Below, piece by piece: positions 1 to 64,000 of a DNA stretch of 64,000 nt (position 1 is the stretch's first letter; each line of letters starts with the position of its first letter). The translations under genes and the position numbers were made by a program. The stretch lies in assembly GCF_900114485.1 (NCBI RefSeq), contig NZ_FOTF01000003.1, positions 62,001 to 126,000 on the forward strand. The letters are read 5' to 3'. The notes under the pieces are model-generated. The model was not told the DNA's origin and made no database searches. It was given only the letters and a program-made list of their open reading frames with translations. This stretch comes from Loktanella salsilacus. Lineage in GTDB: Bacteria > Pseudomonadota > Alphaproteobacteria > Rhodobacterales > Rhodobacteraceae.

Positions 1-1965
1 GATGGCCGCAAGGAACGCGCGCGCATCCCGCTGCTAGAACGCGACGGTGACATATGGCACGTCTATGTCGGCGGCGTCACGCCCGGCACGAAATACGGTT
101 TTCGCGTTCAGGGTCCGTATGATCCGGAAAACGGCCACCGGTTCAATTACAATAAACTGCTGCTCGATCCTTATGCCAAGCGGATCGCAGGGCGGTTAAA
201 GTGGTCTGACGCCGTCATGGGCTACCGCGTCGGCTCGCCCAAGGCGGACCTTAGCTTTGACACCCGTGACAGTGCCTTTGCGATGCCGCGGTCTATGGTC
301 GTGGACCCGTCGTTCAACTGGGGTGATGATAAACCGCCTGCGATCAGCGCTTCTGACACATTGCTGTACGAGGCGCATGTCAAAGGCATGACCGCCCGCA
401 TGCCCGGCGTATCGCCGATGACGCGGGGCCGGTTTTTGGGCATGGCGTCCGAACCCGTTTTGGAACACCTGACCAAGATTGGCGTGACGACGGTGCAACT
501 GATGCCCGCGCAGGCCTATGTCGATGATCACTTCCTCGCCAAGCAGGGGCTGAAAAACTATTGGGGCTATAACTCCATCGGATTTTTCGCGCCCGAACCG
601 CGCTATATGACCGATCAGGGCATCTGGGAATTTCAGACTATGGTCCGCCGCTTTCACGCCGCCGGGATAGAGGTCGTGCTGGACGTCGTCTATAACCACA
701 CCGCCGAAGGCAACGAAATGGGGCCGACCCTGTCGTTCAAGGGTTTTGATAACCTGTCCTATTACCGGCTGGCCGAAGACAAACGCTTTTACGTCAACGA
801 TACCGGCACCGGGAACACGCTGCGCGTCGAACACCCGATGGTGCTGCGCATGATTATGGATTCCATGCGCTATTGGGTCGAGGTCATGCACGTCGACGGC
901 TTCCGCTTTGACCTTGCGACCATTTTGGCGCGCGAAGAGTCCGGCTTTGACCGGCAGGGCGGTTTCCTTGATGCGCTGCGCCAAGACCCCGTGCTTGGCA
1001 ACGTCAAGCTGATCGCAGAGCCGTGGGACCTTGGCCCTGGCGGGTATCAGCTGGGCAACTGGCCTCATCCGTTCCTAGAGTTCAACGACAAATACCGCGA
1101 TAACGTGCGCAAGTATTGGCGCGGCGACAGCGGGATCGTCGCCGATCTGGCCAAACGCGTGGCCGGTAGCGCCGAACAATTCGACCATTCGGGCCGGGCT
1201 GCGACGTCTTCGATCAACTTCGTCACCGTCCACGACGGCTTTGTTCTGGACGATCTGGTCAGCTACAACGTCAAACACAATGCCGCCAACGGCGAAGATA
1301 ACCGCGATGGCAAGGACGACAATTACTCTGACAACATGGGCGTCGAAGGCCCGACCGACGACGAGAAAATTCGCGCCGCCCGCGCCCTGCGCAAGCGCAA
1401 TCTGCTGGCGACGGTGTTCCTGTCGCAGGGCACGCCAATGCTGTTGTCAGGGGACGAGATCGGGAACTCTCAGTGGGGGAACAACAACACCTATGCGCAG
1501 GATAATGACCAAGGCTGGGTGAATTGGAACAAGCCCGATCACAAGCTGCTGGCCTTTGTCGAAAAGCTGGCCGACCTGCGCCGCGCCCACCCTGTGCTGC
1601 GGCAATCGCGTTTTCTGCACAGCCGCGCCCGGCGCACGGATGGCAAGCCTGACCTGTTTTGGCGTATGCCCGATGGCCGTGCCCCCAGCGCCGAAGACTG
1701 GCAAAACCCGAATTGGCGCTCTTTGTCGGTCGAGGTGCGCACGTCATCCGATACCCCCGAATACGCCGCATCAAACGATGTGCTGTTCCTGACCTTCAAC
1801 GCCGGGGATGAGGTGACGGTCAAAATGCCTGACCTGCCGCCTGATTGCTTGTGGGAACTTGTGCTCGACACCGCCGCGCCAGAGGACGGGCCGCAGTGCA
1901 TCACGGGCACCTCTGCCAAGATCGCGGCGCAATCTGTTTGCGTATTTGCCCAAACGCCCGCCTGA
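1..1965 (+). CDS. glgX: Glycogen debranching enzyme GlgX (5' end outside window)
   Basis: Hydrolyses alpha-1,6 branch points of phosphorylase-trimmed glycogen in the cytoplasm. The frame is open from base 1, so the true start and a short N-terminal stretch lie upstream; 654 codons are visible. The first codons read as the GlgX/isoamylase N-terminal carbohydrate-binding region (YGFRVQGPYDPENGHRFN). The GH13 barrel follows, with VVLDVVYNHTAEG, DGFRFDLA (nucleophile Asp), LIAEPWD (acid/base Glu) and FVTVHDGF. An ATG at 217 is internal and is not the start. The gene lies 30 bases before pgm, which suggests one glycogen-breakdown transcript. Family assignment is secure; choosing GlgX over TreX-type isoamylases rests on the pgm neighbour. 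Confidence 0.93.
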   Translation, partial: DGRKERARIPLLERDGDIWHVYVGGVTPGTKYGFRVQGPYDPENGHRFNYNKLLLDPYAKRIAGRLKWSDAVMGYRVGSPKADLSFDTRDSAFAMPRSMVVDPSFNWGDDKPPAISASDTLLYEAHVKGMTARMPGVSPMTRGRFLGMASEPVLEHLTKIGVTTVQLMPAQAYVDDHFLAKQGLKNYWGYNSIGFFAPEPRYMTDQGIWEFQTMVRRFHAAGIEVVLDVVYNHTAEGNEMGPTLSFKGFDNLSYYRLAEDKRFYVNDTGTGNTLRVEHPMVLRMIMDSMRYWVEVMHVDGFRFDLATILAREESGFDRQGGFLDALRQDPVLGNVKLIAEPWDLGPGGYQLGNWPHPFLEFNDKYRDNVRKYWRGDSGIVADLAKRVAGSAEQFDHSGRAATSSINFVTVHDGFVLDDLVSYNVKHNAANGEDNRDGKDDNYSDNMGVEGPTDDEKIRAARALRKRNLLATVFLSQGTPMLLSGDEIGNSQWGNNNTYAQDNDQGWVNWNKPDHKLLAFVEKLADLRRAHPVLRQSRFLHSRARRTDGKPDLFWRMPDGRAPSAEDWQNPNWRSLSVEVRTSSDTPEYAASNDVLFLTFNAGDEVTVKMPDLPPDCLWELVLDTAAPEDGPQCITGTSAKIAAQSVCVFAQTPA

Positions 1966-3621
<1,656 letters not shown>

Positions 3622-3629
3622 TACGAAAA

Positions 3630-3654
3630 CGCCGCCCCGTCAGGCGGGGCGGCG
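3630..3654 (-). terminator. Hairpin between convergent pgm and the GcvH-like gene
   Basis: A 10-bp perfect stem (CGCCGCCCCG / CGGGGCGGCG) closes a 5-base loop. Read on the minus strand the stem is followed by TTTTCG, which makes it a good intrinsic terminator for the H-protein gene. On the plus strand there is no T-run, but it lies directly behind pgm and may act in both directions. Confidence 0.75.
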
Positions 3655-3659
3655 ATCAA

Positions 3660-4019
3660 TCAGCCAGCGAATTTCTTGTATTCGCCTTCGCTCATGAACT
3701 CTTCCAGCTCGTCCATATCCTCTGGCATGATGGCGAACAGCCAACCGTCGCCGACAGGATCGTCAACCAGCAGGCCGGGGTTCTTGGTCAGTGCTGTGTT
3801 CACGTCGGCGATCTCTCCTGCGATGGGCGCAAGGATGTCCGATGACGCCTTGTCGCTTTCGATCACGGCGCAATCGTCGTCGCGGGCAACGGCATCGCCC
3901 TCTTCGGGTAACTCGACAAAGGCGATCTCGCCCAGTTCTGCGGCAGCAAATTCGGTGATGCCGACGATGACCATGTCATCCTCGACGCGCATCCAGAGAT
4001 GTTCCTCTGTGAACTTCAT
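3660..4019 (-). CDS. Glycine cleavage system H-like lipoyl carrier protein
   Basis: Small lipoyl-domain protein of 119 residues. The H protein of the glycine cleavage complex carries the aminomethyl group on a lipoylated lysine; here that lysine is K57 in VIESDKASSD. The N-terminus MKFTEEHLW is typical of GcvH, so I place the start at the ATG at 4019, with AAAGGA about 8 bases upstream, rather than at an in-frame codon seven triplets earlier. gcvT and gcvP are not adjacent as they usually are, so this may be a stand-alone H paralogue or the system may be split. Most family members have ESVKA; the Asp before the lysine here is unusual. The fold is clear; its role in glycine cleavage is inferred. 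Confidence 0.85.
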   Translation of the reverse strand: MKFTEEHLWMRVEDDMVIVGITEFAAAELGEIAFVELPEEGDAVARDDDCAVIESDKASSDILAPIAGEIADVNTALTKNPGLLVDDPVGDGWLFAIMPEDMDELEEFMSEGEYKKFAG

Positions 4020-4146
4020 AGGGCAATCCTTTGTCAGCACCTGTTTTCACGTCAAAGAATAGGGACTGTTTGCGGGCGTTCAAGGACTTGCGCGCCGCTG
4101 TTCATCACGCAAAGCTGCGGTCAATAATTGGGCGGAGGAGGCCACA

Positions 4147-5334
4147 ATGACCGACATCTATATCACAGGGGCTGCACGCACGCCGCTGGGCGCATTTCAG
4201 GGCGCATTTTCCAATGTCACAGCGCCGCAATTGGGCAGCGTCGCGATCCGCGCAGCGCTTGCGCGAGCTGGCGTTGATCCGGCTAGCGTAGAAGAGGTGC
4301 TGATGGGCAACGTCCTGCCTGCAGGGCTTGGCCAAGCGCCAGCGCGGCAGGCATCGCTGGGCGCGGGCATCGGGGTGGCGACGCCTTGCACCACAGTCAG
4401 CAAGGTCTGCGGGTCGGGGATGAAGGCCATCACGCAGGGCATGGACGCCATCCTTGCGGGCAATGTCGCGACGGTCGTCGCTGGCGGCATGGAAAGCATG
4501 ACAAATGCCCCCTACCTGCTGCCCAAGGCACGGGGCGGCGCGCGGATCGGTCATGACGTGATGCTGGATCACATGATGATCGACGGGCTAGAGGACGCCT
4601 ATGCCCGCACGGATAGCGGCGCGCGCCGGTCCATGGGCACTTTCGGAGAGGACTGCGCCGCAAAATACGGCTTTGACCGCGCGGCGCAGGACGCCTTTGC
4701 CATCGCCAGCGTCACACGGGCGAAACAGGCGGCGGACGCGGGGCTGTTCGACTGGGAAATCGCCCCCGTTATGGCGGGCCGCAAGGGCGATGTGCAGGTC
4801 AGCCGCGACGAAGGGCCGGACCGCATCGACACCGGCAAGATCCCTGGTTTGCGCGCGGCTTTTGCCAAGGACGGCACGATCACGGCCGCCTCTGCGTCGT
4901 CGATCAATGACGGTGCCGCAGCGTTGGTGCTGATGTCAGGTGATGCGATGCGCGCGGCAGGGGCCACGCCGCTCGCACGGATCGCGGGGCACGCGTCCTA
5001 TGCAGGAGAGCCGGGCTGGTTCACCACCGCCCCGATTTTCGCCAAGCAAAAGCTGGCTGAAAAGATTGGCTGGGACCTGAAAGAGGTCGACCTGTTCGAG
5101 ATCAACGAGGCCTTTGCCGTCGTCCCCATGGCCGCGATGGCCGACTGCGGTATCAGCCATGACCGCGTCAACGTGCACGGCGGGGCCTGTGCGCTGGGCC
5201 ACCCGATCGGCGCATCTGGTGCGCGGATCGTTGTGACCTTGCTTGGTGCGATGCGGGCGCGCGGGGCAAAGCGCGGGATCGCCAGTATCTGCATCGGCGG
5301 TGGCGAAGCGCTCGCCCTCGCGCTGGAGGCTTAA
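4147..5334 (+). CDS. Acetyl-CoA acetyltransferase (thiolase)
   Basis: A 395-residue thiolase, the usual length for acetyl-CoA C-acetyltransferases (PhaA/AtoB type). The nucleophilic cysteine is C88 in SKVCGSGMKA, H352 lies in CALGHPIGASGAR, and the second catalytic cysteine C382 lies in SICIGGGEALA; NEAFAVV is also present. It would condense or cleave acetoacetyl-CoA, in polyhydroxybutyrate synthesis, ketone-body use or the ethylmalonyl-CoA route. No phaB or other pathway gene is adjacent, so the exact pathway is open. The ribosome-binding site is GGAGGAGG. Its stop codon overlaps by 4 bases the stop of the convergent DUF2474 gene. Confidence 0.92.
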   Translation: MTDIYITGAARTPLGAFQGAFSNVTAPQLGSVAIRAALARAGVDPASVEEVLMGNVLPAGLGQAPARQASLGAGIGVATPCTTVSKVCGSGMKAITQGMDAILAGNVATVVAGGMESMTNAPYLLPKARGGARIGHDVMLDHMMIDGLEDAYARTDSGARRSMGTFGEDCAAKYGFDRAAQDAFAIASVTRAKQAADAGLFDWEIAPVMAGRKGDVQVSRDEGPDRIDTGKIPGLRAAFAKDGTITAASASSINDGAAALVLMSGDAMRAAGATPLARIAGHASYAGEPGWFTTAPIFAKQKLAEKIGWDLKEVDLFEINEAFAVVPMAAMADCGISHDRVNVHGGACALGHPIGASGARIVVTLLGAMRARGAKRGIASICIGGGEALALALEA

Positions 5335-5441
5335 AGGATCGCGAGCCGGATCGCGTAGGCGACGACGGTCAGGGCGGCAACGCTTGCCACCCAGATCGCC
5401 ACGAACCACGCGATCCGCTGCCAGACAGGACCGGTTGCCAT
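5331..5441 (-). CDS. DUF2474 small membrane protein of the cytochrome bd operon
   Basis: A 36-residue protein translated from the ATG at 5441: MATGPVWQRIAWFVAIWV, then a hydrophobic stretch ending AYAIRLAIL. It has one predicted membrane span with Trp and Arg near the N-terminal face. Its start overlaps the cydB stop (TAATG), a sign of translational coupling, and its stop overlaps the thiolase stop on the other strand. Tiny one-span proteins after cydB (CydX in E. coli, DUF2474 in CIO-type operons) are known accessory subunits of bd oxidases. The match is by position, size and pattern. It is easily missed by gene callers. Confidence 0.8.
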   Translation of the reverse strand: MATGPVWQRIAWFVAIWVASVAALTVVAYAIRLAIL

Positions 5442-6445
5442 TAGTGGTACCCGGCTTCCGGGTCCAGTTTGCCGCGGAACACCCAATAGGCGTATGCGGT
5501 GTAGCCTAGGATCAGCGGAACCAAGACGACCGTGCCGACCAGCGCGAATTTCAGACTAGAATCCGGGGCGGCCACGTCCCAAATCGTCAAGCTGGGTGGT
5601 ACCATCATCGGGTAAAAGCTGATGCCGATCCCGATAAAGCTGATCACAAAAAGCGCCATCGACGCAAGAAACGGCGCGACATCCCGCCCGTTCGCGATCC
5701 CGTGGAACAGCTTATAAACGGCAAAGGCCATGAAAAGGGGCACAGGTAGGGTGATCAACATGCCGGGCATGGTGAACCAACGCTCAAAATAGATCGGATT
5801 CTGGAAGGGCGTCCAGACGCTGACCAGCGCGATAAAGACCAGCGTCGCAATCGCCAGCGGCTTGGCCAGATCGCGCATACGGTGATGCACTGCGCCATCC
5901 GTTTTCATCATGATCCACGTCGCGCCCAGCAACGCATAGCCGATCACCACGGCGATGCCCGTCAGCATGGAAAATGGCGTCAGCCAGTCCCACCAGCCAC
6001 CGGAATAGTGGCGGTCCGTCACCGCGATGCCCTGCACAAGCGCGCCAAGGGCAATGCCCTGACACAGCGCCGCCACGGTCGAGCCGCCAAAGAAAGCGAT
6101 GTCCCAGACTTTCTTCCAACGCTCTGTTCGCCAGCGGTATTCAAAGGCCACGCCCCTGAACACCAGCGCCAGCAGCATCAATATGATCGGCATATAAAGC
6201 GCCGACATCACCACCGCATAGGCAAGGGGAAAGACGGCAAAAAGCCCGCCGCCGCCCAGCACGAGCCATGTCTCGTTCCCGTCCCAGATCGGCGCGACAG
6301 AGTTCATCATCGTGTCGCGGTCTTTTTTTGTGTGGGCAAAGGGAAACAGGATGCCCACCCCAAGGTCAAAGCCGTCAAGGACGACATAGGTCAGCACCGC
6401 AAAGGCGATGATGCCGGCCCAGATGAATGCAAGATCGAATTCCAT
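5441..6445 (-). CDS. cydB: Cytochrome bd-type quinol oxidase subunit II
   Basis: Integral membrane partner of CydA in the quinol:oxygen oxidoreductase. The protein has 334 residues and about eight or nine hydrophobic spans. It starts MEFDLAFIWAGIIAFAV and contains YVVLDGFDLGVGILFPF and WDGNETWLVLGGGGLFAVFPLAYA, both typical of subunit II. It follows cydA with a 12-base gap and overlaps the DUF2474 gene by one base, so the three form an operon. The oxidase gives high-affinity, cyanide-tolerant respiration. Confidence 0.95.
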   Translation of the reverse strand: MEFDLAFIWAGIIAFAVLTYVVLDGFDLGVGILFPFAHTKKDRDTMMNSVAPIWDGNETWLVLGGGGLFAVFPLAYAVVMSALYMPIILMLLALVFRGVAFEYRWRTERWKKVWDIAFFGGSTVAALCQGIALGALVQGIAVTDRHYSGGWWDWLTPFSMLTGIAVVIGYALLGATWIMMKTDGAVHHRMRDLAKPLAIATLVFIALVSVWTPFQNPIYFERWFTMPGMLITLPVPLFMAFAVYKLFHGIANGRDVAPFLASMALFVISFIGIGISFYPMMVPPSLTIWDVAAPDSSLKFALVGTVVLVPLILGYTAYAYWVFRGKLDPEAGYH

Positions 6446-6457
6446 TGTGATCGCTCC

Positions 6458-7864
6458 TTATTCGGCCGGGTGGGCGTCGTGGGTTTGCTGAACGGGTGTG
6501 ATCCCCGCCGTGCGGATCGGACCGTCCCGCAGGCCAAGGCGCGGTGACGCCGGATCCTTACCCATCATGCGCAGAATATAGAATGTGCCCGCGCCGAAGA
6601 CGAAGAAGTAGACGATGATGAAGGCGATCAGCGATGCAGCGACAGCCGGTGCCGCGACCGGGCCAAGGCTTTCGGACGTGCGCAGCAGGCCGTAGACGGT
6701 AAACGGCTGGCGGCCGACCTCTGTTGTGATCCACCCGGCCAGCACGGCGACAAAGCCCATGGGCCCCATGACGACAGCGGCGCGGTGCAGCCACTTGGTG
6801 TCATAAAGCCGCCCGCGCCAGCGCTGAATGCCGCCCCACAGGCCGATCCCCAGCATGGCAAAGCCGATGCCAACCATCACGCGGAAGCTAAAGAAAACAA
6901 TCGCGACTGGCGGCTCGTCCTCGTCCGGGACGGTATCTAGACCATTCAGGGGTGCGTTTAGGTCATGCTTAAGGATCAGGGACGACAGCTTGGGGATCTC
7001 AATCGCGTAATCGACCCGCTTTTCTTCTTGGTTGGGGATGCCGAATAGGATCAGCGGCGCGCCGTCAGGGTGGCTGTCAAAGTGGCCTTCCATCGCCATT
7101 ATCTTGGTCGGCTGGTGTTCCAGCGTGTTGATACCATGCGCGTCGCCCGCGCCAATCTGCAGCGGCGTCACGATCAGCGCCATCCACATCGCCATCGAGA
7201 ACATCTTGCGCGTCGCTTTGTTTTCGCGGTCCTTCAGGAGGTGCCAACCCGCAACCCCGGCGACCACAAAGGCGGTCGTCAAATAGGCCGCCAAAACCAT
7301 GTGAACAAGGCGGTAAGGGAACGACGGGTTAAAGATGATCGCCCACCAGTCCTCTGGCACGAACTGTCCGACGTCGTTCATGGAATAGCCCGCAGGCGTT
7401 TGCATCCAGCTGTTGACCGACAAAATCCAAGTGGCTGACATCAGGGTGCCGCCAGCAACCATGGCGGTGGCGAACATGTGCAATCCGTTGCCCACTTTTT
7501 CACGCCCGAACAGCATGATGCCCAAAAAGCCAGCTTCTAGGAAAAACGCGCTTAGCACTTCGTAGGCCATCAACGGGCCAAGCACTGGGCCGGTCTTGTC
7601 AGCGTATTCGGACCAGTTGGTCCCGAATTGGTACGACATAACGATGCCCGACACGACGCCCATGCCAAAGGCCACGGCAAAGATCTTTTTCCAGTAATCG
7701 AACACGATGCGATATGCGTTGTCGCCGGTGTAAAGCCACGCCGCGTTCAGAACGGCCAGAAAGCTGGCCAATCCGATCGAAAATGCGGGGAAAATGATGT
7801 GGAAAGAGATGGTGAACGCGAATTGGAAACGTGCCAGGATCTCTGCGTCGAAGCTACTGAGCAT
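6458..7864 (-). CDS. cydA: Cytochrome bd-type (CIO) quinol oxidase subunit I
   Basis: Haem-bearing subunit of the bd quinol oxidase in the cytoplasmic membrane, 468 residues. The start is placed at MLSSFDAEILARFQFAF (ATG at 7864, AAGGAC upstream); a frame extension of 40 codons upstream is arginine-rich and unlike the family. A haem-ligand histidine (H22) sits in FQFAFTISFHIIFPAF, further haem ligands in the membrane spans, and the signature GWITTEVGRQPF near the C-terminus. The quinol-binding loop is short, as in the cyanide-insensitive (CioA) subgroup rather than E. coli CydA. Transcribed with cydB and the DUF2474 gene. Confidence 0.95.
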   Translation of the reverse strand: MLSSFDAEILARFQFAFTISFHIIFPAFSIGLASFLAVLNAAWLYTGDNAYRIVFDYWKKIFAVAFGMGVVSGIVMSYQFGTNWSEYADKTGPVLGPLMAYEVLSAFFLEAGFLGIMLFGREKVGNGLHMFATAMVAGGTLMSATWILSVNSWMQTPAGYSMNDVGQFVPEDWWAIIFNPSFPYRLVHMVLAAYLTTAFVVAGVAGWHLLKDRENKATRKMFSMAMWMALIVTPLQIGAGDAHGINTLEHQPTKIMAMEGHFDSHPDGAPLILFGIPNQEEKRVDYAIEIPKLSSLILKHDLNAPLNGLDTVPDEDEPPVAIVFFSFRVMVGIGFAMLGIGLWGGIQRWRGRLYDTKWLHRAAVVMGPMGFVAVLAGWITTEVGRQPFTVYGLLRTSESLGPVAAPAVAASLIAFIIVYFFVFGAGTFYILRMMGKDPASPRLGLRDGPIRTAGITPVQQTHDAHPAE

Positions 7865-7969
7865 GGGCCTTGTCCTTGGTTTGACCACACGGGTGTGGGT
7901 TGCTGTGGTCTTTTCACGGCTATCGCGTGGGCGCGATAGGACACAACGGCACAGCATTTGCCGCTTATT

Positions 7970-7997
7970 TTGTTGTGCACTCAATCACTGCTATAGT
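7970..7997 (+). promoter_or_regulatory. Candidate sigma-70 promoter for the TRAP operon
   Basis: TTGTTG (7970-7975) and TATAGT (7992-7997) are separated by 16 bases in the AT-rich middle of the 249-base divergent region between cydA and dctP. This leaves a leader of about 110 bases before the dctP ATG. I saw no convincing FNR-type dyad for the cyd operon here. The prediction is by eye. Confidence 0.4.
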
Positions 7998-8113
7998 GTA
8001 AAACACAGCGTATGTCTGGCAAGGTCTGTTCCAAATTGGGGTGCCCGTGTCGGTCTGCCAAACGTCGCCTCACATTGAAACGCCGCGCTATGCCGGGACA
8101 AAGGATATTGACG

Positions 8114-9154
8114 ATGACCAATCGCAGAATGCTTCTGGGGGCCGCAGGCGCGGCAATAATGTTGGCAATGGGCGCAACCAGCGCCTTTGCGCAGGATGTG
8201 ACGTTGAAGCTGCATCAGTTCTTGCCAGCCCAGTCCGCTGTGCCGTCGCTGATCCTTGATGTCTGGGCTGACAAGGTCGAGGCGGACTCAGGCGGGCGCA
8301 TTAAGATCGACCGCTTCCCGTCGATGCAGCTGGGCGGCACACCGCCTGAATTGGTGGATCAGGCCATCGACGGCGTTGCCGATATCGTTTGGACAGTCGT
8401 TGGCTATACCCCCGGCCGTTTCCCGAGCACCGAAGTGTTCGAACTGCCGTTCTTTGTCGCCGATCCGATGGCTGCGTCTTACGCCTATTGGAAGATGTAC
8501 GAGGCGGACATGCAGGACCAGTTCGACGGGCTGCACATGCTAGGCACATGGGTCCATGGGCCGGGCCTGTTCCACACGACCGATCCGGTAAACGCGCCCA
8601 GCGATCTGCAAGGCATGAAAATCCGGGGCGGCTCTCGTATGGTGAACGATATGCTTACGGCCGTTGGTGCGACGCCTGTCGGCATGCCAGTCCCTGCGGT
8701 GTCCGAGTCCCTGTCCAAAGGCGTCATCGACGGCGCGACCCTTCCGTGGGAGGTGACGTCGTCCCTAAAGGTCGCCGAATTGGTCGGTAATCACACCGAT
8801 TTCGAAGGGAACGGGCTGTATACGCTGACCTTTATCATGGCGATGAACCAAGGGGCCTATGACGGCTTGCCTGACGACCTGAAGGCGGTCATTGACGCCA
8901 ATTCTGGCCTCGACTTCTCTGTCAGGGCGGCAGAGGCGAATTTGGGTGCGGATGCGCCTTCCAAACAGATCGCCGAAGATATGGGCAATAACTTTATCAC
9001 CATCGACCAAGCCACCGTTGACACCGACTGGATGCCTTTGGTCGCGCCAATCTACGGCAGCTGGGTGGCCGATATGGACAGCAAAGGCTATGACGGTCAG
9101 GCGATGATCGACCGCGCCCGCGCCTTGATGGCGGAATACACCGCCGCGCAGTAA
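8114..9154 (+). CDS. dctP: TRAP transporter periplasmic solute-binding protein (DctP family)
   Basis: Captures an organic acid or similar solute in the periplasm for the DctQM permease, 346 residues. The start at 8114 follows AAAGGA at a good distance and begins a clear signal peptide (MTNRRMLLGAAGAAIMLAMG, cleavage after SAFA). The mature part starts QDVTLKLHQFLPAQSAVPS and contains MKIRGGSRMVNDMLTAVGATPV, the conserved family region with the ligand-binding Arg. Substrate cannot be read from the sequence. It is first in a dctPQM operon. Confidence 0.93.
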   Translation: MTNRRMLLGAAGAAIMLAMGATSAFAQDVTLKLHQFLPAQSAVPSLILDVWADKVEADSGGRIKIDRFPSMQLGGTPPELVDQAIDGVADIVWTVVGYTPGRFPSTEVFELPFFVADPMAASYAYWKMYEADMQDQFDGLHMLGTWVHGPGLFHTTDPVNAPSDLQGMKIRGGSRMVNDMLTAVGATPVGMPVPAVSESLSKGVIDGATLPWEVTSSLKVAELVGNHTDFEGNGLYTLTFIMAMNQGAYDGLPDDLKAVIDANSGLDFSVRAAEANLGADAPSKQIAEDMGNNFITIDQATVDTDWMPLVAPIYGSWVADMDSKGYDGQAMIDRARALMAEYTAAQ

Positions 9155-9217
9155 TCTGCGTGGCATCGAAATAGGGGCACCCGCCCTTTGCCAATCCTGC
9201 ACTGTGGCGGAGCCCTG

Positions 9218-9802
9218 ATGTATTCTTTCTTTTTGAAGCTTTCAAAGCTGATGGCTTGGCTCGGCGGCGCGATGCTGACCGCCTTGATCGTGATGGTCTG
9301 CACCTCTGTCTTGGGCAGAGAGGTCAACGGCATCTTGCACGCCGATTGGCTGGTGTCCTTGGCACCGGGCCTGTCACGCTGGCTGCTGGATCTTGGTATC
9401 GGCCCGGTAAATGGTGACTTCGAACTCGTGGAATCCGGGATTGCCTTTAGCATCTTTGCCTTCTTGCCGCTGTGCCAGTTGACCGGCGGCCACGCGACCG
9501 TGGATGTGTTCACCAACTACCTGTCTGACCGCGTAAACCAAGGGTTACGGCTGGTGACGGATATCGTCTTTGCTGGCGTTATGGTGTTGATCGCATGGCA
9601 ACTTTGGCTGGGCTTGGCGTCCAAGAAATCCTCTGGGCAAACGACATTCCTGCTCGAAATGCCAGTGTGGTGGGCCTATGCGCTGTCGCTATCAGGGGCG
9701 ATCGTAGCGGCCGTCATTGCGTGTTATGTCGCCGCGATGCGGCTGCGCGAGGTAGCGTCGGGCAGGGTCATCCTGCCGATTGATTTAGGGGCCAACCATT
9801 GA
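9218..9802 (+). CDS. dctQ: TRAP transporter small permease subunit (DctQ family)
   Basis: Four-span membrane protein that joins the binding protein and large permease of a TRAP transporter; 194 residues from the ATG at 9218, chosen because GGCGGAG precedes it and the protein begins directly with a hydrophilic-hydrophobic junction (MYSFFLKLSKLMAWLGGAML). An in-frame start 30 bases upstream lacks a ribosome-binding site. Hydrophobic segments lie near residues 14-34, 72-88, 105-125 and 147-170. The stop overlaps the dctM TTG start. Confidence 0.88.
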   Translation: MYSFFLKLSKLMAWLGGAMLTALIVMVCTSVLGREVNGILHADWLVSLAPGLSRWLLDLGIGPVNGDFELVESGIAFSIFAFLPLCQLTGGHATVDVFTNYLSDRVNQGLRLVTDIVFAGVMVLIAWQLWLGLASKKSSGQTTFLLEMPVWWAYALSLSGAIVAAVIACYVAAMRLREVASGRVILPIDLGANH

Positions 9803-11295
9803 GCGATCTTGCCATCGGGATCACATCCTTTCCCGCCCTGCTGCTGCTCATCTTTTTGCGCGTGCCGATCGGATTGGCGATGTTTCTGGCCGGGCTGGTC
9901 GGATTGATCCTTGTAACAGGGGACACAACAATCCCCTTTGCGCGGCTGAAATCCGAAACCTTCACCACCTTTTCCAGCTATTCTTTGTCGATCATCCCGA
10001 TGTTTCTGCTGATGGGGCATTTTGCGACGTTGGGCGGTATGTCTCAGGCGCTATTTAAGGCTGCCGAAGGGTTTCTGGGCCACCGTAAAGGCGGCGTCGC
10101 GATGGCTGCGATTGGTGCCTGCGCCGGCTTTGGCGCGATCTGCGGGTCATCGCTGGCCACCGCCGCCACCATGAGCCGCGTCGCCCTGCCAGAGCTGCGC
10201 CGCTCCGGCTATGCGGGCGGGTTTGCAACCGCCACGCTGGCAGCCGGTGGCACGCTGGGCATCCTGATCCCGCCGTCTATCGTGCTGGTGATCTACGCCA
10301 TCCTGACAGAGCAGAACATCGCCAAACTCTTCCTCGCGGCCTTCATCCCCGGCATCCTCGCCGCCTTAGGCTATGTCTTGGTCATCTCGCTTTATGTGCG
10401 CCTTTACCCCGGCAACGCAGGCACGCGCCCGCGCGCCGCGTGGCGCGCACGGCTACGCGGCGTTTGGGATGTCTGGCCCGTGCTGATCGTCTTTGCCCTT
10501 GTGGTCGGCGGCATCTACGCAGGCTGGTTTACCCCAACCGAAGGCGCTGCCGTTGGCGCGCTGGGCACAGGCGCGATCGCTTGGGCCAATGGCGGGCTGT
10601 CTTGGGACAGCTTGGGCGAAAGCTTTATGGTGACCGCGCGGTCCACCGCGATGATCTTTTTCATCGTGCTGGGGGCTGCGTTTTATAACGGCTTCTTGGC
10701 GTTGACGCAGGTGCCACAGGAAATCGCGCTCTGGGTCGTGGATCAGGGGCTGTCGCCACTTTTGGTTCTGGCACTGATCCTTGTTTTCTACCTTTTGCTC
10801 GGCTGCCTGATGGACAGCCTGTCGATGATCCTGCTGACCATCCCGATCTTTTGGCCGGTCATGCAGGGCCTCGATTTCGGCTTTGTCAGCCTTATTGATC
10901 TCCAAAGCGCACGCCTGTCAGATCTAGTTCAAAGCGGCGCGCAGATCGCACCCGATGTGCTGGCGCAGGCGCAGGCCGCCCTGGCGCAAGGCATAGAGCT
11001 GACGCGCGCGCAAATGAACGACATTGGCCTGCGCGGCGCGACCGAAGGTGCGCTGTCGCGTATCAATACCGAACAGGTCGCAATCTGGTTCGGTATCCTC
11101 GTCCTGATCGTGGTCGAGGTGGGGTTAATCACGCCGCCGGTAGGTATGAACCTGTTCATTATCAATACGATGGACCGCACCACGCCTATGGCAGAAACCT
11201 ACCGCGCCGTGCTGTTCTTCGTTGCCTCCGATCTGGTGCGCGTTGTCCTGCTCGTGCTGTTTCCGGTCATCACGCTCGCGCTGATCCCGTGGTAA
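9799..11295 (+). CDS. dctM: TRAP transporter large permease subunit (DctM family)
   Basis: Ion-coupled transport subunit with many spans, 498 residues. It starts with TTG overlapping the dctQ stop (TTGA), so translation is coupled. Family landmarks are GACAGFGAICGSSLATAATM, GGTLGILIPPSIVLVIYA, GCLMDSLSMILLTIPIFWPV and VGLITPPVGMNLF. DctM proteins are usually about 430 residues; the extra length here is an insertion of roughly 65 residues (about 363-428) between the span ending FWPVMQGL and the one starting AIWFGIL, rich in Ala, Gln and Leu and probably helical. Confidence 0.92.
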   Translation: MSDLAIGITSFPALLLLIFLRVPIGLAMFLAGLVGLILVTGDTTIPFARLKSETFTTFSSYSLSIIPMFLLMGHFATLGGMSQALFKAAEGFLGHRKGGVAMAAIGACAGFGAICGSSLATAATMSRVALPELRRSGYAGGFATATLAAGGTLGILIPPSIVLVIYAILTEQNIAKLFLAAFIPGILAALGYVLVISLYVRLYPGNAGTRPRAAWRARLRGVWDVWPVLIVFALVVGGIYAGWFTPTEGAAVGALGTGAIAWANGGLSWDSLGESFMVTARSTAMIFFIVLGAAFYNGFLALTQVPQEIALWVVDQGLSPLLVLALILVFYLLLGCLMDSLSMILLTIPIFWPVMQGLDFGFVSLIDLQSARLSDLVQSGAQIAPDVLAQAQAALAQGIELTRAQMNDIGLRGATEGALSRINTEQVAIWFGILVLIVVEVGLITPPVGMNLFIINTMDRTTPMAETYRAVLFFVASDLVRVVLLVLFPVITLALIPW

Positions 11296-11728
11296 GTCGC
11301 CCAAAGGCGATCTGATCGCCTCGTTCGAATTGGGCCGCCGTGGATCACGGCTCGCTGGTGATCGGCACTGCGTGGACGATTCGCAGTAAATGCCGCGCCT
11401 TACTTTGCTATTGCGTCTGCGCGCGCAGACGCACCTCGGCAGCCTGCCTTTCAGTGTGCCGGGGCCCGTAAACGCCTGCGACAAACAATCTTTCAATCCG
11501 TATAGGGCGCGGTCGCACCGCCAGCGCAGTTTCACGACTGTTCCGCTTATGTTTTTGAAGTTTAGATGAGTTTTTTCTCTTCTTAAGGCGTGGCGTGCCA
11601 ACGCGTTGCATGGTTGCGCGTGTGGATCGCGCGAAAATTCTCAAACAGGTTCAGGTCAAATTAAGGAATCTGCCGGATGGTCCAGTCAAGGATGGCACCT
11701 CGCCATAAGTTAAACGGAGCGTTCGCCC
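11296..11728 (+). other. 433-base gene-free stretch before the chemotaxis cluster
   Basis: No convincing gene is visible on either strand. It contains a weak dyad just after dctM (AGGCGAT / ATCGCCT, 11305-11321), a 22-base perfect palindrome (11412-11433, listed separately), and an AT-rich section with T-tracts (about 11540-11590). The promoter of the che cluster is presumably here, but no clean sigma-70 pair stands out. The last 20 bases hold the ribosome-binding site (GGAG) of the Cache-protein gene. Confidence 0.6.
11412..11433. promoter_or_regulatory. 22-base perfect palindrome, possible operator or terminator stem
   Basis: Two 11-base arms, TGCGTCTGCGC and its exact reverse complement, abut with no spacer. 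It lies 117 bases after dctM and about 300 bases before the first che-cluster gene. As RNA it could fold into a 9-bp stem with a GCGC loop, but there is no following T-run, so a DNA-binding site is at least as likely. Function is unknown. Confidence 0.45.
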
Positions 11729-12292
11729 ATGAAACCTTACAATCTGATCTTGGCTTTTGGATTGACCATCAGTGCGGTGCCCGCCACCGCAGCTGAAAAT
11801 GACTATAAGGCCTTCGCAGACCAGCAGGCTGCGGCTTTCATGGCCAATACACTCGTCCAAGATGCGCTTGCCGCCAACAATTCAGCGCATGCCGCCTATA
11901 CAGAAGCCGACATTCTGGCATTGGATAGCCAGTGGCGCGAACAGCTCAACCTTAGCAACAGTCCCCTTATCGCGCAGATTAACAGCGCCCCAGTCTCTGA
12001 TTACCTAAGGCAGGTCGTGGCGGATTCTGATGGCGCAATCGTCGAGATTATTTTGATGGATAATGTCGGTCTAAACGCCGGGATTAGCGCGATCACATCT
12101 GATTTCTGGCAGGGCGACGAAGATAAGTTCTTAAAAACATATACCGTTGGTGCCGGTTCGATTCACGCCGGAGACGTGGAATTGGATGAATCATCCGGCA
12201 TTTATGTGATGCAAGTCTCTATTCCCATTTTAGATCCAAGCGGCCAGCTGGTTGGTGCCGCAACTTTTAGCCTTGATGCTGAACGGCTGTAA
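11729..12292 (+). CDS. Secreted Cache/PDC-type sensory protein next to a chemoreceptor
   Basis: A 187-residue protein with a signal peptide ([20 protein letters not shown], cleavage near ATAA) and no other membrane span, so it should be periplasmic. The C-terminal half has the order typical of Cache (PDC) ligand-binding folds: [22 protein letters not shown], then [11 protein letters not shown], a conserved Gly, [15 protein letters not shown] and [10 protein letters not shown]. Cache domains normally sit inside receptors; here one is encoded as a free protein 44 bases upstream of a chemoreceptor gene. I infer that it presents a ligand to that receptor. The ligand is unknown. Confidence 0.7.
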
Positions 12293-12336
12293 TTAAACCC
12301 ACTCATCCAGTTGCACCGAAAGCAAAAGGACCGACC

Positions 12337-14898
12337 ATGGTATCCAGCTTCATCAATAATACGTCGCTCACAGTTAAGGTGACTATTCTTGCGATATTCT
12401 CGGTCCTGGCGACCAGCGCCACGCTTAGTGTTCTATTTGGTGTAAGTAGCACCAATTTAACGCGGCAGCTTGTTCTGCAAAGTGGTGTAGGCGAAGCGGA
12501 ACTGTTGGGAAATGTCCTTTACGGCCCCACGCGCTTCGATGACGCGGCAGCAGCAAGTCAACTTCTCGAATCCACTATGAACAGCTCGAATGGCGCAGCC
12601 GTTGGTGCCGTAGTTGTAAAGCTTGATGGGACTACAGTTACAGTCAATGGAACACATGCGGCTGACTTGGATGCCTTGGCTGGTGCCATGCAGACCATTC
12701 TTCAACAAGGCGCGGACGGCACGGTTACTGTGGGTAACTACATTTTGGTGCCGATCCGTAAGTCTGGCGCTGATGCTGATGGGGCTGTTGGTCTCTTGGG
12801 TCTCGATTGGCGTGCTGACACAGCAGTTGCCACACTTGTAGGCGCAGAAAAGCAGGCGCTGCTTTACTCGGTCGTTGTTGCTGCCATCGTCATCGGCCTT
12901 GTCATTCTCGGTTCTCGGTATTTGATTATCCGTCCACTCAATGTTCAGCGCGACACGATCCAGCGGATTAGCCAGGGCGAACTGCAGGCGGCGGTGCAGC
13001 AAGGGGACCGCAACGACGAAATCGGCGAGATTGCGCGGTCTACCGACGATCTACGTCAAAAACTGCTCGTCGCCGCCGCAGATCAAAAGGATGCAGCCTA
13101 CAAAGGGGTTGCATTCACCGCAGCGTCCTCTGCCATGATGATGACCTGCGCCGAATACAGAATTAGATATGTCAACCCGGCGATGATCGATCTTCTCGGG
13201 AAGTTTAAAGAATTTATTCCGCAGCTTTCTGATGGTGTGACGATCGAAAAGATCACCAATATGAGCCTCGATGATTTCCACAGCAATGGCACTCAAATAC
13301 GTTCAAGACTGCAAGGAATGGGTGATCAATCAATTAATGTAATGATTGCCTTCGGCGACTCGCGTGTTTCTCTGCGTCTTTCTCAAGTGCTAGACAAAGA
13401 CGGCCAAGGTATTGGGATCATTATGGAATGGTCCGACATTACGGCCGAATGGTTGAACGATGCAATCTTGCAAGGTCTCGACAATCAGCAGCTACGCGCG
13501 GATTTCGATACCTACGGTCGTATCATCTCGGCAAACGTAAATATGTGCCAAGCTCTTGGTGCGACGAGAAAGGATATCGCCGACCGCGACCTCTCGACTT
13601 TTATCCTTGAAGGCGAAGCCGATGAACCGTCTGCTGAAGCCATAAAGTCGCTCGCCGCAGAGAAGGGTTTGTTTGCAGGTCGATTGGCACTCGTCGCGGT
13701 AGATGGTAAAAAAATTATCGCAGATGGAAGTTTGAGCTGTGTGCGCGATGGTGCTGGTGCACCAGTTCGCTACATCCTTCTGGTGCGGGATGTAACTGAA
13801 GCTGAAAATGAAATTTCAGAAGCGCGAGCATCGCGCAGGGCCGCTCAGAAAAACCAAACGATGGTTGTTGATGCACTGCGTATTGGCCTTCGCCAGCTAA
13901 GCGATGGTGACCTAACAGCTTCGATTAGTGCCGCATTTCCAACTGAATACGAAGACCTACGAACTGATTACAACGGTGCGGTTAATACCTTGTCCGAGGC
14001 TATAAGAGGCGTTGTTGAAAACGCGGACAATATATCAAACGAAGCCCGTGACATTTCTAGCAATACTGACAGCCTGTCACGCCGGACGGAAACAACGGCG
14101 GCTACCTTGGAACAAACAGCCGCAGCGTTGAACGAGTTGACGCTTTCGATCCGCGATACGGCGCAAGGTGCAAAGGATGCAGACAGTGCCGTACGCGAGG
14201 CTAAAAAGAATGCCGAGCAAAGCGGTCAAGTCGTTCTGGAAACCGTATCTGCCATGGACCAGATTGCCGATAGTTCTGGACGAATCACGTCAATCATCAA
14301 AGTGATCGACGATATTGCGTTTCAAACGAACCTCCTTGCGCTGAATGCTGGAGTAGAGGCGGCCAGGGCGGGGGACGCCGGCCGCGGTTTCGCGGTCGTC
14401 GCATCAGAAGTCCGAGCTCTCGCTCAGCGTTCATCTGATGCCGCAAGAGAAATTAATGGTCTGATCGACAAGAGCGGTAGTCAGGTCAAATTAGGGGTTG
14501 ATTTGGTCGGTCGAACGGGAGGTGCCCTTCAGCAAATTGTTGAATCAGTATCAAGGATTTCAGGACTTATATCGACAATTGCTGAGTCTTCGCTTTTGCA
14601 GTCTTCAAATCTAAACGAGATAAATAGCTCTCTCAATCAACTGGACCAATCTACTCAACAGAACGCAGCTCGCCTCGAGGAGACAACAGCGGCTAGTGAA
14701 AGTTTGCGAAAGGACGCCGTAACGCTCGTAGAAACCGCATCCTACTTCAAATTGGCAGGCGGCGAGGTCGGAGTGAGAAGTGATAACCCAGTAGTTCCGT
14801 TTCGGGCTAGGCCAAGAACGTCGGTGCCGACTAAAGCCGCCGCGGCATTATCTCAATCTGCTGACGTAGGCGTTGCAGCCGGCTGGGAGGATTTTTAA
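12337..14898 (+). CDS. Methyl-accepting chemotaxis protein with PAS domains and CheR-tether pentapeptide
   Basis: Chemoreceptor of 853 residues. A membrane span lies at about 12-35, a periplasmic region of about 130 residues follows, and the second span is near 170-195, followed by HAMP ([15 protein letters not shown]). Two PAS-like segments follow at about 250-370 and 375-490. The adaptation helices start near 585 ([16 protein letters not shown]). The signalling tip is at about 659-700 ([39 protein letters not shown]). The protein ends GWEDF, matching the C-terminal pentapeptide type (NWETF) that tethers CheR in enteric receptors. It probably receives input from the Cache protein upstream. 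GC content is lower than in flanking genes. Confidence 0.93.
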
Positions 14899-14954
14899 AA
14901 TCGATCTCCTCACTCCGCTCTCTGTCACTATCCAGAAGATGAATTTGAATTATT

Positions 14955-15497
14955 ATGAACAACTCTGAAGCCTCTGAGTCACTATCAGGAGAGACAGTCC
15001 GGCATGTAATTCAAGGATCTCATGTTGTTTCAGAAGATCCTTCAACTGTGTTGACTACAATTCTAGGATCCTGCGTTTCTGCATGTATGTGGGATCCAGT
15101 GGCTGGAATTGGTGGAATGAATCATTTCTTGTTGGCTCGCGGCGCTGATGTCGGGGCGGACGGTCATCGCTATGGGTCTCATGCAATGGAATTGCTGATC
15201 AATGATATGTTGAAGCGTGGGGCGTTACGAAGGCGGCTAAAGGTTAAACTATTTGGAGGGGCCATGATTCAAAATAATTTCGCTCGCATAGGGCGTCAAA
15301 ATGCTGAGTTTGCTCTTCAGTTTGTGAAAGATGAGGAGTTTGATCTTGTCTCGCATAGCCTGCTTGGCACGCAAGCACGAAAAGTCAGGTTTAACCCAAC
15401 AACTGGTAGCGCACAACAAAAGTTTCTTACGGATGTCGAATCTCCACCGATTGTCGAGCCAATTCATGTCGCAGCTGACGACATTACATTCTTCTGA
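14955..15497 (+). CDS. cheD: Chemoreceptor glutamine deamidase CheD
   Basis: CheD deamidates glutamines on receptors and in some species helps dephosphorylate CheY with CheC. The protein has 180 residues, with the catalytic Cys in TILGSCVSACMWDP and the family stretch IGGMNHFLLARG, then YGSHAMELLINDML and KLFGGAMI. The C-terminal tail is longer than in minimal CheD proteins. The start lacks a strong ribosome-binding site. The codons are AT-rich compared with genes outside the cluster. Confidence 0.92.
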   Translation: MNNSEASESLSGETVRHVIQGSHVVSEDPSTVLTTILGSCVSACMWDPVAGIGGMNHFLLARGADVGADGHRYGSHAMELLINDMLKRGALRRRLKVKLFGGAMIQNNFARIGRQNAEFALQFVKDEEFDLVSHSLLGTQARKVRFNPTTGSAQQKFLTDVESPPIVEPIHVAADDITFF

Positions 15498-15508
15498 AGG
15501 ATATTTCT

Positions 15509-15784
15509 ATGACACGTGTAGTTCAACTTCCTGAAAAGCTAGATACATCCGCTGCATCTAAGCTCTTAATTGACATAAGTGCCAATCGAGGCGAGCCATT
15601 GGTTTTAGATGCTTCGTGTGTGCGTAAGATTGGTGCTCTCTGCGGGCATATTTTAATATCAACGATTCTGACTTGGCGTAATGATGGGCAAAATTTGAAA
15701 TTAAGAGATTTTGAAGGGATCGCAAATGATCTTACTTTGCTTGGCTTGAGCGAGAAATTTGAAATTAAGGATGCACATTTATGA
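15509..15784 (+). CDS. STAS-domain protein in the chemotaxis cluster
   Basis: A 91-residue single-domain protein of STAS (anti-anti-sigma) type: LVLDASCVRKIGALCGHILI corresponds to the central strand-helix unit, and an LTLLGLSEKFEI end is typical. A GAAGGA site precedes the ATG and the stop overlaps cheY (ATGA). Similar STAS genes sit beside cheY in alphaproteobacterial che operons, often named cheX or slp. Its precise role is not settled; docking to chemotaxis proteins or phospho-switching at a Ser near the motif are possible. About 40 percent GC by eye. Confidence 0.75.
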   Translation: MTRVVQLPEKLDTSAASKLLIDISANRGEPLVLDASCVRKIGALCGHILISTILTWRNDGQNLKLRDFEGIANDLTLLGLSEKFEIKDAHL

Positions 15785-16149
15785 CTCTTAGAATACTTGC
15801 GATTGATGACTCTCGAACTATTCGGGAAATGCTACGTATGGCATTATGCGCAGCCGGGTTCGACGTTCACTTAGCAAGCGATGGTCAAGAGGGTGTCGAG
15901 ATTCTGGAAAAGGTAGATCCGGATGTTGTGATTACAGATATTAACATGCCAAGAATGAATGGATTCGAAGTTATTGAAGCTATTCGTTCAGGCGGAGGGC
16001 TTCGTGCGCTACCAATTTTAGTATTAACTACAGAAAGCGCACAAGATCTTAAAGATCGCGCTAGAAATGCCGGGGCGACGGGGTGGATCGTGAAGCCTTT
16101 CGATGACGCAAAGCTGATCAGTGCGATCCGCCGTATAGCTGCAATCTGA
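15781..16149 (+). CDS. cheY: Chemotaxis response regulator CheY (first copy)
   Basis: Single receiver domain of 122 residues. The acidic pair is D9/D10, the phospho-acceptor D53 (VVITDINMP), the conserved Thr is in LVLTTES and the lysine K105 is in WIVKPF. It accepts phosphate from CheA and either binds the flagellar switch or acts as a phosphate sink; which of the two CheY proteins does what cannot be told here. It overlaps the STAS gene by 4 bases. Confidence 0.93.
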   Translation: MTLRILAIDDSRTIREMLRMALCAAGFDVHLASDGQEGVEILEKVDPDVVITDINMPRMNGFEVIEAIRSGGGLRALPILVLTTESAQDLKDRARNAGATGWIVKPFDDAKLISAIRRIAAI

Positions 16150-16156
16150 GGTTTGT

Positions 16157-18318
16157 ATGAGTACTTTGGAAGATATTCGCCAGACGTTTTTTCAAGAATG
16201 CGAGGAATTGCTTGAATCTCTAGATGACGGATTGGAGCTGTTAAGGGATGGCTTGGATGAAGGGCAACCCGTTGACAGTGAGGCTGTGAATGCAGTTTTT
16301 CGGTCCGTTCATTCAATAAAGGGCGGCGCTGCGGCATTTGGTTTGGAGCAACTAGTTCGGTTTGCACATCGGTTTGAAACAACCCTTGATGATTTGCGCG
16401 CGCTGCGGCTTGTCTTGTCTTTCGATATTCTTGAGGTTTGCTTGAGGGCCGCGGACCAACTTGCCGAATTAGTTTCCGCAGGCCGTGAAGGTCGAACGCT
16501 GGCGGAGGATGCTGGTGCGCAGACCATTGCTAAGTTAATTTCCTTGTCTGGAGGGGGTGATGTGCCTCCTGCTGATGGCGGTGAGGTTGAGGAGGGGTTG
16601 AATACATACGCGCCGATGCCGCTTAACTTTGACCCTAGCCCTATGCTTGAGTGTGACTCAGATAACAAATCTCTATTTAAGATAAGCTTTGCGGCTCAAC
16701 CCAAGCTATTTATGAACGGTCATGATCCAGTCCATCTCTTCCGTGAATTAAGTGAGCTTGGTGATCTTAGTGTTGAATCTGATTTATCGCGTGTCCCATA
16801 TTTAGATAATATTCGGTATGATGACTGTTCGTTGCAGTGGGTTTTAACCTTACTTACAACTGAAGCGGAGGCTGCCTTATGGGAGGTTTTTGATTTTGTC
16901 GTCGACCTATGTACCGTAGAAATCCAAAAAATCGTTCAGGATGGCGAACCATCAATTCACATTGGTGGATGCACTGCCACGGCCATATCCGCCGAAAATG
17001 TTTCGACAGTTACAGAGGGGCCTAGTGTGCCTCTTGCGGCAGAGGTTGCTTCTTATTCAAATACGCAGAGCTCTAACGCTGAACATGTTGCTAAGGCTGC
17101 GCCGATTGCTGCAAAAGCGACGGTGCGCGTAGACTTAGACCATGTTGATCGCCTCATTAATGTCGTAGGAGAATTGGTTATTAACCAAGCAGTGCTCACT
17201 CAGTGTATAACTGCCGCAGATATTCCGATGACCGCAGCATTGTCTTCTAGCCTTGACGAATTCATGTCATTGGCACGTGAAATTCAGGAGGGCGTGATGT
17301 CAATACGAGCGCAATCCGTGAAGCCGCTATTTCAGCGTATGGCACGCATCGCCAGAGAAGCGGCAGACCTAGCTGGTAAAAATGTACGCTTTGAAACTGA
17401 TGGTGAAGCGACCGAGGTTGATAAGACTGTCATGAAAGACTCGTCGACCCACTAACTCATATTATTCGCAACGCGGTCGATCATGGCTTGGAAACTGAAG
17501 AGGGTCGCACCGCTGCCGGCAAGACCGATCCAGGCACTGTAACTTTGCGAGCAGCTCATCGGTCAGGTCGGGTACTTATTGATGTTTCTGATAATGGTGC
17601 TGGTATTAACCGCGCCCGTGTTTTGAAAATTGCTAAGGACAAAGGTCTTGTTCCTGCAGACGCTGTCTTGCCGGATAGCGAAATTGACAAACTTCTTTTC
17701 TTGCCCGGTTTTTCGACTGCGGCCGAGGTGACTGACCTCTCGGGACGCGGTGTCGGAATGGATGTCGTCCGAAGCTCAATCCAAAAGCTTGGCGGCCGGA
17801 TTAACATTACGTCAGAGCCAGGAGCGGGCACAGTCATGTCGATTAGCTTACCGCTAACGCTCGCGGTGCTAGACGGTATGGTTGTCGATGTCGCAGGGCA
17901 GACCATGGTCGTTCCTATCGCCACGATCGTCGAAACGATACGGCCAGAGGCAGGCGATCTTCATAGGCTCGCTGATGGTATGACGGTCGTAGCCGTAAGG
18001 GGGCGATTTATTCCTGTTGTCGATCTCGGGCACGTTTTCAAATTTCGTGAGGCGACCAAGACCTACAGTGACTTAGTGTATCTACTTGTCGAAAGTGATC
18101 ATCAGCAGATGTGGGCGTTAGCCGTGGACCGTATCCATGATCAACGACAGGTCGTGATTAAGGGGCTTGAAGGCAATTATGGGCATGTCCCCGGTGTGGC
18201 GGCAGCCACCATTCTAGGCGACGGAAAAGTCGCTTTGATTATTGATCCTGAAGAAGCTGTACAGCGCACGGACGCTGACCAGCCCGTGCCCGACCACTCT
18301 CAATTGAAGGACTGTTAA
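16157..18318 (+). pseudogene. cheA: Chemotaxis histidine kinase CheA, split by a one-base frameshift
   Basis: Full-length CheA is recognisable over two frames. The first (16157-17455) holds the Hpt domain with H52 (FRSVHSIKGGAAAFG), a variable linker, the dimerisation helices and the start of the ATPase, then runs into a stop after MKDSSTH. One base later in phase (from 17440) the protein continues LVDPLTHIIRNAVDHGLE (N box), DNGAGINRARV (G1), GRGVGMDVV (G2) and the CheW-like P5 domain, to 18318. Counting against other CheA proteins, exactly one base is missing at about 17435-17440, beside an AAA run. No slippery heptamer is present. The kinase is inactive unless the base is a sequencing error. 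Joined, it would be about 720 residues. Confidence 0.88.
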
Positions 18319-18321
18319 GCA

Positions 18322-18792
18322 ATGCAAGCAAATGTGAAAACATTGCCTGATGACGAACGCGAGCTTGTGACATTTCGCGTTGGAGAGCAGGATTTCTGTA
18401 TCGATATTATTTATGTGCGCGAAATTCGAAGTTGGACGCCGGCAACTGTTTTACCACATGCACCAGATTACGTTCTGGGTGTGATTAATTTGCGAGGGGC
18501 AATTGTCCCAATTGTGGACTTGGCGCGCAGACTCGGTTTGCCAAAAACAATGTTAGGGGATCGGCATGTCATCGTTATTGCCGTAGTGGCAGATCAAACG
18601 GTCGGTTTCTTGGTCGATGCCGTATCAGATATTATTGGGGTGGCACCAAGTGCGATACAGCCGACCCCCGATGTGACTGCGCAGACGACCCGGATGTTTA
18701 TTCGTGGCGTGATCGCTTTGGAAGACCGAATGCTCCGGCTGATTGATATCAGCGCAGTGCTGCCACCTCTGGTAGAACAGGCCGCATCATGA
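18322..18792 (+). CDS. cheW: Chemotaxis coupling protein CheW
   Basis: Adaptor that links CheA to receptors, 156 residues. It shows the CheW fold motifs [40 protein letters not shown] and [14 protein letters not shown]. It starts 3 bases after the cheA stop and overlaps cheR by 4 bases, so it belongs to one transcription unit. Codon use is closer to the GC-rich norm than in the upstream half of the cluster. Confidence 0.94.
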
Positions 18793-19649
18793 CATCAATG
18801 TCGCAGGTTTATTCGGCTGCCGAAAGCGCACTGACATGCGACGATGCAAGTTTTCGCGCAATCGCCGATATTTTGCGGCGCGAAACAGGCATCAATTTAC
18901 CCGCTGATAACAGCTCCCTCGTTGTCTCGCGGTTGATCAAGCAGTTGCGTCGTCTCAAGCTTTCGACTTTTGCCGAATATGTTCGTTGGATTGAACAATC
19001 AGCCCACCAAGATGATCGGGCGATTATGATTTCATCCCTGACAACGAATACGACGCACTTTTACCGCGAAGGATATCACTTTGACTTTTTTGTGAGGGAT
19101 ACACTTCCGAAATTGAAAAAAATGGCCGGGCAGGGCACGCGGATTCGGCTTTGGTCTGCAGGCTGTTCGAGTGGAGAAGAGGTCTATAGTCTTGCCGCAA
19201 CTTTGCTGCATCACTGGCCAGAAGTGGCGCTCGCCGATGTGCGGATTCTTGCGACAGACATAAGCGCCGATGCTTTGAATACGGCCAAAGAAGCAAGCTA
19301 TCCGCGTGAAAAACTCGAGTCCGTACCGGAAGACGTGCGAGCGTTGATGTTGCGAGACGCCGATCCAGCTGATGCCATGGTCACAATGCCAGATGCTGTG
19401 CGCGCGTTGGTGTCCGTGCGGTATCTGAACTTTATTGAGCCTTGGCCGACCAGAGGTCCATTTCAGGCAATCCTATGTCGAAACGTTGCGATCTACATGG
19501 ATGACGCTGTGCAAGAACATATTTTCACGGGCCTCGTCGATCAACTGGCTCCACAAGGCGTATTGTTCATCGGCCATTCTGAGAGGTTGCCGCCAAAACT
19601 CGCCGAGAAGATGACGTTAGTCGATCGCACGACTTTTCGCCGGACCTAA
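18789..19649 (+). CDS. cheR: Chemoreceptor methyltransferase CheR
   Basis: Transfers methyl groups from S-adenosylmethionine to receptor glutamates. The protein has 286 residues, with the N-terminal helical domain ([17 protein letters not shown]), the SAM-binding motif [29 protein letters not shown], and [12 protein letters not shown]. The GWEDF tail of the receptor at 12337-14898 is a plausible tether for it. The matching methylesterase cheB is not in this cluster. Confidence 0.94.
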
Positions 19650-19680
19650 CACCTGATGCCCCAATAATAACGGAGGACCG

Positions 19681-20067
19681 ATGTCCCTCAAATCAACACT
19701 TTCCATCATGGTCGTAGACGATATGTCGACCAGCCGGGGTCTGATCACCATGGCTCTCGACGAGATCGGCATCAAAAATGTAGATTTTAAAAGCGATGGG
19801 CAGTCCGCCTTGACCGCGCTTGCAGCCCGACCAGTTCATCTTGTGATTTCCGATTATAACATGCCGGGGCTTGATGGCCTGCAGCTTTTGCATGGATTGC
19901 GGACCAATCGCAGTACGCAGCGCATTGGATTTATCCTCGTCAGTGGTCGCCTGGATGACAACATTGTTGCGACGGGGCGCAAGTTGGGCATGAATAACTT
20001 TATCGCAAAGCCCTTTAATACGCAGCAGATGCGTAAATGCATTGAAGCTGTGGTTGGCCCCCTGTGA
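19681..20067 (+). CDS. cheY: Chemotaxis response regulator CheY (second copy)
   Basis: Second single receiver domain, 128 residues: acidic pair D13/D14, phospho-acceptor D58 (LVISDYNMPGLDG), conserved Ser in FILVSGR and Lys in FIAKPF. The ribosome-binding site GGAGG is strong. Its last bases overlap the GTG start of the CheT-like gene. Having two CheY proteins without CheZ is common in alphaproteobacteria, where one may drain phosphate from the other. Confidence 0.92.
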   Translation: MSLKSTLSIMVVDDMSTSRGLITMALDEIGIKNVDFKSDGQSALTALAARPVHLVISDYNMPGLDGLQLLHGLRTNRSTQRIGFILVSGRLDDNIVATGRKLGMNNFIAKPFNTQQMRKCIEAVVGPL

Positions 20068-20393
20068 CGGTATTGGCGAGCGATATCATGTTGCGTCTTT
20101 CGGTGGAGTTAGCACGCGCCTCTGATTTAGCAGTACAGATTGAAGAGACGATGGATCATGGTCAAACGCGCCGGGAACACGACTTGCGCAATGTCCAGAA
20201 CCTCGATTTGCTGGCGCAGACGCTTGCCGATTTGGGGCGTTTCACGCAGGCGCTTGCGCCAATGCTGACGACCCTTGCGGTAAGCCCGGGCACGGCGACT
20301 GGGGGGATGGCACTGCGCGGGGTGGCTGACCGACTAGCTGGGGCCGCTGTCGATCTGCCTGAAGATGCCGGGGGCGACGTTTGCGTTTTCTAA
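20064..20393 (+). CDS. Small helical chemotaxis-cluster protein with DxxxQ motifs (CheT-like)
   Basis: A 109-residue protein starting with GTG that overlaps the cheY stop (GTGA), so it is translationally coupled to cheY. It is almost all helix-forming. Two DxxxQ motifs are visible: D21-Q25, and D48-Q52 in VQNLDLLAQTL; the second resembles the catalytic helix of the CheY phosphatase CheZ (DLTGQ). A short last gene of rhizobial che operons, CheT, has been described with such a motif. I infer a CheY-phosphate phosphatase or CheR/CheY-binding role; homology to CheT itself is not proven. The stop overlaps the oxyR stop by 4 bases on the other strand. Confidence 0.6.
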   Translation: MTVLASDIMLRLSVELARASDLAVQIEETMDHGQTRREHDLRNVQNLDLLAQTLADLGRFTQALAPMLTTLAVSPGTATGGMALRGVADRLAGAAVDLPEDAGGDVCVF

Positions 20394-21310
20394 GCCGCAT
20401 CCACCGGCATTGCACCGTGTAGGGTTAATGCGGTCGTGCGGACCTGATCGCTAATTTGCAGAAGCTGCGCTGCCATCGGTGTGCTGCGCCGCCAGATCAT
20501 CCCGATCGTCCGCGAAGGGACGGGCCGTGCAAACCGAGCGACACTGACCGGCGCGCTGTTTGCTTCGATCACAACAGCCATGTCGGGAATCAGCGTCACG
20601 CCTATCCCTGCGCCGACCATCTGCACGAGGGTCGTCAGGGCAGAGCCGTCAAGCCATTCACGTGGGCGGGCACTGCGCGTGTCACAAAATGCAAGGGCCT
20701 GATCGCGAAAGCAATGACCTTCCTCCAGAAGTAACAGCCGCATCTGTCGCAGTTGGCCCGCGTCCGGCACGGGTTTGCTGTCATCGGCCTGAGGACGGAT
20801 AAGGACAAAATCCTCGGTCATTAAGGGAACCTCAGTTAACGTAGGTTCCGACACGGGAAGGGCGACAATGGCGGCATCCAGTTGACCTTCCGCGAGCTCG
20901 GCAAGCAGCCTCGGTGTCACGCTTTCGCGTACCTGCAAGTCCAGCCCAGGATAAAGTTCGGTTAGATCAGCGATCAGGCGGGGTAAAAGATAAGGGGCCA
21001 CCGTCGGAATAATGCCAAGCCGCAGCCGCCTGATCATGCCACCTTTGGAAATTTGGGCCAGATCGCCAAGATCATCGACCGACTGTAAAATTGCGCGCGC
21101 CCGTTGTAAAAAGTCCTCTCCAAATACAGTTGGGCGCACCATGCGGGGGCCACGTTCAAACAAGGGCTGTCCCAGGCGTTCTTCCAAGTCTTTGACCTGC
21201 ATGGACAACGCGGGCTGGCTGACGGATTGCATGTCCGCCGCGCGTCCAAAGTGGCCCTGATCTGCAACAGCGCAGGCATAGCGCAGGTGTTTAAGCGTTA
21301 TATTTTTCAT
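20390..21310 (-). CDS. oxyR: Hydrogen-peroxide sensor OxyR (LysR family)
   Basis: LysR-type transcription factor of 306 residues with an N-terminal winged helix (LKHLRYACAVADQGHFGRAA) and effector domain from about residue 90. The redox cysteines of OxyR are both present at the expected spacing: C200 in EGHCFRDQAL and C209 in AFCDTR. It is divergent from katG, the classic OxyR target, with 114 bases between the start codons. A peroxide-formed disulfide would activate katG. Confidence 0.93.
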   Translation of the reverse strand: MKNITLKHLRYACAVADQGHFGRAADMQSVSQPALSMQVKDLEERLGQPLFERGPRMVRPTVFGEDFLQRARAILQSVDDLGDLAQISKGGMIRRLRLGIIPTVAPYLLPRLIADLTELYPGLDLQVRESVTPRLLAELAEGQLDAAIVALPVSEPTLTEVPLMTEDFVLIRPQADDSKPVPDAGQLRQMRLLLLEEGHCFRDQALAFCDTRSARPREWLDGSALTTLVQMVGAGIGVTLIPDMAVVIEANSAPVSVARFARPVPSRTIGMIWRRSTPMAAQLLQISDQVRTTALTLHGAMPVDAA

Positions 21311-21316
21311 AAGCTG

Positions 21317-21347
21317 AACTTATCGTAACAATCAGTAGATACAAGTT
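21317..21347. promoter_or_regulatory. Candidate OxyR-binding dyad between oxyR and katG
   Basis: An imperfect inverted repeat with arms AACTTATC and GATACAAGTT lies just before oxyR in the oxyR-katG spacer. OxyR sites are long, weakly conserved dyads with ATAG/CTAT-like elements, and this is the only clear symmetry in the spacer. Position fits autorepression of oxyR and activation of katG. By eye only. Confidence 0.35.
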
Positions 21348-21403
21348 CCTCTAATCGCTTTGGCCCGTTAAACAGGCGTCACAAAGGCAAATTAGACCAC
21401 TAG

Positions 21404-23632
<2,229 letters not shown>

Positions 23633-23639
23633 ACCACTA

Positions 23640-23668
23640 CGCCGCGGCCTTGGATTGGGGCCGCGGCG
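23640..23668 (+). terminator. Hairpin after katG
   Basis: A 10-bp GC-rich stem (CGCCGCGGCC / GGCCGCGGCG) with a 9-base loop begins 8 bases after the katG stop. There is no T-run behind it, so termination efficiency is uncertain. Confidence 0.55.
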
Positions 23669-23670
23669 AT

Positions 23671-23684
23671 CCCAAACGTTTCGG
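23671..23684. promoter_or_regulatory. LacI-type operator upstream of the agl regulator gene
   Basis: CCCAAACGTTTCGG differs at one position from the perfect palindrome in front of aglE. It sits 66 bases before the regulator start, so autoregulation by the LacI-family protein is likely. The AAACGTTT core with central CG is typical of this family. Confidence 0.7.
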
Positions 23685-23749
23685 AATAGGCGCGGGCAGG
23701 GACCTGCCCCACTTGCAACACCCCGCAGTTATCCGCCAAGCTGCGGTTT

Positions 23750-24796
23750 ATGGTTACACTCAAAGACATCAGCCGCGACGTCGGTCTATCGATTACGCAG
23801 GTCAGCCGCGCGCTGGGCGGGCATACGGATGTGAACGCAGCGACGCGGGAACGGGTGCAGCTTGCCGCAACCCGGCTGGGCTATCGTCCCAATGCCATCG
23901 CTCGCAGCTTGAAAACCGGGCGGTCGGGCATCGTGGCGATGATTGTCGCGGGCTCGCGCGATCCCGATTCCAACGCGCACCTGTTCGAAATTGTCATGGG
24001 CCTATCGGCCGAAATCTCGGCGCTTGGGTTGCAGTTCGTCCTGCATGTCGGCCAGCCCGGTGCTGACGTGGTGAAATTGCATACAGAGCTTTACCGCAGT
24101 GGTGGCATCGACGGTTTCGTCATCATCGGCCCGTCCCCCGCTGACCCGCGCATCAAATGCCTTACTGACCTCGGCGCCCCCTTCATCGTTCACGGCCGCG
24201 ATCCAGAGCAGCCCCATCCCTTCGTCGATATCGACAACTTCGACGTTGGCCGCACCATGGCTGACCATCTTTTGTCGCTGGGCCATCGCCGTATTGCCTT
24301 CCTCAACGGGCCATTAAGCGAGTTCTTTGCAATCCAGCGCCAACGCGGCGTTGACGCCGCTTTCGCGGCGCATGGCCTGTCGGTTGACCCTGCGCTGATG
24401 CGATCCATCACTATGATAGAGCCGCAAGGCCGCAGCGCCGCGCGCGATTTACTGCAACTTGATAACCCGCCCACGGCCATCATTGCGGGCAACACGATGA
24501 TTGCGCGCGGGGTCTATCACGCGGCCGCTGATGCCGGCGTCAGCATTCCGGGCGATTTGTCGGTTCTTGCGCATGACGACGGCTTAGAACTGTTTCCGGC
24601 CGCCGGTTTCGAGCCGCCGTTGGGCGGGACGTCAGCGCATCTTAGTGCAGCGTGGATCAGCCTATCTGCGGACTTAAAGCAGATCATTGCTGCGTCGAAA
24701 ACGCCTATGCACAACCGAATTCTTGACCTAACCTTTGATAAAGGCAGCGCGACACAATCAATTTTAGTTGACAGGTCCATGCCTGTCGGCCCTTAA
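23750..24796 (+). CDS. aglR: LacI-family regulator of the alpha-glucoside operon
   Basis: DNA-binding repressor of 348 residues. The helix-turn-helix is at residues 4-24 (LKDISRDVGLSITQVSRALGG), the hinge helix LGYRPNAIARSLKTG follows, and the rest is a periplasmic-binding-protein-like sugar domain (FVDIDNFDVGRTMADHLLSLG). It lies directly before aglE, and near-identical operators precede both genes, so it most likely represses the agl operon and itself until an alpha-glucoside or a metabolite of one binds. The symbol is given from context. Confidence 0.88.
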   Translation: MVTLKDISRDVGLSITQVSRALGGHTDVNAATRERVQLAATRLGYRPNAIARSLKTGRSGIVAMIVAGSRDPDSNAHLFEIVMGLSAEISALGLQFVLHVGQPGADVVKLHTELYRSGGIDGFVIIGPSPADPRIKCLTDLGAPFIVHGRDPEQPHPFVDIDNFDVGRTMADHLLSLGHRRIAFLNGPLSEFFAIQRQRGVDAAFAAHGLSVDPALMRSITMIEPQGRSAARDLLQLDNPPTAIIAGNTMIARGVYHAAADAGVSIPGDLSVLAHDDGLELFPAAGFEPPLGGTSAHLSAAWISLSADLKQIIAASKTPMHNRILDLTFDKGSATQSILVDRSMPVGP

Positions 24797-24812
24797 TCCG
24801 AAACGTTTCGGA
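24797..24812. promoter_or_regulatory. Perfect LacI-type operator in front of aglE
   Basis: TCCGAAACGTTTCGGA is a 16-base perfect palindrome beginning on the base after the regulator stop codon and ending 39 bases before the aglE ATG. A second, overlapping dyad, TCGGAA-GA-TTCCGA, runs to 24821. It matches the site at 23671 in 13 of 14 core bases. This is the expected binding site of the adjacent LacI-family protein. Confidence 0.85.
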
Positions 24813-24851
24813 AGATTCCGAACCAAGACTTACTCTGGGAGGAGACCACCA

Positions 24852-26213
24852 ATGATCCGCACACTTTCCGGCGTCAGCGTTGTTGCGCTGCTGGCCGTAT
24901 CAGCAAGCTCCGCGTCCGCGCAGGACCTGATGTTCCCCAAGGGCGAAGGCGATTTTAGCTGGGCTGCCTTGGAATCCTTTGCCGCAAGCCACGACTACAC
25001 AGGCGAAAAGCTGATGGTCACCGGGGCGACGACCGGCGATGACGCAGAGCGTTACCGCACTCTTTATGCGTATTTCACGGATGCGACCGGTGCCGAGGTC
25101 GAATACTCCGGCTCCGAATCCTTCGAGCAGGACATCGTGATCGCTTCCCAAGCGGGCGGTCTGCCTGACGTCGCCCTGTTCCCGCAGCCCGGTTTGGCCA
25201 AGGACCTTGCGTCCAAGGGCGCATTGGTCGCGGTCGATGACGCGATGACCGATTTCATGACGACGAACTACGCCGCTGGTGACAGCTGGAAACAGCTCGC
25301 GACTTTCCCCGGTTCTGACGGCGCCGACCACGTCTTTGGCCTGTTCTTTGGCACAGACGTCAAATCGCTGGTTTGGTATGTGCCAGAACAGTTCGAAGAG
25401 GCCGGCTACGAGATTCCCGAAACCCAAGAAGACCTGTTCGCCCTGTCCGAGCAGATTGTCGCAGACGGCGGCACCCCGTGGTGCATCGGTCTGGGGTCGG
25501 GCGCTGCAACGGGCTGGCCCGCGACTGACTGGGTCGAGGACATGATGCTCCGCACCGCTTCGCTCGAAGACTACGACCGCTGGGTCAGCAACGATTTGAA
25601 GTTCAACGACCCCATCGTCGTGAACGCGATCGAACAGTACGGCAAATACGCCCTGACCGAAGGTTTCGTCGATGGCGGCCCCTCCGCTGCGGCCAGCACT
25701 GACTTCCGCGATAGCCCCGATGGCATGTTCGACTTCCCGCCAAAGTGCTACATGCACAAGCAGGCGTCGTTTATCCCGATCTTCTTCCCTGAAGGTGTCG
25801 AAGCTGGCACGGACGTCGAATTCTTCTACTTCCCACCCTTCGCATCCGAAGAATCACTGGGCCGTCCCGTTCTTGGCTCCGGCGGTTTGGCCTCTGTCAC
25901 CAACGATCGTGACGTGACCAAGGGCTTCATGGAATTCCTCGGCAGCCCAATCGCGCACGAGATCATGATGGCGCAGGGCCAGTTCTTGTCGCCGCACAAG
26001 GACGCAAACCTCGACATCTATACCTCTGACGTTCAGCGCGCCTTGGGCGAAATCCTGACAACGGCGACGTCCTTCCGCTTTGACGGATCGGACCTGATGC
26101 CCGGCGAGATTGGCACAAACGCCTTCTGGACCGGCATGGTGGACTACACCACTGGCAAGCCCGCACAGCAGGTCGCTGACGAAGTCCAGACCCGCTGGGA
26201 TGCAATCCAGTAA
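24852..26213 (+). CDS. aglE: Alpha-glucoside ABC transporter, periplasmic binding protein
   Basis: Captures alpha-glucosides (trehalose, sucrose or maltose type sugars in characterised relatives) in the periplasm. The protein has 453 residues, starting at the ATG at 24852 behind GGGAGGAG and beginning with a signal peptide (cleavage near SASA). The mature domain is a large extracellular solute-binding family 1 protein (SGSESFEQDIVIASQAGGLP, TPWCIGLGSGAATGWPATDW). An in-frame extension of 28 codons upstream overlaps the operator and is rejected. First gene of aglEFGK. Confidence 0.9.
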   Translation: MIRTLSGVSVVALLAVSASSASAQDLMFPKGEGDFSWAALESFAASHDYTGEKLMVTGATTGDDAERYRTLYAYFTDATGAEVEYSGSESFEQDIVIASQAGGLPDVALFPQPGLAKDLASKGALVAVDDAMTDFMTTNYAAGDSWKQLATFPGSDGADHVFGLFFGTDVKSLVWYVPEQFEEAGYEIPETQEDLFALSEQIVADGGTPWCIGLGSGAATGWPATDWVEDMMLRTASLEDYDRWVSNDLKFNDPIVVNAIEQYGKYALTEGFVDGGPSAAASTDFRDSPDGMFDFPPKCYMHKQASFIPIFFPEGVEAGTDVEFFYFPPFASEESLGRPVLGSGGLASVTNDRDVTKGFMEFLGSPIAHEIMMAQGQFLSPHKDANLDIYTSDVQRALGEILTTATSFRFDGSDLMPGEIGTNAFWTGMVDYTTGKPAQQVADEVQTRWDAIQ

Positions 26214-26303
26214 AATACTGAGTGCGCCGGGCCTGCGGGTCCGGCGCATATCATCTGCGGGCCTTGCCCGTCACTTTTTCAGCGATCTTGAGGAGGGGCA
26301 CGC

Positions 26304-27281
26304 GTGAATCCGGTCTTTCAGGGGCTTTTGACGATCCTTATCGGCGTCGGGGGCATCTTCGCTTACTTCGTGCTGTCGAACATGTTGCTGGACAAGGTGC
26401 TGTTCCCGGCGAAGGGGCCGAACGCATCGCGCAATATCAACCGCGCCAATCTGATCCGGCCGTGGTTATTTCTGGCCCCTACCATCATCGCGCTCTCGCT
26501 CTATCTGGTCTATCCGGTGATCGGATCCTTCATCCGCTCGCTCTATAATCGGTCTGGCGACCAGTTCATCGGCTTCGGTAACTATTCCTCTCTCATTGCA
26601 TCCCCTGATTTCCGCACTGCGTTCATGAACAATGTGCTTTGGGCGCTGTTCGTGCCTGCCGTGTCGACATTCCTTGGTCTGGTGATCGCCCAGCTGACGG
26701 ACAAGCTGTCTTGGGGCAATATCGCCAAGTCGATCATCTTTATGCCCATGGCGATTTCCTTCGTCGGTGCATCGCTGATCTGGAAATTCGTCTACGCCAT
26801 CGACCCGAACCTTGGCATCATCAACGCGATCCGCGCCTCTATGGGCCTGAACCCATTGGATGTGTTGCAACTTGCGTTCTGGAATAACTTCTTCCTGATG
26901 GCGATCCTGATCTGGGTGCAAACTGGCTTTGCCATGGTCATCCTGTCCGCCGCCCTGCGCGGTATCCCCGAAGAAACGATCGAGGCAGCCGTCATCGACG
27001 GCGCCAACCCGTTCCAGATCTTCATGAAAATTCAAGTGCCGCAGGTTACGGGCACCATTGTCGTCGTTTGGACGACAACGACCATTCTTGTGCTGAAAGT
27101 TTTCGATATCGTTTACGCCATGACGGGCGGCAACTTTAACACGCAGATTTTGCCCAGCTACATGATGCAGTTCATGTTCCGCGACGACGGACGCGCCACG
27201 GCCGTGGCTATCGTCATCATGCTGATTGTGACGCCGGTGATGATCCAGAACATCATCCAAGCGCGCAAAGAAATGCGCTGA
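26304..27281 (+). CDS. aglF: Alpha-glucoside ABC transporter permease AglF
   Basis: Inner-membrane permease of 325 residues with about seven or eight spans. The start is GTG with AGGAGG seven bases upstream. The ATPase-coupling EAA loop is visible near residue 230 (EAAVIDGANPFQIFMKIQVP). An N-terminal extra span (GLLTILIGVGGIFAYFVLSNML) precedes the core, as in MalF-like subunits. Partner of AglG. Confidence 0.9.
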   Translation: MNPVFQGLLTILIGVGGIFAYFVLSNMLLDKVLFPAKGPNASRNINRANLIRPWLFLAPTIIALSLYLVYPVIGSFIRSLYNRSGDQFIGFGNYSSLIASPDFRTAFMNNVLWALFVPAVSTFLGLVIAQLTDKLSWGNIAKSIIFMPMAISFVGASLIWKFVYAIDPNLGIINAIRASMGLNPLDVLQLAFWNNFFLMAILIWVQTGFAMVILSAALRGIPEETIEAAVIDGANPFQIFMKIQVPQVTGTIVVVWTTTTILVLKVFDIVYAMTGGNFNTQILPSYMMQFMFRDDGRATAVAIVIMLIVTPVMIQNIIQARKEMR

Positions 27282-27292
27282 GGGAGGCTGAT

Positions 27293-28447
27293 ATGGACAA
27301 TATCGTCGGCAAGAAAACCGGCCTTGCGGTCGCAGCCAACCTGACCGTCGCCATCCTTGTGGTGCTGTGGCTGATCCCGACCATCGGCCTGCTGGTGTCA
27401 TCCTTCCGCGACCGCGACGCGATTTCGGCCACGGGTTGGTGGCGCGCGCCTTTTTCCACCGAACAGACGTTCCGGGGCAGGGGGGATACCGAAACAGTCA
27501 CGCAGGACGGCGCCCTTTTTATCCTGACTGGCAACGTCTTTGACGATCCAGAGGTCGCCCCGTCCTTCCCGGACGGTCCCGCCACAATCAGCGCCTTTGG
27601 CACCCGCGGCAACAACCCCGGCGAATACACCGCTGGCACCACCGCCGATCTCGGGGATGGAGAGGCGCTGCTGATCAACGCCGACGGCACCTATCGCTAT
27701 GCCCTGCCAGAGGACCCCGGAAGCCGCGGCCCGCGCTACTATATCCAAGCCAAGACACCGCCCAAGTTCACCCTGTCCAACTACGAAACCGTCATCACGG
27801 CGGGCGGCATGGGGCAGGCGTTTATCAACACGCTGACCGTGACGATCCCTGCCACGATCATCCCGATCCTGATGGCGGCCTTCGCGGCTTACGCCCTCGC
27901 GTGGATGGATTTCGCGGGCCGCTCTTGGATCATCGCCGCGATCATCGGCCTGCTGGTCGTTCCGCTGCAACTGGCGCTGGTGCCAATGTTGCAACTGCAC
28001 AATCAGGTTGGCATCGGGCAAAGCTTCCTCGGCATCTGGCTCGCTCACTCTGCCTTTGGCCAGCCGCTCGCCGTATATCTTTTGCGCAACTACATGATCG
28101 GTCTGCCGCGCGATATCATCGAATCCGCCCGTGTCGACGGCGGTACCGATTTCCAGATCTTCATGAAGATCGTCCTGCCCCTGTCCTTTCCCGCGCTCGC
28201 CGCCTTCGCGATTTTCCAGTTCTTGTGGACGTGGAACGACCTACTGGTCGCCAAGGTCTTCTTGCCCAGCGGCGAGGCGACCAAGGTCATGACCGTCAAA
28301 ATCGCCGACGACCTGCTTGGCTCGCGCGGCGGCGATTGGGGCATCCTTGCCTCTGCCGCTTTCGTGTCGATTGCCGTGCCGCTCCTCGTCTTCTTCTCTC
28401 TGCAACGCTACCTCGTCCGCGGCCTGCTGGCCGGGTCCGTGAAATAA
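27293..28447 (+). CDS. aglG: Alpha-glucoside ABC transporter permease AglG
   Basis: Second permease, 384 residues. A first span at about 12-35 is followed by a periplasmic loop of roughly 125 residues (PFSTEQTFRGRG to PPKFTLSNYETV), a feature of the AglG subgroup, and then by the six-span core with the EAA-like loop ESARVDGGTDFQIFMKIVLP. It ends 12 bases before the ATPase gene; the alpha-glucosidase gene often found at this point is absent. Confidence 0.9.
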   Translation: MDNIVGKKTGLAVAANLTVAILVVLWLIPTIGLLVSSFRDRDAISATGWWRAPFSTEQTFRGRGDTETVTQDGALFILTGNVFDDPEVAPSFPDGPATISAFGTRGNNPGEYTAGTTADLGDGEALLINADGTYRYALPEDPGSRGPRYYIQAKTPPKFTLSNYETVITAGGMGQAFINTLTVTIPATIIPILMAAFAAYALAWMDFAGRSWIIAAIIGLLVVPLQLALVPMLQLHNQVGIGQSFLGIWLAHSAFGQPLAVYLLRNYMIGLPRDIIESARVDGGTDFQIFMKIVLPLSFPALAAFAIFQFLWTWNDLLVAKVFLPSGEATKVMTVKIADDLLGSRGGDWGILASAAFVSIAVPLLVFFSLQRYLVRGLLAGSVK

Positions 28448-28459
28448 GGAGTCCTTGCC

Positions 28460-29554
28460 ATGGCCACCCTCAAATTGACGAACGTCGGCAAGACCTATGG
28501 CGGCACCGTCGACGTGTTGAATGACATCAACCTTGATATCGAAACTGGCGAACTTATCGTCTTCGTCGGCCCCTCTGGCTGCGGAAAATCCACACTTTTG
28601 CGGATGATCGCAGGACTAGAGCGGATCACGCAGGGCGAGCTGCAAATCGACGGGCGCGTCGTCAACGACATCCCGCCCGCCCAACGCGGCATCGCGATGG
28701 TGTTTCAAAGTTATGCGCTTTACCCCCATATGACCGTGCGCGATAACATGACTTTTGCACTGAAATTGGCAAAAAAGAGTAAAGAAGAAATCGACGCCGC
28801 CGTGTCCAAAGCCGCCCGCATCCTGCAACTCGAACCCTACCTCGACCGCCTGCCAAAGGCGCTGTCTGGCGGGCAGCGGCAGCGTGTCGCCATTGGTCGG
28901 TCCATCGTGCGCGACCCCAAGGTGTACCTGTTTGACGAACCGCTCTCGAACCTTGACGCCGCCCTGCGCGTCGCCACCCGGATCGAGATCGCGCAGCTCA
29001 AGGAAACTATGCCCGAAAGCACGATGATCTACGTCACCCACGACCAGGTCGAGGCGATGACGCTGGCCTCTCGCATCGTCGTGCTGGCCAACAAAGGCAT
29101 CGCACAGGTCGGCACGCCGCTGGAACTGTACGAGCGGCCCGAAAACGAATTTGTCGCCCAGTTCATCGGTAGCCCCGCCATGAACTTGCTGGCAGGCGAA
29201 ATCGTCGAAACCGGCCCGCGCACCATGGTCAAACTAGTCGGCGGCGGCACCGCAATCGCCGCCGTCGAAACCCAAGCCGCTGACAAGGGCCTCAAGGTCA
29301 ATGTCGGCGTCCGGCCCGAAGACCTGACCTCTGTGCAAGACGGCGCACCCTATATATTCGAGGGCAAGGTTAACATCACCGAAGCACTAGGAGAGGTCAC
29401 GCTGCTGTATTTCGACCGCGTTGGCGATAATGACGCGGTCATCGGCAAGCTGCCCGGCATTCACAAAGGCCTGCGCGGCACATCTGTCCGCATGACGGCG
29501 GAACCGGATAAGGTGCAAATCTTTCACAACGGTCAGTCCCTGCATTATCGCTAG
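28460..29554 (+). CDS. aglK: Alpha-glucoside ABC transporter ATPase AglK
   Basis: MalK-type ATPase of 364 residues that powers AglFG. Walker A is VGPSGCGKST, the Q loop MVFQSYALYPHMTV, signature LSGGQRQRVAIGRS, Walker B VYLFDEPLSNLDA and the H loop THDQVEAM. A C-terminal TOBE regulatory part follows (VGVRPEDL). It closes the operon. Confidence 0.93.
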   Translation: MATLKLTNVGKTYGGTVDVLNDINLDIETGELIVFVGPSGCGKSTLLRMIAGLERITQGELQIDGRVVNDIPPAQRGIAMVFQSYALYPHMTVRDNMTFALKLAKKSKEEIDAAVSKAARILQLEPYLDRLPKALSGGQRQRVAIGRSIVRDPKVYLFDEPLSNLDAALRVATRIEIAQLKETMPESTMIYVTHDQVEAMTLASRIVVLANKGIAQVGTPLELYERPENEFVAQFIGSPAMNLLAGEIVETGPRTMVKLVGGGTAIAAVETQAADKGLKVNVGVRPEDLTSVQDGAPYIFEGKVNITEALGEVTLLYFDRVGDNDAVIGKLPGIHKGLRGTSVRMTAEPDKVQIFHNGQSLHYR

Positions 29555-29620
29555 GGGCAGCCGACGTTGCGGCGAAAAAACAGCCTCCCCGCCGCTGATG
29601 TCCCGTGCTAAAGGTGCGCC

Positions 29621-30055
29621 ATGAAAAGCATTCTTGTCCTCAACGGCCCGAACCTGAACCTGCTTGGCAAACGCCAGCCCGAAATCTATGGCCATGCCAC
29701 CCTTGATGACGTGGCCGATCTATGCCGCGCCGCCGCCGGCGATGTCACGATCCGGATGGAGCAGTCCAACCACGAAGGCCAGCTGATCGACTGGATCCAC
29801 GAGGCGCGCACCGCGCACGCCGGGATCGTGATTAACGCTGGGGCTTATACCCACACCTCTGTCGCGATTTTTGACGCGCTGAACGCTTTCGACGGTCCCG
29901 TGATCGAAGTGCATATCTCGAACGTGCACAAACGAGAGTCATTCCGCCATCACTCCTACATCTCGCCCCGCGCTGACGGTGTGATCGTGGGCTTCGGCAT
30001 TAATGGTTACGCCGCTGCGGTGCGCCAGATCTGCGATCTGATCAACGCCAGCTGA
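29621..30055 (+). CDS. aroQ: 3-dehydroquinate dehydratase, type II
   Basis: Shikimate-pathway enzyme that dehydrates 3-dehydroquinate, 144 residues. It begins [20 protein letters not shown], with the flexible-loop Arg and Tyr (QPEIYG), [42 protein letters not shown] and the C-terminal catalytic His in FRHHSYIS. Ribosome-binding site AAAGG. It stands alone between aglK and glpK. Confidence 0.96.
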
Positions 30056-30146
30056 CCCGCCAACCAGCACCCTCTTTCGCACCGCGATCAAATCGGCCAT
30101 CTTCGCCGCGAAACATCACAGCCGCACCAACTGCCAAAGGGACGCC

Positions 30147-31640
30147 ATGACCCATATTCTTGCGATCGACCAAGGGACAACCTCGTCCCGCGCCATCATT
30201 TTTGACGCGGACATGGCCCCCATCGCCAGCGCGCAAGAAGAGTTCGATCAGCATTTCCCGCAATCGGGCTGGGTGGAACATGACCCTTCCGACCTCTGGG
30301 CCTCGACCGCCGCCACCTGCCGCGCGGCGATTGAAAAGGCGGGCCTTGGCGTTGATGCGATCACGGCAATCGGCATTACGAACCAGCGCGAAACCACGCT
30401 GGTCTGGGACCGTGCCACCGGGCAGCCGATCCACAACGCCATCGTCTGGCAAGACCGCCGCACCGCCGATACCTGCCGCGATCTGGCGGAACACGCGGAC
30501 CTCGTGACGGCCAAAACCGGCCTTCTGCTCGACCCCTACTTCTCTGCGACCAAGGTGAAGTGGATCCTCGATCATGTCGACGGTGCCCGCGACCGCGCCA
30601 AGGCAGGAGAGCTTGCTTTTGGCACCGTGGACAGCTGGCTGATCTGGAAACTGACCGCAGGCGCGGTCCACGCAACCGACGCCACCAATGCCTGCCGCAC
30701 GATGCTCTATGACATCCACAAAGGGCGCTGGTCCTCCACCATCTGCGACTTGCTCGATATCCCGATGGAAATGCTGCCAGAGGTGAAAGATTGCGCCGCC
30801 GATTTCGGCACCACGCGGCCCGATCTGTTCGGCCGCGCCATTCCGATCATGGGCGTCGCGGGCGACCAGCAAGCCGCCACGCTGGGGCAGGCCTGCTTCA
30901 AGCCCGGCATGATGAAATCGACCTACGGCACTGGCTGCTTTGCCCTGCTGAACACCGGTGACACCCCCGTCGCCTCGACCTCGCGCCTTTTGACGACAAT
31001 CGCCTACCAGCTCGACGGCAAGCCCACCTATGCCCTCGAAGGGTCGATCTTTATCGCCGGTGCCGTTGTGCAATGGCTCCGCGATGGCCTTAAAATGATC
31101 CGAGAGGCAAAGGAAACGCAGCCCCTCGCCGAAGCCTCCGATCCCGGCCAGCCCGTCATCCTGGTGCCCGCCTTCACCGGCCTTGGCGCGCCCTATTGGA
31201 ACGCCGACTGCCGCGGTGCCATTTACGGGTTGTCGCGCAACTCCGGCCCCGCCGAACTCGCGCGCGCGGCGCTCGAATCGGTCGGCTACCAGACCCGCGA
31301 CTTGCTTGACGCTATGCGCGCTGACTGGGCCGGTGATGCTGGTGACGCTTCACTCCGCGTTGATGGCGGGATGAGCGCATCTGACTACGCGATGCAATTC
31401 CTCGCTGACATCATCGACGCCCCCGTTGATCGCCCGAAAGTCCAAGAAACAACTGCCCTTGGTGCCGCTTGGCTCGCGGGGCATCGGGCGGGTCTTTACC
31501 CGGACCAAGCCGGTTTTGCCGAAAAATGGGCCCTCGACCGGACTTTTACCCCCGCTATGGCCCCCGAAGACCGCGCAGCGAAATACCATCAATGGACGCG
31601 CGCGGTGCAGGCGACCCTTGTTTTTGCTGGGGCGGACTGA
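30147..31640 (+). CDS. glpK: Glycerol kinase
   Basis: Phosphorylates glycerol to glycerol-3-phosphate, 497 residues. FGGY kinase landmarks: [17 protein letters not shown] at the N-terminus, [38 protein letters not shown] and the ATP-site [18 protein letters not shown]. The catalytic base is the Asp in VAGDQQAA. Other glp genes are not adjacent. Confidence 0.95.
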
Positions 31641-31650
31641 CCTGACGGGT

Positions 31651-31671
31651 TTCATCTTGCCAAAAATACTC
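31651..31671 (-). repeat. Dispersed intergenic repeat, copy 1
   Basis: Read on the minus strand these 21 bases are identical to 36400-36420 (GAGTATTTTTGGCAAGATGA plus A). It lies just behind glpK. Further diverged copies are at 42712-42743 and 53809-53828. Confidence 0.75.
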
Positions 31672-31745
31672 ATGCCTCGGTTCACCTGCAAAGCTGATCT
31701 TGCCGCAGAAGGGGCCGGGCATCGCGCCGGGTGCAACCATTCCCG

Positions 31746-31774
31746 TTGACACCCCCCGCCCAATCCCCTAACTG
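31746..31774 (+). promoter_or_regulatory. Candidate promoter of rpsD
   Basis: TTGACA (31746-31751), a perfect -35 element, is followed after 17 bases by TAACTG (31769-31774). The leader to the rpsD GTG would be about 105 bases and contains a CCCC-GCAA-GGGG hairpin (about 31797-31808) and a GGGCC-TC-GGCCC dyad (31823-31834). The weak -10 is typical of GC-rich alphaproteobacteria. Confidence 0.5.
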
Positions 31775-31883
31775 GCCCCTCTATTGGTGTTGGTGGCCCC
31801 CGCAAGGGGAGCGCCTGTCAGGGCCTCGGCCCAAAGGACAACGCCCTTCACGCGCAATAGCGCACAACCGAAGGAGATCAGCC

Positions 31884-32504
31884 GTGACCAAACGCACAGC
31901 TGCCAAGTACAAAATTGACCGCCGCATGGGCGAGAACATCTGGGGCCGTCCAAAGTCCCCCGTCAATCGTCGTGAATACGGCCCCGGCCAGCACGGTCAG
32001 CGCCGCAAGGGCAAAGTCTCTGACTTTGGTCTGCAGTTGCGCGCCAAGCAGAAGCTGAAAGGCTACTACGGCGACCTGACCGAGAAGCAGTTCCGCCGCA
32101 TCTATACCGAAGCTGAGCGCGTCAAGGGCGACACCGGCGAGAACCTGATTGGTTTGCTGGAGCGTCGTCTTGACGCTGTTGTCTACCGCGCCAAGTTCGT
32201 CCCGACTGTCTTCGCTGCACGTCAGTTCGTGAACCACGGCCACGTGACCGTGAACGGCCAGCGCGTGAACATCCCCTCCTACCGCGTAAAAGAGGGTGAC
32301 ATCATCGAGGTCCGTGCGAAGTCCAAGCAGATGGAACTGGTTCTGGTCGCGTCCCAGCTGCCCGAGCGTGACGTTCCTGACTACATGGAAGTCGATCACT
32401 CCAAGATGGTTGCGACATTCACCCGCACGCCAACGCTGGGCGATGTGCCGTACCCCGTCACGATGGAACCAAACCTGGTCGTCGAATTCTACGCTAAGAA
32501 CTAA
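31884..32504 (+). CDS. rpsD: 30S ribosomal protein S4
   Basis: Primary 16S rRNA-binding protein of the small subunit, 206 residues. It starts with GTG behind [26 protein letters not shown]. The S4 domain region is clear ([35 protein letters not shown]). The in-frame codons upstream lie in the promoter and leader region and are not coding. Monocistronic here, outside the alpha operon, as is common in alphaproteobacteria. Confidence 0.97.
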
Positions 32505-32527
32505 GCCACTTTCCGGCTTGTTCTCCC

Positions 32528-32553
32528 AAGGCCGCCCTTCGGGGCGGCCTTTT
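32528..32553 (+). terminator. Intrinsic terminator of rpsD
   Basis: A perfect 10-bp stem (AAGGCCGCCC / GGGCGGCCTT) with a TTCG tetraloop is followed by T residues, 23 bases behind the rpsD stop. Confidence 0.9.
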
Positions 32554-32608
32554 GCGTTTCGTGCCGCCGTCGCCGATTTTTCGGCGAAAAATCGGAAAAT
32601 TGCCCAGA

Positions 32609-33376
32609 TCACACGGCGCCAAATTTCCGGTTCAACTTGCGCATGCCGCCGATCCAGCGATCATAATCCTGCGCCTTGGCCTGCATGTAACCGCGCACCT
32701 GCGCGTGCGGCAGCACCAGAAACACCTCGTCGCGGATCGCCTCTATGCAGGCCTGCGCCACCACGTCCGGCTCCAGCATCCCGTCGATCCCGGCCACATT
32801 CTCGCCCATGCCGTCCGTCATCGCGGACCGCACCGCCTGCGGACACAGGACAGAAACTTTGATCCCCGCGTCCCCATGCGTCATCGCCAGCCATTCCGCG
32901 AGGCCCACAGCCGCGTGTTTCGTCACCCCATAAGGGGCCGCGCCGATCTGGTTGAGCAAACCGGCCGCGCTGGCGGTGTTCAACAGATACCCGCCGCCGC
33001 GCGCAATCATCAGCGGCACAACATGGCGCGCGGCCCAGACGTGGGCCATGACGTTGATCGTCCAGATCCGTTGCCAATCGTCATCGGCAACCTCCATTCC
33101 GCCGGGGGTAAAGATGCCCGCGTTGGAACAGAACAGGTCAATCGGCCCGATCTGCCCTTCCACCATCGTAACCAGTCCAGCAATCTGCGCCTCTTGCGTG
33201 ACATCAACCTGCACGCCCGTGCCGCCAATCTCTGCCGCCACTTGGCCCGCGCCGTCCCCGTCCAGATCGGCGCAGACCACATGCGCCGCGCCCGCCGCGG
33301 CAAAGCCCTGCGCGAGCGCCCGCCCGATGCCGCCTGCCGCCCCTGTGACCACCACGATCTTGCCTGCAATCTCCAT
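32609..33376 (-). CDS. SDR-family NAD(P)-dependent oxidoreductase
   Basis: A 255-residue classical short-chain dehydrogenase. The cofactor motif TGAAGGIGRAL is near residue 11, CADLDGDGAG follows the second strand, NAGIF lies near 90, and the catalytic Ser and the Tyr-Lys pair are in LNTASAAGLL and YGVTKHAAVG. The Asp at the end of beta-2 favours NAD over NADP. Substrate is unknown and neighbours give no hint. A GGAGG site precedes the ATG. Confidence 0.88.
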   Translation of the reverse strand: MEIAGKIVVVTGAAGGIGRALAQGFAAAGAAHVVCADLDGDGAGQVAAEIGGTGVQVDVTQEAQIAGLVTMVEGQIGPIDLFCSNAGIFTPGGMEVADDDWQRIWTINVMAHVWAARHVVPLMIARGGGYLLNTASAAGLLNQIGAAPYGVTKHAAVGLAEWLAMTHGDAGIKVSVLCPQAVRSAMTDGMGENVAGIDGMLEPDVVAQACIEAIRDEVFLVLPHAQVRGYMQAKAQDYDRWIGGMRKLNRKFGAV

Positions 33377-33545
33377 GCGCCGCCTCCTTCATCCGTTACC
33401 GCGTTCAGGCAAAGGCTAGACAGAACGCGTCCAAACAAAAAGAGGTGGCCGCCCCTCGCGCCCATGCGCGTCAGCTTGCCACTGGTCAGACGGCGGCAGG
33501 GTCGCTAGAACACCGCCAAGCGCCTTAGATATGGAAACCAGACCG

Positions 33546-34625
33546 ATGACGATCACGCCTCGCCCCGGCATCATGGATATTGCTCTTTATCAAGGTGGGG
33601 CGAGCCATGTGGACGGCATGTCGAATGTGCTCAAACTGTCCTCGAACGAAAACCCCTTTGGCCCCTCGCCAAAGGCCAAGGATGCCTTTCAGCGCGCGGT
33701 CCACGATCTGCACCGCTATCCCGTCACCGATCACGCCGCTCTGCGGCAGGCGATTGCGGACGTCTGGCACGTCGATCCGGCCCGCGTGATCTGCGGCGTC
33801 GGCTCTGATGAAATCCTGCACCTGTTGGCGCAGGCCTACGCGGACGAGGGCGACGAGGTCATTTATACCGAACACGGCTTTGCGATCTATCGCATCGTGG
33901 CCCTCGCGTCCGGCGCGACGCCCGTTGTCGTAGCTGAACATGAGCGCGTTATTGACGTCGACGCCATCCTTGCGGCTTGCAACGACCGCACCCGGCTTGT
34001 CTATATCGCCAACCCCGCCAACCCGACCGCCACGATGATCGGTCAGGCAGAGGTCGCGCGCCTTGCCGAAGGTCTGCCCGACAAGGCGATGCTGGTCCTT
34101 GACGGGGCCTATGCCGAATTTGCCGAAGGCTATGACGGCGGCCGCGCTTTGGTGGAATCCCGCGACAACGTCTTTATGACGCGCACCTTTTCCAAGATTT
34201 ACGGTCTGGGTGGTTTGCGCATCGGCTGGGGCTACGGCCCGCAGGCGGTGATTGATGTGCTCAACCGCATTCGCGGCCCGTTCAACCTGTCCGGCGGCGC
34301 GCTTGCTGCGGCAGAGGCGGCGGTGCGCGATACAGATTACACGGAAAAATGCCGGGTCGAAAATGCCCGCTGGCGCGACTGGCTGTCCACGTCGCTGGCC
34401 GAAATGGGCGTGCCCTCTGACACCTCTACTGCGAACTTCATTCTGGCGCGCTTCACGTCCGAAGAAGAGGCGCTGGCCTGCAACGCACACTTGTTGTCCC
34501 AAGGCATCATCGTGCGGCACCCCAAAAGCTATGGCTTCCCGCATTGCCTGCGCATCACGGTCGGCGACGAATCCGCCTGCCGCCGCGTCGTGCATGCCAT
34601 CGGCCAGTTCAAGGGCGCACGATGA
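33546..34625 (+). CDS. hisC: HisC-type aminotransferase (histidinol-phosphate or aromatic)
   Basis: PLP enzyme of fold type I, 359 residues. [13 protein letters not shown], the PLP Asp/Tyr region [10 protein letters not shown], and the lysine in [18 protein letters not shown] are all present. I start it at the ATG at 33546 because relatives begin [14 protein letters not shown]; an ATG five codons earlier is possible. It overlaps the tyrA-type gene by 4 bases, so in vivo it may serve as aromatic (prephenate or phenylpyruvate) aminotransferase as well as, or instead of, in histidine synthesis. Confidence 0.88.
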
Positions 34626-35539
34626 CCGTCATTTATAACAAAGTCGCGCTGATCGGCCTTGGCCTGATCGCGTCGTCCATGGCGCTTGCGATGAAACGGG
34701 GCGGCCTTGCCACCACAATCACCGGTTATGCCCGCAGCCAAGAAACCCGCGACATCGCCCGCGAACTGAACCTGTGCGAGGTCTTCGACACCGCGGCAGA
34801 GGCCGTGCAGGACGCCGACCTTGTCGTGCTCTGCGTGCCCGTGGGCGCGATGGCCGCTGTGATGGCCGATATCGGACCTGCGCTGAAACCGGGCGCGACG
34901 CTGTCCGATGTCGGCTCGGTCAAGAAAGCCGTGATCGAGGCGGTCGCCCCCTTCGTCCCCGAAGGCGTGCATTTTGTCCCTGCGCACCCGCTGGCCGGCA
35001 CAGAGCATTCGGGCCCACGGTCCGGTTTCGCCACGCTGTTCGACAACCGCTGGTGCATCATCGTCCCGACCGAAGGGTCGGACCGCGCCGCTGTCGAGCA
35101 GCTGGAAAAGCTGTGGCAGGGCATCGGGGCCAACACGGACGAGATGGACGCCGATCACCACGATCTGGTCCTTGCCGTCACCAGCCACACGCCGCACCTG
35201 ATTGCCTACACCATGGTCGGTGTGGCCGATGACCTAAGCCGCGTGACCGATAGCGAAGTCATCAAGTACTCTGCCGCTGGTTTTCGGGATTTCACACGCA
35301 TCGCGGCCTCTGACCCGACGATGTGGCGCGATGTGTTCCTGACGAACAAAGAGGCGACGCTAGAAATTCTGGGCCGCTTCACAGAGGAACTCTTTTCCCT
35401 GCAACGCGCGATCCGCACTGGCGACGGCGAGCACTTGCACGACTACTTTACCCGCACCCGCGCGATCCGGCGCGGCATCATCGACGCAGGCCAAGACACA
35501 GATGCCCCTGACTTCGGGCGCACCCCGGCACCGCGCTGA
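34622..35539 (+). CDS. tyrA: Prephenate/arogenate dehydrogenase (TyrA family)
   Basis: Oxidative decarboxylation of prephenate or arogenate in tyrosine synthesis, 305 residues. The NAD-binding motif is [19 protein letters not shown], with DVGSVKKAV and the catalytic-His region [23 protein letters not shown] lies in the helical domain. The ATG at 34622 overlaps the aminotransferase stop (ATGA), and the next gene starts on the last base of the tyrA stop. Whether arogenate or prephenate is preferred is not visible. Confidence 0.9.
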
Positions 35540-36378
35540 TGCGTCTGATCACGCTTGCGCTGCTGCTGGCCGGCACTGCCGCCGCCGCAGAGCCGCTGTC
35601 AAACACCCTGCGCCCCGCCATGCGCCCCGTGGACGGCATGTTCGACGATGGCGATGTGCCAGAGCATGAAATCCCGGCCTTCCGTCCCGTTCTGCGGCCC
35701 GGTGGCAGCATCGCCGTACAGGCAGAAGCCGCAACCCAGGTCACCGCACCCGCAGGTGCCACCGCGCTTGCGCCTTTGGTGACGGATAGGCCAGCACTGC
35801 GTCCGGCAGTCATCACCCAGCGCGCCGTGCAGCAACAGCAAGAGCTGGCGCGCGGGCAGATCTGCGGCGATCCGGCGATCCAAGGCGAAGAAATTGCTGA
35901 TATCAACGGCCCCGGTGGCTGCGGCGTGACAGGCGCGGTCAAGGTCAAATCCGTGGCAGGCGTGCGCCTGACGTCGCAACCGACCATGGACTGCAATACG
36001 GCCAAAGCGCTGCGCCGCTGGGTGACGGACGGGATCATTCCCGCTGTCGGCGATACCGGCGGCGGCGTGGCATCCCTGCGTGTGGTAGGCAGCTATACGT
36101 GCCGCAACCGCGTCGGCGGCAGCGCCACGAACAATAAGCTGTCGGAACACGGCCGCGGGCGTGCGGTGGATATCGGAGGGATCCAGTTGAAAAGCGGTCG
36201 AGAATTGACCGTGCTGACGGATTGGAACAAAGGCAGCGCGGGCCAGCAGCTGAAACAGATGTGGCAGGCTGCCTGCGGGCCCTTTGGTACTGTGCTGGGG
36301 CCAGCGGCCAACGCTGCGCACCGGGATCATTTTCACGTCGACACCGCGCGATATCGCTCTGGCAGTTATTGCCGCTAG
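35539..36378 (+). CDS. Extensin-like C-terminal domain protein, secreted
   Basis: A 279-residue protein with a signal peptide ([19 protein letters not shown]). A proline- and alanine-rich stretch of about 100 residues is followed by an extensin-like (PF06904-type) domain with paired cysteines (PTMDCNTAKALRRW, YTCRNRV), then SEHGRGRAVDIGG and HRDHFHVD, which resemble the metal-binding motifs of D,D-/L,D-carboxypeptidase folds (LAS type). A cell-wall role is inferred. Coupled to tyrA by a TGATG overlap. Confidence 0.82.
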   Translation: MRLITLALLLAGTAAAAEPLSNTLRPAMRPVDGMFDDGDVPEHEIPAFRPVLRPGGSIAVQAEAATQVTAPAGATALAPLVTDRPALRPAVITQRAVQQQQELARGQICGDPAIQGEEIADINGPGGCGVTGAVKVKSVAGVRLTSQPTMDCNTAKALRRWVTDGIIPAVGDTGGGVASLRVVGSYTCRNRVGGSATNNKLSEHGRGRAVDIGGIQLKSGRELTVLTDWNKGSAGQQLKQMWQAACGPFGTVLGPAANAAHRDHFHVDTARYRSGSYCR

Positions 36379-36380
36379 GG

Positions 36381-36420
36381 TCTATTTTTGAGTATTTTTG
36401 AGTATTTTTGGCAAGATGAA
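36381..36420 (+). repeat. Tandem decamers leading into dispersed repeat copy 2
   Basis: TATTTTTGAG-type decamers occur about three times in a row (36382-36410), the last merging with the 21-base element at 36400-36420 that is identical to the reverse complement of 31651-31671. Located just after the extensin-like gene. Confidence 0.75.
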
Positions 36421-36447
36421 TGCGCAGTAAGGGGCAATCGCGCCGTC

Positions 36448-36476
36448 TTTACCCCGGCCGCCGGGCTGCCTATAAC
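36448..36476 (+). promoter_or_regulatory. Candidate promoter of ileS
   Basis: TTTACC (36448-36453) and TATAAC (36471-36476) with a 17-base spacer, 129 bases before the ileS start. The leader is GC-rich; no T-box was seen, as expected outside Gram-positives. Confidence 0.4.
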
Positions 36477-36604
36477 GCGGGCATGAATATGCGGGTCCTG
36501 ATACGAATTATGTCCCCGGCGCGCTGACCGTCAGCGCCGCCGGGTCAAGGTGCGCTGCGCCGCCCTCTTTTTCCTGCCAAATTCCAGATCGAAGGACGCC
36601 TTTC

Positions 36605-39556
36605 ATGTGCGCCGACACCCCCGATACGACCGTTGATTACAAAAGCACCCTGAACCTGCCGCGCACGGATTTTCCGATGCGTGCAGGCTTGCCCAAGCGC
36701 GAGCCGGAATGGTTGGCACGCTGGGCCGAGATTGGTGTTTATGACACCCTGCGCGGCAAAGAAGGGCGCACGCCCTTTACGCTGCACGACGGCCCGCCCT
36801 ATGCGAATGGCCACCTGCACATCGGCCACGCGCTGAACAAAGTGCTGAAGGATATGGTCGTGCGCAGCCAGCAGATGATGGGGCGCGATGCGCGCTATAT
36901 CCCCGGCTGGGATTGCCATGGTCTGCCGATCGAATGGAAGATCGAAGAACAGTACCGCGCCAAGGGCCTGAACAAAGATGACGTGCCGGTCAATGATTTC
37001 CGCGCTGAGTGCCGCAAGTTTGCCGCCGGCTGGGTCGATATCCAGCGCGAGGAATTCAAGCGTTTGGGCGTGACTGGCAACTGGGCCGATCCCTACCTGA
37101 CGATGAACTTCCACGCCGAGGCGGTGATCGCCGCTGAGTTCCAGAAGTTTCTTATGAACGGCACGCTGTATCAAGGCTCTAAGCCTGTGATGTGGTCGCC
37201 TGTGGAAAAGACCGCATTGGCCGAGGCCGAGGTCGAGTATCACGATAAGGAAAGCCACACCGTCTGGGTGAAGTTCGCGGTGCTTGATCCGGTCGCAGGT
37301 GACGGTAGCGCACTTGATAACCGCGATTTGGTTGGTGCTTCGGTCGTCATCTGGACAACGACGCCCTGGACCATGCCCTCCAACAAGGGGATCGTTTACG
37401 GCAAGGACATCGCCTACGGCCTGTACGAAGTCACCGGCGTGCCAGAACAAAGCTGGATGACCGTCGGTGACCGGTATCTGCTCGCCGATGGTCTGGCCGC
37501 GACCGCGTTCCAGAAGGCCCGTCTGGAAGACACGATGTGGACTCGCGTTCGCGATATCGATCCGTCGGTCATCACTCAGGTCGCCCACCCGCTTGCGGGC
37601 ACCGAAGGGTCGAATGGCGAATGGGACCAGCCCCGCGACTTCCGCGCGGCCCCTTTCGTGACCGACGACGAAGGCACCGGCTTTGTCCACTGCGCCCCGT
37701 CGCACGGTATGGAAGAGTTTGAACTGTACCGCGATCTGGGCATGCTGGAACAGGTCATCACCTATAACGTGACCGAAGACGGCACCTTCCGCGCCGATTT
37801 GCCGTTCTTTGGCGGCAAGGCGATCTTTCGCGACAAGCCCAAGAACAAGTCTTGGGAAGGCGACGCTAACACTGCCGTTATCGACAAACTGGTCGAGGTG
37901 GGCGGCCTGTTTGCGCGTGGCAAGATCAAGCACAGCTATCCGCATTCGTGGCGGTCCAAGGCACCGGTCATCTTCCGCAACACGCCCCAGTGGTTTGCCG
38001 CGATCGACCGCCCTGTTGGCGACGGCTTGGACACCTACGGCAAGACGATCCGCGAACGCGCGCTGACCTCTATCGACGAATTGGTGACATGGACGCCGCA
38101 GCGTGGCCGCAACCGCCTGCATGCGATGATTGCGCAGCGCCCCGATTGGGTGCTGTCGCGTCAGCGCGCTTGGGGTGTGCCGCTGGTCTGCTTTACCAAG
38201 AAGGGCGCGTTGCCCACCGATCCCGATTTTCTGCTGCGCGACGAGGGCGTCAATGCTCGCGTGCGCGACGCGTTCGAGGCAGAAGGCGCGGATGCATGGT
38301 ATGTGGACGGCGCGAAGGAACGCTTCCTTGGCAATGACTATAACGCGGACGACTGGGATCAGGTCTTTGACATCCTTGACGTCTGGTTCGACTCCGGGTC
38401 GACCCATGCCTTTGTGCTGCGCGACCGCGCGGACGGGTCAGAGGACGGCTTGGCCGATCTATATCTTGAAGGCACCGACCAGCACCGCGGCTGGTTCCAT
38501 TCGTCGATGCTGCAAAGCTGCGGCACGCAGGGCCGCGCGCCCTATCGCGGTGTGCTGACCCACGGCTTTACGCTGGACGAGAAGGGCATGAAAATGTCCA
38601 AGTCCGTCGGCAATACCGTCGCGCCTGAAACGGTGATCAAGGAATATGGCGCGGATATTCTGCGCCTTTGGGTCGCCCAATCCGACTATACCAACGACCT
38701 GCGGATCGGGCCGGAAATCCTGAAAGGCACCGCTGACAGCTATCGCCGTCTGCGCAACACCATGCGTTTCATGCTCGGCTCGCTTGCCGATGTGACCGAA
38801 GGTGACCGCGTCGCCCGCGCTGATATGCCAGAGCTGGAACAGTGGGTGCTGCACCGTATGGCAGAGCTTGATACCACTGTGCGCAAGGGCTACGCGGCCT
38901 ATGATTTCCAAGGTGTCTTCCGGGCGATCTTTGATTTCGCGACGCTGGATCTGTCGGCGTTCTACTTCGATATCCGCAAGGATGCGTTGTACTGCGACGG
39001 CGACACGCCGCGCCGCCGCGCCGCGCGCACTGTGCTGGAACTGCTGTTCGACCGCTTGACCACATGGCTAGCCCCGATCCTGTGCTTCACCATGGAAGAG
39101 GTCTGGCTGGAACGGCACCCCGGCCCGGTGTCATCCGTGCACCTGCAGGACTTTCCCGAAACGCCGGATGAATGGCTCGACCCTGCGCTTGCGTCGAAAT
39201 GGTCGACCGTGCGCCGTGTGCGCCGCGTTGTCACCGGCGCGCTGGAAGTGAAGCGGACGGAAAAGGTGATCGGCGCATCGCTTGAAGCAGCCCCAGTCGT
39301 TCACGTGACGGCGGAAGAAGCCGCGACGCTGAAAACCCTGTCCTTTGACGATCTGTGCATCACCAGCGGGATCGAAATCACGACAGACCCAGCCCCGGCT
39401 GAAGCGTTCCGCATCGAAGATATCGCTGATGTGGGTGTCGTGTTCGAGCGCGCGGATGGCGACAAATGCCAGCGCTGCTGGAAGATCCTGCCGGACGTGG
39501 GCACGCATAGCCACCCCGGCGTCTGCGCCCGCTGCGACGCGGCGCTCGGCAAATAA
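36605..39556 (+). CDS. ileS: Isoleucyl-tRNA synthetase
   Basis: Charges tRNA-Ile and edits valine, 983 residues. Class I signatures are both intact: HIGH in NGHLHIGHALNKVLKD and KMSKS in KGMKMSKSVGNTVAPE. The CP1 editing domain shows VIWTTTPWTMPSNKG. A C-terminal zinc-finger-like CQRCW...CARCDA motif identifies the bacterial type. Ribosome-binding site GAAGGA. Followed by a strong terminator. Confidence 0.97.
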   Translation: MCADTPDTTVDYKSTLNLPRTDFPMRAGLPKREPEWLARWAEIGVYDTLRGKEGRTPFTLHDGPPYANGHLHIGHALNKVLKDMVVRSQQMMGRDARYIPGWDCHGLPIEWKIEEQYRAKGLNKDDVPVNDFRAECRKFAAGWVDIQREEFKRLGVTGNWADPYLTMNFHAEAVIAAEFQKFLMNGTLYQGSKPVMWSPVEKTALAEAEVEYHDKESHTVWVKFAVLDPVAGDGSALDNRDLVGASVVIWTTTPWTMPSNKGIVYGKDIAYGLYEVTGVPEQSWMTVGDRYLLADGLAATAFQKARLEDTMWTRVRDIDPSVITQVAHPLAGTEGSNGEWDQPRDFRAAPFVTDDEGTGFVHCAPSHGMEEFELYRDLGMLEQVITYNVTEDGTFRADLPFFGGKAIFRDKPKNKSWEGDANTAVIDKLVEVGGLFARGKIKHSYPHSWRSKAPVIFRNTPQWFAAIDRPVGDGLDTYGKTIRERALTSIDELVTWTPQRGRNRLHAMIAQRPDWVLSRQRAWGVPLVCFTKKGALPTDPDFLLRDEGVNARVRDAFEAEGADAWYVDGAKERFLGNDYNADDWDQVFDILDVWFDSGSTHAFVLRDRADGSEDGLADLYLEGTDQHRGWFHSSMLQSCGTQGRAPYRGVLTHGFTLDEKGMKMSKSVGNTVAPETVIKEYGADILRLWVAQSDYTNDLRIGPEILKGTADSYRRLRNTMRFMLGSLADVTEGDRVARADMPELEQWVLHRMAELDTTVRKGYAAYDFQGVFRAIFDFATLDLSAFYFDIRKDALYCDGDTPRRRAARTVLELLFDRLTTWLAPILCFTMEEVWLERHPGPVSSVHLQDFPETPDEWLDPALASKWSTVRRVRRVVTGALEVKRTEKVIGASLEAAPVVHVTAEEAATLKTLSFDDLCITSGIEITTDPAPAEAFRIEDIADVGVVFERADGDKCQRCWKILPDVGTHSHPGVCARCDAALGK

Positions 39557-39561
39557 GATAC

Positions 39562-39589
39562 GGGGCCGGAGCGATCCGGCCCCTTTTTT
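39562..39589 (+). terminator. Intrinsic terminator of ileS
   Basis: A perfect 9-bp stem GGGGCCGGA / TCCGGCCCC with a GCGA tetraloop is followed by six T residues, 6 bases behind the stop codon. The convergent uspA gene ends three bases later and may use the same hairpin. Confidence 0.93.
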
Positions 39590-39591
39590 CA

Positions 39592-40023
39592 TCAGGTAAT
39601 CAGCACAGGGCAGGTCGCATGGGCGATCAGCTTTTGCGACACACTGCCCACCAGCATTCCGCGCAGCGTGCCATAGCCGCGCCGGCCTGCGACGATCATG
39701 TCAGCGTTGGTCAATTTGGCATGCTCCAAAATCGCCTCGGCCGGGGTGCCGCGCAGCACATGGACGCTGGGGGCGGCGTAGCCTGCCTCTTGCACCAGCT
39801 TGGCTGCGTTTTCCAAGATCGCCTCGGCGTTGGCCTTCGCCTCTTCTTCGTGGATCGGGATCATCACCGCGCTACCGCCAACGGCGATGGCGTTCATGTC
39901 GATGTGCATCACCGTGGCAACGTCCAGCGCTGCCTGATATTTCTGCGCCAGATCGGCGGCGTTCAGCAGGGCAGATACGGCGTGGTCAGAGCCGTCAAAG
40001 CAGACCATGACTTTCGTGATCAT
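39592..40023 (-). CDS. Universal stress protein UspA family
   Basis: A 143-residue cytoplasmic Usp domain. The start at 40023 follows AAAAGGAG and gives MITKVMVCFDGSDHAVSALL; the nine codons before it are unlike the family. The ATP-type nucleotide motif is clear near the C-terminus (IVAGRRGYGTLRGMLVGSVSQKLIAHATCPVLI, the G-2x-G-9x-G-S pattern). Specific role unknown. Confidence 0.9.
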   Translation of the reverse strand: MITKVMVCFDGSDHAVSALLNAADLAQKYQAALDVATVMHIDMNAIAVGGSAVMIPIHEEEAKANAEAILENAAKLVQEAGYAAPSVHVLRGTPAEAILEHAKLTNADMIVAGRRGYGTLRGMLVGSVSQKLIAHATCPVLIT

Positions 40024-40163
40024 CTCGGGTTCTCCTTTTATTGCGCCCATTCTGGCAGCGGCGACGCGGTGCGTCTTTGATATGGGACAAACAGCCTGCG
40101 GCCTTTCCCTTGTCCGCCAAACCGCTAGGATTGCCGCATATCCTTAGCGAAAGTTAACGCTTT

Positions 40164-40622
40164 ATGCCTGATTTACGCGACCCCAATGCCTTGCCGCGCA
40201 TGCAGGCGGCGTTTGACCGCCAAGGGATCATGCAGACCCTTGGCGTCACGGTGGATGACGTCGCGCCGGGCCGTGTCACGCTGTGCCTGCCCTTTGCGCC
40301 GCATCTGACGCAGCATCACGGATTTCTGCACGCGGGCGTCATCACGACGGTGATGGATTCCGCCGCCGGGTTCGCGGCCTTCACCCTGATGGACGCGGAG
40401 TCCGAGGTGCTGACCGCGGAATTCAAATCCAGCTTTATCGCCCCCGCACGCGGGCAAAGCTTTCGCGTGGTGGGCGATGTTATCCGTTCTGGCCGCACGC
40501 TGACCTTTGCGCAGGCGCAGGCCTTTGCCAACGACAACGGGGTGGAAACCCTGATTGCCACGCTAAGCGCGACAATGATGGCCGTGCGCAACCCGGCGCT
40601 GCGCCAGCCCGGTTCAGCATGA
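40164..40622 (+). CDS. PaaI-family thioesterase
   Basis: Hot-dog fold thioesterase of 152 residues. The core shows HGFLHAGVITTVMDSAAGFAA with the catalytic Asp-like position, and a second strand EFKSSFIAPARGQSFRVVGDV. It would hydrolyse an aryl- or acyl-CoA. The stop overlaps the ogt start (ATGA). Substrate not visible. Confidence 0.85.
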   Translation: MPDLRDPNALPRMQAAFDRQGIMQTLGVTVDDVAPGRVTLCLPFAPHLTQHHGFLHAGVITTVMDSAAGFAAFTLMDAESEVLTAEFKSSFIAPARGQSFRVVGDVIRSGRTLTFAQAQAFANDNGVETLIATLSATMMAVRNPALRQPGSA

Positions 40623-41071
40623 CGGGTGTTCTGCTGGACACCGACCTTGGTCCGCTGGGCGCTGATCACACGGACGCCGGGATTACGGCGCTGCATTGGG
40701 GGCCGGGAAACCTGACGACTGGGCCATTGGCCGATACGCTACGGCGCGAATTGGCGGCCTATTTTGCAGGATCGCCTAAGGGGTTCACCGTGCCGCTGGC
40801 CTTGTCTGGCAGTCCGTTTCAGCAAGCGTTTTTAAAGGCGCTGATCGCGATCCCTTATGGCGAAACGCGCACCTATGGCGATCTGGCGCGGCAGCTTGGT
40901 GTCAGTGCGCAGGCCATCGGGCAGGCTTGCGGCGCGAACCCCATTCCCATCGTAATCCCGTGCCACCGCGTGCTGGGGGCCAGCGGCCTTGGCGGCTTTT
41001 CCGGCCCGCGCGGGATCGAGGATAAAATTGCCCTGCTCAAACGCGAAGGCGCGGCAGGTTTGCTCATATGA
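40619..41071 (+). CDS. ogt: Methylated-DNA-protein-cysteine methyltransferase
   Basis: Suicide repair protein that takes O6-alkyl groups from guanine onto its own cysteine, 150 residues. The active site is PCHR in IVIPCHRVLGASG (C115), preceded by the helix-turn-helix YGETRTYGDLARQLG. The ATG at 40619 overlaps the thioesterase stop; the long open frame upstream is the shadow of that gene. The stop overlaps the EamA transporter start. Confidence 0.92.
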   Translation: MTGVLLDTDLGPLGADHTDAGITALHWGPGNLTTGPLADTLRRELAAYFAGSPKGFTVPLALSGSPFQQAFLKALIAIPYGETRTYGDLARQLGVSAQAIGQACGANPIPIVIPCHRVLGASGLGGFSGPRGIEDKIALLKREGAAGLLI

Positions 41072-41904
41072 CAACAGCGGTTTTTCTGGCCGTTATGGCC
41101 GCTGCCGTCCTGCACGCGCTGTGGAACGCCTTGATCCGGCGCGGTGCGGACAAGCAAAGCGTGATGCTGGCGCTGACGCTGGGCAATGCGCTGACCGGGC
41201 TTTGCGTGGTTGCGATGCGGCCTTGGCCCGATCCGCAGATTTGGGTCTGGATCGCAGCCTCTGGCTTGATCCACACGATGTATCAACTCTTTTTGGCCTA
41301 TGCCTATGAACAGGGCGATCTAAGCCGGGTTTACCCGCTTGCGCGCGGCGGTGCGCCGATGATTGTGCTGCTGGTCAGCGTCGTCTTCGCGCTCGACCCC
41401 GTCACCGGGCCCGAGGTGGGCGGCGTGCTGCTGCTTGGGGCAGGACTAGCCGTCATGGCGCGGGGCGTGTTCACAAGCGGCGAAAGCCGCCGCATGCTGC
41501 CATTTGCAGCTGGCTCTGCCTGCGCGACGGCGGGGTATACGTTGACTGACGGGATCGGCGCACGGATTGGCGGCGATCCCATTGCTTATACCGGTTGGCT
41601 GCTGATCGCGGCGGCGGTGTTTTATGTGCCGGTCATTCTGGCGCTGCGCGGACGCGCTGTCGTGCCGCGCACGGCCCGTGTCTGGGGCGTCGGGCTGGTG
41701 GCGGGCGGCTTTTCGTTCATGGCTTACGGCATCGTCGTCTGGGCTATGACACAGGCCCCGATCGCGCTGGTCGCAGCGCTGCGCGAGACGTCGATCCTGT
41801 TCGCCGTATTGATCGGCTGGTGGGCCTTCAATGAACGCATGAGCCCTCAGAAAGGCATCGCAGCCGGGCTAATCGTCGCTGGTGTTGTGCTGACGCGGCT
41901 TTAA
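41068..41904 (+). CDS. EamA/DMT-family transporter
   Basis: A 278-residue membrane protein with about ten short spans in two EamA repeats (LHALWNALIRRGADKQS at the start of the first; AYGIVVWAMTQAPIALVAAL and ILFAVLIGWWAFNERM in the second). Family members export amino acids or metabolites; substrate unknown. It overlaps ogt by 4 bases upstream and the convergent pcs gene by 4 bases downstream. Confidence 0.85.
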   Translation: MTTAVFLAVMAAAVLHALWNALIRRGADKQSVMLALTLGNALTGLCVVAMRPWPDPQIWVWIAASGLIHTMYQLFLAYAYEQGDLSRVYPLARGGAPMIVLLVSVVFALDPVTGPEVGGVLLLGAGLAVMARGVFTSGESRRMLPFAAGSACATAGYTLTDGIGARIGGDPIAYTGWLLIAAAVFYVPVILALRGRAVVPRTARVWGVGLVAGGFSFMAYGIVVWAMTQAPIALVAALRETSILFAVLIGWWAFNERMSPQKGIAAGLIVAGVVLTRL

Positions 41905-42596
41905 CCCTCGCGGCCATACATGATCTGCTGCGCTGCCCCGGCAAGTGTCAGGTAGACCGATGTGACGATCAGCCCGTAGTGCGCCCAGCTGCCCGGATCA
42001 AAATTAACCCATGCGGCCCAGCCCGCGAAGATGACCCAAGCCAGCGCCATCGGCAGCGTGATGTAGCGCCAGCGCTGGGTGCGGACCGGGTGGACGAATT
42101 TTACCGGCACGAACATCGTGATCGCCAGCGCCGCGACAAGGCAAAGGCAGACCCACCAGTCAGGCTTGAGCGCGAAAAGCACCAGCACCAGCATGTTCCA
42201 GCAACCCGGAAAACCAGAGAAAGAATAGTCCTTTGTCTTCATCCGCGTGTCGGCGAAATACATCGCCGAGGTATAAGTGATAATGATGATCGCGGCCCAC
42301 CCCGACCAGCCGTCCATCAGGCCAGAGCCATAAAGCGCATAGGCCGGGATAAAAACATAGGTAAGATAGTCGATGATCAGGTCGAGCAAGACGCCGTCAA
42401 ATTCAGGCGCGTTGGTTTCGACATCGTATCTGCGCGCCAGTGGCCCGTCGATGCCATCCACGAAGAAGGCCACGATCAGCCACAGAAACATCAACGCCCA
42501 GTCATGATCGACCGCTGCAAGCATGGCGAGCATGGCGAAAACAGCGCCGGTCGCAGTCAGTAGATGCACAGCTAGCGCTTTGTTGGTGATGGTCAT
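41901..42596 (-). CDS. pcs: Phosphatidylcholine synthase
   Basis: Condenses CDP-diacylglycerol with choline to give phosphatidylcholine, 231 residues, eight probable spans. The CDP-alcohol phosphotransferase motif is present as DGIDGPLARR, then EFDGVLLDLIIDYLTYV, giving the DGx2ARx8Gx3Dx3D-like spacing with the longer form used by Pcs. Typical for host-associated and marine alphaproteobacteria. Transcribed alone, towards the EamA gene. Confidence 0.9.
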   Translation of the reverse strand: MTITNKALAVHLLTATGAVFAMLAMLAAVDHDWALMFLWLIVAFFVDGIDGPLARRYDVETNAPEFDGVLLDLIIDYLTYVFIPAYALYGSGLMDGWSGWAAIIIITYTSAMYFADTRMKTKDYSFSGFPGCWNMLVLVLFALKPDWWVCLCLVAALAITMFVPVKFVHPVRTQRWRYITLPMALAWVIFAGWAAWVNFDPGSWAHYGLIVTSVYLTLAGAAQQIMYGREG

Positions 42597-42711
42597 AGGG
42601 GCGGCTTTCGGTTTGGCACAACGTTAAGTTTAGCGCGTTTTGCGGAGGAAGTAGCCCAGTGGAGGCAAGTTTTTGAAAAAAGCGCAATGCGTTGCGGCTG
42701 TTAAGTGTGTT

Positions 42712-42743
42712 CGCCTCCGGCGGGAGTATTTCAGGCAAGATGA
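42712..42743 (+). repeat. Dispersed intergenic repeat, copy 3 (diverged)
   Basis: CGCCTCCGGCGG is followed by GAGTATTTCAGGCAAGATGA, which differs from copies 1 and 2 only in the middle (CA for TT within the T-run). It lies between pcs and xerC, just behind the xerC stop. The CCTCCGGCGG dyad preceding it is shared with the copy at 53809. Confidence 0.7.
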
Positions 42744-42754
42744 TGCAAAAGCGG

Positions 42755-43669
42755 TCAGGCGCGGGGGTGGGCGGCGTCGTAGACCTCCATCAGGCGGGCG
42801 GCGTCGACGGAGGTATAGGCCTGCGTCGTTGACAGGCTAGCATGGCCGAGCAGTTCTTGAATGCAGCGCAGATCGCCGCCGGCGGTCAACAGGTGGGTGG
42901 CAAAGCTGTGGCGCATCGCGTGGGGCGTGGCGGTGGCGGGTAGGCCAAGTTGCAGGCGCGACAGCTCCATCACCTTTTGGATGGCGCGGGGGTTTAGGGC
43001 ACCGCCGCGCACGCCGCGAAAGAGTGGGCCGCCGTCCGCCAGATCGTGGGGACACAGGCGCACATAGGCGGCGACGGCGTCGCGGGCGGCGGGCAGGACG
43101 GGAACGATGCGCATTTTGCCACCCTTACCCGTGATGCGCAGCACGTCGGGCAGGGGGGATTGGGCGGCGGTCAGCGACAGCGCCTCTGATATGCGCAGGC
43201 CGAGGCCATAGAGCACGGTGACCACGGCGGTATCGCGGGCGGCGACCCAAGGCTCTAGCGCTTGGCATTCGACGCGGTCGATCATCGCGCGGGCAGCGGT
43301 TTCCTCCAGCGGGCGGGGGAGTTTTTTCGTAAACTTGGGGCTGCGGATGGTCAGGACGGCTGTGGGCTCGAACCCCTCACGCTCTGACAGCCAGCGGTAG
43401 AAGGTTTTGACAGCTGAGAGGCTGCGGGCGAGCGAGCGCGCGCCGACACCGCGGCCCCGTTCATGCGCCATCCAGGCGCGCATGTCGCCTGTTGTGATCC
43501 GGGCGATGGGGCCAAGGCCGACCGCGCCGCCGTTGTGGTTTTGCATGAAGGCCAGAAAGCCCTGCACATCGGCGCGGTAGGCGGTCAGCGTGTGGTCCGC
43601 CGCGTCATTCAGGGCGGCGCATTGGGCGAGCCATCCGTTCAACGCATCGGTCAGCTGCGGGGCGATCAT
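42755..43669 (-). CDS. xerC: Tyrosine recombinase XerC
   Basis: Site-specific recombinase that resolves chromosome dimers at dif, 304 residues. The N-terminal SAM-like domain is followed by the catalytic set: Arg in YGLGLRISEALSLT, HAMRHSFATHLL (His-x-x-Arg), LLGHASLSTTQAYT with the His and nucleophile Y285. The ATG at 43669 overlaps the DUF484 stop (ATGA), an order that is conserved around xerC. It is too well embedded among housekeeping genes to be a phage integrase. Confidence 0.92.
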   Translation of the reverse strand: MIAPQLTDALNGWLAQCAALNDAADHTLTAYRADVQGFLAFMQNHNGGAVGLGPIARITTGDMRAWMAHERGRGVGARSLARSLSAVKTFYRWLSEREGFEPTAVLTIRSPKFTKKLPRPLEETAARAMIDRVECQALEPWVAARDTAVVTVLYGLGLRISEALSLTAAQSPLPDVLRITGKGGKMRIVPVLPAARDAVAAYVRLCPHDLADGGPLFRGVRGGALNPRAIQKVMELSRLQLGLPATATPHAMRHSFATHLLTAGGDLRCIQELLGHASLSTTQAYTSVDAARLMEVYDAAHPRA

Positions 43670-44382
43670 ACGCCAGCCGCAAGCCACCGGCGCATGCTGC
43701 GTTCAAACACGCCGCCGAAAAAGGTCAGCAAGTCAGTGCCTTGCTGCGGGGTGAACAGATGCGGGTCCTCTGACCCCATGACCAGCATGCCGGGCAGGCG
43801 GCCCGCGCCAAGGTCGAGCTTGAGGCACGCCTCTGAGCGGACATAGTCGGATTTGTCGCCATAAACCTCTGCGCCGTGGTTTTGCACCTGCCGCAGGGTG
43901 ACGGCGCGGACGGGGATATCGCGGCCGTGGGTGATGTAGGTGTCGCAAAAGCCGGGGCCGCCGACGGACAGGACTTCGCCAAGCTGGCGGATCGCTGGAT
44001 CGTCGCCGTCGCCTTCGCTTTCCAGCACAAGGCGCATGACATCGACGCGCAGGGTGTCGGCAACATCGCCGGCCAGATCGCGCAGGAACGTTTCAAACCG
44101 GGTCGCGTCCATCAGGCGCAGAATGGCGCGGTGAACTTGGTTGGTCCCCGCGAGGTTTTCGTAGGCCGCGGCGATCACGCTGCGGTGCGTGTCCTCTAGC
44201 CGGTCAAGGCGGGATTCGAGCCGTTCCATCGCGATGCCGCGCAGATCGACGATATTGCCGCCCATGGTTTTTTCATTCGCGGCCACAAGTGCGCGCATGA
44301 TGTCCTGATCTTCCAGCAGAAGATCGGGGTCCGCAATGATGCGATCACGGACGGATGTGTCCATCAGGGGTGTTGTGCTCAT
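43666..44382 (-). CDS. DUF484-family protein
   Basis: A 238-residue protein with N-terminal DPDLLLEDQDIMRALV and a GAF-like remainder (LVMGSEDPHLFTPQQGTDLLTFFGGVFERSMRRWL at the C-terminus), matching the DUF484 family encoded next to xerC in many proteobacteria. Function is not established; coupling to XerC is suggested by the 4-base overlap. Confidence 0.85.
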   Translation of the reverse strand: MSTTPLMDTSVRDRIIADPDLLLEDQDIMRALVAANEKTMGGNIVDLRGIAMERLESRLDRLEDTHRSVIAAAYENLAGTNQVHRAILRLMDATRFETFLRDLAGDVADTLRVDVMRLVLESEGDGDDPAIRQLGEVLSVGGPGFCDTYITHGRDIPVRAVTLRQVQNHGAEVYGDKSDYVRSEACLKLDLGAGRLPGMLVMGSEDPHLFTPQQGTDLLTFFGGVFERSMRRWLAAGV

Positions 44383-44462
44383 GTGCCTGCTCTTTTTTGA
44401 TTTTGTGCAAGGCTAGCAGGTCTGACGCCTGATTTCGCCTTTAAATTGATCGCGGGGTGGAA

Positions 44463-44491
44463 GGGGCCGCACCTGTTGCAGGTGCGGCCCA
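44463..44491 (-). terminator. Hairpin behind the FSA/transaldolase gene
   Basis: A 12-bp stem (GGGCCGCACCTG / CAGGTGCGGCCC) with a 3-base loop lies 13 bases after the stop on the minus strand. No T-run follows in that direction, so it may stabilise the 3' end as much as terminate. Confidence 0.6.
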
Positions 44492-44502
44492 GTCGTTTTG
44501 GC

Positions 44503-45156
44503 TTACAGAATCTTGATGCCAGCTTTTTTGACGTCGGCCATGAAGCCATCAAGGCCCTTGTCTGTCAGGATATGGCTGGCCATGCCTTTGATGACGGCGG
44601 GCGGTGCGGTGGCGACATCAGCGCCGATCAGCGCCGCGTCTTTCATGTGGTTGGCGGTGCGGATCGACGCGACAAGGATCTGCGTGTCAAAGCCGTAGTT
44701 GTCATAGATCGTGCGAATGTCGCCGATCAATTCCATGCCGTCGATGTTGATATCGTCCAAGCGGCCCACGAAGGGGCTGATGAAAGTCGCGCCAGCTTTG
44801 GCGGCCAGCAGCGCCTGGTTTGCAGAGAAGCACAGGGTCACGTTGACCATGGTGCCTTCGTCGGACAGCGTCTTGCAGGTTTGTAGGCCGGCCCATGTCA
44901 GCGGTACTTTGACGGCGATATTCGGTGCGATCTTGGCTAGCTTGCGGCCTTCGGCCAGCATCGTCTCGGCGTCCAAGGCGACGACTTCGGCGGACACGGG
45001 GCCGCTGACGATGTCACAGATTTCCTTGGTTACTTCGAGGATGTCGCGACCGGATTTGGCGATCAGGGACGGGTTGGTGGTGACCCCGTCGACCATGCCC
45101 AGTGCATGCAGTTCCTTGATGGCGTCGATATCTGCGGTGTCTACGAAAAACTTCAT
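44503..45156 (-). CDS. fsa: Fructose-6-phosphate aldolase / small transaldolase
   Basis: A 217-residue TalC/FSA-type enzyme of the class I aldolase fold. It begins [20 protein letters not shown], with [15 protein letters not shown], the Schiff-base lysine in [31 protein letters not shown] and [12 protein letters not shown]. It may act as a transaldolase of the pentose-phosphate pathway; FSA and transaldolase activity cannot be separated by eye. Divergent from priA with only 73 bases between starts, so the promoters overlap. Confidence 0.9.
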
Positions 45157-45229
45157 CGGCTCGTTCCCTTCGGGTTGGCGTTTGCTTGGTCAGCGTTTAC
45201 CTGATGGGGGAAACCCTGAAAAGGCCGTT

Positions 45230-47422
45230 ATGGTTCAGTCACATTTCAACGAAGGCGAATTGGTCGGTGTGTTGACCACGCAGCCGCTTGGGCGGGTGTT
45301 GGATTACAAGGCGCCGCAGGGCGGCTGTTTTGCTGGGGCGTTCGTCGAAGTCCCGCTGGGGCCACGGAAAATTCTGGGCGTGGTCTGGGGGCCGGGGGCT
45401 GGCGATTACGATTATGCCAAGGTGCGTAGCGTGATGCGCGTGCTTGATGTTGCCCCGATGCGGTCTGAAATGCAGACTTTTTTAACGCGGGCCGCCGATT
45501 ACACCCTGACCCCGCTGGATCAGATGTTGCGGCTGGCGACGCGGGCACCGGGGATGGGCGATGCGCCGGGCACGCGCAAGGTCTACCGGCTGGGGACAAG
45601 CGAGCCGTCACGGATGACCGATGCACGGCGTGCGGTGCTGGATGTGCTGCGCGAATACGGCGGGCTGGCGTTTACGCTTAAAGAACTGGCCGAAATGGCA
45701 GGGGTGGGCACCACTGTCGTCAAAGGCATGGTCAAGCTGGGGGCGGTGAGCGAGGAAGACGCGCCGCGCGATACGCCCTATCCGAAGCTGGATCCGGATT
45801 ACGGCGGCAAGGAGCTGACGGCAGATCAGGCGGCGGGCGCCGCGGTGCTGGCCGAGGCTGTGGCAAGCGGTGCCTATGGCACGACCTTGCTGAAAGGTGT
45901 GACCGGGTCGGGCAAGACCGAGGTTTATCTGGAGGCTGTCGCCGCTTGCCTGCGGGCCGGGCGGCAGGCCTTGGTGCTGCTGCCAGAGATCGCGCTGACG
46001 GGCGAGTTTCTGGACAGGATCGAAGCACGCTTTGGCCAGCGGCCCGCGGAATGGCATTCCGGCGTGACGCAGACGGAACGGCGGCGTTGCTGGCGGATGG
46101 TTGGGCAAGGGGACGCGGATGTTGTGGTCGGAGCGCGGTCTGCGCTGTTTCTGCCTTACCGCGATCTGGGGCTGATTGTCGTCGATGAAGAGCACGATAC
46201 ATCCTATAAACAAGAGGACGGCGTGCTGTATAATGCCCGCGACATGGCAGTACTGCGGGCGGCGGGGAACGGGGCGCAGGTGGTACTGGCGTCAGCTACG
46301 CCAAGTCTGGAAAGCTGGGCCAATGTCGAGGCGGGCAAGTATCGGCGGCTGGAGCTGAAGAGCCGCTTTGGTCCGGCCGTGATGCCGAAGATGTCCGCGA
46401 TTGATATGCGGTCAGAGGATTTGCCGAGCGGGCATTGGGTGTCGCCGTCCTTGCGCGCTGCGATGCAGTTACGGATTGAGCGGGGCGAGCAGAGCCTCGT
46501 GTTTTTGAACCGCCGTGGGTACGCGCCGGTGACGCTGTGCCGGGCGTGCGGGCACCAGATTGCCTGCGATGATTGCGATGCGCGGATGGTCGAGCACCGC
46601 TTTTTGAAGCGGCTGATGTGCCACCAATGCGGCGCGACCAAGCCGATGCCGACGGTCTGCCCGCATTGCGCGGTCGAGGATAAGCTAAGCGCTGTTGGCC
46701 CCGGCGTAGAGCGGATGGGCGAAGAGGTGCAGGCGCTGTTCCCTGATGCGCGGGTCGTGGTTTTGTCGAGCGATCTCTATGGCTCTGCCCGCGCAATGAA
46801 GGCGCATATCGCAGATATCGCGGCGGGCGGGGCGGATATTGTGATCGGCACGCAGCTGGTGGCGAAGGGGCATAACTTTCCCAAGCTGACGCTGGTCGGC
46901 GTGATTGACGCGGATTTAGGCCTGCAAGGGTCCGATTTGCGCGCGGCAGAGCGGACGTTCCAGCTGATGCGGCAGGTCGCGGGGCGCGCTGGGCGGGCAG
47001 AGGCACCGGGAGAGGCCTTGCTGCAGACCTATCAACCGGAACATGCTGTGATCCGGGCGATTGTTGCAGGTGATGAAGAGGCGTTCTGGTCCGCCGAGGC
47101 GGCAGAGCGCAAGGCCGCTGGCGTGCCGCCTTATGGCCGCATGGCCGGGATCGTGCTGAGCGGGGGCGATGTGCAGCAGGTCTTTGAGTTGGGCACAGCG
47201 ATGGCGCGACAAGACGGGGCGTTGCGGCGGATTGGGGCGCAAGTCTTTGGTCCGGCGCCAGCGCCGATTGCGCGGATCAGGGGACGGCACAGGGTGCGGT
47301 TGCTGGTGAAGGCGGACAAGGCTGCGCCTTTGCAGCAGGCGCTGGCGGAATGGGCGGCGCAGTTCAAGTTGCGGGGTGATTTGCGGATGGCGATCGATAT
47401 CGATCCGCAGAGTTTTTACTAA
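45230..47422 (+). CDS. priA: Primosomal replication restart helicase PriA
   Basis: Reloads the replisome at stalled forks, 730 residues. The start is the ATG at 45230 (MVQSHFNEGELVGVL, AAAAGG upstream); the long open frame before it is antisense to fsa. Helicase motifs are present: Walker A GVTGSGKTEVYLEAV, DEEHDTSYKQE, and QMLRVAGRAGR-like QLMRQVAGRAGRAE. The zinc-binding cysteines sit in CRACGHQIACDDCDARM and CHQCGATKPMPTVCPHC. Confidence 0.95.
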   Translation: MVQSHFNEGELVGVLTTQPLGRVLDYKAPQGGCFAGAFVEVPLGPRKILGVVWGPGAGDYDYAKVRSVMRVLDVAPMRSEMQTFLTRAADYTLTPLDQMLRLATRAPGMGDAPGTRKVYRLGTSEPSRMTDARRAVLDVLREYGGLAFTLKELAEMAGVGTTVVKGMVKLGAVSEEDAPRDTPYPKLDPDYGGKELTADQAAGAAVLAEAVASGAYGTTLLKGVTGSGKTEVYLEAVAACLRAGRQALVLLPEIALTGEFLDRIEARFGQRPAEWHSGVTQTERRRCWRMVGQGDADVVVGARSALFLPYRDLGLIVVDEEHDTSYKQEDGVLYNARDMAVLRAAGNGAQVVLASATPSLESWANVEAGKYRRLELKSRFGPAVMPKMSAIDMRSEDLPSGHWVSPSLRAAMQLRIERGEQSLVFLNRRGYAPVTLCRACGHQIACDDCDARMVEHRFLKRLMCHQCGATKPMPTVCPHCAVEDKLSAVGPGVERMGEEVQALFPDARVVVLSSDLYGSARAMKAHIADIAAGGADIVIGTQLVAKGHNFPKLTLVGVIDADLGLQGSDLRAAERTFQLMRQVAGRAGRAEAPGEALLQTYQPEHAVIRAIVAGDEEAFWSAEAAERKAAGVPPYGRMAGIVLSGGDVQQVFELGTAMARQDGALRRIGAQVFGPAPAPIARIRGRHRVRLLVKADKAAPLQQALAEWAAQFKLRGDLRMAIDIDPQSFY

Positions 47423-47612
47423 GCACAAAATACATTTCAAAAACTAAATGTTTCGCATGCGATACATATTATGTAATCTTTTACAGTTATTTAACGGCTG
47501 CGCGCGCAGGGTGACGGGATGATGAAACGGCGCTGTTCGGGCTGCGGCCCGAAGACGCCCCGCCCACCATACCATATTGCTCTGGCGTGTCGCGAGGCCT
47601 AAGCATTCGGCC

Positions 47613-48845
47613 ATGAATACTGTGAAACTGTCCGACGCCCGCCACCTGCCGTTCTGGCGCAGGCCATTTACGTTGCTTTTCGTGATGGCGATGGCGATGC
47701 CTGTCGCCTTTGCGACGTGGTCGGCACTGCTGAACAACTTTGTCATTGATGTCGCGGGCTTTGATGGCGGCGACATCGGGTTGTTGCATACGGTGCGAGA
47801 GATTCCGGGCTTTCTGGCCATCGGGGTGATCGCCCTGATTATCTTTATCCGCGAGCAGGTGCTGGGGCTGATTGCCTTGCTGCTGCTGGGGGTGTCGACG
47901 GCGGTGACGGCCTATTTTCCGGATATGGCGGGGATTTTGACGATCACCATGCTGTCCTCGATCGGGTTCCACTACTTTGAGACGGTGAACCAAAGCTTGC
48001 AATTGCAGTGGATCGACCGGGCGCGCGCGCCGCAGATGCTGGGTTGGATCATGGCTGCAGGGTCAGGCGCGACGCTGGTCGCCTATGTGCTGATCGTGAT
48101 GACATGGGAGCGGTTCGATCTGTCTTACGCCTTTGTTTACATGGCATCCGGCGGGTTCTGCGCGCTTGCAGCGCTGTGGTGTCTGGTCGCCTATCCCCAG
48201 TTCGAGGCACCGCATCCGCAGCTGAAGACCTTTGTGCTGCGCCGTCGATATTGGCTGTATTATGCGTTGCAGTTCATGTCGGGCGCACGCAGGCAAATCT
48301 TTGTCGTTTTTGCGGGCTTTATGATGGTTGAACGCTTTGGCTTTCGCGTGGACGAGGTGACGGCGCTGTTCCTGATCAATCTGGTCGTGAATATCGTGCT
48401 GGCCCCGCTGATGGGCCGCATTGTCGGCCAGTTTGGCGAGCGGCGTGCGTTGATGTTCGAATATCTTGGCTTGGTCGCCGTGTTTCTGGCTTATGGCGGT
48501 GTCTATTTCTTTGGCTGGGGCGTGGCGATTGCAGCGACGCTGTATGTCGTGGATCATATCTTTTTCGCGCTGGCCTTTGCATTAAAGACGTATTTCCAAA
48601 AGATCGCCGATCCGGCGGATATTGCGCCGACGGCGGCGGTGGCCTTTACGATTAACCATATCGCTGCGGTGTTCCTGCCGGTGCTGCTGGGGCTGCTTTG
48701 GCTGGTTTCGCCGACGCTGGTGTTTGGGCTGGCAGCGGGGATGGCGGCGGTGTCGTTTGGTCTTGCGCTGCTGATCCCGCGGCATCCCGTCCCCGGTCAC
48801 GAGACAGTGTTTGCCCACCCGCCCGCGCCGGTCGCCGCGCAGTAG
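47613..48845 (+). CDS. MFS-family membrane protein
   Basis: A 410-residue protein with about 12 hydrophobic spans in two halves and no signal peptide. A motif resembling the MFS loop lies in the second half (GRIVGQFGERRALMFEY). The start at 47613 is the first ATG before the N-terminal hydrophilic stretch (MNTVKLSDARHLPFWRRPFT); the ribosome-binding site is weak. The preceding 190 bases are AT-rich near 47420-47490. Substrate unknown. Confidence 0.78.
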   Translation: MNTVKLSDARHLPFWRRPFTLLFVMAMAMPVAFATWSALLNNFVIDVAGFDGGDIGLLHTVREIPGFLAIGVIALIIFIREQVLGLIALLLLGVSTAVTAYFPDMAGILTITMLSSIGFHYFETVNQSLQLQWIDRARAPQMLGWIMAAGSGATLVAYVLIVMTWERFDLSYAFVYMASGGFCALAALWCLVAYPQFEAPHPQLKTFVLRRRYWLYYALQFMSGARRQIFVVFAGFMMVERFGFRVDEVTALFLINLVVNIVLAPLMGRIVGQFGERRALMFEYLGLVAVFLAYGGVYFFGWGVAIAATLYVVDHIFFALAFALKTYFQKIADPADIAPTAAVAFTINHIAAVFLPVLLGLLWLVSPTLVFGLAAGMAAVSFGLALLIPRHPVPGHETVFAHPPAPVAAQ

Positions 48846-48899
48846 AAATTGCGCGGCAACGGACTATATTAACGCAATACCCCGCTTAGGAGATTTCAC

Positions 48900-49547
48900 A
48901 TGTTATTCATGTCCCGCGATAAATCCGAAATGATCAGCGCCGAGAACGCTCTGCCGGGCCGCGATCAGGCTGTGCCGACGGAAAAGATGCACTTTGTACT
49001 TGAGACGCCGATCAAGGATGTCCCCGAAGGCCATGCGGTTGCCGTGTTCGGGATGGGCTGTTTCTGGGGCGTCGAGCGGATGTTTTGGAAGCTGGACGGC
49101 GTGACGACGACGGCCGTGGGTTATGCTGGCGGCTATACGCCGAACCCGACCTATGAAGAGGTCTGCACCGGCAAGACGGGCCATAACGAGGTTGTCCGCG
49201 TCGTTTATGACCCGGCGAAGATCAGCTATGACGCGCTGCTGCAGGTATTTTGGGAAGGGCATGATCCAACCCAAGGGATGCGGCAAGGCAATGATGCGGG
49301 AACGCAGTACCGTTCTGGCATCTATGTGATGGACGCAGCCCAGCGTGCGGCGGCCGCGCAAAGCAAGACCGCGTTTCAGCCGCGTCTGACGGAAGCTGGT
49401 TACGGCACGATCACAAGCGAGATCGTGGATGCGCCGACGTTTTATTATGCCGAAGGCTATCACCAGCAGTATCTGGCAAAGAACCCGAACGGCTATTGCG
49501 GCATTGGCGGCACCGGCGTGACCTGTCCAATTGGTGTCGGTGCCTGA
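48900..49547 (+). CDS. msrA: Peptide methionine-(S)-sulfoxide reductase
   Basis: Repairs oxidised methionines, 215 residues. The catalytic C54 is in [14 protein letters not shown], followed by [23 protein letters not shown] and YRSGIY; resolving cysteines lie in the tail ([16 protein letters not shown]). TAGGAGA precedes the ATG. Followed by a terminator. Confidence 0.95.
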
Positions 49548-49575
49548 TCAGGCATCTTTATCGGCGCAGAATTAC

Positions 49576-49603
49576 AAGGCCCCGGCACCGCGCCGGGGCC
49601 TTT
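49576..49603 (+). terminator. Intrinsic terminator of msrA
   Basis: An 11-bp stem (AAGGCCCCGGC / GCCGGGGCCTT) with a 5-base loop, followed by a short T-tract, 28 bases behind the msrA stop. Confidence 0.85.
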
Positions 49604-49658
49604 GCGTTTGACGCACCCAGCGCTTGGTTCTAACTGGGCCAGCATAAAGGGGATCGCC

Positions 49659-50531
49659 ATGACCACGTTTACCGCATTGACCACGACCATGGGACGCAGC
49701 ACCGCCGAGGGGCTTGCCCTTGCGCTGGAGGCGCTCGAGCCGGAGCCCACAGGGATCGGCGTGTTCGAGGTCGAGGACGGCTCTGGCCTGTTCGAGGTCG
49801 CCGCGTATTTCACGGACGAACCTGACCGCGCGGGCCTTGCTGTGCTGGCGATGGTGCACGGCGTGCAGGATTTCAACGTCTCTGACGTGCCGGACGAAGA
49901 CTGGGTCGCCAAGGTGCGCCGCGACTTGCCGCCCGTCGACGCGGGCCGGTTCTTTGTCTACGGCAGCCACGATGCGGACAAGGTACCTGCGGGCAAGGTG
50001 CCGCTGTTGATCGAGGCGGCCATGGCTTTTGGCACGGGCCACCACGGCACGACGCTGGGCTGTTTGCGTGCATTTGACCGCATGGTCGATGCGGGCTTTG
50101 TGCCGCAAAACGCCGTCGACATTGGCTGCGGCACGGCCGTTTTGGCGATGGCGGCGGCGCATATCAGCCCGAATGTGGTGTTGGCGTCCGACATTGACCC
50201 CACAGCGGTCGAGGTTGCGGCGGCCAATGTCGCGGCGAATAACCTGACCGGCCGGGTCGATTGTTTGATCGCAGCAGGTTTTGATGCGCCAGCGCTGGCA
50301 AAAGCGGCCCCATTTGATCTGGTGTTTGCAAACATCCTGAAGGGGCCGCTGATTGCCATCGCCGAGGAAATGGCGAAGGCGACTCAGCCGGGCGGGACGG
50401 CGATTCTGTCGGGGATACTGAACGAGCAGGCCGATGCGGTCGTCGAGGTTTATGCACGCGCTGGATTTAATGAGACCCGCCGCGACAGTATTGTTGATTG
50501 GACGACGCTAACTTTAACGAAATTTGACTAA
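49659..50531 (+). CDS. prmA: Ribosomal protein L11 methyltransferase
   Basis: SAM-dependent enzyme that methylates L11, 290 residues from the ATG at 49659 (AAAGGGG upstream; the 19 codons before lie in the terminator and spacer). MAFGTGHHGTTLGCL, AVDIGCGTAVLAMAA and DLVFANILKGPL (an NPPY-like position) match PrmA. The N-terminal substrate-recognition domain is shorter and less conserved. Confidence 0.9.
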   Translation: MTTFTALTTTMGRSTAEGLALALEALEPEPTGIGVFEVEDGSGLFEVAAYFTDEPDRAGLAVLAMVHGVQDFNVSDVPDEDWVAKVRRDLPPVDAGRFFVYGSHDADKVPAGKVPLLIEAAMAFGTGHHGTTLGCLRAFDRMVDAGFVPQNAVDIGCGTAVLAMAAAHISPNVVLASDIDPTAVEVAAANVAANNLTGRVDCLIAAGFDAPALAKAAPFDLVFANILKGPLIAIAEEMAKATQPGGTAILSGILNEQADAVVEVYARAGFNETRRDSIVDWTTLTLTKFD

Positions 50532-50620
50532 AATAAGTCCGTTAACCGGGTTTTGCCTTGGCTTAGCCATTTTTTAACGCTAATTTCAACTCCAAAAGGT
50601 GGGGGCTTCTGGAGATTGTT

Positions 50621-50965
50621 ATGTCTGGACATCGCGACCAATTTTATAAGCGGCTTCGCCGAATTACCCGGCAGCACAACAAGCTGAGCGGCGGGTATAC
50701 GCTGCGGCTGAACAAGCAAAATCTGATCGTTGCGCGCCCACATTTCACTGCGCTGGCGTTTCCGTGGAAAGCACTGTTTGTGACGGCGCTGATTGCGCTG
50801 GGCTTTAAGGCTTACATCATGACTGTGATGGATGCGCCAACCTATGCAGGCAAGCTGGACACCCTGTCGCAAGGGCACATGTTCGAGCAAGCTGGCGCGT
50901 GGGTCATGCAGCCCGATCCGGCGACGGATGCGGTTGCGCGGGTCATGCGGATGATGCGCAGCTAA
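50621..50965 (+). CDS. Small one-span membrane protein of unknown function
   Basis: A 114-residue protein with a basic N-terminus (MSGHRDQFYKRLRRITRQHN), one membrane span at about 43-65 (ALAFPWKALFVTALIALGFKAY), and a short C-terminal part of about 50 residues. GGAG lies 8 bases upstream of the ATG. No domain recognised. A terminator follows, so it is a single transcription unit. Confidence 0.7.
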   Translation: MSGHRDQFYKRLRRITRQHNKLSGGYTLRLNKQNLIVARPHFTALAFPWKALFVTALIALGFKAYIMTVMDAPTYAGKLDTLSQGHMFEQAGAWVMQPDPATDAVARVMRMMRS

Positions 50966-50987
50966 AATAACCTAAGTGGTTCGAAGC

Positions 50988-51015
50988 AAGCCAGCCCTTC
51001 GCCGGGCTGGCTTTT
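50988..51015 (+). terminator. Intrinsic terminator of the one-span membrane protein gene
   Basis: A 10-bp stem (AAGCCAGCCC / GGGCTGGCTT) with a 6-base loop, followed by TTTT. Confidence 0.88.
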
Positions 51016-51039
51016 GTGTGTCTGAGGGCCGGACAGCAA

Positions 51040-51074
51040 AACGCCGCGCCGGAGGATTATCCGGGCGCGGCGTT
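51040..51074 (-). terminator. Intrinsic terminator of the DUF1127 gene
   Basis: An 11-bp stem (AACGCCGCGCC / GGCGCGGCGTT) extended by GG/CC pairs. Read on the minus strand it is followed by TTTT, 24 bases behind the DUF1127 stop. It faces the plus-strand terminator at 50988. Confidence 0.8.
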
Positions 51075-51097
51075 ATTCTGTCTGAAGCTAGCGCGTT

Positions 51098-51310
51098 TTA
51101 GCGGCGGAAGCCGCCAGCTGCGACGTCGTTGATGTCGCCGTAGCACAGGCCGATATCGTCAAGCTCGCGGACGGACAGCTGGGACAGGGACTTGCGCGTG
51201 ATGCGCGCGTCGTTCCAAGCGGCCAAACGAGAGACGGTGGCAGTGAAAAGACCGGAGGCGAAGCCGCCGGTCAGGGCGGGGTTCGCGCGGGTTGCGTTGA
51301 TCGATGCCAT
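51098..51310 (-). CDS. DUF1127 mini-protein
   Basis: A 70-residue protein starting at the ATG at 51310, with AGGAG 8 bases upstream. The C-terminal half is a DUF1127 domain: RLAAWNDARITRKSLSQLSVRELDDIGLCYGDI. Small DUF1127 proteins are common in alphaproteobacteria; some have been linked to RNA turnover and stress or phosphate responses in Agrobacterium and Rhodobacter. Its own role is unknown. Confidence 0.85.
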   Translation of the reverse strand: MASINATRANPALTGGFASGLFTATVSRLAAWNDARITRKSLSQLSVRELDDIGLCYGDINDVAAGGFRR

Positions 51311-51600
51311 GGGAGTGGCTCCTGAAGATGTGCTGCAATGGCAGCGTTTATATTGATAGCTGGCACGTAGCCACCGAACCGGGATGCCACCACCCCCGAT
51401 TTTTGCAGGGCTTCCATGTGTTTTCATCATGCCTACTAAATGGGCGATTGGCTTTAATAGTGGGCGATGCGGCTGGCGGCGTAAGTGGCGCAAATGGCGA
51501 CAGATTACGGCTAATCGGGCGGGGCAAGCGAAGGGCGCTTGGTTTGTGTTCGCGTTTTGTGCTAACTGGGCCCTAACCAAAAGAAACGAATGAGGGTGCG

Positions 51601-52119
51601 ATGCGGGTGTTGGGGATCGATCCGGGGCTGCGGAATATGGGCTGGGGTGTTGTCGATGTGCAGGGTAGCCGAATCGCGCATGTTGCGAATGGCGTCTGTC
51701 ATGGGCTGGGTGATAATCTGGCTGAGCGGCTTTTGACGCTGTATCAGGGGCTGAGCGCCGTGATGATCACATATGCGCCCGACCGTGCGGCGGTCGAGCA
51801 GACCTTTGTGAACAAGGACGCGGTCGGCACGCTAAAGCTGGGGCAGGCGCGGGGGATCGCGCTGCTGGTTGTCGCGCAGGCGGGGATCGAGGTGGGCGAA
51901 TACGCCCCCAATGCGGTGAAAAAGGCCGTTGTTGGCGTGGGCCACGCGGCCAAGGCGCAGATTGACCATATGGTACGGCTGCAACTGCCGGGCGTTGACC
52001 TTGCCGGGCCGGATGCGGCGGATGCCTTGGCGATTGCGATCTGCCACGCGCACCATCTGCAATCGGCAGGGCATTTGAACAAGGCGTTAGCCAAGGCCAC
52101 GGCGCGGGCTGCGTCATGA
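51601..52119 (+). CDS. ruvC: Holliday junction resolvase RuvC
   Basis: Cuts Holliday junctions in concert with RuvAB, 172 residues. Catalytic acids are visible: D7 in [14 protein letters not shown], the Glu in [11 protein letters not shown], and the C-terminal pair in [21 protein letters not shown] precedes the ATG. The stop overlaps ruvA by 4 bases. Confidence 0.96.
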
Positions 52120-52772
52120 TCGGGCGCATTGCCGGGCGGCTGGATTATCGCGCTGCGGATCATGTGCTTATTGACGTGCGCGGCGTTGGATATCTTGTGT
52201 TTATCAGTGACCGCACCATGGCCAACCTGCCGGGGAACGGCGAGGCGGTGGCGCTTTATACCGACCTTTTGGTGCGCGAGGATAACCTGCAACTGTTCGG
52301 GTTCACCTCTCTGGTGGAAAAGGAATGGCACCGCTTGTTGATGGGCGTGCAGGGGATTGGGGCGAAAGCTTCGCTGGCTATTCTGGGCGCGCTCGGGCCA
52401 GAGGGCGTGTCGAAGGCGATTGCGCTGGGCGACTGGCACGCGCTGGCCAAGGCCAAGGGCGTGGGGCCGAAGATCGCGCAACGCGCGGCGATTGAGCTGA
52501 AGAATAAGGCCCCTGCCGTGATGGTGATGGGCGGCGACGCGCTTGATGACGATGATATCGTGATCGAGGATGACGCGCCTGCGGTGCCAGTTAAGGCACG
52601 TAAGGCACCGGCCAAGGCGAACCCGGCGCAGGGCGAGGCGCTGTCGGCGCTCGTTAACCTTGGATATGCGCCCGGCGATGCAGCGGCGGCGGTGGCCGAG
52701 GCGATGACGCCGGGCGCTGCGACGGGGGACGTGATCCGCGCCGCCTTGAAGCTGCTGGCACCGAAGGGGTAA
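52116..52772 (+). CDS. ruvA: Holliday junction DNA helicase subunit RuvA
   Basis: Tetrameric junction-binding protein, 218 residues. N-terminal OB fold [29 protein letters not shown], two helix-hairpin-helix motifs ([34 protein letters not shown]), an acidic flexible linker ([10 protein letters not shown]), and the C-terminal RuvB-binding domain ([16 protein letters not shown]). Confidence 0.96.
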
Positions 52773-52781
52773 GGCAGGGGT

Positions 52782-53801
52782 ATGAGTGAACCCGATCCCC
52801 TGATGCGGCCAGAGCCGTTGCCCGAGGATGCAGACCGCGCGCTGCGGCCGCAAACGCTGGAGGCGTTTATCGGTCAGGCCGAGGCGCGGGCGAACCTGCG
52901 TGTGTTCATCGAGAGCGCGAAGATGCGCAAAGATGCGATGGATCATGTGTTGTTTCACGGCCCGCCCGGGCTGGGTAAGACAACGCTGGCGCAGATTATG
53001 GCACGCGAATTGGGGGTTGGCTTCCGCATGACCTCTGGCCCCGTTTTGGCGCGGGCCGGGGATTTGGCGGCGATTTTGACGAACCTAGAGCCCAATGATG
53101 TGCTGTTTATCGACGAGATCCACCGTCTGAACCCGGCGGTGGAAGAAGTGCTATATCCCGCGCTTGAGGATTTCGCACTGGATCTGGTCATTGGCGAGGG
53201 GCCTGCGGCGCGCACGGTGCGGATCGAGTTGCAGCCGTTCACGCTGGTCGGGGCGACGACGCGGATGGGTCTGCTGACGACCCCGCTGCGCGACCGCTTT
53301 GGCATTCCGGTCCGGCTGGAGTTTTACACCGAGAACGAGTTGCACGAGATTGTCACGCGCGGTGCCCGCCTGATGGGTGCCCCTGCGACGCCGGACGGCG
53401 CGAGAGAGATTGCGCGGCGCGCGCGCGGCACACCGCGGATCGCGGGGCGGCTTTTGCGGCGGGTCGTGGATTTCGCGTTGGTCGAGGGTGATGGCACCGT
53501 GGACCACGCGATTGCTGACCGGGCGCTGACGCGGATGGGCGTGGATGATATGGGCTTGGATAACGCGGATCGGCGGTATTTACGTCTGATTGCAGAGAGT
53601 TATGCCGGCGGCCCGGTAGGGATTGAGACCTTGAGTGCGGCGCTGAGTGAGAGCCGGGATTCGCTGGAAGATGTGATCGAGCCCTATCTGTTGCAGAAGG
53701 GTCTGATTCAGCGCACCCCGCGCGGGCGGATGTTGGCGCGGGATGCGTGGCGGCATTTAGGGTTGGCTGCGCCAAAGCGGGACAGTGATCTGTTTGACTA
53801 G
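52782..53801 (+). CDS. ruvB: Holliday junction branch migration ATPase RuvB
   Basis: Hexameric motor for branch migration, 339 residues. [12 protein letters not shown], Walker [13 protein letters not shown], Walker [11 protein letters not shown], sensor [19 protein letters not shown] and the winged-helix end [12 protein letters not shown]. Nine bases behind ruvA. Confidence 0.97.
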
Positions 53802-53808
53802 GGTTGGA

Positions 53809-53828
53809 GCCTCCGGCGGGCGTATTTT
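53809..53828 (+). repeat. Dispersed intergenic repeat, copy 4 (degenerate)
   Basis: GCCTCCGGCGGG followed by CGTATTTT, then diverging. It shares the CCTCCGGCGG dyad and TATTTT with copy 3 at 42712. It lies between ruvB and the unknown gene. Confidence 0.5.
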
Positions 53829-53850
53829 ACAAAAAAGCGAGGATGGGGCG

Positions 53851-54480
53851 GTGGCGATCGAAGCGGAAGAGGTGGCGGCGAAGTTCACGCGGGGCGATGG
53901 CAGCTATCTGTGCGCCCGCTGGGGGCGGCCAATTGTGCCGGTGGTGTTCGGCGTCGATGAGGCGACGCTGGGCGTTTTTAAAAGCGCGATTGAAGCGGTT
54001 GTCGTCATGGCCGGTCACAAAATGGCCGAGACGGACTGGGAACTGGGCGCGAACCTGATGGTGTTTTTCTGCCGTGATTGGGCAGAGCTGCCGGAGGTGC
54101 CGCATTTGGATCAGATGGTGCCGGACTTGGTGCCACTGGTCGCGCGATTGCAGGCGGCCGAGGCGAACCAGTACCGGGTTTTCCGCTTTGACGAGGTGGG
54201 CGCGATCAAGGCGTGCTTTGTTTTCCTGCGGATGGATGCGCATTTAGAGGCAGTAAGCGCGGATACGCTGGCGCTGAGCCAGGCGGTGCAGACGATCGTG
54301 CTTTGGTCGGACCGGGCGTTCATGGATGCCTCGCCATTGGCGTTATTGGACGGCGTGGCGGTGATCAGGCCGGAGGTCGCGGCCATTGTGCGCGCGGTTT
54401 ATGATCCGGTCATGCCGGCGGTGGCGCAGGACGCGAGCCATGCGCTTCGCATCGCGGCGCGGGCAGGGAAAATGCAATGA
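53851..54480 (+). CDS. Unknown protein between ruvB and ybgC
   Basis: I do not recognise this 209-residue protein. The likely start is the GTG at 53851 behind GAGG; an in-frame ATG at 53785 lies inside ruvB and has no ribosome-binding site. It has no signal peptide or membrane span. An N-terminal part looks beta-rich (GSYLCARWGRPIVPVVFG), followed by a segment with conserved-looking Cys and Trp (LMVFFCRDWAEL), then helices rich in Ala. The stop overlaps ybgC by 4 bases, which ties it to the Tol-Pal transcription unit. Confidence 0.7.
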   Translation: MAIEAEEVAAKFTRGDGSYLCARWGRPIVPVVFGVDEATLGVFKSAIEAVVVMAGHKMAETDWELGANLMVFFCRDWAELPEVPHLDQMVPDLVPLVARLQAAEANQYRVFRFDEVGAIKACFVFLRMDAHLEAVSADTLALSQAVQTIVLWSDRAFMDASPLALLDGVAVIRPEVAAIVRAVYDPVMPAVAQDASHALRIAARAGKMQ

Positions 54481-54866
54481 GCCACGAGACTCCGGTGCGT
54501 GTGTATTACGAAGATACCGACATGGGCGGGATCGTCTATTACGCTAACTATTTGAAATATATCGAACGTGGGCGGTCGGAATTAGTCGAGCTGCTGGGGA
54601 TGAACCAGCTAGAGATGCGCGACAAAGAGGGCATCGTCTTTGTCGTGACGCGGGTGGTGGCTGATTATCTGGCCCCCGCAAAGCTGGATGATCGGTTGGT
54701 CGTGCACACAAGTCACCGGGCGCAAAGCGCGGTGCGCTGGGTGTTTGACCAAGAGGTACGGCGCGAGGATGTGGTGCTATTCCGGGCGGAAGTTACTGCG
54801 GTGTGTATGACGCTAGAGGGAAAGCCGACGCGGCTGCCTAAGGGTTTGCGCGCGGCGGTGCATTAG
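54477..54866 (+). CDS. ybgC: Tol-Pal-associated acyl-CoA thioesterase YbgC
   Basis: Hot-dog fold thioesterase of 129 residues, the usual first gene of tol-pal clusters. The catalytic Asp lies in YYEDTDMGGIVYYANYLKYIERGRSE; SAVRWVFDQEVRR forms the second conserved strand. It likely acts on acyl-CoA or acyl-ACP at the inner membrane. There are 114 bases to tolQ with a candidate promoter. Confidence 0.92.
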   Translation: MSHETPVRVYYEDTDMGGIVYYANYLKYIERGRSELVELLGMNQLEMRDKEGIVFVVTRVVADYLAPAKLDDRLVVHTSHRAQSAVRWVFDQEVRREDVVLFRAEVTAVCMTLEGKPTRLPKGLRAAVH

Positions 54867-54904
54867 CCCATCGGCGGTCTGGCGCAAACGTGTGCGGAAT
54901 GACA

Positions 54905-54933
54905 TTGGCGTTTTGTTGCGATTCGGATAGAAT
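54905..54933 (+). promoter_or_regulatory. Candidate promoter of tolQRAB
   Basis: TTGGCG (54905-54910) and TAGAAT (54928-54933) with 17 bases between them, 48 bases before the tolQ ATG. TAGAAT matches the -10 consensus in five of six bases. It would let tol genes be expressed apart from ruvCAB-ybgC. Confidence 0.5.
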
Positions 54934-54980
54934 CAGCCACAATCAGACCGCGAAAGCGGCCAAACGTCAGAGCAGGCACC

Positions 54981-55655
54981 ATGGAAACAGTTCCCGATAT
55001 CACGATGTGGTCGATGTTCGCCCACGCGACCATCCTTGTGAAATTCGTCATGTTCGCGCTGATTGGCACCAGTATTTGGTGCTGGTCGATCATCGTGGAC
55101 AAGACAATTCAGTATCGCAAAGCGCGTGCTGCGGCGGACCTGTTTGACCGTGCCTTCTGGAGCGGCGAGCCGCTGGATCAGCTGTATGACCAGATCGGGG
55201 GTCAGCCACGCGGTGCGGCAGAGGTCGTCTTTAGCGCGGGCATGACCGAATGGCGCCGCAGCCATAAGCAGGACGGCGATCTGATCGCAGGCGCGCAGGC
55301 GCGGATTGATCGCAGCATGGATGTGGCTATCGCGAAAGAAGCGGCCAAGCTGCAAAAGGGTCTGTCTGTGCTGGCGACGACCGGGTCGGTTGCGCCGTAT
55401 GTGGGTCTGTTCGGTACGGTCTTTGGGATCATGAACGCCTTTATCGAGATTGCGCAGGCGCAGAATACGAACCTTGCGGTTGTGGCACCCGGTATTGCAG
55501 AGGCGCTGTTGGCGACGGGTCTGGGCCTGATGGCGGCTATTCCGGCAGTTATTTTCTACAACAAGCTAAGCGCGGATGCGGACCGGATAGTCGCGGGCTA
55601 TGAAGCCTTTGCCGACGAGTTCAGCACCATCCTGTCGCGCCAGTTGGACGCCTGA
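54981..55655 (+). CDS. tolQ: Tol-Pal system proton channel subunit TolQ
   Basis: Inner-membrane motor component related to ExbB and MotA, 224 residues. Three spans: about 18-38 (ATILVKFVMFALIGTSIWCW), 130-150 (VAPYVGLFGTVFGIMNAFIE) and 165-188 (GIAEALLATGLGLMAAIPAV). The conserved cytoplasmic loop is between spans 1 and 2. Three bases before tolR. Confidence 0.94.
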   Translation: METVPDITMWSMFAHATILVKFVMFALIGTSIWCWSIIVDKTIQYRKARAAADLFDRAFWSGEPLDQLYDQIGGQPRGAAEVVFSAGMTEWRRSHKQDGDLIAGAQARIDRSMDVAIAKEAAKLQKGLSVLATTGSVAPYVGLFGTVFGIMNAFIEIAQAQNTNLAVVAPGIAEALLATGLGLMAAIPAVIFYNKLSADADRIVAGYEAFADEFSTILSRQLDA

Positions 55656-55658
55656 GCC

Positions 55659-56120
55659 ATGGCTGAGGCTGGCAACCGGCGGGGGCGGCGGCGCGGACGG
55701 GCGCAGCCGATGGCCGAGATCAATATCACGCCCTTTGTGGACGTCATGCTGGTGCTACTGATCATCTTTATGGTCGCGGCCCCTTTGATGACCGTTGGCG
55801 TGCCTGTGGAATTGCCCAAGACTGCGGCAAATGCATTACCAAGCGATGAAGAAGAGCCGCTGACGGTGACGATCAAGGGCGATGGCACGCTTGCGATCCA
55901 GAACACCGACACGGCAGAGGGCGAGTTAGTCGCCAAGTTGCAGGCGATTGCAGCCGAGCGCACCAGCGACCGGATCTTCTTGCGCGCGGATGGCGGCAAC
56001 GCTTGGAACCGGGTGGCAGAGGTCATGGGCGCGCTGAATGCGGCGGGCTTTTCCAACATCGGCCTTGTGACCGACATCGGCGGGACCGCGCTGGCTGCGC
56101 CTGCGGACGCGGGCAACTAA
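55659..56120 (+). CDS. tolR: Tol-Pal system proton channel subunit TolR
   Basis: ExbD-like partner of TolQ, 153 residues. A basic N-terminus (NRRGRRRGRAQP) precedes the span with the proton-relay Asp: EINITPFVDVMLVLLIIFMV. The periplasmic domain follows. Confidence 0.94.
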   Translation: MAEAGNRRGRRRGRAQPMAEINITPFVDVMLVLLIIFMVAAPLMTVGVPVELPKTAANALPSDEEEPLTVTIKGDGTLAIQNTDTAEGELVAKLQAIAAERTSDRIFLRADGGNAWNRVAEVMGALNAAGFSNIGLVTDIGGTALAAPADAGN

Positions 56121-56123
56121 GTC

Positions 56124-57260
56124 ATGGAACGCACGACCGGCACATATGTCTCGGCCGCCGGGCATCTGGCGTTGTTGGTCTGGCTGATCGGCGGCTGGGG
56201 GTTCGATTCTGAACCTTTGCCGTTTGAAATTAGCGAAGTGTCTGTCGTGAGTTCCGAAGAATATGCCGCGATCGTGGCGGCGACGACGCCTGATCCGACC
56301 GAAGCGCCACCCGATGCGCCAGAGGCGCCAAGCGCCGAGGCCGCCCCAGAGGTGCCTGTGCAGGAAGAGGCCGCAGCGACCCCGCCCCCACCCGATGCGG
56401 TGCAGCCGCCAACGCCTGATTTGCCGCCGCCCCCCGCGCCAGAGCCGCCAGAGCCGATGCCTGTGATCAGCGATTCGCCAGCGACTCCCGGTCCGCCGGC
56501 AGAAGAGGTCGTGGCTGCGCCGAACCTGACCGCCAGCCCGCGCCCGATTCCGCGCCCTGCGCAGCGGATTACGCCTGACGCCGTTGCGCCGCCGCCGCCT
56601 GATGCGGCCCCGGCCGATGTGGCGCAGGATATGGCCAGCCCTGACGCGGCCCCCGATGCGCCTGTAGTCGAGCAGGCGCAGGAGCAGACGGCACCCGAAG
56701 AGGCGGCGACCGAGATTGTGACCGAGGCGGAGACTCCGCAAGGTTTGGTGACCGAAACGCCGCGTCCGCGCACGCGTCCGAACCGGCCGACGCCGGCCCC
56801 TGCGCCAGAGGTTGAGCCCGAGACGCAAACGGCAGAAGCGCCTGCGCCGCAGGTGGACCAGTCGGCGGTTCAGGCCGCGCTAGAGGCCGCTGCTGCGGCG
56901 ACAGCGCCGCCATCGCAGGCCGCGAATGTGCCGCAAGGCCCGCCGATGACGGGATCAGAGCGCGAAGGCTTTCGCGTGGCAGTGAACCGCTGCTGGAACG
57001 TCGATCCGGGCAGCCAAGCGGCGCGGGTCCAGATGACGGTTGGGTTCACGCTGGATCAAAGCGGCAAGGTCACCGGTGATGTGCGCCAAGTCGCGGCCAG
57101 TGGCGGCGATGATGCGGCGACCAAGATCGCCTATGATGCTGCGCGGCGTGCGATTCTGCGCTGTCAGGGCACCGATGGTTACGATCTGCCAGCGGACAAA
57201 TACAGCGAGTGGCAAGAGGTCGAGATTACCTTTGACCCGTCGGGAATGCGGCTGCGCTGA
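56124..57260 (+). CDS. tolA: Tol-Pal system protein TolA
   Basis: Links the inner-membrane motor to TolB/Pal across the periplasm, 378 residues. One N-terminal span ([20 protein letters not shown]), a long linker from about 55 to 270 very rich in Pro, Ala and Glu instead of the Lys/Ala helix of E. coli TolA, and a C-terminal TonB-like domain ([33 protein letters not shown]). The DNA for the linker is correspondingly repetitive and GC-rich. Identity rests on position and the C-terminal domain. Confidence 0.9.
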
Positions 57261-57297
57261 CGGCGAAGTTCCGCCTGTCGGGCGTAGCAAGTCACAT

Positions 57298-57315
57298 CCA
57301 CACTTGATAGTGTGG
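57298..57315 (+). promoter_or_regulatory. Hairpin or dyad between tolA and tolB
   Basis: CCACACT and AGTGTGG form a perfect 7-bp stem with a TGAT loop in the 103-base tolA-tolB spacer. It may be an mRNA processing or stability element or an operator; no T-run follows. Confidence 0.35.
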
Positions 57316-57363
57316 CAACAACAGGCAAACGGGCGCAAAGCCCTGCGAGTGAGGACGAGAGTG

Positions 57364-58692
57364 ATGAAGAACCGGTTTATGATTGCCGCTTTGGCCGCCG
57401 CTTTGGCGTTTGGCTCTGCCGCCCCCGTGCTGGCGCAGGGCGGTCCGCTGCGGCTGACGATTACCGATGGTGTGATCGAGCCACTGCCGTTTGCTGTGCC
57501 GACCTTTCAGGCGGAAACCGCCGGGGCAGAGCAGGTCGCGAGCGATATTAGCCGTCTGGTCGCGCAGGATTTGGCCGGCACTGGTCTGTTCCGCGAAATC
57601 CCGCAGGACGCGTTTATCAGCCAGATGGGCGCATTCGGTGCGCCTGTGGCCTATCCTGATTGGCGTGCGGTGAATGCGCAGGCTTTGATCGGCGGCGCAG
57701 TCAGTGTGAATGGCGATCAGTTGGTCGTGAAATTCCGTTTGTATGACGTCTTTACCGGCGCTGAACTGGGCGAAGGTCTTCAGTTTGCAGGCACCGTCGG
57801 CGGTTGGCGCCGGATGGCGCATAAGGTGTCGGATGCGGCCTATAGCCGGATCACGGGCGAGGGCGGTTATTTCGACAGCCGCGTCGTTTACGTAGCCGAG
57901 CAGGGGCCAAAGGATAACCGCCAGAAGCGTCTGGCGATCATGGATTATGACGGCGCGAACACGCAGTTCCTGACCGACAGCAGCACGATTGTGCTGGCAC
58001 CGCGCTTTTCGCCAACGGGTGACCGGGTGCTGTATACATCCTACGAATCCGGTTTCCCGCGCATCAACCTGCTCGACGTCGGCTCTGTGTCCAAGCGCCA
58101 GGTGCAAACGGCAGAGGGCGAGATGGCGTTCAGCCCGCGCTTTTCCAAGGACGGCAGCCGCGTCGTGTATTCCATCGCCAATGGCGGCAACACCGACCTT
58201 TATATCTCTGACCTGAACAGCGGTGCCTCGACCCGGCTGACCAATGCGCCAAGCATTGAAACAGCGCCAAGCTTTAGCCCCGATGGCAGCCAGATCGTGT
58301 TTGAAAGCGACCGGTCCGGTGGCAGCCAGATCTATATCATGTCCGCTGGTGGCGGAGAGCCGCAGCGTGTGTCGTTCGGCGCGGGTCGTTACGGCACCCC
58401 CGTCTGGTCACCGCGCGGTGATTTGATCGCGTTCACCAACCAAGAGGGCGGGCAATTCCATATCGGCGTCATGCGCACGGATGGATCGGAAGAGCGTATT
58501 CTGACGACATCGTTCCTTGACGAAGGCCCGACCTGGTCGCCCAATGGCCGCGTGCTGATGTTCAGCCGCGAAACACAGGGCGCTGGCGGTACTTCGGCAC
58601 TGTATTCGGTCGATATTTCTGGCCGTAACTTAAAGCCGGTTCCGGTGCAGGGCGGGGCGTCTGACGCGGCTTGGGGGCCACTTCAGCCATAA
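57364..58692 (+). CDS. tolB: Tol-Pal system beta-propeller TolB
   Basis: Periplasmic partner of Pal and TolA, 442 residues. The start is the ATG at 57364 (a GTG directly before it is an alternative), giving a signal peptide [20 protein letters not shown]. The N-terminal domain is followed by a six-bladed propeller with repeated [50 protein letters not shown] and [15 protein letters not shown] units. The frame upstream runs through tolA and is a shadow. Confidence 0.95.
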
Positions 58693-58765
58693 ACGCCAAA
58701 GATTTCCCTGTTACGGAAACCGTGATAGATTAATACGAACAGCAGTTCATAGGGACGAATTGACA

Positions 58766-59293
58766 ATGAAGATGACGACTAAGGCGATGCTGGTTCTGCT
58801 GGCCCTGTCCACCGCGGCATGCACGCGGCCCGACCGTTTTGGCGGCGCTGACGACCTAAGTGCCAACGCAGGCAACGGCGCGCCGCTGGGCAACACACTG
58901 CCGCAGGGCGGCGCCTCTGATCCGCGCAGTGCGGAATACTTTCAGCAAACGGTCGGCGACCGTGTGTTGTTCGTTGTGGACAGCAGCAGCCTGACACCGC
59001 AGGGCCAAGCGACGCTGGACGGTCAGGCGAACTGGTTGCAGACCAATAGCGATTACCTTGCAATCATCGAAGGCCACGCCGACGAGCAGGGCACGCGCGA
59101 GTATAACCTTGCGCTGGGTGCACGCCGGGCGAACGCTGTGCGCGAATACCTCATCTCTCGCGGGATCCCGTCGTCGCGTCTGCGCACGATCAGCTACGGC
59201 AAAGAGCGCCCGATCGAGGTTTGCTCGAACGAGGCTTGCTATGGCAAAAACCGCCGTGCTGTGACCGTTATCTCGGTCGGGTCGCTCAGCTGA
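58766..59293 (+). CDS. pal: Peptidoglycan-associated lipoprotein Pal
   Basis: Outer-membrane lipoprotein that binds peptidoglycan, 175 residues. The lipobox is LSTAAC at residues 15-20 after a short signal. The OmpA-like domain shows LTPQGQATLDGQANWLQ, IIEGHADEQGTREYNLALG and RRANAVREYLISRGI. The stop overlaps the cpoB start (TGATG). Confidence 0.96.
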   Translation: MKMTTKAMLVLLALSTAACTRPDRFGGADDLSANAGNGAPLGNTLPQGGASDPRSAEYFQQTVGDRVLFVVDSSSLTPQGQATLDGQANWLQTNSDYLAIIEGHADEQGTREYNLALGARRANAVREYLISRGIPSSRLRTISYGKERPIEVCSNEACYGKNRRAVTVISVGSLS

Positions 59294-60117
59294 TGCGGGG
59301 CGCGGCACGCTTTGGGGCGCTGCTAGGTCTGGCGGTTATGACCGCCACGGCCGCCACAGCGCAGGACGCCACGCTGGCGGATATCCGTCAGCAGCTGGGC
59401 ACGCTTTACAGTGATGTGCAAAGCCTGCGGTCGGAATTGTCGACCAGCGGCGCGCTGACGACGGGTGCGGTGGGAAACACCCCGCTAGACCGTCTGAACG
59501 CGATCGAGAGCGAGCTGACGCGCCTGACTGGTAAAAGCGAAGAGCTGGAGTTCCGCATCAACCGGATCACCACTGATGGCACCAACCGGATCGGTGATCT
59601 GGAATTCCGCCTATGCGAAGTTGAGCCCGGTTGCGATATCGGCAGCCTTGGCGACACGCCGTCGCTGGGCGGTGTCGATAGCGCATCCAGCGTGCCCGCC
59701 CCGGCGGCGGCCGTGCCGGATCAACCACAACTCGCCCTTGGCGAACAGCAGGACTATCAGCGGGCGCAGGAGGCGCTCGCATCAGGTGACTTTCGCAGCG
59801 CCGCGGATCTCCTTGCGACCTTTAGCGCGACCTACCCGGGGTCAACCCTGACAGAGGAAACGGCCCTGATGCGGGGCCGTGCGCTGGACGGTTTAGGCGA
59901 CACGGCCAACGCGGCCCGCGCCTATCTGGAGGCGTTTTCTGGTAACCCAGAGGGGGCGGTCGCTGCAGAGGTACTGTTTCGTCTGGGCAATGCCCTTGGC
60001 GGTGTTGGGCAGGCGCAGGACGCTTGTGTCACCTTGAACGAAGTCGGCGTGCGCTTTCCCGCGTCGCCCTTCGTGACCGAGGCTGCGAACGCGCGTGTCG
60101 CGCTGGCATGTCCCTAA
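59293..60117 (+). CDS. cpoB: Cell division coordinator CpoB (YbgF)
   Basis: Periplasmic protein that couples Tol-Pal activity to peptidoglycan synthesis in E. coli, 274 residues. Signal peptide (MRGAARFGALLGLAVMTATA), an N-terminal coiled coil (LADIRQQLGTLYSDVQSLRSEL), and C-terminal TPR repeats (DYQRAQEALASGDFRSAADL, GNALGGVGQAQDACVTL). The ATG sits on the last base of the pal stop; it overlaps tilS by 10 bases. Confidence 0.92.
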   Translation: MRGAARFGALLGLAVMTATAATAQDATLADIRQQLGTLYSDVQSLRSELSTSGALTTGAVGNTPLDRLNAIESELTRLTGKSEELEFRINRITTDGTNRIGDLEFRLCEVEPGCDIGSLGDTPSLGGVDSASSVPAPAAAVPDQPQLALGEQQDYQRAQEALASGDFRSAADLLATFSATYPGSTLTEETALMRGRALDGLGDTANAARAYLEAFSGNPEGAVAAEVLFRLGNALGGVGQAQDACVTLNEVGVRFPASPFVTEAANARVALACP

Positions 60118-61385
60118 ATACGGGATCTGCCTTGAACACTGGCCTGCCGCAGCGGTTCGCGGACCGTATGGGGCAGTTGCTAGGGCCTGATTTTCCACAA
60201 CGTTTGTGCCTCGCCGTGTCTGGCGGCGGGGACAGTATGGCGATGCTGCATCTGGCGGCGGGCTGGGCGCGTGTTTACGGCATTACACTGCAAGTTGCGA
60301 CCGTAGACCATGGTTTGCGCGAGGCGAGCGCCGCCGAGGCCGTGATGGTCGCGGCAGAAGCGCAAGGTCTTGGTTTGCCGCACGAAACCCTGCGCTGGCA
60401 GGGGTGGGACAGCCGCGGAAATTTGCAAAATGAAGCTCGGCAGGCACGGCGGGCTTTGCTGCGGCAAGCGGCAGGCGGCGCACCTGTTTTGATGGCGCAT
60501 ACGCAGAATGATCAGGCGGAAACGGTGCTGATGCGCCTTGCGCGCGGATCGGGCGTCGATGGCCTTGCAGGTATGTCTGACGACGCGACTGCTGGCGGAA
60601 TGCGGATTTTGCGGCCGCTGTTGACCGAAACGCGGGCGGCGTTGCGGCACTATGTGACGACGCTGAAAATCCCCTTTGTCGACGATCTAAGCAATGAAGA
60701 TACCGAATATGCACGTGTGCGGATGCGGGCGTTGATTGGCACCGAAGGGCTCGATACCGCGACCCTTGCCGCAACGGCCACGCATATGGCGCGGGCGCGC
60801 GATGTGCTGCAGGCTTTGGCGCGGAATGCGGCTAGGGACCTGTCGCGCCCAGATGCAACCGCACCTGGGGCGGTTGTCTGGGATCGTGACGGATTTGCCG
60901 CGCTTGGCGCGGAGACTCAGTCGCGGCTTGCGGCCGCTGCGGTGATGGCCGTGACCGCTGCGACCTATCGTCCACGCCTTGAACCGCTCTTAGAGGCGGT
61001 AAATCGCGCAATGTCGGGGGGCGCGGCCGTGCTGGCCGGGGCCATCATCGTCCCGCGACGGGGCCGTTTGTTCATCGCAAGAGAGCCGATGGCGGTGGGG
61101 AATGCGGTGGACGTCGCGGGACCTGCATGCCTTTGGGATACTGGGTGGCGGTTGGAAGGCCATGATATCAACGGCTTGACGGTGCGCGCCTTGGGCGAGG
61201 CCGGGCTTGGCCTCATCCCCGATAAGCCGCAGCCGCGTGCGCCGCGACACATCTTAGCCAGCCTGCCAGCAGTCTGGGACGGCGCGACGCTGGTGGCCTT
61301 CGCGCCGCTTGGGTTTGGCGCGCCGCACAGCATTATTCCACCCGGCAGCGGTGAAGAATTGACCCTTGCGCGGCTTGCGCATTGA
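60108..61385 (+). CDS. tilS: tRNA(Ile)-lysidine synthetase
   Basis: Modifies the wobble cytidine of the tRNA-Ile CAU anticodon to lysidine, 425 residues. The ATP-pyrophosphatase motif SGGGDSMAMLHLA is near residue 41, with HTQNDQAETVLMRLARGSGVDGLAGM and IPFVDDLSNEDTEYARVRMR. The ATG at 60108 overlaps the cpoB end; a TTG at 60132 is an alternative. A conserved neighbour of ftsH in many bacteria. Confidence 0.93.
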   Translation: MSLNTGSALNTGLPQRFADRMGQLLGPDFPQRLCLAVSGGGDSMAMLHLAAGWARVYGITLQVATVDHGLREASAAEAVMVAAEAQGLGLPHETLRWQGWDSRGNLQNEARQARRALLRQAAGGAPVLMAHTQNDQAETVLMRLARGSGVDGLAGMSDDATAGGMRILRPLLTETRAALRHYVTTLKIPFVDDLSNEDTEYARVRMRALIGTEGLDTATLAATATHMARARDVLQALARNAARDLSRPDATAPGAVVWDRDGFAALGAETQSRLAAAAVMAVTAATYRPRLEPLLEAVNRAMSGGAAVLAGAIIVPRRGRLFIAREPMAVGNAVDVAGPACLWDTGWRLEGHDINGLTVRALGEAGLGLIPDKPQPRAPRHILASLPAVWDGATLVAFAPLGFGAPHSIIPPGSGEELTLARLAH

Positions 61386-61472
61386 AGATTGCGGCGGAAT
61401 GTCTATTTTGGGTAACAACGCACGGTTTGTTAATAAACTTCCGTCATTTTCCGATGCCAAAGGAGCCTCTCA

Positions 61473-63386
61473 TTGGGCAACGCACGTAATATAGTCTTTT
61501 GGGTCGTCCTGTTCCTGTTGGTTCTGACGCTGTTCAATTTGTTCAGTGGTGGCACCAGTAGCGGGATGAGCAATTCTAAAAGCTATTCGGAATTCGTTTC
61601 CGCTGTTGAAACCGACTCTGTATCCAGCGTGACGCTGGATGGTGAACAGGTCCGCTACCGCGGCACCGACGGTCGCGACTATGTCACGATCAAACCGCAG
61701 GATGCGGAAGTCACAAACCTTTTGATCGCCCGCGACATTCCTGTGACGGCGCAAAGCCAGGAACAGTCTGGTCTGCAAAGCTTTTTGATCGGTTTGCTGC
61801 CCTTCGTACTGCTGATCGGTGTGTGGGTCTATTTCATGAACCGCATGCAGGGCGGCGGCAAAGGCGGCGCGATGGGCTTTGGTAAATCCAAGGCAAAGCT
61901 GCTGACTGAAAAGCATGGCCGCGTGACCTTTGATGAAGTGGCTGGCATCGACGAGGCCAAGGACGAGCTGGAGGAGATCGTCGAATTCCTGCGCAACCCG
62001 CAGAAATTCTCGCGGCTTGGTGGTAAGATTCCTAAGGGTGCTTTGCTTGTCGGCCCTCCGGGTACGGGTAAGACCCTGCTGGCCCGGGCGATTGCGGGTG
62101 AGGCTGGCGTGCCGTTTTTCACCATCTCTGGTTCCGACTTTGTCGAGATGTTCGTCGGTGTTGGTGCAAGCCGCGTGCGCGACATGTTCGAGCAGGCAAA
62201 AAAGAACGCGCCTTGTATCGTATTTATCGACGAGATCGACGCTGTTGGTCGGTCGCGTGGCGCAGGCTATGGCGGCGGCAATGATGAGCGTGAACAGACT
62301 CTGAACCAGTTGCTGGTTGAGATGGACGGTTTTGAGGCCAACGAAGGTATCATCATCATCGCGGCGACCAACCGTCCTGACGTTCTGGACCCTGCTCTGC
62401 TGCGTCCAGGTCGCTTTGACCGTCAGGTGCAGGTGCCAAATCCAGACATTAAGGGCCGCGAGAAAATTCTCTCCGTCCATGCTCGGAAGGTGCCGCTGGG
62501 TCCCGATGTTGACCTACGCATTATCGCACGCGGCACGCCCGGATTCTCGGGTGCCGACTTGGCGAACCTTGTGAACGAATCCGCACTGATGGCGGCGCGC
62601 ATTGGGCGTCGGTTCGTGATGATGATCGACTTCGAGTCGGCCAAGGACAAAGTTATGATGGGCGCGGAACGCCGCAGCATGGTCATGACCGAGGACGAGA
62701 AGAAGTTGACGGCCTATCATGAGGCTGGTCACGCGGTTGTTGGTCTGAACGTTCCGCAGCATGACCCGATCCACAAGGCGACAATCATCCCGCGTGGTCG
62801 TGCGCTGGGTCTGGTGCTGTCATTGCCGGAGCGTGATCAGTTGAGCGTAAGCTACACGAAGTACACGTCGAAAATCGCGATGGCGATGGGCGGCCGTGTT
62901 GCGGAGGAGCTGGTGTTCGGCAAGGATCAAGTCACCTCTGGCGCATCGTCCGACATCCAGCAAGTGTCAAAGATTGCCCGCGCCATGGTTACGCAGTTCG
63001 GCTATGCGGAAGAGCTTGGGTTCGTTGATTACGCGAACGAGCAAAGCTCTTATCTGGGGAATTACGGTGGTGGTACAAACCACTCTGCCGATACCCAGAA
63101 GATCATCGATGACAAAGTTAAGGCCATCGTTCAGGAAGGTTATGAAACCGCTAAGCGTATCCTGACAGAGAAGCGCGACGATCTGGAACGTTTGGCGCAG
63201 GGTTTGTTGGAATACGAAACCCTGACCGGTAACGAGATCGCACGCGTCATTGCTGGAGAAGTACTGAAGCGCGGTGAAGATCAGGACGATACGCCGCCCT
63301 CTGGTGGCAATGCGATCCCCACGGTTCCTAAGACCCGCAAGACGCCGCAAGCTGACGGCGGCCTGGAGCCGGAGCCTTCGGCTTAA
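61473..63386 (+). CDS. ftsH: ATP-dependent zinc metalloprotease FtsH
   Basis: Membrane-anchored AAA protease that degrades misfolded and regulatory proteins, 637 residues. The start is TTG, supported by AAAGGAG 8 bases upstream and by the family N-terminus ([20 protein letters not shown]). Two spans at about 7-24 and 105-125 flank the periplasmic part. Walker [14 protein letters not shown], Walker [14 protein letters not shown], the second region of homology [18 protein letters not shown], and the zinc motif HEAGH are all present. Confidence 0.97.
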
Positions 63387-63408
63387 TCCTAACTTGATTT
63401 AAATAGAG

Positions 63409-63435
63409 CCCCGTGCTGAAAAGCGCGGGGTTTTT
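63409..63435 (+). terminator. Intrinsic terminator of ftsH
   Basis: A 9-bp stem (CCCCGTGCT / AGCGCGGGG, one G-T pair) with a GAAA tetraloop followed by TTTTT. Confidence 0.93.
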
Positions 63436-63452
63436 CTTTGTGAAAGTATGCG

Positions 63453-64000
63453 ATGCCAGCGCTGATAAAAACGGAACACGTGGGTCGGATAACTTGGCTT
63501 GGCCGCGTCCCGCACCGCAATGCATCTGAGATTGTGGGGGAGCCGATTCAGTCAATGTCCTTGAACTTCGACGGGATGCCGGGCGAATTTCACGCAGGAT
63601 TAACGCGGCTGTCGTGTAGCCGGGTGACGACGCAGTATCCCAAGGGGACTGAAATTCGGAACGTGCGGCAGTTGAGCATTGTGAGCGCTGCCGAACTTGC
63701 GATCATCGCGAAGAAACTAGATTTGGACGAGATTGACCCAGCTTGGTTGGGTGCAAGCGTTGTGGTGGATGGCATTGAAGATTTCACGCATGTGCCGCCA
63801 TCAGCGCGCCTTCAGGGACCAGATGGCGTCACATTAACTGTCGATATGCTGAATCAGCCCTGCCATTTGGTGTCGAAGACGATTGAAGAAGCGCGACCCG
63901 GGCACGGTAAGGCTTTTAAAGCTGCTGCCAATGGTCTGCGCGGTGTGACTGCTTGGGTGGAACGGGCGGGAACGTTGACACTTGGTGATACTTTGGTTCT
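63453..64000 (+). CDS. MOSC-domain protein (3' end outside window)
   Basis: Open from the ATG at 63453 to the window end, 182 codons visible: MPALIKTEHVGRITWLGRVP, later GEFHAGLTRLSCSRVT, GTEIRNVRQLSIVSAAEL, LDEIDPAWLGASVVVDG and NQPCHLVSKTIE with the conserved Cys. This is the order of a MOSC (molybdenum cofactor sulfurase C-terminal) domain protein of about 190-200 residues, so only a few codons are probably missing. Such proteins (YiiM-like) handle molybdenum cofactor sulfur chemistry; the substrate is unknown. Confidence 0.82.
   Translation, partial: MPALIKTEHVGRITWLGRVPHRNASEIVGEPIQSMSLNFDGMPGEFHAGLTRLSCSRVTTQYPKGTEIRNVRQLSIVSAAELAIIAKKLDLDEIDPAWLGASVVVDGIEDFTHVPPSARLQGPDGVTLTVDMLNQPCHLVSKTIEEARPGHGKAFKAAANGLRGVTAWVERAGTLTLGDTLV

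Follow-up and report, generated by a model that had tools for sequence, protein, structure and literature searches.

The window analysed here, 64 kb of contig C47 from a marine Loktanella genome of 4.13 Mb (76 contigs, 100% complete, 0.02% contaminated), contains a chemotaxis cluster encoded on the forward strand in the order mcp, cheD, a 91-aa STAS-like frame, cheY, cheA, cheW, cheR and cheY. The first gene (12337-14898) codes for an intact methyl-accepting chemotaxis protein (MCP) of 853 aa with HAMP, PAS and MCPsignal domains identified by Pfam, and is full-length in comparison with the relatives G001 and G007. It is followed by an intact cheD (14955-15497, PF03975), the 91-aa open frame (15509-15784), which has no Pfam match and was assigned to STAS by eye, and the first of two intact cheY-type response regulators (15781-16149, PF00072). 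Downstream of cheA are located cheW (18322-18792, PF01584), cheR (18789-19649, PF01739 and PF03705) and the second response regulator (19681-20067, PF00072), all of them intact. The sequence-only reading had listed cheW, cheR and both cheY genes as intact; all four are indeed full length, and the list was incomplete, as mcp and cheD are intact as well. No standalone cheB was found in the che cluster, and the single CheB domain of the genome forms part of an open frame of 1179 aa located on a different contig. A 109-aa frame (20064-20393) overlapping the end of the second cheY has no Pfam match, encodes a protein identical to that in the conspecific contig discussed below and is a possible unnamed protein of the che operon.

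The remaining gene, cheA (16157-18318, forward strand), is one base short relative to its intact homologues. Its 5′ frame (16157-17455) comprises 432 aa and ends in EVDKTVMKDSSTH followed by the stop codon, and the 3′ frame (17440-18318, open from 17425) begins with LVDPLTHIIRNAVDHGLE and is in the -1 register relative to the former. The 5′ fragment encodes the Hpt domain (P1), a P2-like linker, the dimerisation domain (P3) and a few P4 residues, after which come foreign residues and the stop; the 3′ fragment encodes the HATPase (P4) and a CheW-like P5 domain. All CheA family domains (P1, P3, P4 and P5) are hence present, split across two frames, with the break inside P4. Pfam assigned Hpt and H-kinase_dim to the 5′ fragment and HATPase_c and CheW (P5) to the 3′ fragment, in agreement with the Hpt and dimerisation regions and the ATPase and P5 domains previously read from the letters. 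The missing base falls between 17433 and 17434, directly before GAAA, at the junction of CAT and GAA; this context is non-repetitive and lies outside any homopolymer. Since the missing base has unlike neighbours and sits in no run, the position of the lesion is unambiguous. Exactly one base is missing, as had been proposed, and its place is slightly upstream of the 17435-17440 interval originally indicated.

The nearest sequence to the window is contig JAGXIQ010000090.1 (G008:C156) of the Loktanella sp. MAG LH_M9, which is 98.6% identical over 14.9 kb, has the same gene order and carries an uninterrupted cheA open frame of 726 aa. Their alignment contains 202 mismatches and three gaps of one base each. 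Two of these gaps are intergenic, ten bases apart and of opposite sign; the third, at the cheA site, is the sole indel within coding sequence over the 14.9 kb. Across this site the frame is open in 80 of the 80 related loci retrieved from other genomes, and the deletion in the window is therefore derived; the consensus at this position in alphaproteobacterial loci is DKTVIERLxDPLTHxIRNAxDHGLE. Relative to intact orthologues the cheA frame is thus disrupted in the window, and the comparison with close relatives that the sequence-only reading had proposed bears out its main claim, a frameshift splitting cheA: the gene has one base fewer than in a contig 98.6-98.9% identical to the window, and none of the relatives is interrupted. 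A plasmid search returned no cheA copy above 67% identity.

The taxonomic affiliation of JAGXIQ010000090.1 deserves attention. LH_M9 carries the genes of this region twice, on C156 at 98.6% identity to the window and on C71, where the genes stand in identical order (end of cheY, oxyR, katG, lacI, a sugar-binding protein and onward) with about 72-78% identity over most of the length. The contamination rating of this MAG (G008) is 4%. Because the C71 genes recur on C156 at 98.6%, the latter is best interpreted as originating from the species of the window and as mis-binned into the LH_M9 MAG; the initial impression that C156 represents a different species was rejected. An intact cheA would then be present in an environmental population of the window's species.

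Codon changes between the two strains amount to 8 synonymous and 1 non-synonymous in the 3′ part of cheA, and to 10 synonymous and 9 non-synonymous, mostly in the variable linker, in the 5′ part. R324 is the one changed site that is conserved in all relatives compared; here the window has the ancestral state and the environmental strain deviates. The polarised changes in the two strains revealed no relaxed selection in the cheA of the window, as would be expected only in older pseudogenes, and its absence is compatible with an error as well as with an event of very recent date. As signs of long-standing relaxation are missing, a loss would be very recent, which agrees with the dating suggested from the sequence. 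The MCP (12337-14898) differs between the same two strains at nine residues, six of them within residues 258-418 (the PAS part), possibly as ligand-related variation.

The genome encodes a single CheA. Both the protein search and a search with the dimerisation domain (PF02895) pointed to this locus only; the protein search gave one other match, which was short and of a generic kinase type. The lesion is not masked by any functional paralogue. Five MCP genes were identified. The flagellar cluster (FliI, FlhA, FliR, FliF, FliG, FlgK, FlgE and FliK) covers export, basal body and hook, and is collinear and unbroken with respect to L. atrilutea over the compared part.

With such a gene complement, translation of cheA is predicted to stop after 432 aa, yielding the Hpt and dimerisation domains with no kinase, and the 3′ half could not be re-initiated together with its ATP-binding N-box. 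With no CheA kinase, CheY would not be phosphorylated through this pathway, and MCP, CheW, CheD and CheR, though intact, would have no output. Flagella would still be built and rotating, so that the cells would be expected to swim without chemotactic steering. As an event this would be ordinary pseudogenisation, a frameshifted gene of modest local interest, and a loss of the pathway presupposes that the base is truly absent. We found no report of this cheA lesion in the literature searched.

The quality of the assembly was assessed by a frameshift-aware comparison with L. atrilutea DSM 29326 (G001), in which 80 genes (95 kb coding) were compared with C47 and 23 genes (20 kb) with the flagellar contig, using stretches of 272 and 40 kb, respectively. 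Among the genes compared (about 115 kb coding) the only genuine frameshift is that of cheA, and as no other gene is broken, the assembly is not indel-rich. Three further candidates on C47 (114413-116243, 184111-185008 and 227216-228909) were rejected as frameshifts, being accounted for by antisense ORFs, an over-extended start and tandem ABC-ATPase paralogues. A lone frameshift in a non-homopolymer context makes an assembly error less likely. Both explanations offered by the sequence-only reading, an error of assembly and a loss of very recent date, still stand, and the site outside homopolymers, the sole indel and the lack of any other frameshift favour the latter. We consider it probable, from these sequence comparisons, that a real and very recent one-base deletion inactivated the only cheA of the sequenced strain, in whose cells the base would be truly missing.

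A deletion that is real may nevertheless be unlike the natural population, having arisen during isolation or laboratory passage or representing a minority variant. The intact allele on the environmental contig JAGXIQ010000090.1 and the occurrence of the deletion in one genome only are both in line with this special case of a real loss, which we regard as plausible, if somewhat short of an even chance.

An assembly or base-calling error, by which the cheA of the strain is intact and the published consensus one base short, appears unlikely. The strain is represented by a single assembly, in which one base can be wrong; the rest of the operon is intact, cheA is fully conserved in its two halves, and the gene is intact in the conspecific contig. 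The 3′ part keeps its old constraint, with decay limited to one base, which speaks against a real loss in that it fits an error equally. However, the junction of CAT and GAA is neither a homopolymer nor a repeat, where indel errors concentrate, and neither a second frameshifted gene in the coding sequence compared with L. atrilutea nor a further coding indel against the conspecific contig was detected.

The least probable explanation is that cheA is expressed as one protein via ribosomal -1 frameshifting, or that its two polypeptides work together as a split kinase, as exemplified by CheA3/CheA4 of R. sphaeroides. A -1 shift in the overlap at 17425-17455 would mend the register, and Hpt-less CheA proteins of P3-P4-P5 composition exist in the family, but the features of programmed frameshifting are absent: GTC ATG AAA GAC TCG contains no slippery heptamer of the form X XXY YYZ, the RNA downstream is no more stably folded than shuffled sequences (z = -0.17), and the relatives, none of which has the break, are in frame. 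As to a split kinase, the downstream frame has its last stop (TAA) at 17422-17424, and its earliest potential start among ATG, GTG and TTG is the TTG at 17488, which comes after the ATP-binding N-box (residues HIIRNAVDHG). A separately translated C-terminal CheA piece starting past the N-box would lack the nucleotide-binding residues of P4, and no working kinase is therefore expected. Both readings were rejected on these grounds, and any functional break in place of a loss, be it unrecognised -1 frameshift readthrough or a reversible off state, is very hard to credit.

The probable loss of cheA can be viewed against the distribution of chemotaxis genes in the family. Two congeners (G002 and G004) possess flagellar FlhA and gave no CheA or MCP match, the absence of CheA in G004 being confirmed by the PF02895 search. 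Among 121 sampled family genomes, FlhA was found in 101 and the CheA dimerisation domain in 62; 46 of the 101 flagellated genomes are devoid of CheA, a count that fragmented genomes may inflate somewhat. Together with the two congeners, this indicates that flagella without chemotaxis are common in this family, in which the loss of chemotaxis with flagella kept is a familiar end state. The main recent survey of flagella in Rhodobacterales states that che genes do not belong to the flagellar clusters and that in P. inhibens they are located on a chromid (PMC12363192). In the literature searched, no paper was found on the absence of CheA in flagellated roseobacters.

Other arrangements occur in the same sample. 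Seven genomes with CheA have no FlhA (G039, G043, G048, G057, G062, G082 and G125), which suggests chemosensory arrays without flagella. Hpt-less CheA (P3-P4-P5 only, about 400 aa) is encoded in G112, G034, G105 and G046. In G034 it is followed by cheR and is the sole CheA found, and in G112, G105 and G046 it is situated 17-19 kb from an flhA of the same high-scoring type as that of the window genome.

If the deletion is real, the strain would provide a snapshot of the first step in the loss of chemotaxis with flagella kept, a state that many relatives have already reached, and, given the nearly identical intact allele, what this step costs or gains could be tested against a single genetic background. 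Should it be an error, all that is required is a note correcting the assembly.

Compared with known systems, the locus is closest to the class II histidine kinase CheA (Hpt, H-kinase_dim, HATPase_c and CheW), with which it shares the four domains, their order and the canonical spacing and residues; the 3′ part aligns end to end, over the whole kinase and P5, with the CheA structures 8c5v, 6s1k and 1b3q. It differs from this class in being one base short, with the domains in two frames. The cheA of the LH_M9 contig resembles that of the window in gene order and nucleotide identity and differs by its intact frame. With the split or Hpt-less CheA of the R. sphaeroides CheA3/CheA4 type the likeness is that parts of the kinase lie on separate polypeptides. 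Natural splits of CheA, however, fall between domains and leave each piece with its own start, whereas the break in the window lies within P4, with no start before the N-box.
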